Assembly: GCA_028287785.1 (NCBI GenBank)
Contig: JAQBOZ010000020.1
Coordinates: forward strand, 1-64,000
DNA length: 64,000 nucleotides
Direction of reading: 5' to 3'
DNA from: Chlorobiota bacterium
GTDB lineage: Bacteria > Bacteroidota > Ignavibacteria > OLB7
In this document: positions 1-64,000 of the stretch, in pieces
Layout of the letters: every line of letters begins with the position of its first letter
Position numbering within the stretch: position 1 is the stretch's first letter
Position numbers and translations under genes: made by a program
Notes under the pieces: generated by a model
Told to the model about the DNA's origin: nothing
Seen by the model: the letters and a program-made list of their open reading frames with translations, nothing else
Databases searched by the model: none

Positions 1-173
1 CGGAGCGAACCATCCCCGCATCCGTGCCGAATGGTACGCTCCGATGGAGCTTGGAATCATGGGGGCATGGCGATGCTACAACCGGTACGCCCCGATGGGG
101 CTGGAAGGAGAGATGTCGAATGCCCTCGATGAGTCCAAACAGCATGAACCGTATCTCAAACTGAGTCACTACC
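1..173 (+). repeat. Intergenic palindromic repeat A, copy 1 (cut by window start)
   Basis: First of five copies of a dispersed repeat. The right arm GGTACGCTCCGATGGAGCTT lies at 33-52; the left arm is mostly outside the window, and only its end (CGGAGCG, then a CCATCCCC block) remains at 1-17. The common body follows: ATCATGG, GGCATGGCGATGCTACAACC, then the small palindrome CCCCGATGGGG, ending with GAGTCACTACC near 163-173. It lies downstream of the terminator of the histidine kinase gene. It encodes nothing recognisable; open frames through it are accidental. Confidence 0.8.
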
Positions 174-198
174 CAATATTCCGCCGCCTGCAAAAAAA

Positions 199-232
199 CA
201 AAAGGCCCGTCAGTCACCTGACGGGCCTTTTG
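199..232. terminator. Bidirectional rho-independent terminator
   Basis: A perfect 15-base stem (CAAAAGGCCCGTCAG paired with CTGACGGGCCTTTTG) has a 4-base loop, with A-runs on one side and T-runs on the other. It works for the leftward histidine kinase gene that stops at 255 and could also stop rightward transcription. Confidence 0.9.
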
Positions 233-254
233 TTTTTCACTCGATGCAGCGAAC

Positions 255-2201
255 TCAATCCCCCCCCTTCATCTCCCCGAGAAGTTTCCTTAATGCCCGC
301 GGATCGATCGGTTTTACCATGTGGTGACCAATCCCCGCCTCCTTCGTCCGGCGACGATCATCCTCGTGGCCGTAGCCGGTTATCGCCACGATCTCCATCT
401 CCCCACCATAGTCCAGCTTCCGTAGTTCAACAGCTATATCGTAGCCGCTCATGCCGGGAAGACCGATGTCGAGCAGGACGACCTCGGGGCGATAATCCTC
501 GGCGATCGTCAGGGCGGTCGGCCCGTCGTGCGCCACGCGGACATCGTATCCCCACGCATCAAGAAAGAGCTTCATGCTGCGGGCCGCATCGAGATTATCA
601 TCCACCACGAGGACGCGGAGATCTCCCGGCACCGTGGGTTCCGCGATGTCCGGCGTATCGGCAACTTCCGCGTCCAGTTCCCCACCGACGATGGTGGGAA
701 GTCGCACGACAAGTTCGCTCCCGCTCCCCGGCCCGTCGCTGAATGCCTCGATCGTCCCGTTGTGCATCTCGATGATGCGGCGCGCCAGCGTCAGGCCGAT
801 TCCCAGCCCCCCTTCGGAACGATCGAGCGTCCGTTCCCCCTGCGTGAAGAGATTGAAGACATTCGGCAGCAGATCGCTGGAGATGCCGGCGCCGGTATCG
901 CGCACGCGCACAACCACATCCTCCGCGGGATCCTCCACGATCACGCTGATCGTCCCCCTGGCCGGCGTATACTTCGCGGCGTTGTTGAGGAGGTTCACGA
1001 ACACCTGCATCAGCCGGTTCGGATCACCAATGAGGAGAACCGGCTTCTCGGGAAGGATGATGTTCAACCGGTGCCCGCGCTCCTCGATCAACGGACGGCT
1101 CGATTCGGTGGCGCGGGCGATGATGGAATGGAGATTCATCCGCTCCATCCGGAGCCTGACATTGCCGCTGGTCACGCGGCTCGCCTCCACCAGATCATCC
1201 ACCAGCCTGGTGATATGGGCAACCTGACGGTCGAGGATATCGCATATGCCGACCAGATCGGGATCGTCGGATTCCCTGAGCTGCATCATGTAGACCGCGT
1301 TGCGGATCGGCGCCAGCGGGTTGCGAAGCTCGTGCGAGAGCATCGCGAGGAACTCCGTCATCCGTTGCTCCGCCAGCTCCAGTTCCTCCACGCGCTTCCG
1401 TTCGGTCATATCCCTCGTCACTTTCGAAAAGCCGACCAGTCTGCCGTTTTTTTCGTACAGGGGGGTGATGATGACGTTCGCCCACAGCCGCGTCCCATCC
1501 TTCCGCAGGCGCCATCCCTCATCCTCGAAACGACCCTCCAGACGTGCCAGTTCCAGCTCCTGCTGCGGCCACTTCTCCTCGATCTTATCCTGTGGATAGA
1601 AGATCGAAAAGTGTTTGCCGATAGCCTCGGCGGCCGTGTAGCCCTTGATCCGCTCCGCCCCCGCGTTCCAGCTTGCGATATAACCATCGGGATCGAGCAT
1701 GAAGATGGCGTAGTCCTTCACCCCTTCCACCAGCAGGCGGAAACGCTCCTCGCTCCGGCGCAATGTTTCCTCGTGCTCCTTCCGCTCCGTCAGATCACGG
1801 GTGATCTTCGAGTAGCCCAGCAGCTCGTTCTGTTCGTTGTACAGAGTGGTGATGATCACGTTGGCCCAGAACCGCGTCCCATCCTTCCGCAGCCGCCACC
1901 CCTCATCCTCGAAACGACCCTCCTGGCGTGCCAGCTCCAGCTCCTGCTGCGGCCATTTCTCCTCGATCTTCTGCGGCGGATAGAAGATTGAGAAGTGCCG
2001 CCCGATCGCCTCGGCGGCCGTGTAGCCCTTGATCCGCTGGGCTCCGGCGTTCCAGGTCGTGATATAACCTTCGGGATCGAGCATGAAGATGGCATAGTCC
2101 TTCATCCCCTCCACCAGCAGACGAAAGCGCTCCTCGCTGTTCCGAAGAAGGTCCGTGGGGATGTCGTGTCCGGCGGAACCCGTCGTTATTTTTTTATTCA
2201 T
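255..2201 (-). CDS. PAS-PAS hybrid sensor histidine kinase with receiver domain
   Basis: A 648-residue soluble signalling protein with no membrane segment, so it should sense a cytoplasmic cue. Domains in order: PAS at about 22-140; a second PAS at about 149-268 that is roughly 80% identical to the first; HisKA with the phospho-acceptor motif LSHELRNPLAP (His290); HATPase with N-box (VNLLNNAAKYT) and G-boxes (DTGAGIS, GGLGIGL); and a C-terminal receiver with VLVVDDN, phospho-Asp in LLDIGLPG and Lys in VKPID. A hybrid kinase of this type normally phosphorylates its own receiver and then passes the phosphate on, but no partner regulator lies nearby. The near-identical PAS copies are unusual and suggest a recent in-frame duplication. 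A type B repeat begins about 12 bases upstream of the ATG, inside the likely leader. The function call is secure; the ligand is unknown. Confidence 0.95.
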   Translation of the reverse strand: MNKKITTGSAGHDIPTDLLRNSEERFRLLVEGMKDYAIFMLDPEGYITTWNAGAQRIKGYTAAEAIGRHFSIFYPPQKIEEKWPQQELELARQEGRFEDEGWRLRKDGTRFWANVIITTLYNEQNELLGYSKITRDLTERKEHEETLRRSEERFRLLVEGVKDYAIFMLDPDGYIASWNAGAERIKGYTAAEAIGKHFSIFYPQDKIEEKWPQQELELARLEGRFEDEGWRLRKDGTRLWANVIITPLYEKNGRLVGFSKVTRDMTERKRVEELELAEQRMTEFLAMLSHELRNPLAPIRNAVYMMQLRESDDPDLVGICDILDRQVAHITRLVDDLVEASRVTSGNVRLRMERMNLHSIIARATESSRPLIEERGHRLNIILPEKPVLLIGDPNRLMQVFVNLLNNAAKYTPARGTISVIVEDPAEDVVVRVRDTGAGISSDLLPNVFNLFTQGERTLDRSEGGLGIGLTLARRIIEMHNGTIEAFSDGPGSGSELVVRLPTIVGGELDAEVADTPDIAEPTVPGDLRVLVVDDNLDAARSMKLFLDAWGYDVRVAHDGPTALTIAEDYRPEVVLLDIGLPGMSGYDIAVELRKLDYGGEMEIVAITGYGHEDDRRRTKEAGIGHHMVKPIDPRALRKLLGEMKGGD

Positions 2202-2212
2202 ACTTCATTGGA

Positions 2213-2268
2213 TGTGCGCGGGGCGATGCCCCGTGCACCGGATAGTTCGCCCCTCCGGGGCTTGAGGA
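2213..2268 (+). repeat. Intergenic double-hairpin repeat B, copy 1
   Basis: Two adjacent hairpins make up the unit: GCGCGGGGC-gat-GCCCCGTGC and GCCCCTCCGGGGC followed by TTGAGG. This copy starts about a dozen bases upstream of the start codon of the histidine kinase gene, so in the mRNA the first hairpin would sit within the 5' leader. Confidence 0.8.
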
Positions 2269-2349
2269 TTTTGTTATGCTGATGCGGAAGACATTCGAAA
2301 TCATTATCTCCAAAGACCTCTCCACGATCGCCTGATTATCCTTTATACC

Positions 2350-2403
2350 TTATGCGCGGGGCGATGCCCCGCGCATAAGGTATTGCGCCCCTCCGGGGCT
2401 CGT
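2350..2403 (+). repeat. Intergenic double-hairpin repeat B, copy 2
   Basis: Here the first hairpin is extended and perfect (TTATGCGCGGGGC-gat-its complement), followed by the CCCCTCCGGGG palindrome. It is in direct orientation relative to copy 1, about 80 bases away. The stretch 2202-2596 between the kinase gene and the catalase remnant holds only these three B copies and no gene. Confidence 0.8.
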
Positions 2404-2545
2404 GTTCCGCTGATGCGGGAGAGAATGTTATTCAAGGATCTGCCAGGTCATCCGCTTCAGGGCGTTCTCCGCACTCGCCTGATACCCTCTTGTCCATCCA
2501 CCCCACCGCGCAGCATCGATCCCCTACCCCTGCAACCAACTCTCC

Positions 2546-2596
2546 AAGCCCCGGAGGGGCGCAATTCCTGGTGCGCGGGGCAGCGCCCCGCGCGCA

Positions 2597-2597
<1 letters not shown>
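2546..2597 (-). repeat. Intergenic double-hairpin repeat B, copy 3
   Basis: An inverted copy (AAGCCCCGGAGGGGCGCAAT then GTGCGCGGGGC-a-GCGCCCCGCGC). It ends exactly at the stop codon of the broken catalase gene, so the element directly abuts coding sequence. Confidence 0.8.
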
Positions 2598-3495
<898 letters not shown>

Positions 3496-3612
3496 GATAC
3501 TTCCATCAGTTTACGGGTAAGAGTAGACAACGGCTGTCTGCACGAAACGGTAATTAACGCCGAATCCCGGTAACATCATACCATCTCGATGATCATCCGG
3601 CCCCCGGTCGGC

Positions 3613-3876
3613 TGAACGATCATCGATCCCTTTATCGCTCTTCAAGCTCCATCGGAGCGCGCCGGTTGCAGCAACGATGTCCCCGTTCCCGCGCAAGCTC
3701 CATAGGAGCGTACCATCCCCCATCCAGGCGGCATGGTACGCTCCGATGGAGCTTGCGATCATACGAGGCATGGCAGTGCTACAACCGGCACGCCCCGATG
3801 GGGCTGGGAAGGCAGATGCCGGATGCTCTCCATGATTTCGGGCCGTATGAACCCCACCCCAGACTGAGTCACTACC
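3613..3876 (+). repeat. Intergenic palindromic repeat A, copy 2 (longest, with extra half-arm)
   Basis: An upstream block GAACGATCATCGATCC is followed by an extra left half-arm (3644-3663). The main inverted pair is AAGCTCCATAGGAGCGTACC at 3695-3714 and GGTACGCTCCGATGGAGCTT at 3735-3754, with one mismatch. Then come the body with CCCCGATGGGG and the end GAGTCACTACC at 3866-3876. The gap between the catalase remnant and the gene at 3967 consists almost entirely of this element. Confidence 0.85.
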
Positions 3877-3966
3877 CGTGGGCGTTTGACATTTGGCGGG
3901 ATGCCTCCGGATGTCAGATTGTTTTTTTCGCACGACACGATCATGCATTCACCTGAATATCGGATC

Positions 3967-4452
3967 ATGAGGCATCCGCGCATCGCGCTATCAGCATTTA
4001 TCTGGATCATCGTCACGGCCGCGGCATCGGGACAGAAGAAGGAGATGGTGGTGGAGAGGGCGCGGAATATCATATACGGGGAGAGTGCTTCCGGTCTGAT
4101 AGTGGCGGCAGGATCGATCAATTATGAGCGGTGCCTCACCGATCATATCAGCCTGCGGGCCGGCGCCGGGCTTGGCCATATGTTCAGCAACGGATTTCAT
4201 GGGAGCGGCGGAGGGCTCTTCATGCTGAACTGTTTTTCCGACGGAAAATACCCTGGAATTGAATTTGGAGCGGAGCTCTCCTATTCCCTGCCGAAAAACG
4301 ATATGATAATTACATCGATGAATCCCACCCCCGCCATTTCATTCGGCATGAGATTTCAAACCGAGGGCGAGGGATTGTTTGGCAGGATCGGCCTGACATA
4401 CGATTTTCGCTTTGGTTTTCCGCTTCAGTTGAGCATCGGAAAATCGTTTTGA
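3967..4452 (+). CDS. Small exported protein, probable outer-membrane beta-barrel
   Basis: About 161 residues. A signal peptide runs from MRHPRIALSAF through IWIIVTAAASG to a likely cleavage before QKK. The mature part alternates hydrophobic and polar residues in short Gly-broken strands (SLRAGAGLGHMF, GIEFGAELSYSL, AISFGMRFQ, FGRIGLTYDFRFGFPLQLSIG) and ends in Phe, as outer-membrane barrels do. I chose the ATG at 3967 because it gives a proper signal peptide; an upstream ATG at 3943 is possible but adds residues atypical of a leader. No specific family was recognised. It stands alone between repeat A and a convergent gene. Confidence 0.65.
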   Translation: MRHPRIALSAFIWIIVTAAASGQKKEMVVERARNIIYGESASGLIVAAGSINYERCLTDHISLRAGAGLGHMFSNGFHGSGGGLFMLNCFSDGKYPGIEFGAELSYSLPKNDMIITSMNPTPAISFGMRFQTEGEGLFGRIGLTYDFRFGFPLQLSIGKSF

Positions 4453-4529
4453 TGCCGATAATAAAATATCCCTGAAATTCCTCCACGAACGGGTCCAACG
4501 CGGGCCGCCCACGATGACGGAGACCGGCG

Positions 4530-5195
4530 TCAGGATGCCCACTCGTCATGGGCGATCCCCACCAGATACCATGTGCCCCCCTCCTGTTCAAAGATCAGCC
4601 AGAGGCTTTTCCAGTCCATCCCATCGAATTTCGGGTTGAACCCCGGGAAATTATATTCCACGGCAATGCCCCGGGGATAGAACTCGGGAATATTATTGGC
4701 GATGGTGCTGTGACCGAAGGCTTCATCGTTGTAGCCGATCCGCTTCGCCCTGAGATAATCGTGATCGTAGACAAAGCGACGATAATATTGCCGGAATGTC
4801 AGCCGTGGCGATTCCTCCGGTCCATCATACGTGCCCCACGAGTAACGCTTTTTTCCACTGGACAGCCCCGCGAGCTGATTGCTCCGGAATACCAGATCGC
4901 GCGTGGAATCCATGCCGACGTACGGAGAAAACCGGAGCCCCTTTACCGGATGAACGAAGGCCGCCAGTTGAGCCATGTTTCCCGACTTGAGCGCGCGAAG
5001 CACGGCCGTCGCCCGCTCCGCGATCATCTGCTTCGCATCGCGGGGAGCAATTCTGCCGGAATCCACAACGGGGGAAGCCGGGACATCACGCGGAAATATT
5101 TCATGCCGCCGTAATGAAATCTGATCCGCTCGCAGAGATGGCAGACAGAAGAGAATTCCAAGAGCAATGCCGGAAACGCGGAGATATAATTTCAT
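4530..5195 (-). CDS. Exported conserved protein of unknown function
   Basis: A 221-residue protein with a signal peptide (KLYLRVSGIALGILFCLPSL, cleavage near LRA-D). The body carries FVHPVKGLRFSPYVGMD, SWGTYDGPEE, LTFRQYYRRFVYDHDYL, VEYNFPGFNPKFDGMDW, then SLWLIFEQEGGTWYLVGIAHD with a final EW. I recognise this pattern from a family of secreted or lipid-anchored proteins found mainly in Firmicutes; its function is not established. There is no lipobox here, so it is probably periplasmic or released. It is convergent with the gene at 3967 and divergent from the pirin gene. Confidence 0.75.
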   Translation of the reverse strand: MKLYLRVSGIALGILFCLPSLRADQISLRRHEIFPRDVPASPVVDSGRIAPRDAKQMIAERATAVLRALKSGNMAQLAAFVHPVKGLRFSPYVGMDSTRDLVFRSNQLAGLSSGKKRYSWGTYDGPEESPRLTFRQYYRRFVYDHDYLRAKRIGYNDEAFGHSTIANNIPEFYPRGIAVEYNFPGFNPKFDGMDWKSLWLIFEQEGGTWYLVGIAHDEWAS

Positions 5196-5450
5196 TTTAT
5201 TTTACCGACGCGGGACGCGCCGGAGTCCGATATTGAGATTGTGCCACTGAGAAAGGCCCGATCGCGACGAAGTGCATGCTCTCTTCGCCCGTTACGCGCG
5301 GAGGCCCAATATGGCTATTTCGCAACCTCCACGCACAGCCGCAGTGCAACCGCTCAACCCGCCTCACCGGAAAACGACACACCGGGCCGATGCGAATCCT
5401 CCCGTTTCCCATACATTCCGCGCGAACAACATTAACCAGGGGGCCCGCAC

Positions 5451-6389
5451 ATGCCGAACGAACCAGACGACCGCAATCCCGAACCGGACGGCCCGATCGA
5501 AACCGTGATCCTTCCGCGCACCAGCGAGATCGCCAATGGATTTACGGTGCGGCGCGCGCTCCCCTCCTCGCGCCGTCGAATGGTGGGGCCGTTCATCTTT
5601 CTCGATCAGATGGGCCCGGAGATTCTCCGCCCCGGCATCGGGCTGGATGTGGCGCCGCACCCGCATATCGGGCTCTCCACCGTCACCTATCTTTTCGACG
5701 GCGAGGCGGTGCATCGCGACAGCCTTGGCGTCAGCCAGCGGATTCTGCCGGGGGATGTCAACTGGATGACGGCGGGTCGCGGGATAGCGCATTCCGAACG
5801 GACGCCGCCGGAGATGCGGCGTGGAGGAGCGCGGATGTTCGGCATTCAGTCGTGGGTGGCGCTGCCGGCCGGCGATGAAGAGGCCGATCCGGGATTCGCG
5901 CATCATGAGGCCGGGGAGCTTCCGTTGATCGAGGGAGAGGGGAAACGGGTGAGGGTCATCGCCGGCTCTCTCTTCGGCGCCCGCTCCCCCGTGCAAACGC
6001 ACTCCGATCTCTTCTACGCCGATGCGCTGCTCGACGCCGGCGCGGTTCTCCCGATCGCCGCCGAGCACGAGGAACGCGCCGTGTATATCGTTGAGGGAAC
6101 CATCGCGGTGGAGCGCCAGAGCGGGACGTTCGACGGGGGAAGGCTGCTGGTGCTGAAGCCGGGGGAGACGATCGCGCTGCGCGCCGTCACTTCAGCGCGG
6201 CTGATGCTTCTCGGCGGCGCGGCGATGGACGGCCCGCGGCATATCTGGTGGAACTTCGTGTCGAGCCGGCGCGAGCGGATCGAGCAGGCAAAGGCGGACT
6301 GGAAGGCCGGGCGATTCGGCGCGGTTCCGGGGGAGACGGAATATATTTCGCTGCCGGGCGATGGGCCTGTCGTGGCGCGCTATCCGTGA
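5451..6389 (+). CDS. Pirin family protein (bicupin)
   Basis: A 312-residue cytoplasmic bicupin. The N-terminal pirin cupin has [12 protein letters not shown], the metal-ligand stretch [18 protein letters not shown] and [18 protein letters not shown], which supply the His/Glu metal site. The C-terminal cupin runs from about residue 190 ([20 protein letters not shown] onward). Pirins include quercetinase-like enzymes and redox-sensitive regulators, and the sequence does not tell which this one is. The extreme C-terminus ([16 protein letters not shown]) is typical of the family. The copper amine oxidase gene follows 87 bases downstream on the same strand, so the two may be cotranscribed. Confidence 0.9.
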
Positions 6390-6476
6390 TCGCGGAGGAG
6401 TCGGGACAATCGCGCGCCATGTATATTGCGCTCCGGCCCCCATTCAGAACAACCTGTACCGCTCATTCTCCCGATC

Positions 6477-8426
6477 ATGATTGCTCAGCACATCGCATCG
6501 CGCATCATCGCGCCGCTTCTTCTTCTGATTGTCGTCGCGCCGCGCCTGGTCGCGCAGCCGGTTCATCCGCTCGATCCGCTGAGCGCCGATGAGATCACAT
6601 CGACCACGCGCATCATCCGCGCCGCGCCCGGCTTTCCCGCCGACGCGCTCTTCTCCACAATCGTCCTGCACGAGCCGCCGAAGGAGACGGTCCTCGCGTT
6701 CCGCCCCGGCATGCCGTTTCAGCGCCAGTCGTTCGCCATCGTGATGGACCGGCCGAACAACCGGACGTACGAGGCGATCGTCGATCTGCGCGCGGGGTCG
6801 ATGCTGTCGTGGAAGGAGATTCCCGGCGTGCAGCCGCAGGTGTTCGTGGTGGAATACAACACGGTGCCGGCAATCGTCAAGGCCGATCCCCGATGGCGGG
6901 AGGCGATGCGGCGACGGAACATCGACCCTGACAGCACGCAGATCGACACGTGGGCCGCGGGGGATGTGCCGAAGGAATATCACGGCCGGCTGCTTCGCGC
7001 GCTTACGTATTACAAGGGGAACGCGTTCAATTTCTACGGCCGGCCGATCGAGGGGGTAAGCGCGATCGTCGACATGAACACGCGGCGCGTGATCGAGTTC
7101 CACGACGCGCCGATACGCCCGCTGCCGCCTCGGAGCCAGGAGCTGGATACCGCGTCGATCGGAGCGCAGCGCGCGGCACCGAAACCGCTGGTGATCGCGC
7201 AGCCGGAGGGCGTAAGCTTTCAGCTTCAGGGAAATGAGATTCGCTGGCAGGGATGGCATTTCCGTTTTTCGATGCACCCGCGCGAAGGGCTTGTGCTTCA
7301 TACCGTCGGCTACGAGGATCATGGCCGGGAGCGTTCGATTCTCTTTCGCGGCTCGCTCTCGGAGATGGTGGTTCCCTACGCCGATCCCGATTCCAACTGG
7401 CGCTGGCGGAGCGCGTTCGACGTGGGCGAATACGGCGTGGGGCGGCTTTCCAGCCCGCTCGAACGGAATATCGACGCCCCGGCGAACGCAACGCTGCTGG
7501 ACGCGGTCTTCGCCGATGATTCCGGGGCGGCGTATACGATTCCCCGCGTCATCGGCATCTACGAGCGCGACGGCGGCATCCTCTGGAAGCATTTCGACAC
7601 CTATTCCAACGCGAACGAATCGCGGCGCGCGCGCGATCTTGTCCTCTTCTTCGTGGCCGGCATCGGCAACTACGATTACTCCATAAGCTGGATATTCCAT
7701 CAGGATGGATCGCTTGAGGCGGATGCCGGGCTGACCGGCATCATGCTCCCGAAAGGGGTGAGCGATGCGAGCGATCGCGCCGCGACGGGAAACTCCGGCC
7801 ATGCGGTTTCGCTGAACATCGTGGCGCCGCATCACCAGCATTTCTTCTGCTTCCGCCTGGACATGGATGTCGATGGCGTCGCCAACTCCGTGGAGCAGAT
7901 CGACTCGAAGCCATTGCCGCACGGAAAGCCCAACCCGACCGGCAGCTCGTTCACGATGGAGGAGACGTTTTTCCGTTCGGAGCGTGAGGCGGTGAAGCGG
8001 ATCGATGTGGACGCGGCGAGGATCTGGAATGTCTACAACCCCGCCACCACGAACGCGCTGGGGCATCACACCGGCTATATCCTCCTCCCCGGCGCAAACA
8101 CCGTCCCGCTCGCGGACCCGTCTTCATCGGTGCGGAAGCGGGCCGGCTTCGCGGGAAATCATTTCTGGGCAACGCGCTATCATCCCGATGAGATGAACGC
8201 GGCCGGCGCCTATCCCAGCCAGAACTCCGGCGGCGACGGGCTTCCCCGCTGGATCGCCGACAACGAATCGATCGAGCGGCAGGATGTTGTGCTCTGGTAC
8301 ACGATGGGGATCACGCACATTCCACGCCCGGAGGAGTGGCCGGTGATGACGATGACGCATATCGGCTTCCGTCTGATTCCGGCCGGATTCTTTTCGCGCA
8401 ACCCGGCGCTGGATGTGCCGAGATAA
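6477..8426 (+). CDS. Secreted copper amine oxidase (primary-amine oxidase)
   Basis: About 649 residues with a signal peptide (MIAQHIASRIIAPLLLLIVV, cleavage after LVAQ). It oxidises primary amines to aldehydes, releasing ammonia and H2O2, outside the cytoplasm. The topaquinone precursor Tyr is in GIGNYDY (about residue 398). The copper His pair is in PHHQHFFCF, the third His in THIGF near the C-terminus, and the catalytic-base region is in VPYADPDSNWRWRSAFDVGE. A longer frame begins with a TTG at 6426, but the ATG at 6477 gives a standard signal peptide. H2O2 production next to a destroyed catalase gene is worth noting, although other peroxide defences may exist elsewhere. Confidence 0.93.
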   Translation: MIAQHIASRIIAPLLLLIVVAPRLVAQPVHPLDPLSADEITSTTRIIRAAPGFPADALFSTIVLHEPPKETVLAFRPGMPFQRQSFAIVMDRPNNRTYEAIVDLRAGSMLSWKEIPGVQPQVFVVEYNTVPAIVKADPRWREAMRRRNIDPDSTQIDTWAAGDVPKEYHGRLLRALTYYKGNAFNFYGRPIEGVSAIVDMNTRRVIEFHDAPIRPLPPRSQELDTASIGAQRAAPKPLVIAQPEGVSFQLQGNEIRWQGWHFRFSMHPREGLVLHTVGYEDHGRERSILFRGSLSEMVVPYADPDSNWRWRSAFDVGEYGVGRLSSPLERNIDAPANATLLDAVFADDSGAAYTIPRVIGIYERDGGILWKHFDTYSNANESRRARDLVLFFVAGIGNYDYSISWIFHQDGSLEADAGLTGIMLPKGVSDASDRAATGNSGHAVSLNIVAPHHQHFFCFRLDMDVDGVANSVEQIDSKPLPHGKPNPTGSSFTMEETFFRSEREAVKRIDVDAARIWNVYNPATTNALGHHTGYILLPGANTVPLADPSSSVRKRAGFAGNHFWATRYHPDEMNAAGAYPSQNSGGDGLPRWIADNESIERQDVVLWYTMGITHIPRPEEWPVMTMTHIGFRLIPAGFFSRNPALDVPR

Positions 8427-8475
8427 CAGGATACGCAATCGTGGGGAACGCGCAGTCACGACCCCCACAAACGGA

Positions 8476-8503
8476 AACGGCCCGCCATGCACGGCGGGCC
8501 GTT
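8476..8503. terminator. Bidirectional terminator between convergent genes
   Basis: An 11-base stem (AACGGCCCGCC paired with GGCGGGCCGTT) with a 6-base loop lies between the amine oxidase gene (ends 8426) and the leftward BNR lipoprotein gene (ends 8549). Confidence 0.85.
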
Positions 8504-8548
8504 GTGTTGTCGCATCAACGCGCGGAGAATATCGTCGCGGATGCCGGG

Positions 8549-10381
8549 CTATCGCACCGGGCCGTTCGAGACAAAGAGCCCCTTGTCCAGCGCCACGATA
8601 TAGAGCCGGTCATCCGGGCCGAACATCACGCGGCTGATATAATTCCCCGGCGATGTAAATCCATCGAGCTTCAGCGTCGTCTTCTGATCGCTTCCCGGAG
8701 TCCCCAGTCCATAGCCGCCGCTCATTCCGGCGGTCGTGAGATATCTGTTCTGGCTGTTGAACGCGAGCGCGCTTATCGACATCGCCTTCGGCACCTCCGT
8801 CCACGTGGCGCCGCCATCGCTCGATGTGTAGCCTCTGCCGGTGAAGGTATAGGTGAACGGATCGAGCGTGCTGCTCCCGCCGTAGAGCACCCCGTCCCTG
8901 TCCTGAACGATCGTCGCGAGCGTCGCCGTGCTCCCCGACATCTTGACGGGCTTTCCATCGGCCCCCACGCGATACATCTGGCCGTTGGTATAGCCGCGCC
9001 CATCGGAGTAGGAGGTGATCGAAACCAGGAACTCCCCGCTCCCCTTCTTCATCGCAAAAAGCGATGTGATGGAGGCGGGATCGATGCCGGGCTGATAATT
9101 CAGGATCGGCGACTCGGTCCATGTAGCGCCATTGTCGCTGGAGCGGAAGACGGAAGCCGTGTTCGCCAGGAGAAACACCCCCTGCGGCGATGATGCAAAT
9201 CGCGCGAACGCCCCCGGCTGCGTGCCGAGCGCCTGCCAGCCGGAGGAGGTCTGCCGGAACAGGCCGTTATCGGCAAAGATCATCAGGTTTCCATCCCTGT
9301 CCAGCCCAATATCGGTCACGCGCGCAACCGGCCCGGTTCCCATCGATGTCCAGGTGCCGCCGTTGTCCCGCGAGACCACGATGCCGCCATGATCCTTTGT
9401 CGTCCCGAGCCCCATCGCCGTCAGCCCGACCGCGATGGATGATCCCCGTAGCGCGAGGTCATGCCCCTGCGCAAACATCGCGTGCCGCCATGTGGCGCCG
9501 CCATCGGTGGAGCGGATCAGCTCAAAGCTCCCGGCGCTCTGATTCGCCAGCGCGTAGAGAGCGCCGTCGGCCCCCTGCCGCAGGCTGGTGAAGAATGGCG
9601 CCGCGTTGAACTTCGCAAGCTCGGTGAAGGATGCCCCGCCGTTCCTTGAAACCAGCAGCCCTCCGCCGCCACGAACGTAATGGTAGATATCGCCGTTGGC
9701 GGTCACATACAGGCTGGCGGCGTAGTTCGGCTGGGGAGCGGGATAGGTGGCCCATGTGGCGCCGCCATCGCTCGAACGAAAAAAGCCGAACGCGCCGGTG
9801 ACGAGGATATCGCCGTTCGGCGCGAACGCAAGCCCGCCGCCGTATTTAAATGCGGGGGGGAGTTTCAGCGCGGCCCACGATGCGCCCTTGTCGGTGCTGT
9901 GGTACACGTACATCTGCGGCGTGTTGTTGATCAGCTTCACATACGGCTCCCCCGCCGGCGAGAAGATGATCTCCGATTCCGTGATATACCTGTTCTGCGC
10001 GAACGGCCCGGCCGGATCGATCGGGACATCGCGATGCGATCCCGATGAAAGATCGTACGTGCGGAAGTTCCTGTCGGTCACGGCATAAAGCTCGCCGGAT
10101 GGCGCCAGGCCGATCGTCGTGTGGACCGGGTCGTTGCTGATGAGGTTCATCGCCCCGCCCGATGCGCTCATCGAGTAGAGCTTCCCATCGATCGCCGCGA
10201 TGATGCTGTTGTCCGCCGCGATGGCGAGGCTGGTGACATCGCCGCCGGCCATCGGCAGATCGGTAATCTGCTTCATGGCGGCGGTGGTCGACGCGGGAGT
10301 ATTCGTGCCGCCGGGATCGGTGGTGGTGGTACAGGCGGCAAGGGCCAGCCCGAGCAGGAGAAGGAGAAAAGAGCGCTGCAT
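8549..10381 (-). CDS. BNR/Asp-box beta-propeller lipoprotein
   Basis: About 610 residues starting MQRSFLLLLLGLALAAC, a clear lipoprotein signal with Cys in the lipobox LAAC, so it should be membrane-anchored in the envelope. At least seven Asp-box motifs are spread through the chain (STDKGASW, SSDGGATW, SRNGGASF, STDGGATW, SRDNGGTW, SSDNGATW, SSDGGATW), typical of sialidase/sortilin-type beta-propellers. No sialidase catalytic Arg triad could be assigned, so an enzyme role is not claimed; such propellers often serve binding or scaffold roles. A GTG/ATG nine residues upstream is possible, but the chosen ATG begins the signal peptide cleanly. Confidence 0.85.
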   Translation of the reverse strand: MQRSFLLLLLGLALAACTTTTDPGGTNTPASTTAAMKQITDLPMAGGDVTSLAIAADNSIIAAIDGKLYSMSASGGAMNLISNDPVHTTIGLAPSGELYAVTDRNFRTYDLSSGSHRDVPIDPAGPFAQNRYITESEIIFSPAGEPYVKLINNTPQMYVYHSTDKGASWAALKLPPAFKYGGGLAFAPNGDILVTGAFGFFRSSDGGATWATYPAPQPNYAASLYVTANGDIYHYVRGGGGLLVSRNGGASFTELAKFNAAPFFTSLRQGADGALYALANQSAGSFELIRSTDGGATWRHAMFAQGHDLALRGSSIAVGLTAMGLGTTKDHGGIVVSRDNGGTWTSMGTGPVARVTDIGLDRDGNLMIFADNGLFRQTSSGWQALGTQPGAFARFASSPQGVFLLANTASVFRSSDNGATWTESPILNYQPGIDPASITSLFAMKKGSGEFLVSITSYSDGRGYTNGQMYRVGADGKPVKMSGSTATLATIVQDRDGVLYGGSSTLDPFTYTFTGRGYTSSDGGATWTEVPKAMSISALAFNSQNRYLTTAGMSGGYGLGTPGSDQKTTLKLDGFTSPGNYISRVMFGPDDRLYIVALDKGLFVSNGPVR

Positions 10382-10589
10382 ACGTTCGTCCGAATGGATG
10401 AAGTTCAAATCCTCTCCCCGGAGTTCCGGTTGGCGGGGATAAGGAGCGAATGCCGCTCCGGGGAAATCGGAACAGCTTCACCGAACGAACTTAGAGGACG
10501 GGGGAAAAGAAGAAAAGCCAGGGATCGGCATATTCTTACCGTCGCGCGCTCCCCGTAAGGCTTTCCGCGTTCCGCTCCTGCCGGCTCCC

Positions 10590-10722
10590 GGTAGTGACTC
10601 AGGTTGAGATACTGTAGATGATGCCCGGAGTCATATCTCCGGCATCCGTCTTCCCAGCCCCATCGGGGCGTGCCGGTTGTAGCATCGCCACGCCTCCCAT
10701 GATTCCAGGCTCCAGAGGCTCC
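10590..10722 (-). repeat. Intergenic palindromic repeat A, copy 3 (inverted, truncated)
   Basis: Reading leftward, this copy has the terminal GAGTCACTACC, the CCCCGATGGGG palindrome, the CAACCGGCACG block and ATCATGGGAGG. Its large inverted pair is lost and replaced by a degenerate CCAGGCTCCAGAGGCTCC. Beyond it the sequence passes directly into the start-less Cys-rich frame at 10795. Apart from this copy, the gap 10382-10794 holds nothing recognisable. Confidence 0.75.
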
Positions 10723-10794
10723 ATGCCAGGGGAAGCGGGGATTACTTCTTCACCCGAAGCGACCGTGTCACCTATGGCATTTCCAACCGTCTGA

Positions 10795-11289
10795 CCTCCG
10801 CACGATGGATGGCTCATAGCCGGCAATGCCTTCGGGCGTGGTGCGATACCGCCCCCACCTCCATTCGCCGGACTCGGAAATGCAGGGAACTGGCTGGGGG
10901 ATGGAGGCAGTGGACCTCTGAGTGGATTCGAGCATACGCCCGGAGAAGGACTTGACGGCGAGGGTATCGGTGGCGGACCTGGTGGATGTGACGGTTGCGG
11001 CGGATGGGGAAGCTGGAGCGGATGGGAATGGGACCCCGGCACCGGGCATACAGACCATCCACACCCTGATCCGCATAACTGCCCCGGATCGTGCCGGGTT
11101 TGCATAAACGATGAGTGCGTCAATCAATGCTGGTGTGAACTCATCAAGCCCGCAAGCTGTTACTTCGATGAGGGATGGGCAGCGTTCGGCGACTGCATAA
11201 TGTTTGAGTACGATGAACAATGGCCGTCAGATCAATGCCGAAATACAGGAGATGAATGTCTCGGGTTTTGGCATAATGTGCCACGGTAA
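10795..11289 (+). pseudogene. Start-less Gly/Cys-rich open frame, probable 3' remnant of an exported protein gene
   Basis: An open frame of about 164 codons bounded by TGA (10792) and TAA (11287) has no ATG or GTG in its first two thirds, so it is not a complete gene. The first part is a Gly/Pro-rich linker (GLDGEGIGGGP, CDGCGGWGSW, WEWDPGTGHTDH). The last 70 residues have closely spaced cysteines: CPGSCRVCINDECVNQCWC, ASCYFDEGW, FGDCIMFEYDEQW, QCRNTGDECLG. That spacing is not expected by chance and suggests a disulfide-rich secreted tail. Repeat A copy 3 ends about 70 bases upstream, so the 5' part was probably lost near that element. A Pro-rich frame on the opposite strand is, in my view, its shadow. 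The family was not recognised. Confidence 0.5.
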
Positions 11290-11326
11290 TGAGTTTCATG
11301 TACCAGGATGACCCGTTGAAATAACA

Positions 11327-11355
11327 TCGCCGATGGCACCAGGCACCATCGGCGA
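11327..11355. terminator. Hairpin between convergent ends
   Basis: A 10-base stem (TCGCCGATGG paired with CCATCGGCGA) lies just downstream of both the Cys-rich frame and the leftward metallophosphoesterase gene. There is no T-run, so termination is only inferred. Confidence 0.5.
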
Positions 11356-11358
11356 AGA

Positions 11359-12540
11359 TCAGGCGGCCCGTCCGTCGGTAAGCGTCACCACGGTGATCTC
11401 CGAACGCGCCCCGAGGCGGACCGGAGGCCCCCAGTAGCCGGTTCCCTTGCTGACATAGATCCACTTGCCATCGGGACGATGGAGGCCGGAGAGATAGGGC
11501 TGATCGAGCGTGGTTGCCAGATTCCACGGGAAGAACTGCCCGCCGTGCGTATGGCCGGAGAGCATCAGGTCGAACTGAACCGAACCGGTCTGCCTGAGCG
11601 TTTTCGGCTGATGCGCGAGGAAGATCCTGACCAGACCCTCGGGGGCGTCCCTGAACGCGGCGACCGGATCGGATGTATGCGACGGCAGATAGTTCCCCCC
11701 CGTGTAATCGGTGACGCCGCCGAGGACGATCGACGCGCCATCGCGCTGGAGAATCCTGTGCTCGTTGAGAAGGACATCGTATCCCAGCCGCCGCACCTCG
11801 GCCACCCACGCCTCCACGCCGGAATAATATTCGTGGTTGCCGGTGATAAAGAATTTTCCATACGGCGCGCTCAGCCCGGCAAGCGGCGCAACGGCATCGC
11901 GCAGATGCGGGACCGATCCGTCGGCGATATCGCCGGTGAACGCGATCATATCCGGCTTCAGCGCGCGAACCTCCTCCACAACCGTCTCGATCCACTCCCT
12001 GCCGACCGTAAGCCCGGCGTGGAGATCGGTGATCTGAACGATGCGGAACCCGACAAACTCCTTCGGCAGCCTCTCGATCGGCACGGTGACCTCCACGATC
12101 CCCGGCCGCCGCCGCGCCTCGAACGCCCCGTACGCCGTCACCGTCGTCGCAAGGCCGAGGACGCCAAGATTGGTGACCTGCAGAAGATGCGCCCGCCGCG
12201 CCTTGTCCACCGGCGATTCCTCCCGCGCCCCCTTCGCAAACCGTGAACGGACCCATGCGATGCCGCGCGAGCCGCCCCAGACGATATCCCGTGCCAGCAG
12301 CAGAAAGAAGAGCGAGGAGAGAAGCCCGAGCGATGGATAGCCTATCCACGAGAGGGCGCTGCTCCACGATTCCAGGCTCCTGCTCAACATCACGCACGCG
12401 ATGATGACGGCCCCCCACGCGAAGAGCGCAACCCAGAGTATCCGCTTTGTTCGCGGCGCCAGGCTGGTAGTCCGGATAAACCGGCGCCCGAGATAGAAGA
12501 ATGCCAGCACGAAGAGGAGTACGATGATCCAGATGAACAT
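11359..12540 (-). CDS. Membrane-anchored metallophosphoesterase (YkuE-like)
   Basis: A 393-residue protein with three to four hydrophobic helices in the first 150 residues, followed by a calcineurin-type phosphoesterase domain. The dinuclear metal motifs are all present: DLHAG, GDIAD, GNHEYY, LAHQP and GHTHGGQ. By similarity to the YkuE class it may act on a phosphoester in the envelope, for example a lipid or nucleotide headgroup, but the substrate is not shown by sequence. It lies downstream of the ABC exporter pair but is separated from it by a terminator at 12685, so it probably has its own promoter. Confidence 0.9.
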   Translation of the reverse strand: MFIWIIVLLFVLAFFYLGRRFIRTTSLAPRTKRILWVALFAWGAVIIACVMLSRSLESWSSALSWIGYPSLGLLSSLFFLLLARDIVWGGSRGIAWVRSRFAKGAREESPVDKARRAHLLQVTNLGVLGLATTVTAYGAFEARRRPGIVEVTVPIERLPKEFVGFRIVQITDLHAGLTVGREWIETVVEEVRALKPDMIAFTGDIADGSVPHLRDAVAPLAGLSAPYGKFFITGNHEYYSGVEAWVAEVRRLGYDVLLNEHRILQRDGASIVLGGVTDYTGGNYLPSHTSDPVAAFRDAPEGLVRIFLAHQPKTLRQTGSVQFDLMLSGHTHGGQFFPWNLATTLDQPYLSGLHRPDGKWIYVSKGTGYWGPPVRLGARSEITVVTLTDGRAA

Positions 12541-12684
12541 GGCTGCCGCTGCTGTGTTATATGTCCGCGCCGGAACCGGCCGGTCCGCATATGCCGTGGC
12601 CGAACCTACGGTAATTCGGGGAATGGAGCATCGCCATGCCGATGTTGCTCGATTCCCGGCTCACCCGGACTGTTCACCAACGAA

Positions 12685-12711
12685 ACAGGCCCGCCATAAC
12701 GACGGGCCTGT
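12685..12711 (-). terminator. Terminator of the ABC exporter operon
   Basis: A 9-base stem (ACAGGCCCG paired with CGGGCCTGT) lies 40 bases past the stop of the permease gene. Confidence 0.75.
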
Positions 12712-12750
12712 GGCATATCGGAGATCATCATTACAGGGACATCCCATCGC

Positions 12751-13503
12751 TCAGGTCTGTATCCGGCGGAAGCAGACCGTGCCGAACGCTATCAGCGCGA
12801 CCATCGTTATCCCGAGCGCCGCGAAATCGGTCGCCAGGCCGTAATGGCTCTGGTTGATGAGCGTTCCCCGCAGCGCATCCACGGCATAGGAGAGCGGGTT
12901 GAACATGGCGATGATCTTCAGGGCGGGCGGGGCGCTGTCCAGCGGATAGAGGGAGCTTGAGAGAAAGTAAAGTGGAAAGATGATAAAGTTGTTGACCGCC
13001 TGAAAGCCAGGCATGTTATCGATGATCGAGCCGAGGCCGGCGCCCAGGCTCGTCATGCCGATGGCGAGCATCGCCATGATGGCGAAGGCGACCAGCGTGA
13101 GCGGCAGGCTGTAGGGACGGAAGCCGATCGCCAGGGAGACGAGGAGCACCAGCGCCCCCTGGAGAAAGCCCGTCGTGGCGCCTCCCAGCACGCTTCCGAG
13201 CAGGATCGTCAGCCGGGGAACGGGGGCCACCAGCAATTCCTTCAGAAAGCCGAGCATCCGGTCGAAAAGGATGTTGACGCCCCAGAAGATCGAGGCGAAG
13301 AGGATGGTCTGCACGATCACCCCCGGCACCAGGAACTGGATATAATCCCCCTTCCCCGCGCGCGCGAACACCGATCCCAGCCCATAGCCAAGCGCCAGCA
13401 GAAAGAGGAGCGGTTGCCCCACGGCCCCCACCACGCGCGATTTCGAACGGCCATATTTCTTCAACTGCCGGAGCCACAGAACGTAAATCACTCTCATCAT
13501 CAT
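12751..13503 (-). CDS. ABC-2 type exporter permease
   Basis: A 250-residue integral membrane protein with about six transmembrane helices and the ABC-2 signature region (NPLSYAVDALRG, then GTLINQSHYG) near the C-terminus. It resembles the DrrB/NodJ permease class that exports drugs, polysaccharides or lipids. Its ATG overlaps the stop of the upstream ATPase gene by four bases (ATGA), and the CAGGAGGAG ribosome site lies inside the end of the ATPase gene, so the two are translationally coupled. Confidence 0.92.
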   Translation of the reverse strand: MMMRVIYVLWLRQLKKYGRSKSRVVGAVGQPLLFLLALGYGLGSVFARAGKGDYIQFLVPGVIVQTILFASIFWGVNILFDRMLGFLKELLVAPVPRLTILLGSVLGGATTGFLQGALVLLVSLAIGFRPYSLPLTLVAFAIMAMLAIGMTSLGAGLGSIIDNMPGFQAVNNFIIFPLYFLSSSLYPLDSAPPALKIIAMFNPLSYAVDALRGTLINQSHYGLATDFAALGITMVALIAFGTVCFRRIQT

Positions 13504-14306
13504 CTCCTCCTGGCGCGCATGTGAGCGCGCATGTTATCCCCGGCGCTGACCTCCTCGTCGCGAATCGCCTTGCCGGTCAGGGCCAGATATGCTCCTTCGA
13601 GCGAATCGGTTCCGGTCTGTTGCCGAAGCTCATCGACGGTCCCCATCGCAACGATCTTCCCGCGGTCGACGATGCCGATCCGGTCGGCGATATCCTCCGC
13701 CTCCTCCAGATAATGCGTCGTGAAGAAGATGGTCATCTTCCTGTCGCGGCTCAGCTCGCGAACGTAGGCCCAGAGGACGTTGCGCGTCTGCGTATCGAGG
13801 CCGAGCGTCGGCTCATCGAGGAAGAGGATCTGCGGCTCGTGCAGAAGCCCGCGCGCGATCTCCAGCCGGCGCTTCATCCCGCCGGAAAACGTCTTCACGT
13901 AACTGCCACGGCGGGCGTCCAGCTCCACGAGCTTCAGCAGCATATCGATCCGCTCGTTCAGCATCGCGCGCGGCAGGCCGTAGAGAACGGCATGAAGCTC
14001 CATGTTCTCGTACGCGGTCAGCTCATCGTCAAGGCTCGGGTCCTGGAAGACAACCCCGAACGCTTTGCGCGCCGCAGCCTGCTCCCGCACCACATCCTTC
14101 CCGGCCAGGCGGAGCGTGCCGGAGGTGGGCCTGAGAAGTGTTGTGAGCATTTTGATCGTGGTGCTCTTGCCGGCGCCGTTCGGCCCGAGAAAAGCGAAAA
14201 TCTCGCCGGGATAAACCTCGAAACTGATATCATCCACGGCCGTCACATCGCCGAAGCTCTTTGTGACATGATCGACCGCGATGGTGGGGGAATTCATATT
14301 CTCCAC
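13500..14306 (-). CDS. ABC exporter ATPase (DrrA-like)
   Basis: A 268-residue nucleotide-binding subunit with Walker A GPNGAGKST, Q-loop VVFQDPSLDDELT, signature FSGGMKRRLEIARGL, Walker B ILFLDEPTLGLD and H-loop FFTTHYLEEAED. The C-terminal extension after VDELRQQTGTDSLEGAYLAL is typical of the daunorubicin-resistance family. It would energise the permease encoded just downstream. The GTG at 14306 is preferred because AGGAG lies five bases before it; an ATG three codons later has no well-spaced site. The cargo is unknown. Confidence 0.93.
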   Translation of the reverse strand: MENMNSPTIAVDHVTKSFGDVTAVDDISFEVYPGEIFAFLGPNGAGKSTTIKMLTTLLRPTSGTLRLAGKDVVREQAAARKAFGVVFQDPSLDDELTAYENMELHAVLYGLPRAMLNERIDMLLKLVELDARRGSYVKTFSGGMKRRLEIARGLLHEPQILFLDEPTLGLDTQTRNVLWAYVRELSRDRKMTIFFTTHYLEEAEDIADRIGIVDRGKIVAMGTVDELRQQTGTDSLEGAYLALTGKAIRDEEVSAGDNMRAHMRARRR

Positions 14307-14481
14307 GCTCTCTCCTGTGCTTCGCCGGTTGCGCCGTCATACCGACGGACGCGCGCGGCTGAAAGGGATGGTACACCGGCGGCGGGCCGGGGAAACCGCA
14401 AACATACCATGAGGAGCCGATACGGCCAATATCGAGAAAGAGATGGCAGTGATTCAGTTTGAATTCAGCCTCGCGATCTCT

Positions 14482-14665
14482 TGAACGATCATCGATCCGG
14501 TCTTCACTCTTCAAGCTCCAGAGGAGCGCGCCATCCCCCCATCCATGAAGATATGGTACGCTCCGATGGAGCTTGAGATCATGGGAGGCGTGGCATTGCT
14601 ACAGCCGGCTCGCCCCGATGGGGCTGGAAAGGCGGATGCTTTCGATGATTCCGGGCATCACGAAA
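14482..14665 (+). repeat. Intergenic palindromic repeat A, copy 4
   Basis: This copy has the upstream block GAACGATCATCGATCC, the left arm AAGCTCCAGAGGAGCG at 14512, the right arm GGTACGCTCCGATGGAGCTT at about 14555-14574, ATCATGGGAGG and the CCCCGATGGGG palindrome; the GAGTCACTACC end is missing. The gap 14307-14689 between the ABC operon and the cupin gene contains this copy and otherwise only promoter space. Confidence 0.8.
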
Positions 14666-14689
14666 GGAGATCCGGGCGATGATGCGCCA

Positions 14690-15064
14690 TCAATCGCCGG
14701 TCGGCTGAATCCCGCTGGTCTCCATCATCAGCATCACGGTCTTTTTCGGCGCGCGCGGGCGGTGCATCACCCCCTTCGGTATCGTGACCCCCTGGTTCGG
14801 CTCCAGCTCGATCGTCCGGTCATCCTCCAGATCGATAAAGAGCTTTCCCTGAAGCACGAAGAAGAACTCATCATCATCGTCATGCTTGTGCCAGTGGAAC
14901 TCCCCTTCCACGATGCCGATCCGCACCACGCTCTCGTTCACCTTCGTAAGCGTCTGGTTGAACCATTTCTCCGTGCATCCGGCGACAATGGTGGGGATGT
15001 CGATCAGTTCCAGCGCGTTGTAGCGCACGTCCAGATTGATGTTGTAGTCGTGACTGGTGCTCAT
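14690..15064 (-). CDS. Single-domain cupin protein
   Basis: A 124-residue cupin. Motif 1 is GEFHWHKHDDDDEFFFVLQG (metal ligands HxH and E) and motif 2 is PNQGVTIPKGVMHRP (the second His). Small cupins of this type include sugar-binding, dioxygenase and metal-storage proteins; no substrate can be assigned. It is a monocistronic leftward gene with a short leader. Confidence 0.88.
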   Translation of the reverse strand: MSTSHDYNINLDVRYNALELIDIPTIVAGCTEKWFNQTLTKVNESVVRIGIVEGEFHWHKHDDDDEFFFVLQGKLFIDLEDDRTIELEPNQGVTIPKGVMHRPRAPKKTVMLMMETSGIQPTGD

Positions 15065-15260
15065 GGCATGTGCAATAGAGTTCGATGATTTTGGAGAGGT
15101 TCCCCTCCGGGGCAGATTTCCATTGATGCCGCGAATGTACCACGGAGAACCGCATCCCCCATAATCCCCGACGCCCCGAATGCCATTGACATCTCTCCGG
15201 CTTCCCCGCTATCCTTGCGCCTCCTGAACGCTCGACATGCTCATTTTATTCCGATCCATC

Positions 15261-15974
15261 ATGCGCGTCCTCCTCTGTCTCCTCCTGCTCTTCCCTCCCA
15301 TGTGCGCCCGGAGCCAGAGCTTCGTCTATGCCCCATCGATCACGCTGCCGGCGCGACCGATGGAGACCGGAGAAACCGAGGTTCGCGGCGGCGGCGCGAT
15401 GCTGGCCGAAACCCGGCCGCGATGGGCGAAAGGGATCGCCACAGCTGGGGGGGAGATATCGATCCGTCACGCCCTGGGGAATCGTCTGACGCTGGGGATC
15501 AAGGGATGGGCCGATCCCGATGGGCTTTCCGCCGGGGAACCGCTCAGGAGCGGCATCTGCGCCGATGCGCTGGTGACCCTCCCCGCCTCCGATTCCAATC
15601 GACAGATGGCGCTGATGCCTCGCGCAGCCATCATCCTGGATGGGAACCGGTTGCAGGGATGGGGAACGGAAGTGGCGCTCGCGATATGGCTCCCTCATTT
15701 CGGCCCGCTGGCCCCCTACTGCGGGCTTGGCCTGATGGCGGGGTTCCGAACCGTGACGCGTGAGGGGAGCGGCCCGCTGGCGGCCTTCAATATCTCCCCT
15801 GGTCCTTATCCAAGCTGGGGATATGGCGTGGGCTGCAACCTGGGGGGATCGGTCGAACTGGGAGCCGGAGCCGGCCTCTACCTGGAACTGGCGGCGGCGG
15901 TGCAGACCAATCTCTACTCCGGCGAGACCCGCCTTGCGATCCTCCCCGCCGCCGGGATTGCCTGGAGATTTTAA
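15261..15974 (+). CDS. Exported protein, probable outer-membrane beta-barrel
   Basis: About 237 residues with a signal peptide (MRVLLCLLLLFPPMCARSQ). The remainder shows barrel-like strands (EISIRHALGNRLTLGIKGWA, MALMPRAAIILDG, WGTEVALAIWLPHFG, APYCGLGLMAGFRTV, LYLELAAAVQTNLY) and ends in AGIAWRF, with the C-terminal Phe expected of an outer-membrane protein. An in-frame ATG eight codons upstream (15237) is an alternative start. The antiporter gene begins 26 bases later, so they may share a transcript. No named family was recognised. Confidence 0.65.
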   Translation: MRVLLCLLLLFPPMCARSQSFVYAPSITLPARPMETGETEVRGGGAMLAETRPRWAKGIATAGGEISIRHALGNRLTLGIKGWADPDGLSAGEPLRSGICADALVTLPASDSNRQMALMPRAAIILDGNRLQGWGTEVALAIWLPHFGPLAPYCGLGLMAGFRTVTREGSGPLAAFNISPGPYPSWGYGVGCNLGGSVELGAGAGLYLELAAAVQTNLYSGETRLAILPAAGIAWRF

Positions 15975-16000
15975 GCATCCATCGGCCTATCTTCCCGACG

Positions 16001-17512
16001 ATGAATTATTCGGTCGAAACCATATTCGTGATCGCGGGAATCCTTCTGCTGATCAGCATCGTCTCCAGCAAGCTGACGCGACGATTCGGGATTCCCACGC
16101 TGCTCCTCTTTCTGGTGATCGGCATGGCGGCCGGCTCGGAGGGGATCGGAGGCATTCCGTTCGACGATGCCGGCCTGGCGCAGCGGCTGGGAGTAACGGC
16201 GCTGGTCATCATCCTCTTCACCGGCGGGCTCGATACCGACTGGAGGGAGGTGCGGCCGATCATCCTTCGCGCGCTCTCCCTGGCAACCGTCGGCGTGGCG
16301 GTGACGACCACGCTGGTGGGGCTGTTCGCCAGCCTGATGCTCGGCATCCCGCTGACCGAGGGGCTGCTCCTTGGGGCGATCGTCTCATCGACCGATGCCG
16401 CCGCCGTCCTCTCCGTCCTCCGCACGCAGAGCATCACCCTGACCGGCCGGCTTGGGCCGCTGCTTGAGCTTGAATCGGGGAGCAACGATCCGATGGCGGT
16501 CTTCCTCACCACAACGCTGATCGGTGTGCTGGGAGGATCGGCGATGGGGCCGGGCGGATACATCGCCGAGTTCCTTCTGGAGATGGCGGTGGGGGCGGCC
16601 CTGGGATGGATGCTGGGGCGTGGCGGCGTCTTCCTGATCAAACGGATCAGGCTCGATATCGAGGGGCTGTATCCGGTGCTGGCCCTGGCTCTGGCGCTCC
16701 TGATCTTCGGCGTTACCAGCTTCTGCCACGGCAGCGGGTTTCTCGCGGTCTATATCGCCGGCATCGTGATCGGCAACGGCGATATCCCCTACAAGCTGGC
16801 GCTCCGGCGCTTCAACGACGGGATGGCGTGGCTGATGCAGATCCTCATGTTTCTGACGCTCGGCCTGCTGGTCTATCCCTCCAGCCTGATCGCCGTGACC
16901 GGCGTGGGGCTGCTGGTGACGCTCTTCCTGATCGTGGTGGCGCGCCCGACGGCCGTGTTCCTCTCCCTGGCCCTCTCCCGGATGAGCATTCGCGAGAAGA
17001 CGCTCGTCTCATGGGTCGGCCTCCGTGGCGCCGTCCCGATCATCCTGGCGACCTTTCCGCTGATGGCGCATCTGCCGCGATCCGGCCTCTTCTTCAACCT
17101 GGTCTTCTTTATCGTCTTCGTCTCGGTGGTGCTTCAGGGGATGGCGCTGCCGGTGGTGGCGCGCTGGCTGCGGGTCGGCGAGGCGACCGATCAGCGCGCG
17201 CGGTCGCCGCTGGAGGTGGAGCGGACGGAGGGGATGGATGCGGAGCTGCTGGAGATCGATGTTGCCGATGGATCGCCGGCCGCCGGCAGCGCCATCAGGG
17301 ATCTACAGCTTCCGAAAGGGGCGCTGATCGTGCTGATCAACCGCGCCGACGAGTATATCGTGGCGAGAGGAACGGCGGTGATCGTCCCGGCGGACAGGCT
17401 TATAATCCTTGCCCCGCCCGTGCTGCACGGCCATATCGAGGAACTCCTCATGGCGGGGCGGGGCCGCGCGAAGGGGATATCATCGGGGCCGCCCACCGGC
17501 ATACCTCAATAG
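16001..17512 (+). CDS. K+/H+ antiporter, CPA1 family (NhaP2/CvrA-like)
   Basis: A 503-residue inner-membrane antiporter with about 12 transmembrane helices. The transport core carries FTGGLDTDW, SSTDAAAVLSVLR and the cation-site segment ELESGSNDPMAVFLT, plus GLRGAVPIILA. A soluble C-terminal RCK-C (TrkA-C) domain follows (LEIDVADGSPAAGSAIRDL to LIILAPP), as in NhaP2-type proteins that exchange K+ for protons to regulate pH and potassium. The stop overlaps by a few bases the stop of the convergent gene on the other strand. Confidence 0.92.
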   Translation: MNYSVETIFVIAGILLLISIVSSKLTRRFGIPTLLLFLVIGMAAGSEGIGGIPFDDAGLAQRLGVTALVIILFTGGLDTDWREVRPIILRALSLATVGVAVTTTLVGLFASLMLGIPLTEGLLLGAIVSSTDAAAVLSVLRTQSITLTGRLGPLLELESGSNDPMAVFLTTTLIGVLGGSAMGPGGYIAEFLLEMAVGAALGWMLGRGGVFLIKRIRLDIEGLYPVLALALALLIFGVTSFCHGSGFLAVYIAGIVIGNGDIPYKLALRRFNDGMAWLMQILMFLTLGLLVYPSSLIAVTGVGLLVTLFLIVVARPTAVFLSLALSRMSIREKTLVSWVGLRGAVPIILATFPLMAHLPRSGLFFNLVFFIVFVSVVLQGMALPVVARWLRVGEATDQRARSPLEVERTEGMDAELLEIDVADGSPAAGSAIRDLQLPKGALIVLINRADEYIVARGTAVIVPADRLIILAPPVLHGHIEELLMAGRGRAKGISSGPPTGIPQ

Positions 17513-18177
17513 GGAATCGGCCGGAATGCAAGCTCGGGCAGTTTCATATCGGGACAGGGGTTATCGACCTTCGGAAAACGATCGATTCGCTCGCTCGGGA
17601 TCATCAGCCATGTCCGCCCTCTCCCCTCGGCGCAGGAGCCGAAGCCCCAGTGCCAGATCGCCAGCCCGGTGGCGCGGTCGAGAATCCTCACGTCGATCGT
17701 GTTGAACGCGCCGGGATCATCGGCGCAATCCGTCAGCTTCAGAAACACCGTGGCGGTGGTGTCGCTGGGAACGGAAACCGCCCGGAGCAACGCCACCTCC
17801 GCCTCCAGTCGCCATCCGAACGTCAGCCGGTCGGCCGTCAGCACAATCGTCTCATTGTTCCCATCGCATGGATGATAGAGCACAAAAGCGGTGTCCGACA
17901 TCTCGATCCTGATCCAGTTCCGTGGAAATGTCATCTGATCGAACTGCGCGGGCTTCACCCCGGCGGAACGCGCGCGATAACGAACCAGCAGCGAGTCGAA
18001 GAGATGGCGATCGGCCACGGCGTTGTCGATGGGAGCAGGATCGGCTCCGGTCGCGACGATGATCGCCGGCGCCTGTGCCCGCGCGCCGATGGCGGATGCA
18101 AGGAGGATCATCGCCACGAGAACTCCGCGGTGAAGAAACCGGGAGCAACTGGACGCGGATGACTGGTGCATTGTCAT
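17506..18177 (-). CDS. Exported hypothetical protein
   Basis: About 223 residues with a signal peptide (HRGVLVAMILLASAIGARAQ). The body contains RNWIRIEMSDTAFVLYHPCD, LTFGWRLEAEVALLRAV, and a section with paired cysteines (TDCADDPG, GFGSCAEGRG, VDNPCPDM). No family was recognised. The frame is open further upstream, but only the ATGs at 18177 and 18171 place the signal peptide near the N-terminus. It is divergent from the HxlR gene. Confidence 0.65.
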   Translation of the reverse strand: MTMHQSSASSCSRFLHRGVLVAMILLASAIGARAQAPAIIVATGADPAPIDNAVADRHLFDSLLVRYRARSAGVKPAQFDQMTFPRNWIRIEMSDTAFVLYHPCDGNNETIVLTADRLTFGWRLEAEVALLRAVSVPSDTTATVFLKLTDCADDPGAFNTIDVRILDRATGLAIWHWGFGSCAEGRGRTWLMIPSERIDRFPKVDNPCPDMKLPELAFRPIPY

Positions 18178-18302
18178 GGGGAGTTGGGAGAGGGATACGA
18201 ATGATCCGTCACGCGACGGAGCGGCGGCATCATCAGGCGGCAATTTCCTACATTTCCTCCAGATGCCATCGGAGGATTTCATTCAATCAACGCATTCGTT
18301 CC

Positions 18303-18674
18303 ATGACATTCGCCATCAACGAGCGCAACTACAACTGCCCGCTGGAGCTGACGCTGAGCATCATCGGCGGAAAGTGGAAGATTCTGATCCTGGTGCTTCT
18401 CCGGCGACGGACGAAACGCTACGGCGAGCTTCGAAGCGATATCCCCGACATCACCCACAAGATGCTGGCACAGCAGCTCCGCGAGCTGGAACGCGACGGG
18501 ATGATTCATCGGCGCGCCTTCCCCGAGGTTCCCCCCAGAGTGGAGTATTCCCTGACGGCCGAGGGGGAGCGGCTGATCCCCGTGCTCCTGCAGATGGCCG
18601 ACTGGGGGATGCGCTATCATACCGGCGATCCGGCCGATCTCCCCGCGTCGAGCGGCGGCGATGCCGCGACCTGA
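18303..18674 (+). CDS. HxlR family transcriptional regulator
   Basis: A 123-residue DNA-binding protein with one winged helix of the HxlR/DUF24 type: CPLELTLSIIGGKWKILILV, YGELRSDIPDITHKMLAQQL, RELERDGMIHR and VEYSLTAEGERL. The single Cys near the N-terminus (NYNCPLE) is the residue that senses electrophiles in HypR/QorR-type members. It is tail-to-tail with an exported VOC-family gene, and HxlR proteins often regulate glyoxalase or quinone-detoxifying genes, but a regulatory link here is inference. Confidence 0.9.
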   Translation: MTFAINERNYNCPLELTLSIIGGKWKILILVLLRRRTKRYGELRSDIPDITHKMLAQQLRELERDGMIHRRAFPEVPPRVEYSLTAEGERLIPVLLQMADWGMRYHTGDPADLPASSGGDAAT

Positions 18675-18681
18675 TGATTGA

Positions 18682-19137
18682 TTATTTCGCCTGATGGAAG
18701 ACAATCGTATTGCCATCGGGGTCCACGATCGTCATCGTCTTCCGCCCATCCTCCACGCTCTCCTCCCTTACCTTCCCGCCGGATGCCCTGACGCGCGCCG
18801 CCGCGCCGTCGATATCGCTTACGACGATATCGTACTGAAGCCGGCTCTGCTCCGCCACGACGCCGGCGAGGGTGTTCGGGCAGAAGAGCGTGTTCTGGCC
18901 GAGCAGCATCCCGGAGTAGAGCTTTGTGCCACCGCCGTCGAACGGCTCGAACTTCATCTGAAAGACATTCTCGTAGAAGGCCACCATCGTTTCGACGTTG
19001 GTGATGGCGTAGGTAATCCGCGCCACGCGGAATGCGGGAGGATCGGTGCTCATGCCTGGTTCTCCTGGATTTTGTTGAGCGGAGGCGGACATGGCGGAAA
19101 GCCAGAGGGCCGCGATGGCGATGTAGAGGAGCTTCAT
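18682..19137 (-). CDS. Exported VOC (glyoxalase/bleomycin-resistance) family protein
   Basis: About 151 residues: a signal peptide (MKLLYIAIAALWLSAMSASA) followed by a complete vicinal-oxygen-chelate fold, from RVARITYAITNVETMVAFYE to TMTIVDPDGNTIVFHQ. VOC proteins are usually cytoplasmic, so the leader is unusual and suggests a periplasmic role. The first metal-ligand position of glyoxalase I (a His or Gln early in the first strand) is not obvious, so this need not be a glyoxalase. The start is the ATG at 19137; longer open frame upstream is non-coding. Confidence 0.85.
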   Translation of the reverse strand: MKLLYIAIAALWLSAMSASAQQNPGEPGMSTDPPAFRVARITYAITNVETMVAFYENVFQMKFEPFDGGGTKLYSGMLLGQNTLFCPNTLAGVVAEQSRLQYDIVVSDIDGAAARVRASGGKVREESVEDGRKTMTIVDPDGNTIVFHQAK

Positions 19138-19349
19138 GGTCGATATCAGTGATTGTTGGCGTGGCCGGGATCGCACGCTGCCGGTTGCGGGACAAACATA
19201 GCCCCCGGCCGGACCACCGCGCAAGAACGCACCGGAAAGTAGGATACGCACCAGCCGGTGCGTATCGGCTCCGCCATCGACTGAACAACGCGGGCGACCC
19301 TTCCGATTCGGAAGAGCCGCCCGCGCCGCGAACATATCACGCCGGCCTG

Positions 19350-19487
19350 TCAGAAGCGATGGTAGAGCTTCCGTATCGCGAACATCAGGAGCATGCCAAC
19401 GGCCAGCCCGATGATAAACGGCTCCATCCATACCAGAAGTTCGGAACGGTGTGCAACCTGGGCGAGAACAAATGTGAATGGCTTCAT
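19350..19487 (-). CDS. Small single-pass membrane protein
   Basis: A 45-residue protein, MKPFTFVLAQVAHRSELLV followed by a hydrophobic helix (EPFIIGLAVGMLLMFAI) and a basic tail RKLYHRF, giving a short single-pass topology. GGAGA lies about seven bases before the ATG. No family was recognised. The good ribosome site and clear helix support a real gene, but its size keeps confidence moderate. Confidence 0.5.
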   Translation of the reverse strand: MKPFTFVLAQVAHRSELLVWMEPFIIGLAVGMLLMFAIRKLYHRF

Positions 19488-19794
19488 TGAATTTCTCCGT
19501 GTATGAAAAGCAGGATAAAATGCGGCGGCCGGGCTCCCGTGCCGGATCATTGCCGGCATGAAGCCTCCGGCATTTCCCGAACGGGAAGGCCGCGTTGAAC
19601 AGCGGGAATCGATTTCCCCGGTCGGGGAAACCACCGATCAGCGTACGATGGTTGCGCGCGCCGATGGCGCGGCAGGGCCGGACAGGACGGTATCAGGATG
19701 TGGAGGCGACATGAGGGGGTGGAATATTCGCGATGATCCCCTCCCCCGAATGGCGGAGGATCAACGACGACAAGCCCCTCATGGATGAGGCGAT
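19488..19794. other. Gene-free stretch
   Basis: No gene could be supported here. There are several short GC-rich inverted repeats (for example around GCCGGATCATTGCCGGC at 19540) and a weak hairpin near 19775-19790 that could end the small membrane gene coming from 20163. A short rightward open frame from 19558 has no family resemblance or ribosome site. Confidence 0.5.
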
Positions 19795-20163
19795 CTAAAT
19801 CAGCAGAACCGAATGGAAAAGATAGGTGCGCCTGTGAAAGAGGCGACGGGGACGGGGGCCGATATCGATCGTCGACTTCTCCGGATCGAGGAAGACGAGG
19901 ATGACGGAAACAAGCCAGAGCGGAAGAAGGACGTGGGTGACGATGGTTCCAAGCGTGCGAACAGTCGGCGGAAGGGCATCGGCGAACTGCACCACCGCAG
20001 GCGCGGCGGAGATGGTCCCCCCGGAGCCATGCGGCTGCGTGGACGCGGCGGAGATCTCCTCACGGGAATATCCCCCCAGGGAACCCCGAGAGGATTGCGG
20101 CCCCGGCCCGGCGATCATGCCGAGCATCAGGAGCAGTGATATGAAAAGTCTCGCCCACGACAT
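19795..20163 (-). CDS. Small exported/membrane protein of unknown function
   Basis: A 122-residue protein. The N-terminus (MSWARLFISLLLMLGMIAGP) is a signal peptide or anchor, followed by a Ser/Gly-rich stretch, and a second hydrophobic helix lies at about 80-100 (VTHVLLPLWLVSVILVFL). The C-terminal 25 residues are basic (RPRRLFHRRTYLF). No family was recognised. The ATG at 20163 is the only start that places the leader at the N-terminus. It follows the MerR-type regulator gene on the same strand after about 140 bases. Confidence 0.55.
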   Translation of the reverse strand: MSWARLFISLLLMLGMIAGPGPQSSRGSLGGYSREEISAASTQPHGSGGTISAAPAVVQFADALPPTVRTLGTIVTHVLLPLWLVSVILVFLDPEKSTIDIGPRPRRLFHRRTYLFHSVLLI

Positions 20164-20306
20164 CCCCGAATATAGGGATGCCGGCCATCCCGGTATATTA
20201 CAGTTCGTTTGCGGGCGCCGACCCGCCCTGAACGACGGAGGGAGCGGCCGTTGTGGCGCGCTCCCCCGTTTCATCATCATCCGAACCGGCTCCCGGCGGA
20301 GCCGCA

Positions 20307-21059
20307 TCATTTTCCCCTGCGGATCGCCATCGCCTTGTTGATGAACGCCTCCACATCCTCCCCGTACGGTTTCTTGAACGTGGCCGGCCAGTTCGCCTGA
20401 TCGGCGTAGAGTTTCTTGAGCGATTCGGTGATTCCCGGGTCCCCCATCGTAAAGGATTCCACCAGCGCCGACCAGCGCGCGGCAAGCTCCTGCCCCTTTT
20501 CTCCCGCCGGGTCCTCATCCAGCGATCCCTCGACCTCCTTTATCAGATCGGCCCAATCCTGGTTTGCCTTCCGCATTCCCTCCGGGGTCAGCTCCTCCCG
20601 CCGTTCGGCGAGCTTTGCAAGCTGTTCGTCGGAATAATACTGGCTCATCCATTCCTTGTTGTTTTCCATGGTGACCACCTCGATGATATATGTGAATGTC
20701 TCCCAGTCCGGTTCCCCGCCCGCTGCAACGATGCTCTCCGCCGTGACGATGGCGCGAATGGCCTTTTCCAGTTGCTCGCGACGCTCCTCCATGATCTTCC
20801 GCTGCATCCTGAGCATCGCCGGCAGATCGTACACGCAGCCGCCAAGCAGCTCGCCGATCTGCTGAAGGGAAAAGCCGAGGAATTTCAGCGTCACGATCTG
20901 CTGAAGCCGCGCGAAATCCCTCGTGCCGTACAAACGATATCCCGATTCCGACACGGCGCTGGGCTTCAACAACCCAAGCCGATCGTAATGATGAAGCGTC
21001 CGCACCGTAACGCCGGCGCGCTGCGCGAACTCACGGATCTTGTAGTATTTCGCCGCCAT
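20307..21059 (-). CDS. MerR family regulator with TipAS ligand domain
   Basis: A 250-residue activator-type regulator. The N-terminal MerR winged helix reads KIREFAQRAGVTVRTLHHYD, GLLKPSAVSESGYRLY. A dimerisation helix follows, and from about residue 125 there is a TipA-S antibiotic-recognition domain (YYSDEQLAKLAERREEL, DWADLIKEVEGSLDEDPAG, LAARWSALVESFTMGDPGI). TipAL-type proteins bind thiopeptide-like or other drugs and activate efflux or sequestration genes. No target can be assigned from position. The ATG at 21059 starts right at the helix-turn-helix; open frame upstream adds nothing conserved. Confidence 0.93.
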   Translation of the reverse strand: MAAKYYKIREFAQRAGVTVRTLHHYDRLGLLKPSAVSESGYRLYGTRDFARLQQIVTLKFLGFSLQQIGELLGGCVYDLPAMLRMQRKIMEERREQLEKAIRAIVTAESIVAAGGEPDWETFTYIIEVVTMENNKEWMSQYYSDEQLAKLAERREELTPEGMRKANQDWADLIKEVEGSLDEDPAGEKGQELAARWSALVESFTMGDPGITESLKKLYADQANWPATFKKPYGEDVEAFINKAMAIRRGK

Positions 21060-21713
21060 GACATGGGATCTGGTAACGGGTTTCCATCCGAACAAAATTC
21101 AATATAAGGGCTGACGTTGCGTCAGAGTCAAGCGGTTTTTCGAGGGAAATTTCCCGAGGTGATGGTTATTGAGAGCCACCGGCGTATCGTGCGATTCCTG
21201 GAGGGATCCCCTCCGGCCGCTCATGGGATGATTATTATCACCAATTCCATCGGATAAATAAAAGGCCGAAAATTCGATTCAACTCGAATTCCCGGCCAGT
21301 TCGATCAATGATGGATGCCACCGGCATCAATTTGCCCTGCTCGTTCGGAACTTCATGTACCGTTGGGAGGTCCGATACGGACGCCACTTCTGCTCTGTGA
21401 CGCCTCCGTGCATCCACCATGTTCATCAGTCTGGACAACAGATGAACCGTGAATAGATATCCACACGTATCCGGTAAGTCGCATCATTAATTCATCGTGT
21501 CGTGGACCCGACCCGAAGCCCTATGGACCCTGACTTCAGTAAAACGTTGAACCGATACTGCTTCTTTCCGAACATGCCCTGCGAACCCGAGCCCGCTTTC
21601 CATCGGACGATCGTAACTCGAAGGCAAACCTACGGATCGAAGATGAGCAGGAGATGAGCCGCCTGAGCCATTTGTTGAACAACGCCATCCGCGACGCTGG
21701 TGAAGGAATCCTC
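21060..21713. other. Region without an intact gene; decayed sequence
   Basis: Between the MerR gene and repeat B copy 4 I see no complete gene. A leftward open frame at 21238-21438 (66 codons, with SDLPTVHEVPNEQGKLMPVA and IIDRTGREFELNRIFG) reads like protein but matches no family I know and lacks a ribosome site. A further leftward stretch at about 21500-21710 has protein-like segments in different frames (VADGVVQQMAQAAHLLLIFD, then a stop, then GMFGKKQYRFNVLLKSG). Both look like gene remnants. Confidence 0.4.
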
Positions 21714-21765
21714 TCAAGCCCCGGAGGGGCGCAATCCCCGGTGCGCGGGGCGGCGCCCCGCGCAC
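21714..21765 (-). repeat. Intergenic double-hairpin repeat B, copy 4, inside a decayed gene
   Basis: An inverted copy (AAGCCCCGGAGGGGCGCAAT, then GTGCGCGGGGC-g-GCGCCCCGCGCAC). It cuts the RBBP9/YdeN-like hydrolase frame after its first 110 or so codons, so the copy is in or at the end of a broken coding region rather than between intact genes. Confidence 0.8.
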
Positions 21766-22105
21766 GCTCGGGAACCATCGGGGAGAAGCCCTTTATTTCA
21801 ACCGGCGCCTTCGGATCACCGGCATCGCACGGCGCAACCAGCACGGCTCCCGCCACGCGCGATGTTTCATAAAGCCCCGCCCAGCGCGCCACCGTCAGGC
21901 AGCCCAGGCTGTGAGCCACAAGCACCACTGCTCCCGTCGTTTGCGTCACGCATTCGTCGATCTATCCCGCCCATTCGTCCGGCTCGGGATTGTCCCAGTC
22001 GCGCTGCTCCACGCAACTCCACTCCGCGTTTCCAATCCGCCAGAGAGTCTGCCAGTGACCCGGCCCCGATCCGGTGAAGCCCGGCACCATAAGAAGGTTC
22101 ATCAT
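21766..22105 (-). pseudogene. RBBP9/YdeN-type serine hydrolase, truncated and with internal stop
   Basis: Reading leftward from the ATG at 22105, one continuous frame gives MMNLLMVPGFTGSGPGHWQT, WRIGNAEWSCVEQRDWDNP and EPDEWAG. After that comes an in-frame TAG where the family has Gln/Arg, then IDECVTQTTGAVVLVAHSLG with the nucleophile Ser in AHSLG, and AGAVLVAPCDAGDPKAP. These are the hallmarks of the RBBP9/YdeN alpha/beta hydrolase family (about 180 residues). The C-terminal third, with the catalytic Asp and His, is missing; repeat B copy 4 begins directly after FSPMVPE. Both the nonsense codon and the truncation make it inactive. Confidence 0.8.
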
Positions 22106-22202
22106 GATTCATCGTGAATAATTACATTGAATTCCCGGCAAGATACCGACGGCATATCGTTGAGCCATTCCATACTTCGAAACCCTCCGATATAATTCCA
22201 TC

Positions 22203-22742
22203 ATGCTGAATAAACAGACGCCGGATACCGTGTCGATTATCACCCTCCCGCCGGAACGATGGCGCGAATTCCGCGCGCTCCGGCTCCAGGCGCTGAAGGA
22301 GGAGCCACAGGCATTCGGAAGCTCCCATGAAGGCAATCTTGCCTATCCCGATCAGTACTGGATTGACCGGTTGATCAACGTTGAGAAGGGGATGGGGGAT
22401 ATTCTTTTCGCCGAGGATAATGGCACGCTCGTGGGACTGATGGGAAACTACTTCCCTCAGGAGACGCCCGATACGGCCGTTGTCGTGATGGTGTTCGTGC
22501 AACCGGAGAAACGGGGAGAGGGAATCGCGGGAGTGCTTCTGGAGACGCTCCTGAACAGATTGCGCGACCGGCCGGAAATAGAGCGGGCGGCTCTGACCGT
22601 GAATGTGGAACAGAAGGCCGCTGTCGCGCTCTACACGAGGTTCGGGTTCACGATAATCAGGACGACGCCGGACATGATGGGCGACGGAAATATTTACGAC
22701 GAATATATAATGGAAAAATCTCTTCGGAATAATGCTCCATAA
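22203..22742 (+). CDS. GNAT family N-acetyltransferase
   Basis: A 179-residue acetyltransferase. The acetyl-CoA binding region is VVVMVFVQPEKRGEGIAGVL (the Arg/Gln-x-x-Gly-x-Gly/Ala type loop), followed by LTVNVEQKAAVALYTRFGF, the usual motif B near the end. The substrate cannot be deduced; it may be a small molecule amine or a protein N-terminus. It is monocistronic and followed by a short inverted repeat (TCGTGA at 22744, TCACGA at 22757) that may be its terminator. Confidence 0.9.
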   Translation: MLNKQTPDTVSIITLPPERWREFRALRLQALKEEPQAFGSSHEGNLAYPDQYWIDRLINVEKGMGDILFAEDNGTLVGLMGNYFPQETPDTAVVVMVFVQPEKRGEGIAGVLLETLLNRLRDRPEIERAALTVNVEQKAAVALYTRFGFTIIRTTPDMMGDGNIYDEYIMEKSLRNNAP

Positions 22743-23047
22743 ATCGTGATAATTATTCACGACATTGGCGCGGCGACATGTTTTTGCGTGCTTATCGATC
22801 CGGATATTTTGGGAAATGGATCGCTTTGCGTATGATTGGGGCAACCCGGTGAAGAGGACAGACCCCTCCGAGGGGCGTAGCTGAACAGGGAATGAGCCAG
22901 CTCATAGATCCTAGTAGGGTACGACGTCAATGCGACGATACCGCATATCAATCGAGCGCCGGCCGATTACGCCGGAAGCTGGATGGCACCACCGGACCCC
23001 GGTTCCAGCAGTCATATCCATAATTCCATATGGGACAAGGTCTCGAT
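22743..23047. other. Leader region before the aspartyl-tRNA synthetase gene
   Basis: There is no gene in these 305 bases. They contain the short inverted repeat at 22744-22762 and a degraded CCCCTCCGAGGGGC palindrome at 22867 that resembles half of a type B repeat. The part from 22900 onward could form a structured leader for the synthetase gene, but no known riboswitch or T-box was recognised. Confidence 0.4.
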
Positions 23048-24334
23048 ATGAACCGCACGTTCGTTTCGCAACTGGCGGAGGGATCGGGCCGCGAAATTGC
23101 TGTTCGCGGCTGGATTCAACGTTTCCGCGAGCTTTCCAGGACGAGCTTCATCATCCTGGAGGACTGCACCGGGCTGGTGCAGTGCGTGGCGCCCACCGAG
23201 GCGCTTCACGATCTCCACCTCAAGCCGGATGACACCATCGAAATTCGAGGTCGCGTGCGCGCCGAGCCCCGCTCACGCGCCAGCTTCGAGATCGACATCG
23301 ATCAGGTGATTCCGCTCAATCGCGCCGGCGATATGCTGCCGTTCAATTCCGGCTCCGATATCTCCGGCGTGTCGCAGGAAATCGTGCTCGATTATCGTCC
23401 ACTTTCGCTTCGCACGGAATCGGTGCGGGATATTTTCCGGGTGCAGGCGTCCATCCTGAAATATTTCAGGGAATTTCTCGACCGGAATTATTTCACGGAA
23501 ATCGTTACGTCGAAAATCGTTGCCGGGGGGACGGAGGGGGGCACGAATCTCTTCGCCATCAATTATTTCGATCGCGTCGCGTATCTGGCGCAGAGCCCGC
23601 AGTTTTACAAGGAATACGGCGTGGCCGGCCTGGAGCGGGTATACGAAGCCGGACACGTTTATCGGGCGGAGCCGCACGCCACATCGCGCCATCTGACGGA
23701 ATATTATTCGCTGGATCTGGAGATGGGGTTTATCGATGGGCCGGAGGATGTGATTCAACTGGAGCGGGAGCTGCTGACGTATATCTTCAATGAGATCAAC
23801 ACGCGGCACGCCGATATCCTGGCGCGTCGCGGGCTCTCTCCGCTCCCCTCGATGCTCGGCGTCCCCACCTGGGAGTTCGATGATTGCCTGGAGCGGCTCC
23901 GATCGGCGTTCGGGCGGGCCGATCTGGCCGACGATCTGGACCCGCAGGGGGAACGTGAACTCTGCGTGCTGGCAGAACGGGAGAACGGCATTCCGGCGGT
24001 GTTCGTCATCGGTTATCCGCTGAGAAGCCGGCCATTCTACACGCGGCCACGCGGTGACAGCGGCGCGGCGAGCTTCGATCTCCTTTTTCGCGGGCTGGAG
24101 ATCACCACCGGCGGCGAACGGCTGCACAATCGCGAGAGCCTGGAGCGGGCGCTGATCGGGCGGGGGCTTGCGCCGGAGGCGTTCGAAACCCACCTGAGGA
24201 TGTTCGATCTGGGAATGCCGCCTCACGGTGGACTGGCGATCGGGCTGGAACGGCTGACGATGCAGATTCTCGGGCTGACAAATGTCCGCGAGGCGACGAT
24301 GTATCCACGGGATCGACATCGGTTGACGCCGTGA
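23048..24334 (+). CDS. aspS: Aspartyl-tRNA synthetase, archaeal type (probably non-discriminating)
   Basis: A 428-residue class II synthetase that charges Asp onto tRNA in the cytoplasm. An N-terminal OB-fold (REIAVRGWIQRFRELSRTSF) binds the anticodon. The catalytic core has FLDRNYFTEIVTSKI, the substrate loop GGTEGGTNLF, motif 2 in YRAEPHATSRHLTEYYSLDL and motif 3 in GGLAIGLERLTM, ending with the family signature YPRDRHRLTP. That ending, and the lack of the roughly 100-residue bacterial insertion domain, place it in the archaeal/eukaryotic AspRS group. Bacterial members of that group often also charge tRNA-Asn for the GatCAB route. Start at 23048; six codons upstream there is another ATG with no better support. 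Whether a bacterial-type AspRS exists elsewhere is not visible. Confidence 0.93.
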   Translation: MNRTFVSQLAEGSGREIAVRGWIQRFRELSRTSFIILEDCTGLVQCVAPTEALHDLHLKPDDTIEIRGRVRAEPRSRASFEIDIDQVIPLNRAGDMLPFNSGSDISGVSQEIVLDYRPLSLRTESVRDIFRVQASILKYFREFLDRNYFTEIVTSKIVAGGTEGGTNLFAINYFDRVAYLAQSPQFYKEYGVAGLERVYEAGHVYRAEPHATSRHLTEYYSLDLEMGFIDGPEDVIQLERELLTYIFNEINTRHADILARRGLSPLPSMLGVPTWEFDDCLERLRSAFGRADLADDLDPQGERELCVLAERENGIPAVFVIGYPLRSRPFYTRPRGDSGAASFDLLFRGLEITTGGERLHNRESLERALIGRGLAPEAFETHLRMFDLGMPPHGGLAIGLERLTMQILGLTNVREATMYPRDRHRLTP

Positions 24335-24512
24335 TGTGCGATGGAAAGGATGGCGGATGGATAATGTTATTCCGGTGGCCCCGCGCAACCTGAGCCCGGT
24401 GTGCCGGATTTTCCGCCAATATTATTGGCCTGAACTTTGACAATGTTTCCCGCATGCCCAACCGGGCATTAACGATAAGATATTCAGGCTACTATTATAG
24501 GGGTTCATTGTC

Positions 24513-24806
24513 ATGATGTCTATTATTGGATGGATTGTGCTGGGGCTGATCGCCGGGGCAATTGCAAAGGCAGTGATGCCGGGGAAGGATCCGGGCGGGA
24601 TGTTCGTGACGATCATTATCGGCATCGTCGGCTCGCTGATCGGCGGGTTTCTGGGGCGGATGCTTCTTGGATATGGCAGCGTTACAACGGGAGGGGAAGC
24701 CTCCCAGCCGGGATTCTTCATGTCGCTGGTGCTGGCCGTGGTGGGCGCGGTTATCCTGCTCGCTATTTACCGGATGATAAAGGGGAGAAGCCTGGCGGCG
24801 CATTGA
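24513..24806 (+). CDS. GlsB/YeaQ/YmgE family stress-response membrane protein
   Basis: A 97-residue protein with three transmembrane helices: IGWIVLGLIAGAIAKAVMPG, MFVTIIIGIVGSLIGGFLGR and a final FFMSLVLAVVGAVILLAIYR. The conserved GKDPGGMFVTIIIGIVGS loop identifies the transglycosylase-associated/YeaQ family, small inner-membrane proteins induced by stress in other bacteria; their molecular function is unclear. Two adjacent ATGs make the start uncertain by one codon. It is followed by a strong terminator. Confidence 0.9.
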   Translation: MMSIIGWIVLGLIAGAIAKAVMPGKDPGGMFVTIIIGIVGSLIGGFLGRMLLGYGSVTTGGEASQPGFFMSLVLAVVGAVILLAIYRMIKGRSLAAH

Positions 24807-24842
24807 CGGCGTCCCATGGAGGATCTGCCGGGATGAATCGAT

Positions 24843-24873
24843 GAGCGGGGATATCGTACAGGTATCCCCGCTC
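24843..24873 (+). terminator. Terminator after the YeaQ-type gene
   Basis: An 11-base perfect stem (GAGCGGGGATA paired with TATCCCCGCTC) with a 9-base loop lies 36 bases after the stop. The rest of the gap up to 25108 shows nothing else recognisable. Confidence 0.8.
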
Positions 24874-25108
24874 CCGTTATCAGACGTGTCCCGCGATTAT
24901 CCCGGCGGCGCTCCGCGGCGCGAATAATTTTCATGTCTGGCGCCGATCTCATAACTTTCCCGCTGCTCCGTCTCCCTCTTCTCCCGACGCCGAACGTGAT
25001 GAAGCGGAGCAATCTCTCCTCCCGCCCGCGATTCAGACATTGCCCGTTGATGGAGAGCATTCCAGTCGTCATCCCCGGCGTCTCGGAACCGACCCTAGAA
25101 GGAACCCC

Positions 25109-25852
25109 ATGCAGCAGACCAACGCGATTCTGTCAGTTCTGGCGCGCACGCTTCTGCCATTTCTCGGCGTGCTTACCCTTGCACAGGCTGCCCCCATACC
25201 TCACGGTCCCCGGATCAGAGCACTGTGCGGCGCGACCTGCAATCTGGGCCGGCTTGGCCCCGGCGAACACTACAAGTCCATCACGATTGTCAACGATGGC
25301 GACGATACCCTCCGCATCCTCGACTCCGACGACGGCTGCGACTGCTTTTTCGAGGAATACGACAGGTCGGAGATCCCCCCCGGAGAGCAGGCCCAGGTCT
25401 CCTTCGCGATCGTCTCCCCGGAGTTCCCAACTACATTCTCCCAATCGTTGACTATCAAAAGCAACGATCCGGTACAGCCCCTGCTGAAGCTGGAGATCGT
25501 GGCGACGTTCTGGCGCGATTTCACGCTGACTCCCCCCTTTCTCAGGCTCTCCGATGACAAACCATGCAGCGGAGAATGCAAGGTGACCGTGGAGATCAGA
25601 AACACCGGCGACCAGGCCACCACGCTCGAGCCCCCCGAGGTGACATCGGCCGAGGGAATGGAAGTGCGCTCGGTGATGAAGCACCCGATCACCCTGAAAC
25701 GCGGAGCCACGTTCAAGCTCGATCTCTTCATCCTGGTCGATCCGTCGGTGCTGGGCCCGCACGCCGAGCTGCGGATGCTTACATCGGCCAGGGAAACGCC
25801 GATTCTGCCCCTTGGCGTGATGTATAACAGGATGATGCCGGTGGGACAATAG
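25109..25852 (+). CDS. Exported DUF1573-domain protein
   Basis: About 247 residues with a signal peptide (MQQTNAILSVLARTLLPFLG, cleavage near AQAAP). Residues about 40-130 form an Ig-like DUF1573 domain (NLGRLGPGEHYKSITIVNDG, DCFFEEYDRSEIPPGEQAQV, LTIKSNDPVQPLLKLEI), common in Bacteroidetes-type genomes, and a second Ig-like unit follows (CKVTVEIRNTGDQATTLEPP). Cys pairs (CGATCN, GCDCF, CSGEC) may form disulfides. AAGGA lies just before the ATG. It is likely periplasmic or surface-associated with an unknown role. Confidence 0.82.
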   Translation: MQQTNAILSVLARTLLPFLGVLTLAQAAPIPHGPRIRALCGATCNLGRLGPGEHYKSITIVNDGDDTLRILDSDDGCDCFFEEYDRSEIPPGEQAQVSFAIVSPEFPTTFSQSLTIKSNDPVQPLLKLEIVATFWRDFTLTPPFLRLSDDKPCSGECKVTVEIRNTGDQATTLEPPEVTSAEGMEVRSVMKHPITLKRGATFKLDLFILVDPSVLGPHAELRMLTSARETPILPLGVMYNRMMPVGQ

Positions 25853-25985
25853 ATGGTTGAAACGATGAAACTGGCTCCGTTTTTGAGACTGGTACGATGA
25901 TCCCCGCCTGGAATCACCAGCGGGAACTACTCTGGAGCCGGAAATCATGGATACCGAATCGACGGAATGGACGAGGGAGATACCG

Positions 25986-26129
25986 ATGCACCGGCGGCGA
26001 ATCACGCTGGCGGATGGTCGGTATATGATCTTCTATACATTCGGCGATGACGCCGCCGGACCGGACAGGCCCGCATCCGAGCGCCGGGAGCATGGCGATG
26101 CGCCGGGCACGGAGGAACATCATGTCTGA
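25986..26129 (+). CDS. Small conserved-looking ORF overlapping galT
   Basis: A 47-residue product, beginning MHRRRITLADGRYMIFYTFG and then an acidic/polar tail. GAGGGAG lies about seven bases before this ATG; another ATG 13 codons upstream (25947) is less well placed. Its stop codon overlaps the galT start by eight bases, so it is probably translationally coupled to galT. The RRRxTLxDGRYxIFYTF pattern looks like a genuine short beta-rich protein, and I have an uncertain memory of similar short ORFs in other genomes. The function is unknown. Confidence 0.5.
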   Translation: MHRRRITLADGRYMIFYTFGDDAAGPDRPASERREHGDAPGTEEHHV

Positions 26130-27123
26130 ACTGCGATGGAATCCCCTTCTCGGTGAATGGGTCGCCACGGCAACCCATCGGCAGGAGAGAACGTTTCTCC
26201 CCCCGGCCGACTATTGCCCGCTCTGCCCCACAAAGCCGGGAGGTTTCCCCACGGAGGTCCCCGAGAGCACGTACGATATCGTCGTCTTCCTCAACCGCTT
26301 TCCCAGCCTCCGTCCCGATCCCGCCCCCCCCGCCGTGGAGGGGACCGAGCTGTTTCCGGTCCGTCCCGGCATCGGCGTCTGCGAGGTGGTCCTCTATACC
26401 CCCAATCATGATTCATCGCTGGCGCGGGAGCCTGTGGAGCAGATCCACAAGCTGGTCCGCGTCTGGACCGATCGCTTCAGGGAGCTGGAGAAGCTCGATT
26501 ATGTGGACTATGTCTTCATCTTCGAGAACAAGGGGGAGGCGATCGGCGTCACGCTGAGCCATCCGCACGGGCAGATCTACGCCTATCCGTTCATCCCTCC
26601 TCATATCGCCACGGAGTTGAAGCAGTCGCTGGACCATCAGGCCGCCACCGGGCGATGCCTGATCTGCGATATCCTTGCGGAAGAGCGGCGCGATGGACGG
26701 CGGATCGTGGCGGAGAATGAGTCGTTCGTGGCGACGATTCCCTTCTACGCGCGCTATCCCTACGAAGTCCATATCATGCCGGCACGACATCTTCAGGCGC
26801 TTACCGACATGAGCGTTAACGAGCAGCGCGATCTTGCGTCGATCATCAAGATGGTGATAGCGGCGTACGACCGGCTGTTCGATATCTCCTTCCCCTACAT
26901 GATGATGATGCACCAGCGCCCGACCGACGGCGCGCCGTACGATCACTATCATTTCCATATCGAGTTCTACCCCCCGCTCCGGACAAAGACCAAGCTGAAA
27001 TATCTGGCCGGCAGCGAAAGCGGCGCCGGGCTGTTTATCAACGATACGCTGCCGGAGGAAAAGGCGGCGGAGCTTCGCGCTCACGTAACCCCGGTGGTCT
27101 GGGATGAGCGGAGGGGGAGATGA
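26122..27123 (+). CDS. galT: Galactose-1-phosphate uridylyltransferase
   Basis: A 333-residue Leloir-pathway enzyme: Gal-1-P + UDP-Glc to UDP-Gal + Glc-1-P. Zn-site cysteines are in DYCPLCPTKPG, the catalytic His-Pro-His is in SHPHGQIYAYPF, and the second half has CDILAEE, PFYARYPYEVHIMP and YHFHIEFYPP. The ATG at 26122 has GGAGG upstream. Its stop overlaps the galK start (ATGA), which makes a tight galT-galK operon. The product UDP-Gal would feed galE and glf further downstream in the same island. Confidence 0.95.
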   Translation: MSELRWNPLLGEWVATATHRQERTFLPPADYCPLCPTKPGGFPTEVPESTYDIVVFLNRFPSLRPDPAPPAVEGTELFPVRPGIGVCEVVLYTPNHDSSLAREPVEQIHKLVRVWTDRFRELEKLDYVDYVFIFENKGEAIGVTLSHPHGQIYAYPFIPPHIATELKQSLDHQAATGRCLICDILAEERRDGRRIVAENESFVATIPFYARYPYEVHIMPARHLQALTDMSVNEQRDLASIIKMVIAAYDRLFDISFPYMMMMHQRPTDGAPYDHYHFHIEFYPPLRTKTKLKYLAGSESGAGLFINDTLPEEKAAELRAHVTPVVWDERRGR

Positions 27124-28277
27124 TCGATCTGAATGCTCTGGGAAAGGCGTTTCGCGATGAGTACGGGACGGAGCCGCGGTTCTTCGCCGCGCCGGGACGG
27201 GTGAACCTGATCGGCGAACACACTGACTATAACGATGGCTTTGTGCTGCCGCTGGCGATCGACCGCCGTACCACCGTTGCGGCACACCCACGGAATGACC
27301 GGCTGGTGCGCGTCCGCTCGCTGAACATCGGGGAGACGATGAGCTTCGATCTGGACGGGACGGGCGAGGGACGGCGCGATATCTGGCTTGATTACATCGA
27401 AGGAGTGGCGCGCGTCTGCGAGTCGCGGGGATTTCATCTCCGCGGGGCCGATATGACGCTCTGCTCGGACGTGCCCGAGGGGGCGGGGCTCTCCTCGTCG
27501 GCGGCGCTGGAGATATCGTCGGCGCTCGCGATGGCGTCGGTTTCCGGCTTTGTGATCGATCCGGTGAAGATGGCGCTGATCGGCCAGCAGGCGGAGCATC
27601 AGTATGTGGGGACGATGTGCGGGATCATGGATCAGTACGTGGCGGCGCTTGGAGAGGCGGGGCACGCGCTGCTGATCGACTGCCGTTCGCTGGAGTACAA
27701 GCCGATCCCGATCGACACATCGGATATCGCCATTGCCATCTGCGATACCGGCGTCAAGCACAGCCTTGCTTCGTCGGAGTACAACGCCCGCCGTCGCGAG
27801 TGCGAGCGCGGGGTGCAGATTCTCCGGGAATGGCTCCCCGGAATCACGGCGCTTCGCGATGTGACGATGGAGCAGTTCGAGATTCATCAGGAAAAACTCC
27901 CGGAGCCGATCCGCTCGCGCTGCCGGCATGTGATCGGCGAGATCGCCAGAACGCTCGCCGCCTCGGAAGCGTTGCTGCATCGGGATTTCACGACGATGGG
28001 GAGGCTGATGGCGGAATCGCATCGTTCGCTGCGGGATGATTACGAGGTAAGCTGCGAGGAGCTGGATCTGATGGTGGAGCTGGCGGCCGCGGTGGATGGA
28101 ACCGTGGGGGCCAGGATGACCGGCGGCGGGTTCGGCGGCAGCACCGTCAACCTTGTCCATCGCGGAAGCCTGGAGATGTTCCGGGAGATGGTCGGCTCGG
28201 GATATGCCGCGAAGACCGGGCACGCGCCGGCGATCTATGTCTCGGAGATCGGTGAGGGGGCCAGGGAGATCGGATAG
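27120..28277 (+). CDS. galK: Galactokinase
   Basis: A 385-residue GHMP-family kinase that phosphorylates galactose at C1. The galactokinase signature is GRVNLIGEHTDYNDGFVLP, the ATP-binding GHMP motif is PEGAGLSSSAALEISSALAM, and the C-terminal motif is ARMTGGGFGGSTVNLV. The catalytic Asp is in MCGIMDQYVAALG. AGGGGGAG precedes the ATG, which overlaps the galT stop. A type B repeat starts on the base after the stop codon. Confidence 0.95.
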   Translation: MIDLNALGKAFRDEYGTEPRFFAAPGRVNLIGEHTDYNDGFVLPLAIDRRTTVAAHPRNDRLVRVRSLNIGETMSFDLDGTGEGRRDIWLDYIEGVARVCESRGFHLRGADMTLCSDVPEGAGLSSSAALEISSALAMASVSGFVIDPVKMALIGQQAEHQYVGTMCGIMDQYVAALGEAGHALLIDCRSLEYKPIPIDTSDIAIAICDTGVKHSLASSEYNARRRECERGVQILREWLPGITALRDVTMEQFEIHQEKLPEPIRSRCRHVIGEIARTLAASEALLHRDFTTMGRLMAESHRSLRDDYEVSCEELDLMVELAAAVDGTVGARMTGGGFGGSTVNLVHRGSLEMFREMVGSGYAAKTGHAPAIYVSEIGEGAREIG

Positions 28278-28330
28278 TGCGCGGAGCATCGCCCCGGGCA
28301 CCAGGGATTGCGCCCCTCCGGGGCTTGAAG
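28278..28330 (+). repeat. Intergenic double-hairpin repeat B, copy 5
   Basis: Degenerate first hairpin (GCGCGGAGC-atc-GCCCCGGGC), then ATTGCGCCCCTCCGGGGCTT. It starts immediately at the galK stop codon, so it could act as the 3' end or terminator of the galT-galK transcript. Confidence 0.8.
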
Positions 28331-28395
28331 AACAGGAAAGACGATACGATCGGCCTTAAGCACCATAGCTCTTGCATGCGGTACATCCATGCACA

Positions 28396-29715
28396 TTATC
28401 CATTCGCATTGGTTGATTGCTCGCTCGCCGAGGTTTCATCGGCCGGCGTTTCAGCCGGCACGAACGGGCCGACCGCCATCTCCGGATTGTTTACGTAGCG
28501 GCAGAAATGCTCCACCAGCGGCGTCCCGCTCCATCGCCCGTCGCGATCCCCTTCCATCGTATCCTTCAGCCTGAAGAGCCCCAGCTCCAGACGATACTGA
28601 TCCACCGGCCCCCGCCCGAACCGATAGCGCCAGTCGATCATCGTGAAGAGCGGGAACCATGTGTAGCCCACCACCGGCACCCCCCTTCCACGAAGCCCCC
28701 GGACCGCGCCGAGCGATGCATCGAGCCACGCCGCGCGCAGCTCGTCGGAGCCGAACGCGCTTGTCTCGGTGACGATGATGGGGGCCTGATAGCGACGGTG
28801 AAAATCCTCGATCAGCACCGCGAAGCCCGATCCATCCTGCTCGGTGGCGCGATAGGCAAGGCGGCCACGGGGATCGAGATAGAGCTGCTGGGTGGACCAC
28901 TGCGGGTAGAAGTTGAGGCCGAGCATGTCGATCGGGATCTTCCGGGCGGCAATGGCGGCGAGATCGTCGGGCGAGGCACCATTGCGGATAAGCCAGGGAA
29001 AGAGCGGGTGATTGCGATCGACGCGGCCGGTAATCAGATCGTAGTAGAGATAGCCGCGATGCTGATCCTCCATCGCCAGCGCGTGCAGATCATCGCGGAC
29101 GGCGCGGGTCAGCCCGGTGGCCTCCACATGTACCATGACCGAGGCGGGATCGACCGACTTGATCGCCTCCACCGTCTCGATGATCCCCCGCACCAGTTGC
29201 AGCATCATGCGGATATATCCGGCATCGCCGCGCAGATATGGGGGCCAGACGCCGCGCTTGCCGCACATCAGGGAGTTCACCAGCGGCTCGTTCAACGGCG
29301 TGTACAGCTTGATCAGCGTGGAATATCGCTCGGCAAAAGCCGCGGCGTAGGCGGCCACCGCCCTCGGATAATCCCTGTTGACGAATTCCCGTTGCAGCCA
29401 GAGCGGGCAGCCGTAATGCATCAGATCGATGATCGGCGTGATGCCCAGATCCCGCACCAGATACGGGATCACCTGATCGGTCCAGCTCCAGTCGAACACC
29501 CCCTGCTGCGGCTCCACGCGATACCAGGGAATCCCCCAGCGCAGCCCCCTCACCCCAAGATCACGCGCAAGCGCAAGATCCTCCCGCCAGTGCTCGTAGT
29601 GGCCCATCAGCTCGTATTCCTCGAGCGGACGATATCCCGGGCGGCTCTGCGGAACAAAGGTGTTCTCGATTCCGCTGGCCCAGATGAATTGCTTCGGGCT
29701 TGTGCCTAACTCCAT
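28396..29715 (-). CDS. GH1-like glycoside hydrolase
   Basis: A 439-residue cytoplasmic TIM-barrel protein. The acid/base region is KLYTPLNEPLVNSLMCG (Glu in NEP), the nucleophile region is PIIVTETSAFGSDELRA (Glu in TET), and the substrate pocket includes LGLNFYPQWS and VVGYTWFPLFTMIDW. It begins WASGIENTFVPQSRPG, typical of a divergent branch of family 1 beta-glycosidases. There is no signal peptide. It is encoded head-away from galK and next to a GH43-like gene. Neighbouring galactose genes suggest a beta-galactoside or related substrate, but this is inference. Confidence 0.85.
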   Translation of the reverse strand: MELGTSPKQFIWASGIENTFVPQSRPGYRPLEEYELMGHYEHWREDLALARDLGVRGLRWGIPWYRVEPQQGVFDWSWTDQVIPYLVRDLGITPIIDLMHYGCPLWLQREFVNRDYPRAVAAYAAAFAERYSTLIKLYTPLNEPLVNSLMCGKRGVWPPYLRGDAGYIRMMLQLVRGIIETVEAIKSVDPASVMVHVEATGLTRAVRDDLHALAMEDQHRGYLYYDLITGRVDRNHPLFPWLIRNGASPDDLAAIAARKIPIDMLGLNFYPQWSTQQLYLDPRGRLAYRATEQDGSGFAVLIEDFHRRYQAPIIVTETSAFGSDELRAAWLDASLGAVRGLRGRGVPVVGYTWFPLFTMIDWRYRFGRGPVDQYRLELGLFRLKDTMEGDRDGRWSGTPLVEHFCRYVNNPEMAVGPFVPAETPADETSASEQSTNANG

Positions 29716-29810
29716 AACGCGAGGTAACCCCAGAGTACGATCAAGCGAATATCATCCCCACCGACGTTGTGGAGGCATGAGGTTGAGAGCTCTACCACCA
29801 ACTTGCCGCA

Positions 29811-31811
29811 TCATCGATGAGCGCCTCCCAGCGCCGTCACACGGACCATATCGAACGCGACATCTCCCATCGCAAGGAGCCCGACCCGTTCCGGCGCGCC
29901 GGGCATCTCCATCATCCCGATCAGCTCCTCCCCCCAGTACGCCCCCCAGTACGCCCCCCAGAGCCCTCCCTGGCAGCGAAAACGGAACTGCTGGTAAATA
30001 TAGGGATCGAAGCCCGCCGGAAAGTGAAAAGATCGCGTCGTTACCGGGTCGCGCAGACGAGCCATCCATCCTCGCTCAACGGACTCCAGCATGATGGTTG
30101 CTCCCTCCCCCGCGTCATTCATCGCCGGGATGAACCCGTACCGGCTCCCCGCCCTCCGTGCCAGCCGGACGTTCACCACCAGCTCGTACGACTCCGCCGG
30201 CAGCTTCCTGGCGATCACCCCATCCTCGCCGGAAAACAGAAGCGCCCGTTCGCCGATCCTCCATCCCGACTCGCTTCCCCGTTCCACGCACCATCCGGCC
30301 ATTGTCGGCGGCGTCCCCGCCTCCATGAACAGATCCTCCCATCCGAACGTGATCTCCAGCCCGGCCCAGACCACGGCGCACTCCTCGCACCATAGGTCGA
30401 TGACGGCGGCCGCCCCGCCGATCGTGCCGCTCCAGAGGGAGATGGCGCCGTCAAGCGTGATGTGAATCAGGCGACAGTTCACGTCAAGCCGAAGGAGATG
30501 GAAGACATCGAAACGGAAATCTTCGGGAAGGGGGATGGACCCGAGGATTTCCTCACCGCGCGCAACGCCGATGGTACGCCCCGCCGGATCGAGAACGACA
30601 TGGAGTTCCTCCCCCTCCGCGCCGGCCAGCGCGATGCCGAATCGCCCAACGCCGGCGGCGGCATCGCTTTTCACATTTACCTCCAGCAGAAAGCTGCTCC
30701 GTTCCGGCTCCAGCCGCGCCACGCCACGCGAACCGCGCGCCGTCTGTGTTGCGCGCCCATCCTCAACCATCCATTCACCGCGTGCCGATCGCCATCCGCG
30801 GGCGGCATCGAGCCCTCGAATCGACGGCGCGGCGGGAGCGGGCTGCGGCTCGGTGCTCGGCCCAAGCACCAGCATCCGATCGCCGGCCCAGTCCATCCTG
30901 TCGATGCAGAGGACACGGTCGCTTCCATCCTCAGCCCAGCGGTGGTAGATGCAGTAGAGCTGGCGATTGTCGGGCCCCCGGACGGCCGAGTTATGTCCCG
31001 GCCCGATGACTTTTCCCGGTATCGTGCGGAGGATCGGAAGGAGGCGTTCCCCATCCCCCGCCTGCTCCCACTCGCCGGAGTGAGCGATCTCGGTGGCGGT
31101 GGCGTAACTGACCCCGTAGCTTGGATTCTGCCAGTTGCCGCCGCTGAACATCTCGAAGTAGATCCCCTTCCGTTTCAGCACCGTGGGCCCCTCCACGGTA
31201 TGCCATCGAACGCCGCCGCGGTCGGTACGGTTGGGATCGTAGATCTGCCAGTCGTAGCGGGCGCGGGTGACGGGACGGGGATCGCCGGCAAGGGTAAACG
31301 GATCGAGCATCCGGTCCATCACGGTGCCGGTGCCGATATGCGTGTGCTGGAGGAAATCGGTGGCGTAGAAGAGATAGCGCGCGCCATCCTCATCCACGAA
31401 GACGTGCGCGTCGATCGCAAACTCCTCGCGCGTGAGGATATGGCCGCTGTCGACAAACGGCCCCGCGGGGTTGTCCGCCACCGCGACTCGAATCTGCATC
31501 CAGGTCTCCACGCCGACGCTGTAGTACATCAGGAAGCGCCCGTTCTCGTACACCACCTCCGGCGCCCAGTAGCAGCCCATCCCCCCCGGCAGCGGTTCCA
31601 TCGCCCCGCCGACGTGAGCCCAGTTGACCAGATCGGTGGAATGGATGATGCCGAACGCGCGGCCATCGCCGGTGAAGCCGGTGGCATATCCCCAGTATTC
31701 GCCGAGGTGCTTCAGCACGTAGGGATCGGGAGCCGGGTGATTGAACACCGGGTTGCGGAAAGGAGAATCCGATGAATCATCGCCCGGTTGACCGCCTGAT
31801 GAAATGCTCAT
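29811..31811 (-). CDS. GH43-like glycoside hydrolase with C-terminal sandwich region
   Basis: A 666-residue protein without a signal peptide. The N-terminal half is a five-bladed propeller of the GH43 type: PVFNHPAPDPYVLKHLGEYW (general-base Asp), EEFAIDAHVFVDEDGARYLF (Asp that tunes pKa) and RWHTVEGPTVLKRKGIYFEM (Glu acid). From about residue 345 a second, beta-rich part (GWRSARGEWMVEDGR onward) resembles lectin-like carbohydrate-binding modules and ends with VRVTALGG. GH43 enzymes cleave arabinofuranosides, xylosides or galactofuranosides; the nearby glf gene makes a galactofuranosidase role attractive but unproven. A tandem 12-base repeat near its 3' end encodes WGAYWGAYWG. Confidence 0.85.
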   Translation of the reverse strand: MSISSGGQPGDDSSDSPFRNPVFNHPAPDPYVLKHLGEYWGYATGFTGDGRAFGIIHSTDLVNWAHVGGAMEPLPGGMGCYWAPEVVYENGRFLMYYSVGVETWMQIRVAVADNPAGPFVDSGHILTREEFAIDAHVFVDEDGARYLFYATDFLQHTHIGTGTVMDRMLDPFTLAGDPRPVTRARYDWQIYDPNRTDRGGVRWHTVEGPTVLKRKGIYFEMFSGGNWQNPSYGVSYATATEIAHSGEWEQAGDGERLLPILRTIPGKVIGPGHNSAVRGPDNRQLYCIYHRWAEDGSDRVLCIDRMDWAGDRMLVLGPSTEPQPAPAAPSIRGLDAARGWRSARGEWMVEDGRATQTARGSRGVARLEPERSSFLLEVNVKSDAAAGVGRFGIALAGAEGEELHVVLDPAGRTIGVARGEEILGSIPLPEDFRFDVFHLLRLDVNCRLIHITLDGAISLWSGTIGGAAAVIDLWCEECAVVWAGLEITFGWEDLFMEAGTPPTMAGWCVERGSESGWRIGERALLFSGEDGVIARKLPAESYELVVNVRLARRAGSRYGFIPAMNDAGEGATIMLESVERGWMARLRDPVTTRSFHFPAGFDPYIYQQFRFRCQGGLWGAYWGAYWGEELIGMMEMPGAPERVGLLAMGDVAFDMVRVTALGGAHR
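29930..29961. repeat. 12-base tandem repeat within the GH43-like gene
   Basis: About 2.7 copies of GCCCCCCAGTAC lie in the coding region and give WGAYWGAYWG in the protein. The period is a multiple of three, so copy-number change would keep the frame. Confidence 0.8.
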
Positions 31812-32219
31812 GAAGTATGATGTTGACGCCTGAATCTGTTCGCGGCCATTGATGAGCCGCCTGTCGCCGTTTCATCGCAAAGAAGATGCCTTGGAACATT
31901 TCCCCTTTCCTCACGGGACCGGAAGTGGTCCGGGGGACGGCACGGTAGTTGCACAATAATGGTTGCCGCAATCGGTTCAGCAACGTGACGAAACCACGAG
32001 CGCAACCCGGCCTCATCCGTTCAGGCTCCCGTTGATGCCCATTAACGGGCAAGGGAGCCCGGAATGAACGATCACCGACCCTGGGAACCTGGGCGCCAGT
32101 TGTAAGGATACGATCCCATAAGGATTCCCGAGGCGGGTGCACCGTATAAGCGCTCTCCCCGATTGCAATGGAACGTACCAATACGCTATACCATAGATAC
32201 GATTACGCAGGACAGGATC
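31812..32219. other. Intergenic region with a large inverted repeat
   Basis: This is a divergent promoter region between the GH43-like gene and the first glycosyltransferase gene; no gene could be supported. At 32018-32070 there is a compound hairpin: CGTTCA and GGCTCCC on the left, an inner TGCCC/GGGCA stem, then GGGAGCC, a 5-base bulge and TGAACG. It could be a leader element of the glycosyltransferase transcript or an operator. No known riboswitch class was recognised. Confidence 0.5.
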
Positions 32220-33521
32220 ATGGAGAACAGAGGCAGGCAGACCGGCATACTCGATAACGGAAGCATACGGAATGCGAACATGGCCACCATCCCGGCCTTC
32301 ACGCGCGCATGGTCCATCCCTGGGGCTCAGGAAGCGGATGCTGCATCGGGGAACAATGTGGGCATAACCGGCGAGCCGGACATCATCTGCTTTTCAAGGC
32401 TCCGGTGGGATTTTGTCTTTCAGCGACCCCATCATCTTCTGAGCCGATGCGCGGCGGATCACAGGGTGTTCTTCGTGGAGGAGGCCGTGCTGGATGCCGA
32501 CGATTACGGCAGGCTGGAGATCAACCGCCGCGAACATGGCGTCTGGGTGGTGGTCCCCCATCTCCCCGCCGATGTGGACAGCCACGAACGTCTTGCCCAT
32601 TTCTCCGATCTCCTCTCCGATCTGATTCGCGATCGCAATATCAGCGAGTATATCCTCTGGTACTGCTCGGCCGGCGCGCTCGCCTTTACGCGCCATCTGG
32701 AGCCGATCTCCATCATTTACGATTGCGATGGCCCGGACGGCGGAACGCCGATGCATGAGGATGAGGCCGAGCTGTCGGCCCGCGCCGATCTGATCTTCAC
32801 CGTGGATAATGCCACGTACGAGCAGAAGCGGAATGAGCGTTCCAATGTCTTTGCCTTTCCGAACGGCATCGACCGCGTGCACTTCGCCGGGGGGCGGAAC
32901 TATCAGGATGATCCGCTGGATCAGGTCGATATTCCCCATCCACGGCTCGGCTTCTTCGGGGTGATCGACAACCGGCTCGATTTCGCGCTGATCGATAGTA
33001 TCGCCGAGGCGCGGCCTGACTGGAATCTGGTGCTGGTGGGGCCGATCGAGACAACCGACTCCGCGACGGCGCTCCCCTGCCGGTCCAACATCCACTATCT
33101 GGGCGCCAGACCGTATGGCGATATCCCCGCCTATCTCTCCGGCTGGAACGTGGCGATGCTCCCGCTCAGGACGGGGGAGGGATGCCATATCAGCCCGACC
33201 AGGATTCCGGAGTGCCTCGCCGCCGGGGTTCCGGTTGTCGCCACCTCCTTCCGTGACGCGCTCCACCCCTACGGTGAATCGGGGTTGATAGCGACTGCCG
33301 ATACGCTGGCGGAATTCATCATCGCCGCCGCCGAGTCGGGCATGGATGAGTCGATCGATTCGGAGTGCTGGTTCGAGAAGGTGGATCGTTTCCTGAGCGG
33401 CATCGCCTGGGAGAATACCTGGAAGCGGATGAAACTGCTGATCGATTCCACGACGGAGGCCCGCCGTTCCACCCTTGCCGCCCCCCTCCTCCGGTCGGCG
33501 GGCATCGATCCCCTGAAGTAA
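32220..33521 (+). CDS. Glycosyltransferase (GT4-like, glf-associated type), paralogue 1
   Basis: About 433 residues, with no membrane helices. The N-terminal domain starts at IICFSRLRWDFVFQRPHHLL (the FQRPxHLL motif typical of this group) and includes VFFVEEAVLD and IIYDCDGPDG. The C-terminal Rossmann domain has PHPRLGFFGVIDNRLDFALI, LVLVGPIE, NIHYLGARPYGDIPAYLSGW, and the donor-binding segment SPTRIPECLAAGVPVVATSF. It is clearly a paralogue of the gene at 34970. It probably transfers a hexose, possibly galactofuranose given the glf gene nearby. The start at 32220 is chosen over an earlier ATG because the added residues are not conserved. Confidence 0.82.
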   Translation: MENRGRQTGILDNGSIRNANMATIPAFTRAWSIPGAQEADAASGNNVGITGEPDIICFSRLRWDFVFQRPHHLLSRCAADHRVFFVEEAVLDADDYGRLEINRREHGVWVVVPHLPADVDSHERLAHFSDLLSDLIRDRNISEYILWYCSAGALAFTRHLEPISIIYDCDGPDGGTPMHEDEAELSARADLIFTVDNATYEQKRNERSNVFAFPNGIDRVHFAGGRNYQDDPLDQVDIPHPRLGFFGVIDNRLDFALIDSIAEARPDWNLVLVGPIETTDSATALPCRSNIHYLGARPYGDIPAYLSGWNVAMLPLRTGEGCHISPTRIPECLAAGVPVVATSFRDALHPYGESGLIATADTLAEFIIAAAESGMDESIDSECWFEKVDRFLSGIAWENTWKRMKLLIDSTTEARRSTLAAPLLRSAGIDPLK

Positions 33522-34092
33522 TCCTTCAGCTTCATGGTCTGACATCCGGGGGCATTTCGATCCGTGGTCAACAGACCGTTCCGCGACGCGCCTTCCGGCA
33601 GATGATGCCCGGTCCAGTGATGTCGTCCGGTCAACTCGATTTCTCCATAATCCGCACCCGACACTGGCCGTCTGGCAAGCACCGGAAATTGGCCCCGAAT
33701 ACCCATCTCTCTCCCCTCGATTACCCCCTGGCAGCGTCAACGACCGACATGCGGTAAAAAGTTATCCACACAGGCTTGCCCTACCGGACCCAACAAAATG
33801 AAACTTCAACACTCATAAAAGAAATCCCACGAGCGACCTCCGCTGTGGATTATTCGCCCCGATTCCACCCCAAACATCGATTAGAGCAAAAAAACGGCTT
33901 CAATTGCCAGAGGTTTATCGGAAAAACCAGTTTTCCGGGGATGATCATTGCAGGCATGCTCATTGAGTAACTCAGACAAACACCGGCTGGGAGCTATAGG
34001 AATCTCCAGCTTCCGGACGGGGCGTATGACATATGACAGACGTCAGCTATCATGACAACCCATTAACCCACACTAGACCAGAGGCAAAGGAT
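33522..34092. other. Intergenic region with DnaA-box-like sites
   Basis: No gene could be supported in these 570 bases. A perfect DnaA box TTATCCACA lies at 33762-33770, and a one-mismatch inverted site TGTGGATTA at 33844-33852, followed by a locally AT-rich stretch to about 34000. There is no dnaA, dnaN or other origin-linked gene in the window, so an origin is not claimed. A hairpin ACCAGTTTTCCGG and neighbouring A-rich runs may carry the promoter of the KGG gene. Confidence 0.4.
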
Positions 34093-34440
34093 ATGACGGA
34101 TAGAAGCAATCGCGGATTCGCGTCGATGGATGAAAAGAAACAGCGGGAAATTGCGAGCAAGGGTGGCCGCGCGGCTCACCAGCAGGGAACGGCGCATGAG
34201 TTCACTCCCGAGGAAGCGCGGAGCGCGGGGCGGAAGGGGGGCGAGGCGATCAGCCGCAACCGTGAGCACATGGCGCACATCGGACGCCTTGGTGGCGAGG
34301 CAAGCCGGAACAGCCCGAATCGCCGCAACAAGAAACAGGAGATCGCCGATGGCAACGGTATGGAAGCCGCTCTCAATATGACGGAAAGCCAGAACGGCAG
34401 CATATCAATGACACCGGCTGGAGATGCGGAGCGACTGTAA
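34093..34440 (+). CDS. KGG-repeat general stress protein (YciG-like)
   Basis: A 115-residue hydrophilic protein. Three stress-induced KGG motifs are spaced through the first 80 residues: EIASKGGRAAHQ, SAGRKGGEAISR and HIGRLGGEASR, with FTPEEAR between them as in YciG/GsiB-like proteins. Such small proteins are induced in stationary phase or by stress in other bacteria and are natively flexible. The C-terminal 35 residues are Asn/Ser-rich and unique. AAAGG lies just before the ATG. It sits between the two paralogous glycosyltransferase genes. Confidence 0.85.
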   Translation: MTDRSNRGFASMDEKKQREIASKGGRAAHQQGTAHEFTPEEARSAGRKGGEAISRNREHMAHIGRLGGEASRNSPNRRNKKQEIADGNGMEAALNMTESQNGSISMTPAGDAERL

Positions 34441-34506
34441 GCCCTCATCAGGCATCCTTGACCGCTGACCGACCCCCTTCTCCTGACAGCGGTATGGCAC
34501 CATGCG

Positions 34507-34544
34507 GCGCCACCCATCCATCGATGTGGTGGCGTCGTTTTTTT
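34507..34544 (+). terminator. Rho-independent terminator of the KGG gene
   Basis: A GCGCCACC/GGTGGCGT stem is followed by a run of seven T residues. Confidence 0.8.
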
Positions 34545-34969
34545 GCTGCCTGCGTACATCCTGATCCGCAATCCGCGCAGCCAACCATGAACAGCATTTC
34601 GCACCACCACCACCGGGCTCATCGGCAGTAAGCATTCATTACAGACATTGCCGAACTATGGCACCGAAGTTGACTAGCTTAGGGCAAGGCTCTCCAGCTT
34701 TATTATCTGATACGAACCGAATGGAGGGCAGAAGGCTGGTATTTCTTGCGATGGCGTCTCACCCGACGACGGTTGTTGATCCAGCGGACCCGATCCGCGC
34801 CGTCAGGCAGGATAGTGACTGAAGCTAGTCCGTGGCCTCTCTGCTCCACCGCATTGCTGCCGATTTCAGGAAAACCAGAACGCCGGTTCCGGCGGAAAAC
34901 GCCGTGGATGGCGCATGAGCTGGAAGCCGGAAAAGTTAACACATCAAAAGATTTTCCATAAGGAAGGAT
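34545..34969. other. Intergenic stretch with a possible gene remnant
   Basis: No intact gene. On the minus strand, about 34700-34890 reads as a protein-like tail (GFPEIGSNAVEQRGHGLASV, TILPDGADRVRWINNRRR, then a basic end). It has no start codon of its own: upstream the same frame runs as the antisense of the glycosyltransferase gene at 34970. It may be chance or an old remnant. AGGAAGGA at 34961-34968 is the strong ribosome site of the next gene. Confidence 0.3.
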
Positions 34970-36289
34970 ATGAATAGCATAGAGACACATCGCAACGCCG
35001 AGAACTCCACGGGCAATGGATCGGCCAACGGGCACAACGGCCTGGCCGGACATCTTGAGCGCCCGCACGCCAGCGGCGGCACGCATGACAGCGATGCTCC
35101 CGATCTGATCTGTCTCTCGCATCTCCGCTGGGATTTCGTCTACCAGCGCCCACAGCACCTGCTGACCCGCTGTGCGCAGAAGCGACGCGTCTTCTTCGTC
35201 GAAGAACCGATATTCGGCGATGGCCCGGTGAGCGTCGATGTCTCCCGTCGCGATTGCGGCGTCTGGATCGTGGTGCCGCATCTGCCGCACGGCATGGGAC
35301 ACGAGCAGATCGAGGCGGCCCAGCAGGGATTGCTGGACTTTGTGATGGAGCAGTACGGAATCCACGACTACGTGGCGTGGTACTATACGCCGATGGCGCT
35401 TGGGTTTACGCGCCATCTGAAGCCGGCCGCGACCATTTACGATTGCATGGATGAGCTCTCGGCATTCCACGGCGCTCCTCCCGCGCTCCGCGAGCGCGAG
35501 GCCGAGCTGTTTCAGCGCGCCGATCTGGTCTTCACCGGAGGACACAGCCTCTACGAGGCGAAGAAGGGACAGCACAGAAGCGTCCACGCATTCCCCAGCA
35601 GCATCGACATGGGGCATTTCGCGCAGGCCAGGCAGTGGCAGAACGATCCGGCCGATCAGGCAGACATCCCCCATCCCCGCGTCGGGTTCTTCGGCGTGAT
35701 CGATGAGCGGATGGATATCGAGCTTCTGGCCGGCATCGCCGACGCGCGCCCGGACTGGCATCTGGTGATGATAGGGCCGGTGGTGAAGATCGATCCCGCC
35801 ACGCTGCCGCAGCGTGAGAACATCCATTTTATCGGCGGAAAGCATTACAACGAGCTCCCCGGCTACCTGGCCGGCTGGGATCTGGCGATGCTTCCGTTCG
35901 CCCGCAACGAATCCACACGCTATATCAGCCCAACCAAGACGCCGGAATATCTGGCCGCCGGCAAGCCCGTGGTATCAACCTCCATCCGCGACGTGATCAG
36001 CCCATATGGCACGATGGGCATGGTGGAGATCGCCGATACGCCGGAGGAGTTCGTCACCGCCGCCGAGACCGCGATGGCGAACGGGAAGGGGATCGAGTGG
36101 CTCCGCCGCATCGATACGTTCCTGGAGAATGATTCCTGGGACAACACGTGGGAGCGAATGAACAGGCTGATCAGGTTTGCGGTCAAGACCAACCGACCGG
36201 CGACCACCGGCAACGGAACCCAGCAGATATCGCTTCCTTCACAGCGCGCCCACTCGGCGACCAACGGCGTTACTTCACAAACTCATTAA
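34970..36289 (+). CDS. Glycosyltransferase (GT4-like, glf-associated type), paralogue 2
   Basis: A 439-residue protein with a hydrophilic Asn/Gly/His-rich leader of about 40 residues (NSTGNGSANGHNG). The same fold as the gene at 32220 follows: LICLSHLRWDFVYQRPQHLL, VFFVEEPIFG, TIYDCMDELSAF, PHPRVGFFGVIDERMDIELL, NIHFIGGKHYNELPGYLAGW and SPTKTPEYLAAGKPVVSTSI. The two paralogues are perhaps 50% identical. It is 18 bases upstream of glf, with GGGGAG between, so the two form an operon; donor UDP-galactofuranose is the obvious hypothesis. Confidence 0.85.
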   Translation: MNSIETHRNAENSTGNGSANGHNGLAGHLERPHASGGTHDSDAPDLICLSHLRWDFVYQRPQHLLTRCAQKRRVFFVEEPIFGDGPVSVDVSRRDCGVWIVVPHLPHGMGHEQIEAAQQGLLDFVMEQYGIHDYVAWYYTPMALGFTRHLKPAATIYDCMDELSAFHGAPPALREREAELFQRADLVFTGGHSLYEAKKGQHRSVHAFPSSIDMGHFAQARQWQNDPADQADIPHPRVGFFGVIDERMDIELLAGIADARPDWHLVMIGPVVKIDPATLPQRENIHFIGGKHYNELPGYLAGWDLAMLPFARNESTRYISPTKTPEYLAAGKPVVSTSIRDVISPYGTMGMVEIADTPEEFVTAAETAMANGKGIEWLRRIDTFLENDSWDNTWERMNRLIRFAVKTNRPATTGNGTQQISLPSQRAHSATNGVTSQTH

Positions 36290-36307
36290 GGCGGGGAGAC
36301 AATACCA

Positions 36308-37543
36308 ATGTTCGATTATCTCATTGTGGGAGCGGGGTTTGCCGGAAGCGTCCTTGCCGAGCGACTTGCGCGCCTTTCGGGAAAGAAGGTGCTGATTGTG
36401 GACAAGCGGCCGCATATCGGCGGCAACGCGTACGATCATTACGATGACGCCGGCGTGCTTGTGCACAAATACGGCCCGCATATCTTTCACACGAACTCCC
36501 GCGAGGTCTTCGATTACCTCTCGCAGTTCACCAAGTGGCGCGCGTACGAGCATCGGGTGCTGGCAAGCGTGGACGGACAGCTTGTGCCGATGCCGATCAA
36601 TCTCGATACCGTCAACAAGCTCTATGGCCTGAACCTGACATCGTTCCAGCTCGAGGAGTTCTTCGCCTCGGTCGCGGAACACCCGGAGAAGATCCGCACA
36701 TCGGAGGATGTGGTGGTGGGCAAGGTGGGCCGGGAGCTGTACGAGAAATTCTTCCGGGGCTACACCAGGAAGCAGTGGGGGCTTGATCCCTCGGAGCTCG
36801 ATGCGTCGGTAACGGCGCGCGTCCCCACGCGCACCAACCGGGATGACCGCTATTTCACCGATGTCTATCAGGCGATGCCGCTCAACGGCTATACCCGGAT
36901 GTTCGAGAACATGCTGGACCATCCCAATATCAAGGTGATGCTCAACTGCGATTATCGCGAGCTGAAGGGGGAGATCGCCTATAAGGAGATGATCTACACC
37001 GGGCCTATCGATTCCTTCTTCGACGATCGCTACGGAAAGCTCCCCTACCGGTCGCTGGAGTTCAAGTTCGAGACGCACGACTGCAATGTTCATCAGCCGA
37101 CCGGCACGATCAACTATCCGAACGAGCACGCCTATACGCGCATCACGGAGTTCAAGTATCTCACCGGCCAGGAGCATCAGAAGACAAGCGTGGTCTATGA
37201 GTTCCCGCAGGCCGAGGGAGATCCGTACTATCCGGTGCCGCGCGCCGAAAACGCCGAGCTTTACAAGAAGTATCGCGCGCTTGCCGAGGCAACGCCGGGC
37301 GTCCATTTTGTGGGCCGTCTGGCTACCTACAAGTACTACAACATGGATCAGGTGGTGGCGCAGGCGCTGACCACGTACGCCAAGATCACCGGCCTTCAGC
37401 GCTTCGGCGCGCTTGCCTCGCCGGACGGCAACGGCCACACGCTTACCGATGGCAACGCCCCCGTCTCCAACGGCAACGCCGGCTCCAATGGCACCACGAA
37501 AAATGGTCATCATAACGGAGTATCCCATGCTGCCACCTCTTGA
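36308..37543 (+). CDS. glf: UDP-galactopyranose mutase
   Basis: A 411-residue flavoenzyme interconverting UDP-galactopyranose and UDP-galactofuranose. The FAD dinucleotide fold is at the N-terminus (DYLIVGAGFAGSVLAERLA). Further motifs are RPHIGGNAYDHYDDAG, KYGPHIFHTN, GYTRKQWGLDPSELDASVTA, GPIDSFFDDRYGKLPYRSLE and GTINYPNEHAYTRITEFKYL, and the end region has VHFVGRLATYKYYNMDQVVA. Normal enzymes end near residue 375; here an extra tail of about 40 residues rich in Asn, Gly and His (DGNGHTLTDGNAPVSNGNAG) follows. The next gene starts 17 bases before the stop. Confidence 0.95.
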   Translation: MFDYLIVGAGFAGSVLAERLARLSGKKVLIVDKRPHIGGNAYDHYDDAGVLVHKYGPHIFHTNSREVFDYLSQFTKWRAYEHRVLASVDGQLVPMPINLDTVNKLYGLNLTSFQLEEFFASVAEHPEKIRTSEDVVVGKVGRELYEKFFRGYTRKQWGLDPSELDASVTARVPTRTNRDDRYFTDVYQAMPLNGYTRMFENMLDHPNIKVMLNCDYRELKGEIAYKEMIYTGPIDSFFDDRYGKLPYRSLEFKFETHDCNVHQPTGTINYPNEHAYTRITEFKYLTGQEHQKTSVVYEFPQAEGDPYYPVPRAENAELYKKYRALAEATPGVHFVGRLATYKYYNMDQVVAQALTTYAKITGLQRFGALASPDGNGHTLTDGNAPVSNGNAGSNGTTKNGHHNGVSHAATS

Positions 37544-38936
37544 GCTCTGGGGCGGCGTTGAGTGCACGGTAAACCGTATCGGCGATGGATATCTGGATCA
37601 GCTTGAACGGAGCGGCCACACGCGCCGTCCGGACGATCTGGACCTGCTGGCGGGGCTCGGCATACGCACATTCCGCTATCCGGTGCTCTGGGAACATGTG
37701 GCGCCGGAGGATATGGATGCGCCGCAATGGTCGTGGAGCGATCGGCAGCTCGGGGGATTGCGCGAGCTGGGGATACGCCCCATCATCGGGCTGCTGCATC
37801 ATGGAAGCGGCCCGCGGTACACAAGCCTGATCGATCCGGAATTTCCGGAGAAGCTGGCCCGCTACGCCGGGATGGTGGCGGAACGTTATCAGTGGGTGGA
37901 GAGCTACACCCCGATCAACGAGCCGCTGACAACCGCGCGATTCAGCACGCTCTACGGCCACTGGTATCCGCATCGGAGCGAACCGCTCGCCTTCGCGCGG
38001 GCGATGCTCCTGCAATGCCGCGGCATCATCCTGGCAATGCGGGCGATACGGAGGATCAACCCCGACGCGCGGCTTGTGCAGACCGAGGATCTCGGCAGAA
38101 CCTACAGCACGCCGACGCTGGCCTATCAGGCGGAGTTCGAGAACCAGCGCCGCTGGCTCACCAACGATCTTCTCTGCGGCCTGGTGACGGCGCATCATCC
38201 GATGGCGGAATATTTCCGCTGGCTCGGCGTGGATGCCGGCGATCTCGAGTGGTTTATCGACAACCCGCTTCCCCCCGATCTGATCGGGGTGAATCATTAT
38301 CTGACCAGCGAGCGATTTCTCGATGAGCGGCTGGGACGCTATCCCGAATCCTCGCACGGCGGCAACGGTCGCCATCGCTATGCCGATGTGGAAGCGGTGC
38401 GGGTCTGCGCCGAGGGAATTGCCGGGCCGCACGAGCTTATCAAAGAGGTGTGGGAGCGATATCATCGGCCCATCGCGATCACCGAGGCTCATCTGGGCTG
38501 CGACTGCGATGAACAGCTTCGCTGGCTGAAGGAGATGATCGATGCGGCGCACTCTCTCCGATTCGAGGGGGTCGATCTTCAGGCCGTCACGGCATGGTCG
38601 CTCCTGGGATCGTACGACTGGGATTCGCTCCTCACGCGATCCGGTGGACACTACGAACCGGGAGCGTTCGATACCAGCTTCGATCCGCCACGGCCGACCG
38701 CGCTGGCGGCAATGCTTCGTGACCTTGCCACGCATGGGACGCATTACCATGAGGCGCTGGAATCACCCGGCTGGTGGCGCCGCCCCGAGCGCATCCTTTA
38801 TCCGCCCGTGAGCCGGAACCGGGAGATCACGCAACGGGAACGTTCGGCTCGCTATCCACTGCTGGATATGGATATCGCGACCCCGCGCGTAACCGACGAT
38901 GCCGAGAGGACGCCGCTCAAGGCGTTCATCCGCTGA
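37527..38936 (+). CDS. GH1-like glycoside hydrolase, second copy
   Basis: About 469 residues, distantly related to the gene at 28396. It begins LELWGGVECTVNRIGDGYLD. The acid/base Glu is in YTPINEPLTTARFSTLYG, the nucleophile Glu in PIAITEAHLGCDCDEQLRW, and the substrate pocket in IGVNHYLTSERFL and AVTAWSLLGSYDWDSLL. In other genomes I recall this domain fused to a dTDP-dehydrorhamnose-reductase-like domain; that second domain is absent here. It has no signal peptide. The ATG at 37527, preceded by ACGGAG inside the end of glf, is chosen over earlier starts that lie fully within glf. It is probably translationally coupled to glf. Confidence 0.83.
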   Translation: MLPPLELWGGVECTVNRIGDGYLDQLERSGHTRRPDDLDLLAGLGIRTFRYPVLWEHVAPEDMDAPQWSWSDRQLGGLRELGIRPIIGLLHHGSGPRYTSLIDPEFPEKLARYAGMVAERYQWVESYTPINEPLTTARFSTLYGHWYPHRSEPLAFARAMLLQCRGIILAMRAIRRINPDARLVQTEDLGRTYSTPTLAYQAEFENQRRWLTNDLLCGLVTAHHPMAEYFRWLGVDAGDLEWFIDNPLPPDLIGVNHYLTSERFLDERLGRYPESSHGGNGRHRYADVEAVRVCAEGIAGPHELIKEVWERYHRPIAITEAHLGCDCDEQLRWLKEMIDAAHSLRFEGVDLQAVTAWSLLGSYDWDSLLTRSGGHYEPGAFDTSFDPPRPTALAAMLRDLATHGTHYHEALESPGWWRRPERILYPPVSRNREITQRERSARYPLLDMDIATPRVTDDAERTPLKAFIR

Positions 38937-39081
38937 CGCGGAAGCCATGGTGATGCCTGGCTCGTTTGCAGCGACATTCCGGGGTCTGACCGGTTCTCTT
39001 CCCGTGCCCCGATCCGGCCGGGAGGATGGATGATCAGGCCCCGAACCATTATTCTATCAACCGAACTCGAACAAATCTGCT

Positions 39082-40098
39082 ATGCGCGTTCTCGTTACCG
39101 GCGGAGCCGGATATATCGGAAGTGTCGTCGTGGAGGAACTGGTCCGCGACGGGCACGATGTGGTGGTATACGACAGCCTTTACAAGGGACATCGCGAGGC
39201 GGTGGATGCGAAGGCAACGTTTGTGAAGGGAGAGCTGCTTGATGGCGATCTTCTCCGCGCCACGCTGACCGGCAATCGCGTGGAGGCGGTGGTCCACATG
39301 GCGGCCGATTCCCTGGTGGGTGAATCGGTGACCAACCCCGGAAAGTACTACAACAACAACGTGGTGGCCGGCCTGGCGCTGCTCAATGCGATGGTCGACA
39401 GCGATGTCGGAAAGATCGTCTTCTCCTCGACGGCGGCGGTCTACGGCGATCCCGAAAAACAGCCGATCGAGGAGACCGATCCGATGCAGCCGACCAACCC
39501 GTACGGCGAGACCAAGCTGGCGTTCGAGCACGCGCTCCGCTGGTTCGAGAACGCTTCCGGAATCCGCTACGCGGCACTCCGCTACTTCAATGCCGCCGGC
39601 GCAACCGGGCGTTGCGGCGAGATGCACAATCCCGAAACGCATCTCATCCCGCTGGTGCTGGATGTCGCCGCCGGCAGACGGAAATCAATCACCGTCTATG
39701 GTGATGATTATCCCACGCCCGATGGAACCTGCATCCGCGATTACATCCACGTTGTGGATCTGGCCCGCGCTCATATCCTGGCGCTTGAATCGCTGGACCG
39801 GCAGCGGAGCTGCATGTACAATCTTGGATGCGGAGGGGATGGCTACAGCGTGCAGCAGGTGATTGCGACGGCGCGTGAGGTGACGGGCCATGCGATTCCC
39901 GTGGAGATGGGCCCCCGCCGCGCCGGCGATCCGGCGGTCCTTGTCGCCAGCTCGGCGAAGATCCGGCGCGAGCTGGGCTGGGAGCCGACGATGGGTGAAC
40001 TCCGCGCCATCGTGGAGTCGGCGTGGACCTGGATGCGGAATCACCCGGACGGCTACGGCTCCGAACAGCATCATCCGGCCGAAAGCACCAACGCCTGA
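39082..40098 (+). CDS. galE: UDP-glucose 4-epimerase
   Basis: A 338-residue short-chain dehydrogenase interconverting UDP-Glc and UDP-Gal. The NAD motif is VLVTGGAGYIGSVVVEELV, with catalytic SSTAAVYG and YGETK (the YxxxK pair), then ALRYFNAAGATGRCGEMHNP and GTCIRDYIHVVDLARAHILA, which are standard for GalE. It supplies UDP-Gal to the glf reaction and closes the Leloir pathway with galT and galK. A strong terminator follows. Confidence 0.95.
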   Translation: MRVLVTGGAGYIGSVVVEELVRDGHDVVVYDSLYKGHREAVDAKATFVKGELLDGDLLRATLTGNRVEAVVHMAADSLVGESVTNPGKYYNNNVVAGLALLNAMVDSDVGKIVFSSTAAVYGDPEKQPIEETDPMQPTNPYGETKLAFEHALRWFENASGIRYAALRYFNAAGATGRCGEMHNPETHLIPLVLDVAAGRRKSITVYGDDYPTPDGTCIRDYIHVVDLARAHILALESLDRQRSCMYNLGCGGDGYSVQQVIATAREVTGHAIPVEMGPRRAGDPAVLVASSAKIRRELGWEPTMGELRAIVESAWTWMRNHPDGYGSEQHHPAESTNA

Positions 40099-40143
40099 CA
40101 GCCCGGACATCGGCCCGGTATCGGGATCATATCCTGGAATTGC

Positions 40144-40188
40144 AAAGCGCCTCCGAACCATGATGGAACCGGAGGCGCTTTCTGTTTT
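40144..40188. terminator. Bidirectional terminator between galE and the DUF3160 gene
   Basis: A 12-base perfect stem (AAAGCGCCTCCG paired with CGGAGGCGCTTT) followed by a T-rich stretch. Confidence 0.9.
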
Positions 40189-40245
40189 CGATCGATCCCG
40201 CGATCGATCCCGAAGGATGATTCGAATGGCCCGTTCAGCAATCCG

Positions 40246-42726
40246 TTAGCGGATCACGATGAACCTGCTCGACGCCAGCATTGTCCCGCCGGCATCGGCC
40301 ACTCTGATAAAGTACTGTCCGCTCGTAAGATCGCCAATGCGGAGCACATCGAGCCGATCCCCCTTTTCCACCTTGCCGGTCTCCGAGCGAAGCACGGTCT
40401 GCCCGCCGACATTGGCGACGCTCACCACCAGCTCATCCCCCTCCAACTGCGGCGCGTGAACCGTAAACCAGAGCTCGCCAACCGACCGGCTGACGATGTT
40501 GGCCTCCAGCTTGATCTGCGCGGCCGGCTTCACCTCGATCTTATCCTGCTTCGTCGGCACATACGCCGTCGCAACCGATGGAAGCGTTGCCGTCACCGCC
40601 TGGAACTTGCCGGCATCCTGCGCTATCTGCCGGTCCGGGCTCACGAACGTAGCCAACCGACCATCGGCCTTGATCGCCGCGGAAGGCGCCGAGATGCTCT
40701 TCACCCAGGCATCGGCGGGAGTTGCGACCTCGTAGTAGCTGGAGACCGCGCCGCGCGTCAGCATCAGCCCATCCTCGCCATCATTGCGGGGGACGATCAC
40801 GTAGATCGCCAGCGGATGGCCGTTTGCCACGGTGGTGCCGCCGCTGAGCTGCGTTCCCCCGGCCGCAACCGCGTAGCCGTTCCCCTGAAGCGATTTATCG
40901 GTGAAGGACTCATAGGCCGCGATGCGAACCGGCATCGAACGGATCAGCGACATCTGATCCTCGGTGAGATCCTTCCCCTCCAGCTCGAACGCCGAGATCT
41001 GCATCATCCTGGCAGCGACATTCTCGATATCCTGCAACTTCATCTCGATCTTCCTGTTCACCAGACGCTCCACGCGCCCTTCGCTCAACCCGCTCCTGAT
41101 ATAGGCCGCCAGCGAAGCCACACGACTCCATGCCTCCGGGTTCGGCTCAACGTACCCATCGGTCTTCAACTCGCTGTTCCCGCGGCTCACCCCGGTCACT
41201 TTTGCGACGGGGCTCAGATCCATCCGCGTGGGAATGCTTTTATAATCCGCCCAGGCGCCCATCGCCGAGGTCAGCTCCCGGTTACGCCAGTCATCGCTAC
41301 GCATGAAGCGGGGATATCCGTTGGTCCGCTCCTGCTCCAGCGCCAGCGGCTGAATCGCGTAAAGAAGCGAACTCTCCAGCGTCTGCACCCACGATTCGGA
41401 GGGTCGCGAGGCAAGCACCGGCCTATCCCCCTCGATGCCGCGGACGGCATCGGCGCGACCGCTTCCCATCGCCGCCATCAGGCTGAGCCCATAGCCACCC
41501 CGCGAAGGATGCGAATCCTTCCAGGCGAGATCGGCGGAGCCGGACTGCGGGGTCACATCGAAGAGACGAAACGCGGGAAGCCCGTTCCGGTCGGCGGAGG
41601 AAGGAAGCTGCTCTTCCAGATATTCCGCGAACCCCGCGAGCAACTGATCATCGTTGAGAAAGGCGGGGCCGTTGGAGACGATACGTCCGTAATAGCCACG
41701 AGCTGCATTGTTGAGGATATCCCACTGGGAGCTTCCCTCGGCGCCGCTGAAAAAGGCGGCGGGCTCGGTGATATTCCGGAGACTCTGATTGAAACCATCC
41801 TGATCGCCTATCCCGCTTACCGCGCGCGCCAGAATGGTGGCGGCGCGAAGTCCGGCCAGATCCGCCCGTCCCTCGGCGTTGCGGACATTGAAGCCGGTAC
41901 GACCAAGCCACGTCTTCGCGCGATAGTAGCTGGCGAGCTTCGCGTCGAGCGCGTAATAGCCCGTCGGCGCGAACTGCGAATAATCGATCGATTCACCGCG
42001 GAGAACCGAGGAGTTTGCCACGCCGGAAGCGGCGGTGATCTTCCGCACTTCCTCTTTCACCGCCGACTGCACCCGCGGGTCGATCGGAGCAGCGGGATCG
42101 AGAAGGGCCTGGGCGGTCTGAACATATCCAAGCACCCGGACAACCGCATCGTTCAGCGCGGGGCCGCGCGAGCTGGATGGCTGGCCGGCAACGCTCTGTG
42201 CAAGCTGGGCCATTTCGGCGCCAAGCACTGTCACATCGTAGTTCCGCTCCATATCGCGCGTCGCCTCATCGATGGTGACGCGAAGGCCATGAAGCATGGC
42301 ATCCACGGTGATGAAGCTGCCGATCTCCTGCGAGCTCAGCTCCGGGGCATAGGCCTGACCGAAACTCCCGACTGCTTCCGGACGCGCCATAAACGCATCC
42401 TTGAGAAGCATCGCGCGCTCATCACTGGAGAAATAGCTATTCCACGGGAAACTCCCCTGAGCCACGGCGACATTGGAGAATCCCGGTGCAATCTGACGCT
42501 CGGTCAACCCCACTTCAGCCCGATATTTCGGCACCTGATAGGGACGATAGACGCCAAAACCGCTGGAAACGGGAACTTCAATCCGCGCCATGGGAACCGG
42601 CTGATCGATGGAGCTGGAGCTGGGGAGCGTTTTGCCCATGACATTGACATGGTCCGAAAACACCCCGCCCGCAAACAGCCCGACTGTAATCGCGCCGACA
42701 ATGATCGTTGGAACTGTGATTCGCAT
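40246..42726 (-). CDS. DUF3160 exported protein with C-terminal T9SS-type sorting domain
   Basis: An 826-residue protein with a signal peptide (MRITVPTIIVGAITVGLFAG). The long middle is all-helical DUF3160, for example FPWNSYFSSDERAMLLKDAF, SFITVDAMLHGLRVTIDEAT, TWLGRTGFNVRNAEGRADLA, SSLLYAIQPLALEQERTNGY and IYVIVPRNDGEDGLMLTRGA. The last 80 residues resemble a type A sorting domain (GDELVVSVANVGGQTVLRSE, SGQYFIRVADAGG, ending FIVIR), so the protein should be delivered to the surface by type IX secretion. AGGAGAG lies before the ATG. It is downstream of the first sigma/anti-sigma operon on the same strand but separated by a terminator. Confidence 0.87.
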   Translation of the reverse strand: MRITVPTIIVGAITVGLFAGGVFSDHVNVMGKTLPSSSSIDQPVPMARIEVPVSSGFGVYRPYQVPKYRAEVGLTERQIAPGFSNVAVAQGSFPWNSYFSSDERAMLLKDAFMARPEAVGSFGQAYAPELSSQEIGSFITVDAMLHGLRVTIDEATRDMERNYDVTVLGAEMAQLAQSVAGQPSSSRGPALNDAVVRVLGYVQTAQALLDPAAPIDPRVQSAVKEEVRKITAASGVANSSVLRGESIDYSQFAPTGYYALDAKLASYYRAKTWLGRTGFNVRNAEGRADLAGLRAATILARAVSGIGDQDGFNQSLRNITEPAAFFSGAEGSSQWDILNNAARGYYGRIVSNGPAFLNDDQLLAGFAEYLEEQLPSSADRNGLPAFRLFDVTPQSGSADLAWKDSHPSRGGYGLSLMAAMGSGRADAVRGIEGDRPVLASRPSESWVQTLESSLLYAIQPLALEQERTNGYPRFMRSDDWRNRELTSAMGAWADYKSIPTRMDLSPVAKVTGVSRGNSELKTDGYVEPNPEAWSRVASLAAYIRSGLSEGRVERLVNRKIEMKLQDIENVAARMMQISAFELEGKDLTEDQMSLIRSMPVRIAAYESFTDKSLQGNGYAVAAGGTQLSGGTTVANGHPLAIYVIVPRNDGEDGLMLTRGAVSSYYEVATPADAWVKSISAPSAAIKADGRLATFVSPDRQIAQDAGKFQAVTATLPSVATAYVPTKQDKIEVKPAAQIKLEANIVSRSVGELWFTVHAPQLEGDELVVSVANVGGQTVLRSETGKVEKGDRLDVLRIGDLTSGQYFIRVADAGGTMLASSRFIVIR

Positions 42727-42951
42727 ACAACATCTCTCCTGACAAATCCACTGACAAAATCAACCGTGCATTACGTCGAAGTCTTTACATCATAAGGTTT
42801 CAGGTTCAACATCCCTGCCATCGATGGGTTCCGAGCGAGCTTAGAGCGCGCTCCAAGATAAATGTTTAGTAGAAGAAGTAACGAATCGCGTCAGGCTTTT
42901 GTTATCGACGCTCCTGTATTCTCTGAAGTGTCCGATGAATATGCGGTGGCG

Positions 42952-42990
42952 CAAAAAAGAACGGCGGACACTCTTTCGAATGCCCGCCGT
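42952..42990 (-). terminator. Terminator of sigma/anti-sigma operon 1
   Basis: ACGGCGG/CCGCCGT stem, with a run of six T residues on the leftward transcript. It ends the operon whose last gene stops at 43130. The remaining gap 42727-43129 holds only this hairpin, a short GAGCGCGCTC palindrome at 42844 and the promoter space of the DUF3160 gene. Confidence 0.8.
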
Positions 42991-43129
42991 GGATTATTAA
43001 GGCGATTTCCGGACGGAATAGATCATTATCGTCGGATGTTCTCCCAATCCTCCGGAACAGAAATTCTTTTGACCGAAGGATCGATTCCGGGATATGGCCG
43101 CTGAAATTCCGGCAACCGTATCGCTCCGG

Positions 43130-45025
43130 CTACCAGACGATCACCGCGCCGAGACCGATCCCGACATCCAGCCCGCCAGTATCGGCCGGAACGGTCGTCC
43201 GCTGGTGCAGCTCGCTGGCGTTCTGGGATGTCTGCACGGTGCTCATGGAGACATCCGCCGCCGTGGCGCGGGTATCAACGTACCGGATCGTCGGCGTCAA
43301 CTCCAGCCTGATCCATCGGGATGGACGGAAGGTGATCGGGGCTTCCACGCCGGCGCTGAGATGCCGACCGCCAACTCCGCCCCAGACGCCCGGGCTTACG
43401 CCGATCTTCTGACTGAGCGCAATGGTATACCGATAGCCCGCGCCTCCGTATATCTCGCTCGCGGTTCCCGACGTGATATCCGCCCTTCGCGTCGATGGGG
43501 TCGTGATGCCGTTGACGGTAGTCCCCACCAGGCTGTCGGCGATCGTATTGCGATACCCGCTCAACCCCGCCACGGCGTAGATCTGATGCCGCCCGCCAAG
43601 CTCCACCCCGGCCCGGAACGCGCCATCGAGATTGACCTGACCGGATCTGAGGCTGATATAGCTGGCCGGCGTGATGGAGACGATAAACGTGACCGCCGGC
43701 GAACCCGACGATGCCGGGAGGGATTGATCGGTACTGGAGGCGGAAGCCAGGTTGGGAGCCCCCAGCGCGCTGTTGAACTGCCCCGAGTTGACGGCCGCGC
43801 TTATGGGCGAAAGGGCCTGCGCGACCGGGCTCGATGATGGAACATTTTGCGCGATATCGATATCTCCCTGCGAATCCGATGGACGGTTTCGGAGAGCGGA
43901 GGCAATCGTATCGGCAATGGCAAAATCCATCGACAGGGAGAGGAACGAGGAAGCGGGCGTATTCGCCTTCGTCACGGAATTGGAAACCTGCTGCATCTGC
44001 TCGGTTCGCGGGCCGGAGCCCAGCGCATGCCCATCCCCCAGCATTGGGGCCGACGGAGGAGGAGCAAGAGCGCTCGCTGATTTCATGGGAGGACTCTGCG
44101 CCAGCGCGATATCCTTGTTCTTCCCCATCGTCTGCGTCGGCGTGGTGTGAAAGGCAAAGGAAGTGTCCCGATAGGCAGCAATGCCCCCCGACTGATAGCC
44201 CCCCATCTGCCGGCTCATAAGCTTTGGAGCCTCCTTGAAGGAACGATCATCATCAGACTTGAGATCACGATCGAGCCTGCGCGCATCCGAGGCATGCTCC
44301 GCATCGGGAGATAACTGGTTGCCCAGATCCCCCCCCCTGGCTTCCCCCCAGCTCCCTTCCAACGTACCGGAGCCCTTTGCGGACTTCCTGTACACGATAT
44401 CATCCGATGCCATCAGGTGAGTCTCCCCCTTCGGAACGCTCTTCGAGGCACGCTCACCGCCATCGATCCGAACCGGCTCCTTCACGGAACCGGAAATATC
44501 CTTGCTCTCCGCCTTCCCCGTTACAGGCGGGGATGGCGATGAGAAGGTTCCTGTATTTGATGATGTGGTCTTCTCCGGCGCCGCCTGCGGCCGGGCATCG
44601 GTAAACACCGGTGATCTCATCCCGGCCGGCTTATCCTCCTCTCCGTTCCAGACGATCGCAACCGCGAGAAGCGCGGTGATAAACGGGATCAGCCAGATCG
44701 CGGCACGGCGACGGCGGCGTCCGTCGCGGACGGCGGGAGAGGGAATCGAACGGGCAGCCGCGGCAACCACCGGAGGCGATGCGGGAATCTCCTCAAGGGG
44801 CTTCATCCCCTCCTCGCGCTGAAGGCGACCGAAGAGGGCGGACCGCAGTTCCGGCGCGGGGGTCTGAAGCACCCGCTGGTCCCGCGCCACGGCCCGCAGA
44901 GCGATCTGCGCGCGGAAGAGCTTGCGCGCCTCCGGCGACACCGCCAGGCGATGATGCAGCTCCGCCTCGGCCTCGCTCGAAAGGTTGCCGTCGATGTATT
45001 GCGATATAAGGTCTTCGATATTCAT
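43130..45025 (-). CDS. Trans-envelope anti-sigma factor with C-terminal outer-membrane barrel, module 1
   Basis: About 631 residues with four parts. Residues 1-75 are a helical anti-sigma domain (DLISQYIDGNLSSEAEAELH, HRLAVSPEARKLF); the usual HxxxCxxC zinc site is absent. Residues about 105-128 are a basic stop (RRRRR) and one membrane helix (AAIWLIPFITALLAVAIVW). Residues about 130-440 are a Pro/Ser/Ala/Gly-rich linker with no fold signs, long enough to cross the periplasm. Residues about 445-632 are beta-barrel-like (VTFIVSITPASYISLRSG, HQIYAVAGLSGYRNT, GGAGYRYTIALS, RWIRLELTPTIRYV), ending GLGAVIVW with a terminal aromatic residue. It would hold the ECF sigma factor encoded upstream at the inner membrane while its barrel sits in the outer membrane. 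The frame begins with a GTG; the next codon, ATG at 45025, is taken. Confidence 0.75.
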   Translation of the reverse strand: MNIEDLISQYIDGNLSSEAEAELHHRLAVSPEARKLFRAQIALRAVARDQRVLQTPAPELRSALFGRLQREEGMKPLEEIPASPPVVAAAARSIPSPAVRDGRRRRRAAIWLIPFITALLAVAIVWNGEEDKPAGMRSPVFTDARPQAAPEKTTSSNTGTFSSPSPPVTGKAESKDISGSVKEPVRIDGGERASKSVPKGETHLMASDDIVYRKSAKGSGTLEGSWGEARGGDLGNQLSPDAEHASDARRLDRDLKSDDDRSFKEAPKLMSRQMGGYQSGGIAAYRDTSFAFHTTPTQTMGKNKDIALAQSPPMKSASALAPPPSAPMLGDGHALGSGPRTEQMQQVSNSVTKANTPASSFLSLSMDFAIADTIASALRNRPSDSQGDIDIAQNVPSSSPVAQALSPISAAVNSGQFNSALGAPNLASASSTDQSLPASSGSPAVTFIVSITPASYISLRSGQVNLDGAFRAGVELGGRHQIYAVAGLSGYRNTIADSLVGTTVNGITTPSTRRADITSGTASEIYGGAGYRYTIALSQKIGVSPGVWGGVGGRHLSAGVEAPITFRPSRWIRLELTPTIRYVDTRATAADVSMSTVQTSQNASELHQRTTVPADTGGLDVGIGLGAVIVW

Positions 45026-45106
45026 CACTGCTTACTCAACTGAATCGGACCGTGCATATGACTCATCACCATCGCCCCCCGGCTCCGCACCGGCATATCG
45101 GTGCGC

Positions 45107-45544
45107 TCACATCTTCGCGAATGAGAGGATATGGTTTCCATCTCCATAGTAGATCAGAAGGATCCTGCCATCACTCCAGTATCGAACGGACTTGGCGAGC
45201 GCGTCGAGATATTCATCCTCGGTAGCTATCGCGTCGCAACTCATCTTGGTGCGGAACATCGGCCCGGTAACGCTCAGCAGGGAATCATGGATCTGGTAGG
45301 GTCCGCCATAGCTGTTGCATCCTCCCCTGCCACCGAGCCGCGCGGAATCGGTGAGCAGCAGCGTGACTGTCGCGGTCGCGGGGACCGGCTTTTCCTCGCC
45401 GGAGATCGTCGAGAACGATCGCAGCTTCCAGGTGATGCCGGTGATATGGCTCACCGATGCCCCGGCGATCGGGTTGACGGAGGGTTTCTGGCATGCGCTC
45501 CAGACCACAGCAAGCAGTAACGTAAGAGATAGCGTTATTCTCAT
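45107..45544 (-). CDS. META-domain (HslJ-like) lipoprotein
   Basis: About 145 residues. It starts MRITLSLTLLLAVVWSAC, a lipoprotein signal with Cys18. The single META domain follows: ITGITWKLRSF, VTLLLTDSARLGGRGGCNSY, SLLSVTGPMFRTKMSCDA and EDEYLDALAKSVRYW. META proteins such as HslJ are envelope stress proteins, and the GGCNSY and MSC motifs may form a disulfide. It lies between the sigma and anti-sigma genes of operon 1, which suggests a role in sensing or a regulated product. An upstream start 14 codons earlier is less likely, as it buries the signal. Confidence 0.88.
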   Translation of the reverse strand: MRITLSLTLLLAVVWSACQKPSVNPIAGASVSHITGITWKLRSFSTISGEEKPVPATATVTLLLTDSARLGGRGGCNSYGGPYQIHDSLLSVTGPMFRTKMSCDAIATEDEYLDALAKSVRYWSDGRILLIYYGDGNHILSFAKM

Positions 45545-45590
45545 CCTCGCTCGCGACCATTTGTTCGATAGATTCCTTCCCGCCATGATC

Positions 45591-46250
45591 TCATCCCTCC
45601 GTTCCCAGAAATTTCTCCAGTGCCTTTCTCAGCGCCCTGCGCGCCCTGCTGATCCGCATCCGGGCCGCCTCCTGGGTGCAGCCGACCGTCGCGGCAACCT
45701 CTTCATATTCCAGGCCGTTGACCTCTCGGAGAACGTACACCTCCCGCAGCGATTGCGGCAGCAGCTCCACGCACGCCTGGAACCTGGCAAAGAGCGCCTC
45801 CCCCGTCAACTCATCCTCCTCGCCGAACAGCTTGGCAAACGATTCCTCGATCGGCACCATCAGCCGCTCGTCCCACCGATGGCTCTCCTCGTCCGAGATG
45901 GAGAGGGTCTGCCGCACGGTTCGCAGGTGGCTTATCGCCAGGTTGTGCGCCACTCTGAAAAGCCATCCCTTCAGGTTCTGAATTGTCCTGTATTCCTCTC
46001 CCCGCTCCTTCGACGCGGCATATCTGGACCGCTCGCGGAAAAGACGGACAAACGTCTCCTGAAACAGGTCATCGGCCACCTCCGGGGAATCCTTGACGAT
46101 GGTGCGCAGATAGGTAAGGACGCTCTTCTCGTACCGCTCGTAGAGGCTCACGAACGCTCGTTCATCGCCGAGCAGGAATCGTTCAAGAAGCGATTCATCC
46201 CCTTCGGCAACCGCCGTCCCGGCTCCGTTATGTCCCCTGTGTTCAGCCAC
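45591..46250 (-). CDS. ECF-type sigma factor, module 1
   Basis: A 219-residue sigma-70 family factor of the extracytoplasmic-function group. Region 2 reads FVSLYERYEKSVLTYLRTIV, DDLFQETFVRLFRE and LKGWLFRVAHNLAISHLR; region 4 reads LPQSLREVYVLREVNGLEYE, VAATVGCTQEAARMRISRAR. It should direct RNA polymerase to envelope-related promoters when released by the barrel-linked anti-sigma factor encoded two genes downstream. The start codon is GTG at 46250. A promoter-like motif lies 32 bases upstream. Confidence 0.93.
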   Translation of the reverse strand: MAEHRGHNGAGTAVAEGDESLLERFLLGDERAFVSLYERYEKSVLTYLRTIVKDSPEVADDLFQETFVRLFRERSRYAASKERGEEYRTIQNLKGWLFRVAHNLAISHLRTVRQTLSISDEESHRWDERLMVPIEESFAKLFGEEDELTGEALFARFQACVELLPQSLREVYVLREVNGLEYEEVAATVGCTQEAARMRISRARRALRKALEKFLGTEG

Positions 46251-46281
46251 GCAGAAAGTATTGATTGACCGTTATACGCTT

Positions 46282-46308
46282 TATGACGTCGCCCCTGGGC
46301 GATGTAAC
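46282..46308 (-). promoter_or_regulatory. Candidate autoregulatory ECF promoter, module 1
   Basis: Leftward GTTAC at 46308-46304, a 15-base spacer, then CGTCATA at 46288-46282; the end of the motif is 32 bases from the sigma start codon. The same arrangement occurs before the second sigma gene. Visual match only. Confidence 0.4.
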
Positions 46309-46367
46309 ACGAAACGGGTCGGAGACGGTGGGTTCGAGGATTGGGGGGCTTCAGGGGGACGATGGCG

Positions 46368-46395
46368 CCGCGGATCGAAGGTCACCGATCCGCGG
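46368..46395 (-). terminator. Terminator after yebC
   Basis: A 10-base perfect stem (CCGCGGATCG paired with CGATCCGCGG) with an 8-base loop lies 20 bases past the yebC stop. Confidence 0.7.
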
Positions 46396-46415
46396 CCGGC
46401 TGCGGGGGAGACTGA

Positions 46416-47165
46416 TCACCCCTCCATCTTTGCCAGTTCTTCGTCGCTGATCTCAAGGTTGGAATAGACATTCTGGACATCATCGTAATCATCCAGCACG
46501 TCGATAAGCTTCAGGGCGCCGAGGGCATCGCCGCCGCTCAGCTCCAGCGTCTGGTTGGGAACGTACTCCAGGCTGGCCGCCGTCAGGGTGAACCCCGCCG
46601 TTTCCAGCGCGCTCCGCACCGGCTCGAAACTGTCGATCGGCGCGTAGACATCGTATGTCTCATCGGTCGATTTCACATCCTCCGCGCCGGCATCCAGCAC
46701 GGCCATCAGGATATCCTCCTCGCTCCTGGCCCCCTTCTCGACCGAGATCACCGTCTTCCGGGTGAAGTTCCAGGCAACCGCGCCGGCATCGGCCATGGAG
46801 CCGCCGTTCTTGTTGAGCATATGCCGGAGATCGGCCACGGTCCGGTTACGATTATCCGAAACGCATTCGATCAGCAACCCCATGCCGCCGGGACCATATC
46901 CCTCGAACATCATCTCCTCAAGCTGCTGCCCCTCGATCTCCCCGATCCCCTTCTGCACCGCCCGCTTGATGTTGTCGTTCGGCATGTTGACGGCGCGAGC
47001 CGACTGGATTGCCAGACGAAGGCGAGGGTTGCCCCCCGGATCGCCTCCTCCAAGACGCGCCGAGATGGTGATCTCCTTGGCGATCTTGGTGAACACCTTG
47101 CCACGCTTTGCGTCGGTGGCCCCTTTCTTATGCTTTATATTCGCCCACTTGCTATGGCCTGACAT
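46416..47165 (-). CDS. yebC: YebC/PmpR family protein
   Basis: A 249-residue cytoplasmic protein. The N-terminus MSGHSKWANIKHKKGATDAK is diagnostic; next come RGKVFTKIAKEITISARLGG, GYGPGGMGLLIECVSDNRNR and GSMADAGAVAWNFTRK. Family members act as DNA-binding regulators or, in recent work, as ribosome-associated factors helping at proline stalls; the sequence does not separate these roles. The length is standard. It follows recJ on the same strand after 88 bases. Confidence 0.96.
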   Translation of the reverse strand: MSGHSKWANIKHKKGATDAKRGKVFTKIAKEITISARLGGGDPGGNPRLRLAIQSARAVNMPNDNIKRAVQKGIGEIEGQQLEEMMFEGYGPGGMGLLIECVSDNRNRTVADLRHMLNKNGGSMADAGAVAWNFTRKTVISVEKGARSEEDILMAVLDAGAEDVKSTDETYDVYAPIDSFEPVRSALETAGFTLTAASLEYVPNQTLELSGGDALGALKLIDVLDDYDDVQNVYSNLEISDEELAKMEG

Positions 47166-47253
47166 AAGCTCTCTGGAAATTTCTAAAAGCTTTCAACTCT
47201 CATCTGAACAACACCGGCCGAGCGACGAATCGATCGGCCGGATGCTGTTGCTT

Positions 47254-49047
47254 CTATTCCTTCGGCGCGACCTGGCTCAGCACGGCCACGCGCGGGACGC
47301 CGTTGCCGTTTGCCGCGGCCCGGGCATCCAGATCGGCGCGGCCGATCGGCTCCACAATACGGAAATCGAGAATCCTGAGCTGCGGCGTGATGGTTCCGCG
47401 GTACTCGTTCTCCTCGATATTGAACACCACATCGTAGCGAATGCCGCCGGCCAGCTCGCTCATCCGCCCTCCCATGCCGAACGCAATCGCCTCAATGAAC
47501 CCGGTTCCGCTTCTGACGCGGAACTTCAGGTGATCCTTGCCGACGATCTTCGGATAACCGACGATCTCGGCATCGCGCGCCACGAAGTTCGGGCGGGCAT
47601 TGCCGGGACCGAACGGGGCGAACTGTTTGATGACGCTGAAGAACTGCGGCGTCAGCTCGGAAAGATTGACGTTGGTATCGATGTGAATCTGCGGGATAAG
47701 CATGTCGTCATCGATCGCCGAGACGGCGAAATCGTTCAGAGCACCACGGAAGCCGGCGATGTTATCCTCGCGGATCGAGAGGCCGGCGGCATACTTGTGC
47801 CCGCCGAACTGCTCGATATATCCCTCGCACTGCTTCAGGGCATTATGGATGTCGAACCCGGCAATCGAGCGGGCCGAGCCCTTCGCCATCCCATCCACCG
47901 AGGTCAGGAGAACCGTGGGGAGGTAGTACTTCTCCACGATGCGCGATGCCACGATGCCGATAACCCCGGGATGCCAGTTCGGGTTGTGGATCACAAGCGA
48001 TCGGCATTCCCCGCCGGCCAGCATCTGCTCGGCCAGGCGCTGTGCCTGCGTAAACGTCTCCTCGTCGATCGTGCGCCGGCTCCGGTTGTCGCTCTCCAGC
48101 TCCTGCGCGCGCTGGAAGGCACGCACTTCATCCTCCTCGATCAGCATATCCACCGCCCGCTTGGCATCCCCGAGGCGCCCGGCCGCGTTGATCCTGGGCG
48201 CGATGCCGAAGACGATCTGAGGCGTGCCGAGGTTGCCGCGCTTGATCCCGGCGCACTCCAGCAGACCCCGAAGTCCCGGACGCGGGGCATCGTTGAGCTT
48301 GCGGAGCCCGTGTGATACAAGCGAACGGTTCTCGCCAACCAGAGGGACGATATCGGCGGCGGCGGCGATGGCCACGAAGTCGAGATATGGATAGATCGTC
48401 TCCACGTCATTACGACGCGTGGCGATCCCCTGCATCAGCTTGAAGCCGACGCCACATCCCGAAAGGTACTTGAACGGATAGGTGCAGCCGGGCTTGATCG
48501 GATCAAGCACGGCATATGCGGCAGGTATCGTAGACCCGGCTTCGTGATGATCACAGATGATCATATCGATGCCGAGCGATCTCGCGTAGAGCGCCTGATC
48601 GACGGCGGTAATGCCGCAGTCGATCGTAATTATCAGATGAACTCCCGAGGCCTTCAGGCGATCGATCCCGGTGGTCGAAATGCCATAGCCCTCCGTAAAG
48701 CGATCAGGGATGTAGACTTCAACCTCTGCCCCCAGACTCCTGAAATAGAGAAAGAGCATGGCCGCCGAATTCGTCCCATCCACGTCATAATCACCGTATA
48801 TCGCCAGCTTTTCCCCCTTCTCCACCGCGCACATCGCCCGTTCCACGGCCAGGTCCATGCCGTCCATGAGAAAGGGATCGTGGAGATCGGCCAGGCTTGG
48901 CCTGAAGAACTGCTTTGCCTGTTCGAAGGTCTCCACACCGCGCGCCACGAGAATCCGGGCGATCGTCGGCGATACGTTGATCGACTGGGCTAACTTGTGT
49001 ACTGTCTGTTCATCCGATATGGTCGAGTAGGTCCAACGGTATTTCAA
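47254..49047 (-). CDS. recJ: Single-stranded-DNA-specific exonuclease RecJ
   Basis: A 597-residue 5'-3' exonuclease for recombination and mismatch repair. The DHH phosphoesterase motifs are all visible: YGDYDVDGTNSAAMLFLYF, TIDCGITAVDQAL, ICDHHEAGSTIPAAYAVLDP and GCGVGFKLMQ. The DHHA1 part carries NWHPGVIGIVASRIVEKY and GGHKYAAGLSIRE, with an OB-fold at the C-terminus. The start is TTG, preceded three bases earlier by AAGGA; no ATG nearby would keep the conserved N-terminus. The length is normal. Confidence 0.95.
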   Translation of the reverse strand: MKYRWTYSTISDEQTVHKLAQSINVSPTIARILVARGVETFEQAKQFFRPSLADLHDPFLMDGMDLAVERAMCAVEKGEKLAIYGDYDVDGTNSAAMLFLYFRSLGAEVEVYIPDRFTEGYGISTTGIDRLKASGVHLIITIDCGITAVDQALYARSLGIDMIICDHHEAGSTIPAAYAVLDPIKPGCTYPFKYLSGCGVGFKLMQGIATRRNDVETIYPYLDFVAIAAAADIVPLVGENRSLVSHGLRKLNDAPRPGLRGLLECAGIKRGNLGTPQIVFGIAPRINAAGRLGDAKRAVDMLIEEDEVRAFQRAQELESDNRSRRTIDEETFTQAQRLAEQMLAGGECRSLVIHNPNWHPGVIGIVASRIVEKYYLPTVLLTSVDGMAKGSARSIAGFDIHNALKQCEGYIEQFGGHKYAAGLSIREDNIAGFRGALNDFAVSAIDDDMLIPQIHIDTNVNLSELTPQFFSVIKQFAPFGPGNARPNFVARDAEIVGYPKIVGKDHLKFRVRSGTGFIEAIAFGMGGRMSELAGGIRYDVVFNIEENEYRGTITPQLRILDFRIVEPIGRADLDARAAANGNGVPRVAVLSQVAPKE

Positions 49048-49276
49048 TGTTCCTTGATTTATTATTTACACAACTGAGCACAAGATACGGAAGGGGGAAT
49101 GAACGCCGCAAGTAGAGACGTGGTGTCGGCGGAAGGCGGTTTCGGCCCTTACCGCCGGGCCCGGTTCCCCCCGAAACTTCCAATAGGAAGGGGCCGTTCA
49201 CGTCCACAGGGCTGCCCAACCGGTTGATCGCATGGCGCGATCACCCCGGCCCGAACTTCAACAGGAGGGTCTTCGG

Positions 49277-49549
49277 ATGAGCATCCAGATCAAAAGGGAA
49301 CATGTATCGCTTGTGGCAAGGCTTAGAAATCTTCCGCGATATCTCACCGATTCACGGATCTCCATATACAAGAAGGTCGGGATTGTCCTGGCCGTGATCT
49401 ACATCGTCTCCCCCGTCGACGCGATACCGGATGTGATCCCGGTCGTCGGCTGGCTGGATGATCTGGGAGTGCTCGCCATCCTGGTGGGAAGCCTGATGCG
49501 CGAGCTGGACCACTATGTGATGGAGGATCAGGGAAGGCTGGCGAAGTAA
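49277..49549 (+). CDS. DUF1232 (YkvA-like) small membrane protein
   Basis: A 90-residue protein, SIQIKREHVSLVARLRNLPR followed by the DUF1232 core IYKKVGIVLAVIYIVSPVDA, IPDVIPVVGWLDDLGVLAIL, with two amphipathic or membrane helices and the invariant SPVDxIPDxIP motif. The function is not established. CAGGAGGG lies about ten bases before the ATG at 49277. The 230-base gap upstream, behind recJ, contains a GGCGGT/ACCGCC hairpin near 49140 but no gene. Confidence 0.9.
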   Translation: MSIQIKREHVSLVARLRNLPRYLTDSRISIYKKVGIVLAVIYIVSPVDAIPDVIPVVGWLDDLGVLAILVGSLMRELDHYVMEDQGRLAK

Positions 49550-49571
49550 CATCGCGATCAACGTCCGATTC

Positions 49572-49604
49572 AGCAGGGACACGGCCAGCGCCGGCGTCCC
49601 TGCT
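49572..49604 (+). terminator. Terminator after the DUF1232 gene
   Basis: A 9-base stem (AGCAGGGAC paired with GTCCCTGCT) with a GC-rich 15-base loop lies about 20 bases past the stop. Confidence 0.7.
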
Positions 49605-49750
49605 CTGTTAACAGGCCGACCATCGACCATCGATGGGAAGGCTCCTGTGGCCGGAAGCTCGGGGAACGGCCAACTGTTATGTTTGACCGCTAGCGACTCA
49701 ATTGAAATCACTGGTCTGCGGGGCGATCATCCATCAGCCATCTCTGTATT

Positions 49751-49985
49751 CTTCTTCAAGCTCCGTCAGGAGCGCGCCGGTTGTAGCAGTACCGTCCCCT
49801 CATCCGGCCTAAGCTCCATCGGAGCGCACCATCCCCGCATCCGGGCGGAACGGTACGCTCCGATGGAGCTTGAAATCATGGAGATGGAGTAGTGCTGCAA
49901 CCGGTTTGCCCCGATGGGGCAGGGAACAGAGAGGCTTCGCATGATGATGAGCGTACTGCCGCCCAGCTCATACTGAGCCACTACC
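49751..49985 (+). repeat. Intergenic palindromic repeat A, copy 5
   Basis: An extra left half-arm (AAGCTCCGTCAGGAGCG near 49758) is followed by the main pair AAGCTCCATCGGAGCGCACC at about 49810 and GGTACGCTCCGATGGAGCTT at about 49852, then ATCATGG, the CCCCGATGGGG palindrome and an end GAGCCACTACC at 49975-49985. It has the same layout as copy 2. The gap 49550-50140 otherwise contains only the terminator above. Confidence 0.85.
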
Positions 49986-50140
49986 GTTTGTCCGCTTCTC
50001 CCCGCTTGAATCCCTTTCATCCGTATCTTGCGGGGTAAGTCCCTGACGCCCTTGACGGAATGGGTCGCCGATCCGCTCGTCGAGTCCCTTCCGGGACATT
50101 CTGTTTGAAATCAACCTCACTACGGTGATATCCTTCGTCC

Positions 50141-52831
50141 ATGCTTGAACAGGCTCGCCCGACAACCCCTCTGGAGGCGCTACAGCGATTCTTCGGCTAC
50201 CGGGATTTCCGTCCCGGCCAGGAGGAGATCATCCGCTCCGTGCTCGCCCGTCGGGATACGATGGTGGTGATGCCGACCGGCGGCGGAAAATCGCTCTGCT
50301 ATCAGGTGCCCGCGCTGCTCCTGAAGGGGGTGACGATAGTGGTTTCGCCGTTGATAGCGCTGATGAAGGATCAGGTGGATGCGCTGGCCCGCTGCGGCGT
50401 CAAGGCAACCACCATCAACTCCACGCTCGATTTCGCCACGGTCCGCCAGCGGATGACCGATATCCGCTACGGCCTCTATACGCTCGTCTATGTAGCGCCG
50501 GAACGGTTCGCCAGCCAGACCTTTATCGATATGATCAAGGATGTGGAGATCGCCCTGTTCGCCGTGGATGAGGCGCACTGCATCTCCGAGTGGGGACATG
50601 ATTTCCGCCCCAGCTACCTGAAGCTGCGCGAAGCCGCCGAGATGCTCGGCCGGCCGCCGGTGATCGGCCTGACGGCGACGGCGACGCCGTACGTGCAGGA
50701 GGATATCATCATCCAGCTCGGCCTTCACGATCCCCGCCGGTTTGTCAGAGGCTTCGATCGCCCCAACCTGAGCTACCACGCCCGCTTCTCGAACGACAAG
50801 GATGCGGACCTCCGCGATATCATGAAGCGCCAGGTAATGTCCGACGGCGTCTCGGTGATCTACTGCGGCACCCGCCGCAATGTGGAATCGGTCGGAATGA
50901 TGCTCCATGCCGAGCGCCTCCCGGTGACGATCTACCACGCCGGCATGCCGGACAACGACCGGCGAATCGCGCAGGAGCTCTTCGCCAACGGACAGGTGAA
51001 GGCGATCATCGCCACCAACGCGTTCGGCATGGGGATCGACAAGGCAGACGTGCGCCACGTGATCCATTACGATATGCCGGGCTCCATCGAGGCGTACTAT
51101 CAGGAGGCGGGACGCGCCGGACGCGACGGGCAGCCGGGCGATTGCACCCTCCTCCACGGCCCGCGCGACAGACGGCTTCAGGAGTTTTTCATCAGGTCCA
51201 GCTTCCCGGAACGCGACCAGATCGAGGCGCTCTACGAGACGCTCTGGGACATGGTCCACGTCGGCATCGGAAACCGGTACGAGGGGGTTTTCGTGCCCGA
51301 CGAAAAGGAGCTGGCGGCGCGATCGAAGATCCATCCGGCGGCGCTCGCCAGCACGATCGGCGTGCTGGAGAAGAACGAGGTGCTTCGAAAGATCAAGGCG
51401 GAGCGGCTCGGCGCGGTTCGATTTCTCGCCAACAGCGCCGAAGTCCAGGAGTACTACCGCAGAACGCGCGATCCCGACAGACAGAAGGCGATCCTTGCGC
51501 TTCTCCGGACGCTGGGGGGGGCGGCGCTGGGACAGCAGGCGCTCTTCAACCCGGAGGAGGTGGCAACCAAACACGGGCTTACCGCTGAGGCGTTCGAGCG
51601 GAGCATGCGCGCGCTGATGCTCGGCGGGCTCCTCTCCTACACGCCGCCGACGCCGGGAACGGGCTATCAGTTCCTCCAGGAGCGCCTCCCGTCGCGGAAT
51701 ATCGGGATCGATGAGAGGAGCATCGAGCAGAGTCGCGACAGGGCGCTGCTGAAGCTGGACGCGGTGGAACGCTACATCCGCTCGGTCGGCTGCCGGCGCG
51801 ATTTCATCCTCGAATATTTCTGCGCGGACAAGGAGACGGAGAGCTGCGGACGGTGCGATAACTGCTCCAGCCCGGCCGTCCCGGCAACCGCGGGCCTGAA
51901 GCCCGGCGACGCGGTGCGAGCCGGATCGACCATACCGCGACCGCAGGTAACGCGGGCGATCGAGCTGCTGCTGGCCGCCGCGCTTGAGCTGGACGGACGC
52001 TTCGGCAAGATGACGGTTGTGGATATCCTCCGTGGCTCCCGCAACGCGACGATCGATCGGTTCGGCCTGGAGGGATATCATCGCGCCGGCGAGCTTCGCG
52101 GGATGGAGCGCTCCGAGCTGGCCCGTATCGCCGAGGCGCTGCTGGACGAGCATCTTCTGGAAAGCTCGGCATCGCTCAAGCCGACGATCAGGATCACCGA
52201 TGAGGGACGGAAGGCGATCAGGCATCTCACCATCAAAAAGTTCACGCCGGTCTGGCGGGAGCCGGAGACAAGCAACAACCCCGATCTTCTGCACGATCTT
52301 CGCGCCGCCCGCGATCGCGTTGCAAGACGCGAGGAGGTCAACCCGGCGATCATCTGCCCGGAATCGCTGCTGGTGCGGATTTCCAACGAGCTCCCCACCA
52401 ACCGCGGATCGATGCTGGCGATCGAGGAGATGACCGGCGATATCTACGAGGCGTGCGGCCCGGCCTTCATGGCAATTATCCAGGGGACGCTGGATGAGGA
52501 TCAGAGGATCGGCGATGGCGAGCCGAACAATCTTCCCGACAGGCTCCGGCGCACCCATATGCTGCTGCGGGAGGGATATTCGCTCGAGGAGATCGCCCGG
52601 CGCTCGGCGCTCCAACCCTCCACGGTAAGCGGGCATATCGAGGAGCTGATTAAGTTGAAGATGGATCTGAATATCGAGCGGTTCGTGGAGCCGGGGATCA
52701 TCAGGTCGATACGGGAGCAACTGGCGCGGATTCCGAACGCAACATTACGGGAGCTGCGCGCGTTGCTGGGCGGGGCGGTTGAATATCCCGAGCTGCGGAT
52801 TGCCGCGGCATGGATACGGTACGGCAACTGA
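50141..52831 (+). CDS. recQ: ATP-dependent DNA helicase RecQ, long form
   Basis: An 896-residue 3'-5' DNA helicase. Superfamily 2 motifs are complete: MPTGGGKSLCYQVPALLL (Walker A), VVSPLIALMKDQV, VDEAHCISEWGHDFRP (Walker B), GLTATATP, IYCGTRRNVESV and YYQEAGRAGRDGQPGDC. The RQC zinc cluster is GCRRDFILEYFC and CGRCDNC (residues about 547-574). After a winged helix come an HRDC domain (LLHDLRAARDRVARREEVNP to SMLAIEEMTGDIYEACG) and a final helix-turn-helix region (YSLEEIARRSALQPSTVSGH). The last region makes it roughly 290 residues longer than E. coli RecQ. Start at 50141; no strong ribosome site. Confidence 0.95.
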   Translation: MLEQARPTTPLEALQRFFGYRDFRPGQEEIIRSVLARRDTMVVMPTGGGKSLCYQVPALLLKGVTIVVSPLIALMKDQVDALARCGVKATTINSTLDFATVRQRMTDIRYGLYTLVYVAPERFASQTFIDMIKDVEIALFAVDEAHCISEWGHDFRPSYLKLREAAEMLGRPPVIGLTATATPYVQEDIIIQLGLHDPRRFVRGFDRPNLSYHARFSNDKDADLRDIMKRQVMSDGVSVIYCGTRRNVESVGMMLHAERLPVTIYHAGMPDNDRRIAQELFANGQVKAIIATNAFGMGIDKADVRHVIHYDMPGSIEAYYQEAGRAGRDGQPGDCTLLHGPRDRRLQEFFIRSSFPERDQIEALYETLWDMVHVGIGNRYEGVFVPDEKELAARSKIHPAALASTIGVLEKNEVLRKIKAERLGAVRFLANSAEVQEYYRRTRDPDRQKAILALLRTLGGAALGQQALFNPEEVATKHGLTAEAFERSMRALMLGGLLSYTPPTPGTGYQFLQERLPSRNIGIDERSIEQSRDRALLKLDAVERYIRSVGCRRDFILEYFCADKETESCGRCDNCSSPAVPATAGLKPGDAVRAGSTIPRPQVTRAIELLLAAALELDGRFGKMTVVDILRGSRNATIDRFGLEGYHRAGELRGMERSELARIAEALLDEHLLESSASLKPTIRITDEGRKAIRHLTIKKFTPVWREPETSNNPDLLHDLRAARDRVARREEVNPAIICPESLLVRISNELPTNRGSMLAIEEMTGDIYEACGPAFMAIIQGTLDEDQRIGDGEPNNLPDRLRRTHMLLREGYSLEEIARRSALQPSTVSGHIEELIKLKMDLNIERFVEPGIIRSIREQLARIPNATLRELRALLGGAVEYPELRIAAAWIRYGN

Positions 52832-52933
52832 CGCGGGAAGCTCCGGGATCGGCCGGAGCGGCGGGTGATCCTGCACCGGGGAATCGGGTCGGCGCATGCG
52901 CGCTGATCGAAATCTCCACATCGATCGAATTTT

Positions 52934-53395
52934 ATGGCACAACTCTCAATCCTCCAGACTCCCCTGACATTTCCTCCCAAACGATTTCTCCTGATCGTCT
53001 GGATGGCGACGCTCGCGGTATCGCTGTACGGGTTTCTGGTAACCCTGATCGGCGGCGAGGTGGTGTACGTCTGGATGGGGATCGGCATGATCGCGGTGTG
53101 GCAGCTCTGGACCATCCGCTGGGTGCAGGTGGACAACGAGGGGATCAGGGTGAAGAACGTGTTTCAGCGTGGACGGCAACTGCGGTGGGAGGAGGTGACG
53201 CGGGTACATGAGGAGGAGGTCCGGCTGAACAAGGGGGCCTACGCCATCCTCCGCCTGGCAAACAGCGGGACGGGTTCCGGCCGGCGGGCCGTCAAGATCG
53301 ATATCACCAGCGATCTGAAGGGGTTCGATACGCTCCGCGATATCGTCCATCAGGCTGTCCCGAAGGATAACCCCGAGGATGCCGTGCCGCAGTGA
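52934..53395 (+). CDS. Small membrane protein with bacterial PH-like domain
   Basis: A 153-residue protein with two hydrophobic helices at about 18-60 (FLLIVWMATLAVSLYGFLVT, VYVWMGIGMIAVWQLWT). A beta-rich domain follows (VQVDNEGIRVKNVFQRGRQL, RWEEVTRVHEEEV, AVKIDITSDLKGFDTLRDIV), similar to membrane-anchored PH-like (bPH/YdbT-type) domains. Its role is unknown. It follows recQ by about 100 bases on the same strand and ends before a terminator shared with the convergent aminotransferase gene. Confidence 0.7.
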   Translation: MAQLSILQTPLTFPPKRFLLIVWMATLAVSLYGFLVTLIGGEVVYVWMGIGMIAVWQLWTIRWVQVDNEGIRVKNVFQRGRQLRWEEVTRVHEEEVRLNKGAYAILRLANSGTGSGRRAVKIDITSDLKGFDTLRDIVHQAVPKDNPEDAVPQ

Positions 53396-53409
53396 GCCGT
53401 GCCGATGAC

Positions 53410-53433
53410 GCGGGGCCGGCGGACCAGCCCCGC
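53410..53433. terminator. Bidirectional terminator
   Basis: GCGGGGC/GCCCCGC stem between the PH-like gene (ends 53395) and the leftward aminotransferase gene (ends 53452). Confidence 0.65.
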
Positions 53434-53451
53434 ATCGTTCGTGAATCATCA

Positions 53452-54648
53452 TCAACCCTCGATCGTCGCCTCGGAGCGCATCAGTTTGGAGACGGCATCA
53501 TGGATGCGCTCCAGCGCCTTCTTGATGTTCTCCACGGAATTGGCGTAGCTGAACCGGATATACCCCTCGCCGAACTGGCCGAATGCCGTGCCGCTCAGGC
53601 AGGCGACGCCGGCGGTGTTCAGAAGGTAATCCGCCATCCGCTGCGAGCTGTATCCGGTCCCCTCGATGTTCGGGAAGACGTAGAAGGCGCCCTGCGGACG
53701 ATGGCAGCGGAAGCCGGGGATCTGATTCAGCCCGTCGACAATCACATCGCGACGGCGGCGGAACTCCTCGATCATCTCCTCCGCCTTCTCCTGCGGCCCC
53801 ATCAGCGCCTCCACGCCGGCCATCTGCGTAAAGCTGGACGTGCAGCTTGTGCAGTTGGTCTGGAGCTTCGCCACGATCGACGCGATCGATGCCGGCATCA
53901 TCCCGTAGCCGAGACGCCAGCCGGTCATCGCGTAGGTCTTCGAGAAGCCATCCAGCATGATGGTCCGCTCCTTCATGCCGGGGAACTCCAGGATGGAGGT
54001 ATGCTTGAATCCATCGTACGTGATCCGCGAGTAGATCTCATCGGAGAAGACGATCAGATTATTCTTCAGAGCTATCTCGGCAATCCCCTCCACATCCTCC
54101 CTCGTCAGGATGCCCCCCGTCGGGTTCTGCGGCGTGTTGATGATCAGCATGCGGGACTTCTTGGTGATGCGCGCCTCCAGATCGGCCAGATCGAAGCGGA
54201 ACTCCTTGTCCTCACGCAACGGCAGCGCAACCGGCTTGGCGCCAAGGAAGTTGATCACCGACTCGTAGATCGGGAAGCCGGGGTTCGGATAGATCACCTC
54301 ATCCCCCTCGTCGATCGTCGCCATCATCGCGTAGAACATGATCGGCTTGGCGCCCGGCGTAACCACGATCTCATCGGCGGAGCAGGGGACGCCCGGACGG
54401 GTCCGCTGGATATAATCGGCGATCGCCTCACGTGCCTGCGGCAGCCCGTTGGAAGGGCCGTAGTGCGTGAACCCGTTATCCAGAGCCCCTTTCGCGGCAT
54501 CGATGATATTCTGCGGCGTATCGAAATCGGGCTCGCCGATCTCCAGATGTACGATGTCGCGTCCCTGCGCTTCAAGCTTGCGCGCCTTGACAAGAACTTC
54601 GAATGCGGTCTCCGTCCCGAGCCGCGACATACGCTGTGCTATGTGCAT
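53452..54648 (-). CDS. PLP-dependent aminotransferase, class I (aspartate aminotransferase-like)
   Basis: A 398-residue fold-type I aminotransferase. The pattern EIGEPDFDTPQNIIDAAKGA, THYGPSNGLPQAREAIADYI, NTPQNPTGGILTREDVE, FSDEIYSRITYDG and the Schiff-base Lys in LDGFSKTYAMTGWRLGY are those of the Iγ/AspC-like group that uses 2-oxoglutarate with Asp, Phe or related amino acids. The exact amino acid cannot be set from sequence. The ATG at 54648 is chosen because upstream residues in the longer frame are basic and non-conserved. Confidence 0.93.
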   Translation of the reverse strand: MHIAQRMSRLGTETAFEVLVKARKLEAQGRDIVHLEIGEPDFDTPQNIIDAAKGALDNGFTHYGPSNGLPQAREAIADYIQRTRPGVPCSADEIVVTPGAKPIMFYAMMATIDEGDEVIYPNPGFPIYESVINFLGAKPVALPLREDKEFRFDLADLEARITKKSRMLIINTPQNPTGGILTREDVEGIAEIALKNNLIVFSDEIYSRITYDGFKHTSILEFPGMKERTIMLDGFSKTYAMTGWRLGYGMMPASIASIVAKLQTNCTSCTSSFTQMAGVEALMGPQEKAEEMIEEFRRRRDVIVDGLNQIPGFRCHRPQGAFYVFPNIEGTGYSSQRMADYLLNTAGVACLSGTAFGQFGEGYIRFSYANSVENIKKALERIHDAVSKLMRSEATIEG

Positions 54649-54913
54649 GAATCGCTCCAGTCTTATATAGATCCGAAAATAATTTCTCGCGAAGAACAAC
54701 ATCCGCGTTCCGCGGAGATAAGCCTGCAAAGATAGAGACTACCGGCGGGATGATGAAAAATGGCGATGGATGATATCGTGATGACCGCGATGGAAGAGCG
54801 CCCGCCGCCGCTCACGGTGGCGGATGATCGGGCCGATGCGCGCCCGGTATCAATGTGTGCGCGATCTCCGCCGGCGGCTCATGACAGATACGGATTGCCG
54901 GAGCGTATAAACG

Positions 54914-54945
54914 GAACAGGCGACCACCAAGGTGGTCGCCTGTTC
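54914..54945 (-). terminator. Strong terminator after the small T9SS cargo gene
   Basis: A 15-base perfect stem (GAACAGGCGACCACC paired with GGTGGTCGCCTGTTC) with a 2-base loop lies 30 bases past the leftward stop at 54977. The rest of the gap 54649-54976 holds only promoter space for the aminotransferase gene. Confidence 0.85.
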
Positions 54946-54976
54946 TCCAACGTCGCGAATCGATCAGCGTATTCCT

Positions 54977-55501
54977 CTACCGCACAACCGTCACCGGCCT
55001 TTGAACCAACGCTCCAGGGGCGCTGATCGCGACGTAATAGGTCCCGCTGGCAAGCCCGGCCGCGTTGATCGGAACCGTAAAGGTTCCCGCGTCGCGATCT
55101 CCCGAGTAGAGATTCGCCACATGCCTGCCGCCAACATCATACAGCCCCACATCGACCCGGCCCCTGCTGGTCACCGTAACGGTCACCGAGCCGGTTGTCG
55201 AGATCGGGTTGGGAGCGACGCTGGCTCCCGCCACCATTCCCGCGCCGGCTTCGAACGGAGCCGAAAGCGGAGTTGCCTGAGCGGCGGCATACCAGAAGCC
55301 GAAGTCCCCGGTCATCGTGCCATTGCTGGCCCTTCCCACCACCGGCTGCCCAATCGTGTAATCGATGGCCTTGCTACCGTCGGACGTGCGCCCGCCGGCA
55401 TTGCTCACCACTGCTTTCTCCAGCATCTGCGCGCTGGCTCCGCTTGCGCAGAGGAGGCCGATCGCGCATCCCAACAGTACTGAAAGTCGTTTCATTCTCA
55501 T
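54977..55501 (-). CDS. Small exported protein with T9SS type A sorting domain
   Basis: A 174-residue protein with a signal peptide (MKRLSVLLGCAIGLLCASGA). A short central part (VVSNAGGRTSDGSKAIDYTI, GQPVVGRASNGTMTGDFGFW) is of a type common before sorting domains. The C-terminal sorting domain then runs from VAPNPISTTGSVTVTVTSRG through GLYDVGGRHVANLYSG to TYYVAISAPGALVQRPVTVV. The protein is little more than a cargo tag plus this small domain, so it is probably a surface or shed protein. AAGGAGA precedes the ATG. It lies 48 bases downstream of the Ser/Gly-rich gene. Confidence 0.87.
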   Translation of the reverse strand: MRMKRLSVLLGCAIGLLCASGASAQMLEKAVVSNAGGRTSDGSKAIDYTIGQPVVGRASNGTMTGDFGFWYAAAQATPLSAPFEAGAGMVAGASVAPNPISTTGSVTVTVTSRGRVDVGLYDVGGRHVANLYSGDRDAGTFTVPINAAGLASGTYYVAISAPGALVQRPVTVVR

Positions 55502-55549
55502 GGCTCTATCTCCTTGTAAATATTGTTCCTGAGGATCGACCAGAGGAGA

Positions 55550-56875
55550 TTACTGGTTGATGACCAGGTAGTTGAAGGAGAGATTGCCGGTGAGTGCGCC
55601 AAGTGCACCCTGGATCGCCGAGACGGTGAAGGTTCCATTGCCCTGCGAGGAGATGCGGAGCGGAAGAGCCGTGGTCCCGCCGGTCAGCGAAGTCACCGTG
55701 ATCATGATGATCGAGTTCGACTTGACGAAAGCGTTGTTGACGACCGAGCTGCCGTTGGAAAGATCGACCATGCCGGTGCCGACCGGGCCGTTCAGCTTCA
55801 GACCGCCGTTCACCGCGAGAGCTGCCTCACCGCTTGCCGAGGTCGTGACGTTGAGGGCGTTGGCGACCGTGGAGTTGATCGTCGTCTGGCCGTTCGCCAT
55901 CACGTTGAAGGTCGAGGTGCCGTTGGCGTCGAGAGCCGAGATAGCCTGACCCATGGAGCCGGCGGCGCGGTTCTGGATGCGAAGCGCGGCGCTGGTGGAG
56001 CTGCTGCTGGTAGCGTTGATGGCCGAGCCGGTGCCGTTGTTCATGGCGTTGATCGTGCCGGAGCCGTTAAGCGAGAGATTGGACGTTGCGTTGATGGCCG
56101 AGCCGGTGCCGATGTTCGTGAAGTTGCCGACCGAACCGCTGCCGGTGTTGGAGAGGCTGAACACATCGCCGCTACCGATCGACAGGCCATTCTGGCTGAA
56201 GGGGAAGCTGAGCGATCCGCCGCCGCTGCCGCCGCCGGTGATGTTGAGGCGAAGAACGCCGCCCGTGGTATCGGTGCTGACGCCGCTGCCGCTCACCTGG
56301 AGGTTCACGTTGCCATGGAGGCCGTTGATGCTGGTCACCATGCTGTTGCCGAGGAGCGACGAGTTGATGCGTCCGTTTGCGTCGGTGGTCACCAGGGTGT
56401 TGGCATGCAGGCCGCCGCCACCATTGCTGCTATCGACACGGAAGCCACCAACAGCGTTGGCGTTGGCCGCCACGCGGGCGCTGATCGAGCTGACAGCGTC
56501 GCCGATCTGGATGCGCGGGGACATCTCGCTGCCGTTATCGACCGACAGGCCGATCTCGTAGCTGGCGTTGGCGTCGGTCGAGAACTTCGCTCCGCCGTTG
56601 CCGTTGTCGCCGATCATCGTGGAGAAGATTCCGTTGACGGTCGTGACCTGATCGGTCTCGGAATAAATGGAACCCGAGCCGGAGCCCGAACCCTTCGCGT
56701 AAACATTGACGGTCAGGCTGTGCTGTCCATCGGCGAGGGTGGTATTGCTTGAGCTCATCAGACGTCCCTGGAAGGAGAACATTCCGCTGGCGTTATTGGT
56801 ATTGGTCTGTGCAATGAGGGTTGCGCCGGAAAGCATGGTAGCAAGTGCGACGCCAAATAGTCCTGTACGATTCAT
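55550..56875 (-). CDS. Exported Ser/Gly/Asn-rich fibre-like protein
   Basis: A 441-residue protein with a signal peptide (NRTGLFGVALATMLSGATLI, cleavage after AQ). The N-terminal segment (FSFQGRLMSSSNTTLADGQH, YSETDQVTTVNGIFSTMIGD) matches the head region common to Bacteroidetes-type tail-fibre-like surface proteins. The rest is very rich in Ser, Gly, Asn and Thr with degenerate repeats around GTGSAINAT and NxSGxGTIN, suggesting an extended beta-helical rod. No sorting domain is visible at its end (LSFNYLVINQ). It is likely a surface structural protein; its base composition is strongly shaped by the repeats. Confidence 0.78.
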   Translation of the reverse strand: MNRTGLFGVALATMLSGATLIAQTNTNNASGMFSFQGRLMSSSNTTLADGQHSLTVNVYAKGSGSGSGSIYSETDQVTTVNGIFSTMIGDNGNGGAKFSTDANASYEIGLSVDNGSEMSPRIQIGDAVSSISARVAANANAVGGFRVDSSNGGGGLHANTLVTTDANGRINSSLLGNSMVTSINGLHGNVNLQVSGSGVSTDTTGGVLRLNITGGGSGGGSLSFPFSQNGLSIGSGDVFSLSNTGSGSVGNFTNIGTGSAINATSNLSLNGSGTINAMNNGTGSAINATSSSSTSAALRIQNRAAGSMGQAISALDANGTSTFNVMANGQTTINSTVANALNVTTSASGEAALAVNGGLKLNGPVGTGMVDLSNGSSVVNNAFVKSNSIIMITVTSLTGGTTALPLRISSQGNGTFTVSAIQGALGALTGNLSFNYLVINQ

Positions 56876-57157
56876 GGCAGTAAATCTCCGTATTTTTATG
56901 AGTATCAGTTTTATTGTTGAACGAATACCGCGCGTGAGAGGATTTTGTCGATAATGTTTTTCAAACTCCGAACTCGTACCGGCCGAGTACTATCGAAGTA
57001 CGAATAATTATCATTCGCGGTTTCCCAGGGTAGAAATGCGTATGAAATGCTCATCAACACTACAGCTTCTGTTCGAATGCTTATTTCCTCGGAAGAGTAT
57101 CAATCCGGGAACGTAACCGGGGTGCTCTAACAGCGTGCCAAACTATATTGCCGACAA

Positions 57158-57406
57158 TTACATCGGAATTTCCGCTTGTTTGGCACTATCGGGGATGGAT
57201 GGCTTTTCACCGCGGGCCACCCGTTCATCGTTCAAGTTGAAGTCGCACATTACAAACTGTCCTGAAAAGAAAAGTCGCACGGTGGAATAATCGCCAGCAT
57301 GTATTTCGTAAACTGATGAAATACATGTCGGCGATAGCGCCGATGACCTGTCCAGCACTGATATTCCGATTACGCGTCCTGAATAATTCGTGAATGCCGG
57401 GAGCAT
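57158..57406 (-). CDS. Hypothetical protein, doubtful
   Basis: An open frame of 82 codons, PAFTNYSGRVIGISVLDRSS followed by ALSPTCISSVYEIHAGDYST, VRLFFSGQFVMCDFNLND and a polar end. The residue mix is protein-like and the surrounding 0.5 kb is AT-richer than the average for the window. There is no signal peptide, no ribosome site and no family I recognise; it could be a remnant. The 280 bases between it and the gene ending at 56875 carry nothing else. Confidence 0.35.
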   Translation of the reverse strand: MLPAFTNYSGRVIGISVLDRSSALSPTCISSVYEIHAGDYSTVRLFFSGQFVMCDFNLNDERVARGEKPSIPDSAKQAEIPM

Positions 57407-57449
57407 CGCACATTTGAGTACATAAATGTGTTGGAAATTCGGTGGTGGT

Positions 57450-57489
57450 AAAAAAACAGAGCCCGCGTCTCAGGGTCGAAGACGCGGGC
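57450..57489 (-). terminator. Rho-independent terminator of sigma/anti-sigma operon 2
   Basis: A 10-base perfect stem (GCCCGCGTCT paired with AGACGCGGGC), with a run of seven T residues on the leftward transcript, 24 bases past the stop at 57513. Confidence 0.9.
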
Positions 57490-57512
57490 CCGGATCTGCC
57501 GGATGGCGGAAG

Positions 57513-59135
57513 CTATCGGACGATGCTGAACTTGGCATTCAACATCCGCGCTCCAACGCGGATCACGGCCATATAGGCGCCGGCGGGGAGCGAGGCCACA
57601 TCGACATGTTCGTCATACGTCCCGGCGACACGGTTTCCAAGCGGACGTGCAAGCACCCCCTGTCCAAGGCTGTTGACGATCTGCAGCGACACATCGGAAC
57701 GCTCGGCAATCGCATAGTGGATGGTGACGGAGCCACGAGCCGGGTTCGGCATGACGCCAACGCTGACGCGGGCGTTGGCGTTATCGTCGTTGATCGATGA
57801 TGCAATGATATTCAGGAAGGTATTGCCGTAATAGTCATCGATCACGGTGGCGGCCATATGCTCCAGTTGATCGCTGCCGGCCTTCGACACGACCGGCGGG
57901 TCCTCCGACTTGCGTGTTTTCCCGAACGTGCCATCGAGCACCGCGAATGCCACCGCGAAGTGGGCGGTATCGCCGGGAAGCATCGTAAACATGGTGGAGG
58001 CAAGAAGGGCGCGAAGATCGGCGGCTCCAAGATCATCGGTCAGCATCCCGCTCCTCATGAAATCATACCGCACCGCCGATGTGGTCGGATTCTCCTCGAA
58101 CGTCCAGTGCGGGAACGATCCGATTCTCCCATCGTTGCGATAACTCTTTCGCAGGCTGTTGTCCACCACCCCGTACTCGTTGGTAACGGGGGCTTCCAGC
58201 AGGACCATCGCCAGCGGGCGGAAATCGCTGCCGGGCTCGGGATCGGTCCAGGCCATGGCGGAGCGCAGATCGGGACGTTCGGCATAATATCGCACGTGAT
58301 CGTTATCCTCCTTTCCCATGTCCGGATCGGACGCCTCGGCCACCACGCAGTCGAAGAGGGTATCGTGGGACATGTTGACGATCTCATACTGAAGCACCAC
58401 GACATGCTGATACCGGCCCTGCCGCCAGGCGTAGATATTCTGCTCGATCTGCAGGCCGATGGGATAGCCGTTCATCCGCGCCTGCGATGTCGAGATCCCC
58501 TTGTACTGCGTCAGATCGGCATCGTGATAGCGGGCCATGAACTGCTCATCCACCCCCGGCATGAACGCGGGGGCGCTGTAGCCGGCGCTCATTGCACGAT
58601 CGATATTGAGGGGGACGAAGATACCGGGGCTCATCGGCACGGGAAACTTGCCGTAGGAGAGCCAGAGCGGCCAGTTTCCGGTTCCCACCGGCGGGACAAT
58701 GGGACGGTTATACAGGCCGGTCATATGATCGTAATCGGCCGAGGTGTAGAGATTGGGTCGCGCGAGCGGCTTGTCAGGATTCTCCATGACATATCCCTCT
58801 CCGGGAGTGGCCCAGCTTGTGAGCGAGAGCGGATTATAGGTAAAGAAGACAAGCGGGCTGGGGACGATAACTCCCATCGAATCCTTCACATTCTTCTTTG
58901 TGCCGAACCAGAGGCCACTGCCGTAGAGATAGCCCGTCTTGGAGCCGCGCGGGACGATAAACCCGGTGCCGACGTTATCCTTCGTCGTATCGAGAGCAAA
59001 AATTCCGGTGTTGGTCGCATAGAATTCCACCTGGCTTTCCCAGCTCTGCTTCACCTGAATATTCTCCGGCTGCGCGTGCGCGGCCACCGCGAACAGCGTT
59101 CCCGCGCAGAGCACCGAAAATATCTGCTTGACCAT
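57513..59135 (-). CDS. Large exported protein with T9SS type A sorting domain
   Basis: About 540 residues: signal peptide (VKQIFSVLCAGTLFAVAAHA), a long mature region without a recognised domain (YLYGSGLWFGTKKNVKDSMG, HVVVLQYEIVNMSHDTLFDC, FRPLAMVLLEAPVTNEYGVV), then a clear sorting domain (VGVMPNPARGSVTIHYAIAE, VSLQIVNSLGQGVLARPLGN, SLPAGAYMAVIRVGARMLNA, ending KFSIVR). The mature part resembles T9SS surface proteins widespread in Kapabacteria/Ignavibacteria genomes. It lies downstream of the second anti-sigma gene and its lipoprotein, on the same strand, so it may be part of that operon. Confidence 0.87.
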   Translation of the reverse strand: MVKQIFSVLCAGTLFAVAAHAQPENIQVKQSWESQVEFYATNTGIFALDTTKDNVGTGFIVPRGSKTGYLYGSGLWFGTKKNVKDSMGVIVPSPLVFFTYNPLSLTSWATPGEGYVMENPDKPLARPNLYTSADYDHMTGLYNRPIVPPVGTGNWPLWLSYGKFPVPMSPGIFVPLNIDRAMSAGYSAPAFMPGVDEQFMARYHDADLTQYKGISTSQARMNGYPIGLQIEQNIYAWRQGRYQHVVVLQYEIVNMSHDTLFDCVVAEASDPDMGKEDNDHVRYYAERPDLRSAMAWTDPEPGSDFRPLAMVLLEAPVTNEYGVVDNSLRKSYRNDGRIGSFPHWTFEENPTTSAVRYDFMRSGMLTDDLGAADLRALLASTMFTMLPGDTAHFAVAFAVLDGTFGKTRKSEDPPVVSKAGSDQLEHMAATVIDDYYGNTFLNIIASSINDDNANARVSVGVMPNPARGSVTIHYAIAERSDVSLQIVNSLGQGVLARPLGNRVAGTYDEHVDVASLPAGAYMAVIRVGARMLNAKFSIVR

Positions 59136-59268
59136 ATTCAATCTCCGTAAGCCAGTATAATCTGAATGTTTCAATCGAATCATCTCCTGTTCACCATCTG
59201 CTTTCCAGAACATCATACAATGGAAATATTCTCATGAGAGGCCCATAACTGCCCTCTGTATGGAGGCT

Positions 59269-59880
59269 TCATGGCTGCAACTGGAGCCTGAACACTCCGC
59301 GATCCACCTGTATAACCGTATCGGCCTCGGTGCTGTATCCCGTAAATGCGAATGTGCCAACCAGCACGCCACGTTCACGATCGATCCTGGCGATATGAAG
59401 CACGCCACTGGAACGGTTCACCCCCGTCTGAAACAGCTCGGGAAACCCGCCCATCTTGCGGGAATAGGATGCGCCGTATCGTGGGGCTTCGTTGGAATCG
59501 ATTCCCTTGGGGGCTGAGTAGGCGGCATTGATGGCGTAGGTTCCGGTATCCCTTACATTATCCATCCTGAGCGACATCACCTCGTAATCCTGTCCCGCCA
59601 GTCCGTATCGGGTGGCCTGCACGGTAAAGTAGTATCCGGCGTTGCGAACCCCGTTGTGGAATGCAGGGCGAAGCACCTCGGTGGCGAACACAACCTGCTC
59701 TCCGTGAACCTGCGCGGAGATGGAATCCCCCGGCGCGCCGATGAACCCGGCCGTGGTGATCACCGAATCGATATTGACCAGGGTGACACGGCGATACGTA
59801 TCAACGTCGAGGGGGCTGCGGCATGCGCCAGCGGCCCCCACAATGAGAAAGAGTGCAATGATGATGGCATTTCTCGTCAT
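59269..59880 (-). CDS. Envelope lipoprotein, module 2
   Basis: A 203-residue protein starting MTRNAIIIALFLIVGAAGAC, a lipoprotein leader with Cys20. The mature part (RRVTLVNIDSVITTAGFIGA, EQVVFATEVLRPAFHNGVRN, YEVMSLRMDNVRDTGTYAIN) is rich in beta structure; no domain is recognised. It starts 43 bases after the stop of the second anti-sigma gene, so it belongs to that operon. Module 1 also encodes a lipoprotein, though an unrelated one. Confidence 0.72.
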   Translation of the reverse strand: MTRNAIIIALFLIVGAAGACRSPLDVDTYRRVTLVNIDSVITTAGFIGAPGDSISAQVHGEQVVFATEVLRPAFHNGVRNAGYYFTVQATRYGLAGQDYEVMSLRMDNVRDTGTYAINAAYSAPKGIDSNEAPRYGASYSRKMGGFPELFQTGVNRSSGVLHIARIDRERGVLVGTFAFTGYSTEADTVIQVDRGVFRLQLQP

Positions 59881-59923
59881 GCGATCAATCCTGCTCCTGA
59901 TGCGATACGGTGAGGCTCCGTGA

Positions 59924-61237
59924 TCAGAACCACAGAGCAAATCCCCCGTGAACATTCAGATTGGTGCTTGTAATCGTCTGACCACGGAACTGCGACCAGA
60001 GGAACCACGAAGAGAGCCCGATATCGCCGGAGAAACCATCAGCCACCCGAAACTCGGCGTCCACGCCAAGCGTTGCAAACGGGCCGATCGATGTTCCGCC
60101 GCCACCGAATTCCACGGATGTCCCAAAGATCTCCGAGCTTATAAGCTGCGATGATACGAATCCTCGCCCATATAAGAACGTCGGCGATTGCTCGATGATC
60201 GTATCCAGAGCGGCGCCGCCGGTGTTGGTGTGAAGCACCTGCGAGAACTGCGTGCCGCCGAACGCCGCCCCGAACCGGAGCGGTGAGCGCAATCCAAACA
60301 GCCCGCCGTCGAAGCTCCCCATGATCTCGCGATCGGTCAGCGTGTTCGACTGCGCCGGAACGCCGTAGATATGCGGCAGCGAGAGGCGGAAATTATTTCG
60401 TATCCCAACCATCCATCCCTTTCGGTCATCCCCCGTATGGAGGGCATCCATCGGGTTGACGGTGTTCCCGGAGGAGAGCCGGGAGATGGGAGCCGGCGCG
60501 GTGGTCACGCTCGCCGGCATCCGCGTGGCAAATGCCCTGGGAAGAACCATCGTAACCGATGGGGCGGAGAGCGCGGGAACCGTCGCGACGGGAAGTGTCG
60601 CGGCGGCATCCGGCGTGGAACGATCGGCACGATGCGGAGCCGACAGGGCCGCGAGCGATGGGGTGGCTCCGGCGCGACTCTTCAGCCGTGAGATCTCGCC
60701 GAGCAGACGACCGTTCGTCGAGGCAAGGGTTGCGTATCGGGAGCGCGTATCAACCAGAGAATCGCGGAGGAGAGTGATCTCCTCCGGCGATTCCCCGGCA
60801 AATCGCGTTTCTCCTGGTTGACGCGATATCACTACCGTATCGACCTTCCGCGCGGCAATGGCGGAGGCGGGAACGGTCTTTCCACTTACCAGATAACCGA
60901 CGGCGGTTCCAAGCCCGATCAGAAGGACCCCCGCAAGCGCGGCGAAGCCCGGCCGCTGCCAGAACCCGAGCGACGGGGACGGAGGAACGGGAGTCGGCGG
61001 GGGAACCGGCGTCACGGCATCGACCGCGCCGATCCCGGCCCAGATGGCGGCATCGGCGCTCCGCGAGGGAGCCAGCCCGGCACCGAGCGTGCCGAAGGAG
61101 CGCCCCATCTTCACCTGCTCCATCAGCAGCAGCCGCTTTTCGGGGGCCACAGCCAGCACATGAAGCAGTTCAGCGACCTGCGTCTCATCATGGAGCTCGC
61201 CGTCGAGAAGCGCGGTTATCTGTTCGTGGATATTCAT
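59924..61237 (-). CDS. Trans-envelope anti-sigma factor with C-terminal outer-membrane barrel, module 2
   Basis: A 437-residue protein with the same layout as the gene at 43130 but very different sequence. Residues 1-50 are the anti-sigma domain (QITALLDGELHDETQVAELL, HVLAVAPEKRLLL), again without zinc-binding cysteines; LAVxPExR is shared with module 1. A Pro-rich stretch (VPPPTPVPPSP) is followed by one membrane helix at 98-117 (FAALAGVLLIGLGTAVGYLV). Residues about 150-187 can form a coiled coil (EEITLLRDSLVDTRSRYATL), then comes an Ala/Pro/Ser-rich linker. From about 273 a barrel follows (GWMVGIRNNFRLSLPHIYG, LRFGAAFGGTQFSQV, SSQLISSEIFGTSVEFGGG, FATLGVDAEFRVADGFSGDI), ending GGFALWF. The sigma gene lies 94 bases upstream. 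Confidence 0.78.
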   Translation of the reverse strand: MNIHEQITALLDGELHDETQVAELLHVLAVAPEKRLLLMEQVKMGRSFGTLGAGLAPSRSADAAIWAGIGAVDAVTPVPPPTPVPPSPSLGFWQRPGFAALAGVLLIGLGTAVGYLVSGKTVPASAIAARKVDTVVISRQPGETRFAGESPEEITLLRDSLVDTRSRYATLASTNGRLLGEISRLKSRAGATPSLAALSAPHRADRSTPDAAATLPVATVPALSAPSVTMVLPRAFATRMPASVTTAPAPISRLSSGNTVNPMDALHTGDDRKGWMVGIRNNFRLSLPHIYGVPAQSNTLTDREIMGSFDGGLFGLRSPLRFGAAFGGTQFSQVLHTNTGGAALDTIIEQSPTFLYGRGFVSSQLISSEIFGTSVEFGGGGTSIGPFATLGVDAEFRVADGFSGDIGLSSWFLWSQFRGQTITSTNLNVHGGFALWF

Positions 61238-61331
61238 AGCGATTCAGAAGTTCGAAAATCCTGCAACGTTCATCATTGCGATACGGGGACTGATCAGAGC
61301 CGCCCATTATCATCAGCATCAATCGAAGGCA

Positions 61332-61865
61332 TCACATCGAGTCATCGCGGAGCAAGGGGCGAAGAATTTTCTGGAGCGCCTGTTTAGCGCGATAAATCCG
61401 GTTCTTTACGATATCGTGCGTCACGTTAAGCTGTTTGGCTATCTCATCATAGCTGTACCCCTCGAACTCGCAGAGGAGAAAAGCCTCGCGGTAGTTGGGG
61501 TTGATCGCGGCAAGCGCGTTCCTGAGATGGACGTTGGTATCGGCCGTGGCCGGGTCCACCTCATAGGCGCGTTCCGGCACATTCTCCAGCGAAACGTGGC
61601 GATTGCTGGTACGGAGCACATTCAGGCAGCGGGTACGGGCGGCGGTCAGGAGATATCCCCGGACATTGTGCATCACCTGGCCGGCCCGGCATGCCCGGTA
61701 GAAGTTGATGAACACTTCCTGATAAACATCCTCGGCGACGGCCTCGTCGCTGAGCATCAGAAGACAGAACCGGTAGATCCCCGCCTTGTAGCGTTCGAAC
61801 AGAAGGCTGAACGCGGCATGATCCCCGGCGCTGACACGTTCGGCGAGCGCCTGATCTTCAATCAT
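61332..61865 (-). CDS. ECF-type sigma factor, module 2
   Basis: A 177-residue ECF sigma factor. Region 2 is AFSLLFERYKAGIYRFCLLM, AEDVYQEVFINFYRACRAG and VRGYLLTAARTRCLNVLR; region 4 is NPNYREAFLLCEFEGYSYDE, IAKQLNVTHDIVKNRIYRAK. It is only distantly related to the module 1 factor. I chose the ATG at 61865, just before DQALAERVSAGDHAAF; open frame continues upstream but is not sigma-like. A promoter-like motif again lies 32 bases before the start. Confidence 0.93.
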   Translation of the reverse strand: MIEDQALAERVSAGDHAAFSLLFERYKAGIYRFCLLMLSDEAVAEDVYQEVFINFYRACRAGQVMHNVRGYLLTAARTRCLNVLRTSNRHVSLENVPERAYEVDPATADTNVHLRNALAAINPNYREAFLLCEFEGYSYDEIAKQLNVTHDIVKNRIYRAKQALQKILRPLLRDDSM

Positions 61866-61896
61866 CCGAGGGTTAGCAATAGCAACCAACGTTTCA

Positions 61897-61922
61897 CCGT
61901 ACGATCGTAAGAAGGGAGTAAC
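61897..61922 (-). promoter_or_regulatory. Candidate autoregulatory ECF promoter, module 2
   Basis: Leftward GTTAC at 61922-61918, a 14-base spacer, then CGTACGG at 61903-61897; the end is 32 bases from the sigma start codon, the same distance as in module 1. Visual match only. Confidence 0.4.
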
Positions 61923-63193
61923 CCAGGAAGAACAACGTTCGGAGGGAAAGTTCTCACACCGAAAAGATATGATGCGCGGAAGAATGCGGAATGGTGAAAG
62001 CGTGGAATGATGGCGGGGGTACAAAAAGCTCAATCGGCGGCGCATTCCCATTCGAAAGGAGATACGCCACCGACTTGAGCGTTACACGAGCGCAGTTTCC
62101 CACTGACGAAACGACCTGCTACCGGCCAAGGACCCAAAGATTCCGCCCTGGATGTGGGACAGCGCTCAGAAGATAAGGCATTCCCAGCCTGTACGCCGGA
62201 ATGGACCTCGAACCCTATCCTCAGTGTTCGTGCAAGAAGAATGCGTACCCTGAAAGCTGCTGAATTGGACCCCAACGCTGACTGGGTCGCCTTTCTCCGG
62301 ACCGATTATAAGGGCACCATGCTTATGTGGGGAGCAACCAATTTCTACGCAGGGAAGTTATTTGCTCCTGATCGGGTTCCACCAAGCGGTGCCCTAACGG
62401 CAGGATGCTCCCGGCGTGAGCCGGAAGGACCTCACACCCTGCCAGTTCGTACATTTTTCAAATAACCGTTGATGTCAGCGCCCAGGCAGCGGACCGAAGG
62501 ATCCCCTGGCGAATGCCCGGGACAACCCTGGCGATCCGCTGCCTGTAGGAAGCGCATCCATGAACGACAGCCACCGTACTGCCTGCGATGATGCCATCCC
62601 TAGATGCGTTTCGATATGTCAAACACCTTCCAGCACGCTACCGACAAGGGACACAGTGTAGTTTCGGTCAGAATCGCGCGACCCCTCAATCACGCGTTAC
62701 GTCCTGCAATCATGATGAACATGATATGCTTACACCCTATCCTTCCTGTTTCCGCTCGTTGAGCTGAAACAGCTCGGTCATCGTTCCCGGACCGGAAGTG
62801 GCAGACGAATTCCACTCCCCTGGTGCCTGGCGCTGACCCCTCTGGCAAGCTTTCTTACATGCTCCTCAACATTCTCCGCCCCATAAGAAACCGCCATGGT
62901 TTTCAACTGCGTCGCCCCACTCTCCCACCATCCCCTCTGCTTTCAGGCGCCGCTCGAGTCAATCACGTGCCCAATCCTGTCTTCGATCGATTCCGGACCT
63001 TCATGGAATCGTGATCGTTTCGGTTTCGGGCTGATCTCCTCCTGATTCCTCCGGATATTCTGGACAAATGTCCGGCTGAATTCCTTAGAAGAGATGCGCT
63101 TCGTGATACAGTTGCAAAGCTAGCCTATCCAAGTGCCCTCGTCAACTACACATTTGTGTAGTTTCTCCCTTTTGGAGGCAACTTTCTTCAGAT
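61923..63193. other. 1.3 kb without a convincing gene; two structured inverted repeats
   Basis: Open frames here (for example a rightward 103-codon frame at 62154-62465) have neither family resemblance nor ribosome sites, so I do not call genes. Two structures stand out. At 62399-62443 an outer GGCAGG/CCTGCC stem encloses CCGGC-gtga-GCCGG. At 62483-62545 an 11-base perfect stem (CAGGCAGCGGA paired with TCCGCTGCCTG) encloses CTGGCG/CCCTGGCG-like inner repeats. They could be a non-coding RNA, a pair of terminators or the ends of a decayed element. An ACTACACATTTGTGTAGT palindrome at about 63146-63163 is probably the terminator of the leftward gene ending at 63194. Confidence 0.5.
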
Positions 63194-63883
63194 TTATCTG
63201 CACGTCGACTCACAATCACCGCCGGAACAGCCGTTGCTCTCCGCGCTGACAAGCTGGATAAGGGGAGCAACACCAAGTGGCGAGCAGGTCACGGTGTACG
63301 TTTTCAGGCAGCAGGCATCGTTGCAGGCCACGAAATGCGTGCTCTCGCCGGTGCCATAACGAATCACGCAGCCAGCCTGGGACACTTTCACCTGAAGGGC
63401 AACCCCAAGCACGGAACAGGGGATCGTTCCATTGGCAAGCGCCTCCTTTACCGCATCCTGCCCTATCAGATCAAATAGATCAGCGGTGGACATCGCATTG
63501 ATAAGGTTGGGATCACCGATATACTCGATGGAGCCGGGAGGGATGGAAATACCGGTCTGGCCGCGGACACTATAGTAGAAACCATCAAAGGATACCTGCC
63601 CCTTCGTTTTGGCCTTTGTTGCGTACAAAGGCTGGGCATCGAGCCCGGAACTATCCAGACGCACGACCATGGCGGGCGACTGGCTGCCGGAACCGGCAAA
63701 CTGCGCCTGTAATTCACCACCTGCGATGAGCGCGGGGGCAACCTGACCACAAAGGGTGATGGAGTTCCGCGAGGAACCGATGAGCACGGCATCGGGATCT
63801 CTGTCGAGACAGGACGAACTCTGGGATCTTGCAATTCCAGGGACGAGAGCGAAGAGTAGCAGTACAGCTATAGCGAACTTCAT
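63194..63883 (-). CDS. Exported Cys-rich hypothetical protein
   Basis: A 229-residue protein with a signal peptide (MKFAIAVLLLFALVPGIARS). The middle (QVAPALIAGGELQAQFAGSG, VSFDGFYYSVRGQTGISIPP) is ordinary. The last 75 residues carry eleven cysteines, mostly in close groups (CSVLG, CVIRYG, ACNDACCLKTYTVTC, CSGGDCESTC), pointing to a disulfide-rich tail. AGAGGAG lies before the ATG. No family was recognised. Its architecture (exported, Cys-rich C-terminus) is reminiscent of the orphan frame at 10795-11289, although the sequences are not obviously alike. Confidence 0.7.
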   Translation of the reverse strand: MKFAIAVLLLFALVPGIARSQSSSCLDRDPDAVLIGSSRNSITLCGQVAPALIAGGELQAQFAGSGSQSPAMVVRLDSSGLDAQPLYATKAKTKGQVSFDGFYYSVRGQTGISIPPGSIEYIGDPNLINAMSTADLFDLIGQDAVKEALANGTIPCSVLGVALQVKVSQAGCVIRYGTGESTHFVACNDACCLKTYTVTCSPLGVAPLIQLVSAESNGCSGGDCESTCR

Positions 63884-64000
63884 AATAGCTCCTCTTTGGG
63901 GGAATATGTTTCCACGGGGCTCCGGACCAGAGCAACCATGGCAGGGCGGCCACTGGGGGCACTGAAGTTTGGACCGATACTTCAGCGGCTACGAAGCTAC

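Follow-up and report, generated by a model that had tools for sequence, protein, structure and literature searches.

Outer-membrane beta-barrels are known to signal to extracytoplasmic-function (ECF) sigma factors by way of anti-sigma factors, as in the FecA-FecR-FecI and SusC-type systems. In the Dma proteins of gut Bacteroides, the anti-sigma factor itself reaches the outer membrane: they are defined by an anti-sigma domain and a transmembrane (TM) helix that a disordered tether joins to a C-terminal barrel, and their genes adjoin those of ECF21 sigma factors; Dma represses its sigma factor, and its loss alters the production of outer-membrane vesicles (PMC13088901). In this report, we analysed by computation a window of 64,000 nucleotides from the 4.75-Mb genome of a Chlorobiota bacterium. 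We consider it probable that one operon therein encodes an ECF sigma factor, a META lipoprotein and an anti-sigma factor reaching through both membranes, and that this last protein works like Dma while constituting a different class. A search of the literature for such a layout in Chlorobi/Ignavibacteria yielded nothing relevant.

The operon and the hairpin that follows it comprise these features:

45591–46250, minus strand: ECF sigma factor gene (219 aa), the first gene of the operon
45107–45586, minus strand: META-domain gene (159 aa), a probable lipoprotein
43130–45028, minus strand: anti-sigma-barrel gene, a single open frame of 632 codons
42961–42990, minus strand: intrinsic terminator-like hairpin (13-bp stem and T-run), 3' of the anti-sigma gene

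The first gene product matches sigma-70 region 2 (Sigma70_r2, E = 3.3e-11) and region 4 (Sigma70_r4_2, E = 5.2e-12) in Pfam, and in a sigma-factor tree it groups with the sigma factors of four orthologous operons (L021–L024). The second scores 58.1 bits against PF03724 (E = 1e-15), where the Pfam cut-off is 24, and is thus a META-domain protein. The original prediction, which placed an ECF sigma gene upstream and a META gene between it and the anti-sigma gene, is therefore borne out by Pfam. Four nucleotides separate the sigma stop from the META start, and about 80 separate the META stop from the ATG of the anti-sigma gene. The META protein begins with a signal-peptide-like segment ending in VWSAC. 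This lipobox is non-standard, but lipidation is nonetheless likely, given that segment and the clear lipoboxes of related META proteins. The anti-sigma frame opens with GTG-ATG; homologues begin at the ATG (45025), the probable start of a 631-residue protein that has full-length, one-frame homologues in many genomes. Our terminator scan would return 2.5 such sites in the region by chance, but the hairpin at 42961–42990 has a longer stem and lies just beyond the end of the operon. The next gene past it (40246–42726, minus strand) encodes a DUF3160 protein with a weak match to a type IX sorting tail; this neighbour is also kept in a same-genus relative (L021).

The anti-sigma protein is predicted to have four parts:

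44801–45025, minus strand: predicted cytoplasmic anti-sigma domain (residues 1–75), four helices, Cys-less
44648–44710, minus strand: inner-membrane helix (residues 106–126), directly after RRRRR
43706–44647, minus strand: periplasmic tether (residues 127–440), predicted to be disordered, 36% Pro/Ser/Ala
43133–43705, minus strand: C-terminal outer-membrane beta-barrel (residues 441–631) of about eight strands, ending in Trp

An AlphaFold2 model of the full protein, built on a shallow alignment of 35 homologues, places helices at residues 3–12, 17–29, 31–53 and 58–72, with pLDDT values of 94–97 for residues 1–40 and 60–79 for residues 41–80. The only strongly hydrophobic stretch of the protein (Kyte-Doolittle 2.39) directly follows RRRRR and is modeled as helices 106–111 and 113–126 (pLDDT about 52–67). 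Residues 128–440 are unstructured, with pLDDT mostly below 50, which gives a tether of about 313 residues. The strands that follow (446–630) reach pLDDT 80–97, and the barrel modeled alone from 34 sequences has a pLDDT of 90.8 and a pTM of 0.79. For both models, the top Foldseek matches are outer-membrane proteins (OpcA, OmpT, NspA, OmpA, Ail and OmpX); TM-scores normalized by target are 0.58–0.67 for OpcA, OmpT and NspA but moderate overall (0.3–0.67), and the strand pattern is partly irregular. The barrel matches no Pfam or NCBIfam model, and a sequence search of the PDB gave nothing significant, RseA appearing at E = 0.17. Thus, the RRRRR motif with its single inner-membrane helix, the Pro/Ser/Ala-rich linker put at some 310 residues and the barrel-like C-terminus ending in Trp, all read earlier from the sequence, agree with the hydropathy profile, the models and the comparison with outer-membrane barrels. 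A predicted structure lacking the barrel, named at the outset as grounds for refutation, was not obtained.

Taken alone, the window protein matches zf-HC2 only below threshold (E = 0.05, Pfam). Across the 35-member family, however, zf-HC2 is matched by 12 members (best E = 9.1e-5) and RseA_N by six (best E = 1.9e-4). Further, hhalign relates the N-domain of the family to the N-domains of barrel-less anti-sigma factors, which we collected from this genome and others of the phylum as the proteins whose genes directly follow that of an ECF sigma factor, with a probability of 99.1% (E = 1e-18). The HxxxCxxC zinc-ligand motif is absent from all 35 members, and the window protein has no Cys throughout its length. 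Because of the profile match, the zf-HC2 and RseA_N matches of the family and the adjoining sigma gene, there is a strong case by homology that the predicted N-domain is of the RseA/zf-HC2 type without the zinc ligands. The earlier description of a Cys-less domain of zinc-finger type was apt.

Modules of this layout recur in the genome. Of 37 neighborhoods of ECF-like sigma ORFs, about nine continue with a long anti-sigma factor having a TM helix and a barrel-like C-terminus (two in the window, plus L025, L026, L099, L100, L102, L106 and L110), a census drawn from profile matches, from hydropathy and from the sequence of the C-terminus, with AlphaFold2 modeling confined to the first module of the window. 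The second module in the window (59269–62051) consists of three genes:

61332–62051, minus strand: ECF sigma factor gene, with sigma family matches
59924–61237, minus strand: anti-sigma factor (437 aa) with a TM helix and a barrel-like C-terminus ending in LWF, matching the family profile over its full length (E = 2e-74)
59269–59955, minus strand: lipoprotein gene (lipobox GAC; DUF6252, PF19765, E = 3.2e-7), overlapping the end of the anti-sigma gene

Farther along the same contig, beyond the window (about 70.6–71.9 kb; L103:3567-4888), an ECF sigma gene is followed by that of a 191-residue anti-sigma factor having a TM helix and no barrel; barrel-bearing and barrel-less anti-sigma factors thus lie within 30 kb of each other. 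Profile matches occur in 45 of 99 genomes of the class, this genome having 16 scored matches with barrel-less relatives counted in. Many of the homologues in the class are full-length (about 390–750 aa) and in one frame without internal stops. Outside the class, matches to this profile in the phylum are mostly short anti-sigma factors of about 185–250 aa. A profile search with five close sequences led to five named loci; the nearest named relatives are metagenome-assembled genomes labeled Bacteroidetes, Chlorobiota, Ignavibacteria and, in one case, Armatimonadetes.

A probable lipoprotein is encoded beside the anti-sigma factor in seven of the nine barrel operons of this genome. Clear lipoboxes are found in the partners from the second window module, L026, L100, L102, L106 (two) and L110, and the partner in the first module is the META protein. 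A lipoprotein gene of the L106 operon (L106:7366-8370) carries a long run of RDSLIxRDT-type repeats, possibly forming a coiled or extended rod. The genome has two META-domain genes, both in anti-sigma-barrel operons: the one in the window and, in L100, that of a triple-META lipoprotein downstream of the anti-sigma gene. META lipoproteins also lie downstream of barrel anti-sigma factors in L189 and L190. In three genomes of the same family, a META protein is encoded divergently beside an ECF sigma gene, and a short anti-sigma factor is recognizable in two of them. Two META lipoproteins that are divergent to an ECF sigma gene (L187:2969-4498 and L188:3378-4979) have apparent propeller repeats of the TolB/WD40 type (SPDGK). 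Among the operons examined, a search for the order sigma, META, anti-sigma-barrel found it here only, while META lipoproteins recur near such modules. The view in the original prediction that the interposed META gene is new is supported, but it missed that none of the four nearest orthologous operons (L021–L024) has a META gene between sigma and anti-sigma; a search for a remnant at that position in the same-genus relative (L021) found none. Most likely, the META lipoprotein is an envelope partner or a product of the response.

We propose that the four-helix cytoplasmic domain holds the sigma factor and that the single helix anchors the anti-sigma factor in the inner membrane, from which the disordered tether would cross the periplasm to the small outer-membrane barrel. 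The state of the barrel, whether bound by a ligand at the surface, engaged with a partner lipoprotein or left unassembled when BAM fails, would expose the tether to periplasmic proteolysis, whereupon an RseP-type protease would free the sigma factor to transcribe its own operon and envelope genes. Binding of the sigma factor, insertion into two membranes, the signal and the release are inferred; sequence and prediction provide the gene order, the domains, the tether and the barrel. We favor a first cut in the tether and then one of the RseP type, because a disordered tether would convey conformation poorly. The genome encodes RseP-type (three M50 matches) and DegP/DegS-type (four Trypsin_2 matches) proteases, a matter of presence that does not imply their action here. 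Given these and the long disordered tether, release by proteolysis is no less likely than release without a protease, and the same facts leave the earlier claim that no separate sensor or protease cascade partner would be needed unsupported as worded.

Another possibility is that the barrel is a sentinel of assembly and not a ligand sensor, such that failure of BAM would let the C-terminal aromatic signal trigger a DegS-like protease and the anti-sigma factor would report outer-membrane assembly stress. The RseA/DegS pathway of E. coli is a known precedent. An aromatic final residue, typical of that signal, is present in 28 of 35 aligned relatives, DegP/S-type proteases are encoded, and proteolytic control suits a disordered tether. 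However, this one genome has about nine barrels, diverse and paired with different lipoproteins, which suggests different inputs rather than one shared stress. We regard the sentinel role as possible but doubtful.

A rival to the preferred reading, a two-membrane anti-sigma factor that responds to its barrel, is that the protein is simply a divergent member of the Dma family. We recovered Dma loci by way of DUF4943, the family of the BT_1557 neighbor, which led to operons L183 and L184. Their genes follow the order described for dma2: sigma factor, Dma2-like protein, DUF4943 protein, another secreted protein and one that resembles the BT_1555-type enzyme in sequence. In all, we recovered 25 proteins of the Dma1/2 type and four of the sigma-fused Dma3 type. 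The latter (L215, L218, L221 and L222; 564–573 aa) start with a sigma domain and carry a barrel of the Dma type, which fits the description of Dma3 as sigma and anti-sigma factor in one chain.

Common ancestry of the window protein and Dma1/2/3 along the entire chain would accord with the identical four-part layout (PMC13088901), the shared phylum and the barrels, whose profiles match at 87.5% (E = 3.6e-6), a figure to which general barrel features may contribute. Against the barrel profile of the window family, standalone frames of this genome that resemble outer-membrane proteins score 0.05–2.8% and single Dma barrels 0.4–58%. The two kinds of barrel may thus be distantly related, but homology is only suggested, since some of the control frames may be wrongly picked. 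The other comparisons tell against such ancestry. The N-domain of the window family shows no detectable relation to the 25 Dma1/2-type proteins (hhalign, 0.3%), though a very remote one could escape profile tools, whereas the same method links it to canonical anti-sigma factors at 99.1%; the Dma N-region scores 0.07% against the canonical domains. The TM helix starts near residue 100 in the window family, some 50 residues later than in Dma (about residue 50), and the window-family profile finds no Dma2 protein at E = 1. Of the 30 Dma-locus sigma factors placed in the sigma tree, 29 form one clade (100/99) that holds no sigma factor of the window's class; the thirtieth, encoded on the other strand from its dma gene, is probably unrelated. 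Judged by position relative to this Das-type clade rather than by ECF group models, the window sigma factor lies outside. On the N-domain and the sigma factor we reject membership in Dma over the full length, the barrel excepted, and we consider the protein unlikely to be a plain divergent Dma. Because its anti-sigma domain and sigma factor are unlike those of Dma/Das, it probably belongs to a class of its own. The Dma analogy first drawn thus stands as to the layout, the known principle and the new lineage, but it overlooked the different anti-sigma domain and sigma factor.

The same-genus orthologue (L021, 749 codons) has the barrel, with recJ-yebC-sigma before and the DUF3160 gene after, as in the window, and the same-family orthologue (L022, 599 aa) has it as well. 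Two orthologues of a sister genus (L023:3991-5718 and L024:4453-6156) retain the N-domain, the TM helix and a periplasmic part of more than 400 residues, ending in a short non-barrel segment. In the tree, the sigma factors of these two fall within the group whose anti-sigma orthologues bear barrels, which makes loss or replacement of the barrel the most likely history. Since the two do without it, sensing through a barrel would not be essential for every member. Conceivably, constitutive cleavage of the tether yields an inner-membrane anti-sigma factor of the ordinary kind and a free outer-membrane barrel. Such processing would be in keeping with these two barrel-less orthologues and with tethers that vary from 89 to 405 residues, but the one-frame fusion is retained across many genomes. 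Further, tether length has a floor, near 89 residues in the window family and near 98 in Dma, which would fit the need to cross the periplasm. We thus judge constitutive cutting quite improbable. A frameshift or assembly error fusing two genes near the compositionally simple linker is ruled out, since independent genomes, dozens of them within the class, carry the same continuous layout in one frame (the same-genus and same-family orthologues and dozens of paralogues have it) and third-position GC is high in every segment of the frame (0.68–0.79); the single frame first proposed holds, and the frameshift named at the outset as its undoing was not found.

The description of Dma presents a single class linked to ECF21 sigma factors (PMC13088901). 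That a different anti-sigma domain supports the same two-membrane layout suggests that fusion of an anti-sigma factor to an outer-membrane barrel arose more than once, and therefore direct signaling from the surface to RNA polymerase may be commoner than thought. The principle is already known; the findings support the novelty of the lineage and of the interposed META gene. With about nine paralogues, several sigma lineages, recurrent lipoproteins and barrel-less orthologues, these modules form a natural comparison set for how the state of the outer membrane is passed along a disordered tether so that a sigma factor is released.

The protein shares with Dma an N-terminal anti-sigma region, one TM helix, a long disordered tether and a C-terminal barrel, together with an adjoining ECF sigma factor and further envelope-protein genes in the operon. 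It differs in an anti-sigma domain about twice as long and not detectably homologous, in its barrel (OMP_b-brl matches 25 of 25 Dma barrels but, weakly, one of 35 in the window family) and in copy number, with about nine in this genome against three in B. theta. Single-pass anti-sigma factors of the RseA/zf-HC2 type likewise combine an N-terminal anti-sigma domain with one TM helix, but the window protein is without zinc-binding Cys, and its periplasmic part is a long tether with an outer-membrane barrel. The META protein has the PF03724 domain in an envelope protein, as do HslJ-like lipoproteins, but its gene sits between sigma and anti-sigma, unlike those in the other operons examined. Finally, from general knowledge, the FecA-FecR-FecI and SusC-type systems also pass a signal from a barrel to an ECF sigma factor through an anti-sigma factor, but their barrel is a separate TonB-dependent transporter, whereas here a small barrel and the anti-sigma factor make up one chain.

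Follow-up and report, generated by a model that had tools for sequence, protein, structure and literature searches.

A probable Dma-like anti-sigma protein with a predicted outer-membrane barrel and a linked lipoprotein gene in a Chlorobiota bacterium

How could a sigma factor held at the inner membrane be informed about the state of the outer membrane, and which protein would do the sensing? This question is raised by four genes on the minus strand of the 64,000-nucleotide stretch of Chlorobiota DNA analyzed here, which we call the window. The first of them encodes an ECF sigma factor (positions 61,332-61,865) with Pfam matches to Sigma70_r4_2 (4e-15) and Sigma70_r2 (6.5e-10), for which a start at MIEDQ is likely within a longer listed open reading frame (62,051 to 61,332). 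It is followed by the gene for a 437-residue protein (59,924-61,237), which we regard as a dual-membrane anti-sigma protein on the basis of its AlphaFold model, its orthologues and its position next to the sigma gene. A gene for a DUF6252 lipoprotein (59,269-59,880) and a gene for a type-A cargo protein of the type IX secretion system (T9SS; 57,513-59,135) complete the cluster, confirming the gene order described in the first-pass annotation. Orthologues of the 437-residue protein are present in three relatives and are 37-41% identical over the full length, and its domain plan is therefore not a product of chance.

The 437-residue protein contains no cysteine and ends in ALWF. It was modeled with AlphaFold from an alignment of 39 relatives. 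In the model, an N-terminal domain (residues 1-75; 61,013-61,237) is formed by four helices (residues 3-11, 18-30, 32-55 and 59-74) with pLDDT values mostly between 73 and 97. It is followed by an inner-membrane helix (residues 96-117; 60,887-60,952; hydropathy 2.09), a predicted periplasmic coiled-coil helix (residues 151-188; 60,674-60,787), an Ala/Pro-rich linker predicted to be disordered (residues 190-262; 60,452-60,670; pLDDT below 50) and an eight-stranded barrel (residues 274-436; 59,930-60,418), the strands of which have pLDDT values mostly above 80 and, from residue 350 onwards, above 90. All elements of the four-part plan that had been read from the sequence earlier are thus present in the model and in the expected order. 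Residues 118-273, which connect the membrane helix to the barrel, comprise the 38-residue helix and more than 100 other, mostly disordered residues and should, judged by contour length, be long enough to span the periplasm.

For the barrel, Foldseek ranked OmpA and NspA first, with a probability of 1.0 each, and VIA-align gave Z scores of 15-16 to OprF, NspA and OmpA and of 17.3 to a Legionella porin. By all three approaches the C-terminus is predicted to be an outer-membrane barrel of the OmpA type and not a periplasmic globular domain. The fold is shared with OmpA, NspA and OprF at an identity of only about 7-10%, and unlike the window protein these eight-stranded barrels carry no anti-sigma part. 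Across the family, 54 of 76 proteins end in phenylalanine and three in tryptophan.

The assignment of the N-terminal domain draws on the relatives. By itself, the 437-residue protein had no match in Pfam or NCBIfam, anti-sigma families included, whereas single members among the 39 relatives matched RseA_N (nine proteins, best E value 2e-4), zf-HC2 (13 proteins, 8e-4) and NCBIfam anti-sigma families (12 proteins, 7e-7). A profile of 80 residues was built from 28 relatives, and its best match in the PDB was RseA in complex with sigma-E (1or7; E 0.07). In 75 of 76 proteins the first 80 residues are devoid of cysteines, the usual zinc ligands, which is RseA-like rather than typical of ZAS domains. 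The domain thus appears to be of the RseA or zinc-less type.

As a check on the proposed plan, the first-pass annotation had suggested a genome-wide count of such proteins and an inspection of relatives for sigma genes next to them. A search of the window's own genome with the N-domain profile gave 15 places, the weakest of which, a 99-codon frame, was left out of the count. Nine of the copies read are of barrel-bearing size (423-632 residues), the window copy being the only one modeled and the barrels of the other eight being judged by length and C-terminal sequence, and five are barrel-less. The count is thus nine barrel-bearing copies in one genome of 4.75 Mb. An ECF sigma gene is present at all 14 copies read, including the barrel-less ones. 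Of all 77 distinct N-domain frames, 76 are preceded by an ECF sigma frame in the same orientation, 75 of them within about 230 nucleotides, and the sole locus without one (L017) is situated at a contig edge. The adjacency of sigma genes therefore holds across the relatives as well. Taken together, fold, family matches and adjacency suggest that the N-terminal domain holds the adjacent sigma factor. The two genomes of the next genus (L060 and L061) both carry a homopolymer tract of about nine T followed by eight or nine G just upstream of the sigma gene (about L060:3240-3265, same place in L061); tracts of this kind could change in length and thereby turn expression on or off. Furthermore, split versions were observed in two genomes (L137 in G183 and L144 in G231), where an anti-sigma protein of 263-299 residues with a membrane helix is followed by a separate barrel-like gene, which hints at a route of fusion or fission. 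In the window's own genome, the gene after one barrel-less N-domain protein encodes a secreted protein, which could be a barrel in its own right (L230; G000:C23:57000-61000), and the two possibly represent a split sensor.

A paralogous module is also encoded on the minus strand of the window. It consists of an ECF sigma factor (45,591-46,250; NCBIfam sigma70-ECF, 5e-25), a META-domain lipoprotein (45,107-45,586; PF03724, 1e-15) and an anti-sigma protein (43,130-45,022, from a 632-residue open reading frame starting at 45,028), the N-terminal domain of which aligns with E 4e-25. The lipoprotein gene lies here between the sigma and anti-sigma genes, whereas in the module under study it is found downstream of the anti-sigma gene. 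The earlier view that the two modules share little but the motif LAVxPExR has to be revised, as their first 75 or so residues are homologous throughout. That the plan is conserved and the sequence is not holds for the barrels, between which no likeness was detectable by hhalign (probability 17%), and does not hold for the N-terminal domains.

The four-part plan is not new. It is already that of the Dma family, which was reportedly founded by Pardue et al. in PNAS in 2024. Dma proteins of gut Bacteroides, which control the production of outer-membrane vesicles, have in common with the window protein an N-terminal anti-sigma domain, a transmembrane helix, a disordered tether, a C-terminal barrel and an adjacent sigma gene, in their case of group ECF21 (PMC13088901). 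The gene dma2 is part of a three-gene operon with BT_1557, which encodes a DUF4943 protein, as third gene; deletion of dma2 strongly raises BT_1557, and deletion of BT_1557 leaves the vesiculation of the dma2 mutant unaltered (PMC13088901). Orthologous dma2 loci were found by means of DUF4943 (L104 and L105), and the third gene there encodes a DUF4943 lipoprotein, so that a lipoprotein as third gene is common to these loci and to the window. What is novel here is this linkage of a third-gene lipoprotein.

The window lipoprotein has the lipobox GAAGAC and matches DUF6252 (PF19765) with 31.1 bits at a cut-off of 27.2. Its model (mean pLDDT 70) is rich in beta structure and has a disordered tail, and a PDB search with this fold gave no match below E 0.001. 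When loci of barrel-bearing proteins were examined with a lipobox test, 60 of the 70 loci that could be assessed had a lipoprotein start immediately downstream. As a background, the test was positive at 101 of 2000 random positions of the same DNA (5%) and behind 36 of 175 stops of other frames of at least 250 codons. Barrel-less paralogues had a downstream lipoprotein in one of 24 cases, and that one resembles an ordinary signal peptide. The difference between barrel-bearing and barrel-less loci gives a Fisher p of 4e-13, in which independence is overstated since the loci are related. In the Dma lineage, too, a lipoprotein was found at seven of 15 loci with barrel-bearing (long) proteins as compared to none of ten barrel-less loci (p 0.02). 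The earlier guess that the lipoprotein is the partner of the barrel thus gains strong support from gene neighborhood. At the nearest orthologues outside the genus (L060 and L061), sigma and anti-sigma genes are present and no lipoprotein gene adjoins them; the lipoprotein is therefore either dispensable in these two genomes or encoded elsewhere.

The bodies of the lipoproteins are of several unrelated kinds, among them DUF6252 in the window, vWA (L210), META (L226 and the paralogous module) and others without a family. DUF6252 was rejected as a universal partner, since the own genome has five DUF6252 genes and none of them except the window copy adjoins an anti-sigma gene, and META/HslJ, which was seen in two loci only, was rejected likewise. 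Similarity between the lipoproteins tracks that of the anti-sigma protein (partial Mantel 0.17 with p 0.004 for the barrel, 0.17 with p < 0.001 for the N-terminal domain) and is not linked to that of the sigma factor (partial Mantel 0.007), a signal that is modest and not barrel-specific. In the same genome as the paralogous module, a lipoprotein with three META (HslJ-like) repeats lies behind another anti-sigma gene (L226:2878-4164).

In the barrel clan of the window protein, the residues that follow the lipidated cysteine are kept as C-x-S-P-L-D-x-D-x-P-R, even though the bodies behind them differ (DUF6252, vWA). The window lipoprotein carries an imperfect copy of this tag, CRSPLDVDTYRR (59,788-59,823), with TYRR for TPR, and in the genus relative L059 the tail is degenerate. 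Searched as a DNA pattern over 217 genomes, the tail gave nine matches. In eight cases the match lies in a lipoprotein encoded immediately behind such a barrel protein, and three of these (two in G015, one in G435) are independent of the building of the motif. The remaining match falls in a frame that has no signal peptide and is not a lipoprotein. The C-x-S-P-L-D tag is absent from the other barrel clans, and their lipoprotein families carry other tails. Its conservation suggests that, in the window's clan, the tail probably docks the lipoprotein onto the barrel. Threading of the tail through the barrel lumen is thought unlikely and docking at the barrel rim is favored, because the barrel of E. 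coli OmpA offers the RcsF tail no open channel (PMC7553776). Two vWA lipoproteins behind barrel-bearing anti-sigma proteins sit on the conserved tail (L210:2009-2740, assigned by Pfam, and L211:635-1411, assigned by eye), and a long lipoprotein of more than 400 codons with this tail was also seen directly after a barrel protein (L263:1384-2667).

We consider it likely, with a probability of roughly 0.7, that sigma factor, dual-membrane anti-sigma protein and lipoprotein form a three-component unit that works like the Bacteroides Dma systems, with the lipoprotein docked on the barrel and the sigma factor released by proteolysis. The RseA-like domain would hold the ECF sigma factor at the inner membrane and would be tethered by membrane helix, coiled coil and disordered linker to the predicted eight-stranded barrel in the outer membrane. 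The downstream lipoprotein would dock on this barrel, in the window's clan probably via the residues after its cysteine, and, as the pattern of conservation suggests, its variable body together with the barrel loops may read the state of the outer membrane or the cell surface. A change in the barrel-lipoprotein complex, or a failure of its assembly, would expose the linker to a periplasmic protease, and by analogy with RseA an intramembrane protease would then cut the membrane helix and free the sigma factor. Three M50-family proteases are encoded in the own genome, as they are in every control genome. We suggest only tentatively, at somewhat below even odds, that such proteins are two-protein sensors in which lipoproteins of exchangeable kinds (with DUF6252, vWA or unnamed bodies, or with META in other clans) are plugged into the barrel by a conserved tail, and that this architecture originated, or was built anew, with an RseA-like domain and apart from Dma.

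Alternatively, the barrel could be a sensor of its own assembly only, misfolding of which would make the aromatic residue at its C-terminus accessible to a DegS-like protease, and the lipoprotein could be a member of the regulon and not a partner. The RseA-like domain, the frequent C-terminal phenylalanine and the behavior of BT_1557, which responds to loss of dma2 and does not affect the vesiculation of the mutant (PMC13088901), all fit this explanation, but the lipoproteins accompany the proteins that have a barrel rather than the paralogues that lack one, which are also encoded behind ECF sigma genes, and a conserved tail on unrelated bodies is unexpected for mere regulon members. We regard it as improbable. 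Less probable still is that the unit chiefly controls the T9SS cargo, which carries a C-terminal sorting domain (TIGR04183, 28.6 bits at a cut-off of 23), and that the lipoprotein acts in cargo export instead of sensing. In L059 the gene order is that of the window, with all four genes present, but no cargo gene is found beside the orthologues in L060 and L061, lipoprotein linkage extends class-wide, and a simple pattern scan of the regions upstream of the sigma and cargo genes revealed no shared ECF-like promoter. The cargo, which the first-pass annotation had put forward as a target, is thus a weak candidate, linked in just two genomes of the same genus.

The unit could also share its descent with Dma. 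A true but diverged Dma member, with sigma factor, anti-sigma domain and barrel all sharing one ancestor with Bacteroides Dma and its Das sigma factors, would agree with the common plan, the sigma adjacency and the lipoprotein third gene of the Dma2 loci (PMC13088901). The barrels show a weak likeness at the C-terminus only (hhalign probability 58% over 52 columns), which could also be explained by the shared barrel fold. The N-terminal domains, however, differ in size and type, being RseA/ZAS-like with about 75 residues in the window and about 45 residues long with a conserved tryptophan in Dma, and their profiles do not align (hhalign probability 0.2). Matches to the Dma N-domain profile occurred in 53 of 198 genomes, not one of which belongs to the window's class, whereas the window profile was found on long frames only inside the window's class and outside of it on short frames of ordinary anti-sigma size. 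In a tree of 89 sigma factors, those of the Das/ECF21 type form one clade (support 100/99) that excludes the sigma factors of the window's class. Common ancestry with Dma is accordingly doubtful. As N-terminal domain and sigma factor belong to other lineages than Dma and ECF21, the unit is not a demonstrated Dma member, and the sequence comparisons argue for a Dma-like system that would work like Dma without being filed under it. Three Dma proteins are reported for B. thetaiotaomicron (PMC13088901), as compared to nine copies in the window's genome, and the Dma-like plan is widespread in the window's class.

If the lipoprotein is the partner of the barrel, it would supply the missing sensor of Dma-type proteins, and BT_1557 beside dma2 would allow this to be tested simply in a species amenable to genetics. 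The plan of an anti-sigma protein reaching from the inner to the outer membrane would then have two dissimilar anti-sigma domains as its basis, and with nine copies in one 4.75-Mb genome it would be a major mode of signaling in another bacterial class.

The C-terminal part of RseA, the anti-sigma factor of E. coli sigma-E, is a soluble periplasmic domain without barrel and without coiled coil. RseA (PDB 1or7) and the window protein have in common an N-terminal anti-sigma domain without zinc-ligand cysteines, an L/M-D-G motif near the start of this domain and one transmembrane helix after it, whereas coiled coil and barrel set the window protein apart. The nearest lipoprotein-barrel sensor is given by the complexes of RcsF with OmpA or OmpC, a pairing of a lipoprotein with an outer-membrane barrel that reports on the envelope in E. 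coli (PMC9907809, PMC7553776). RcsF signals to IgaA, whereas in the unit described here the barrel would belong to the anti-sigma protein and form its outer end.
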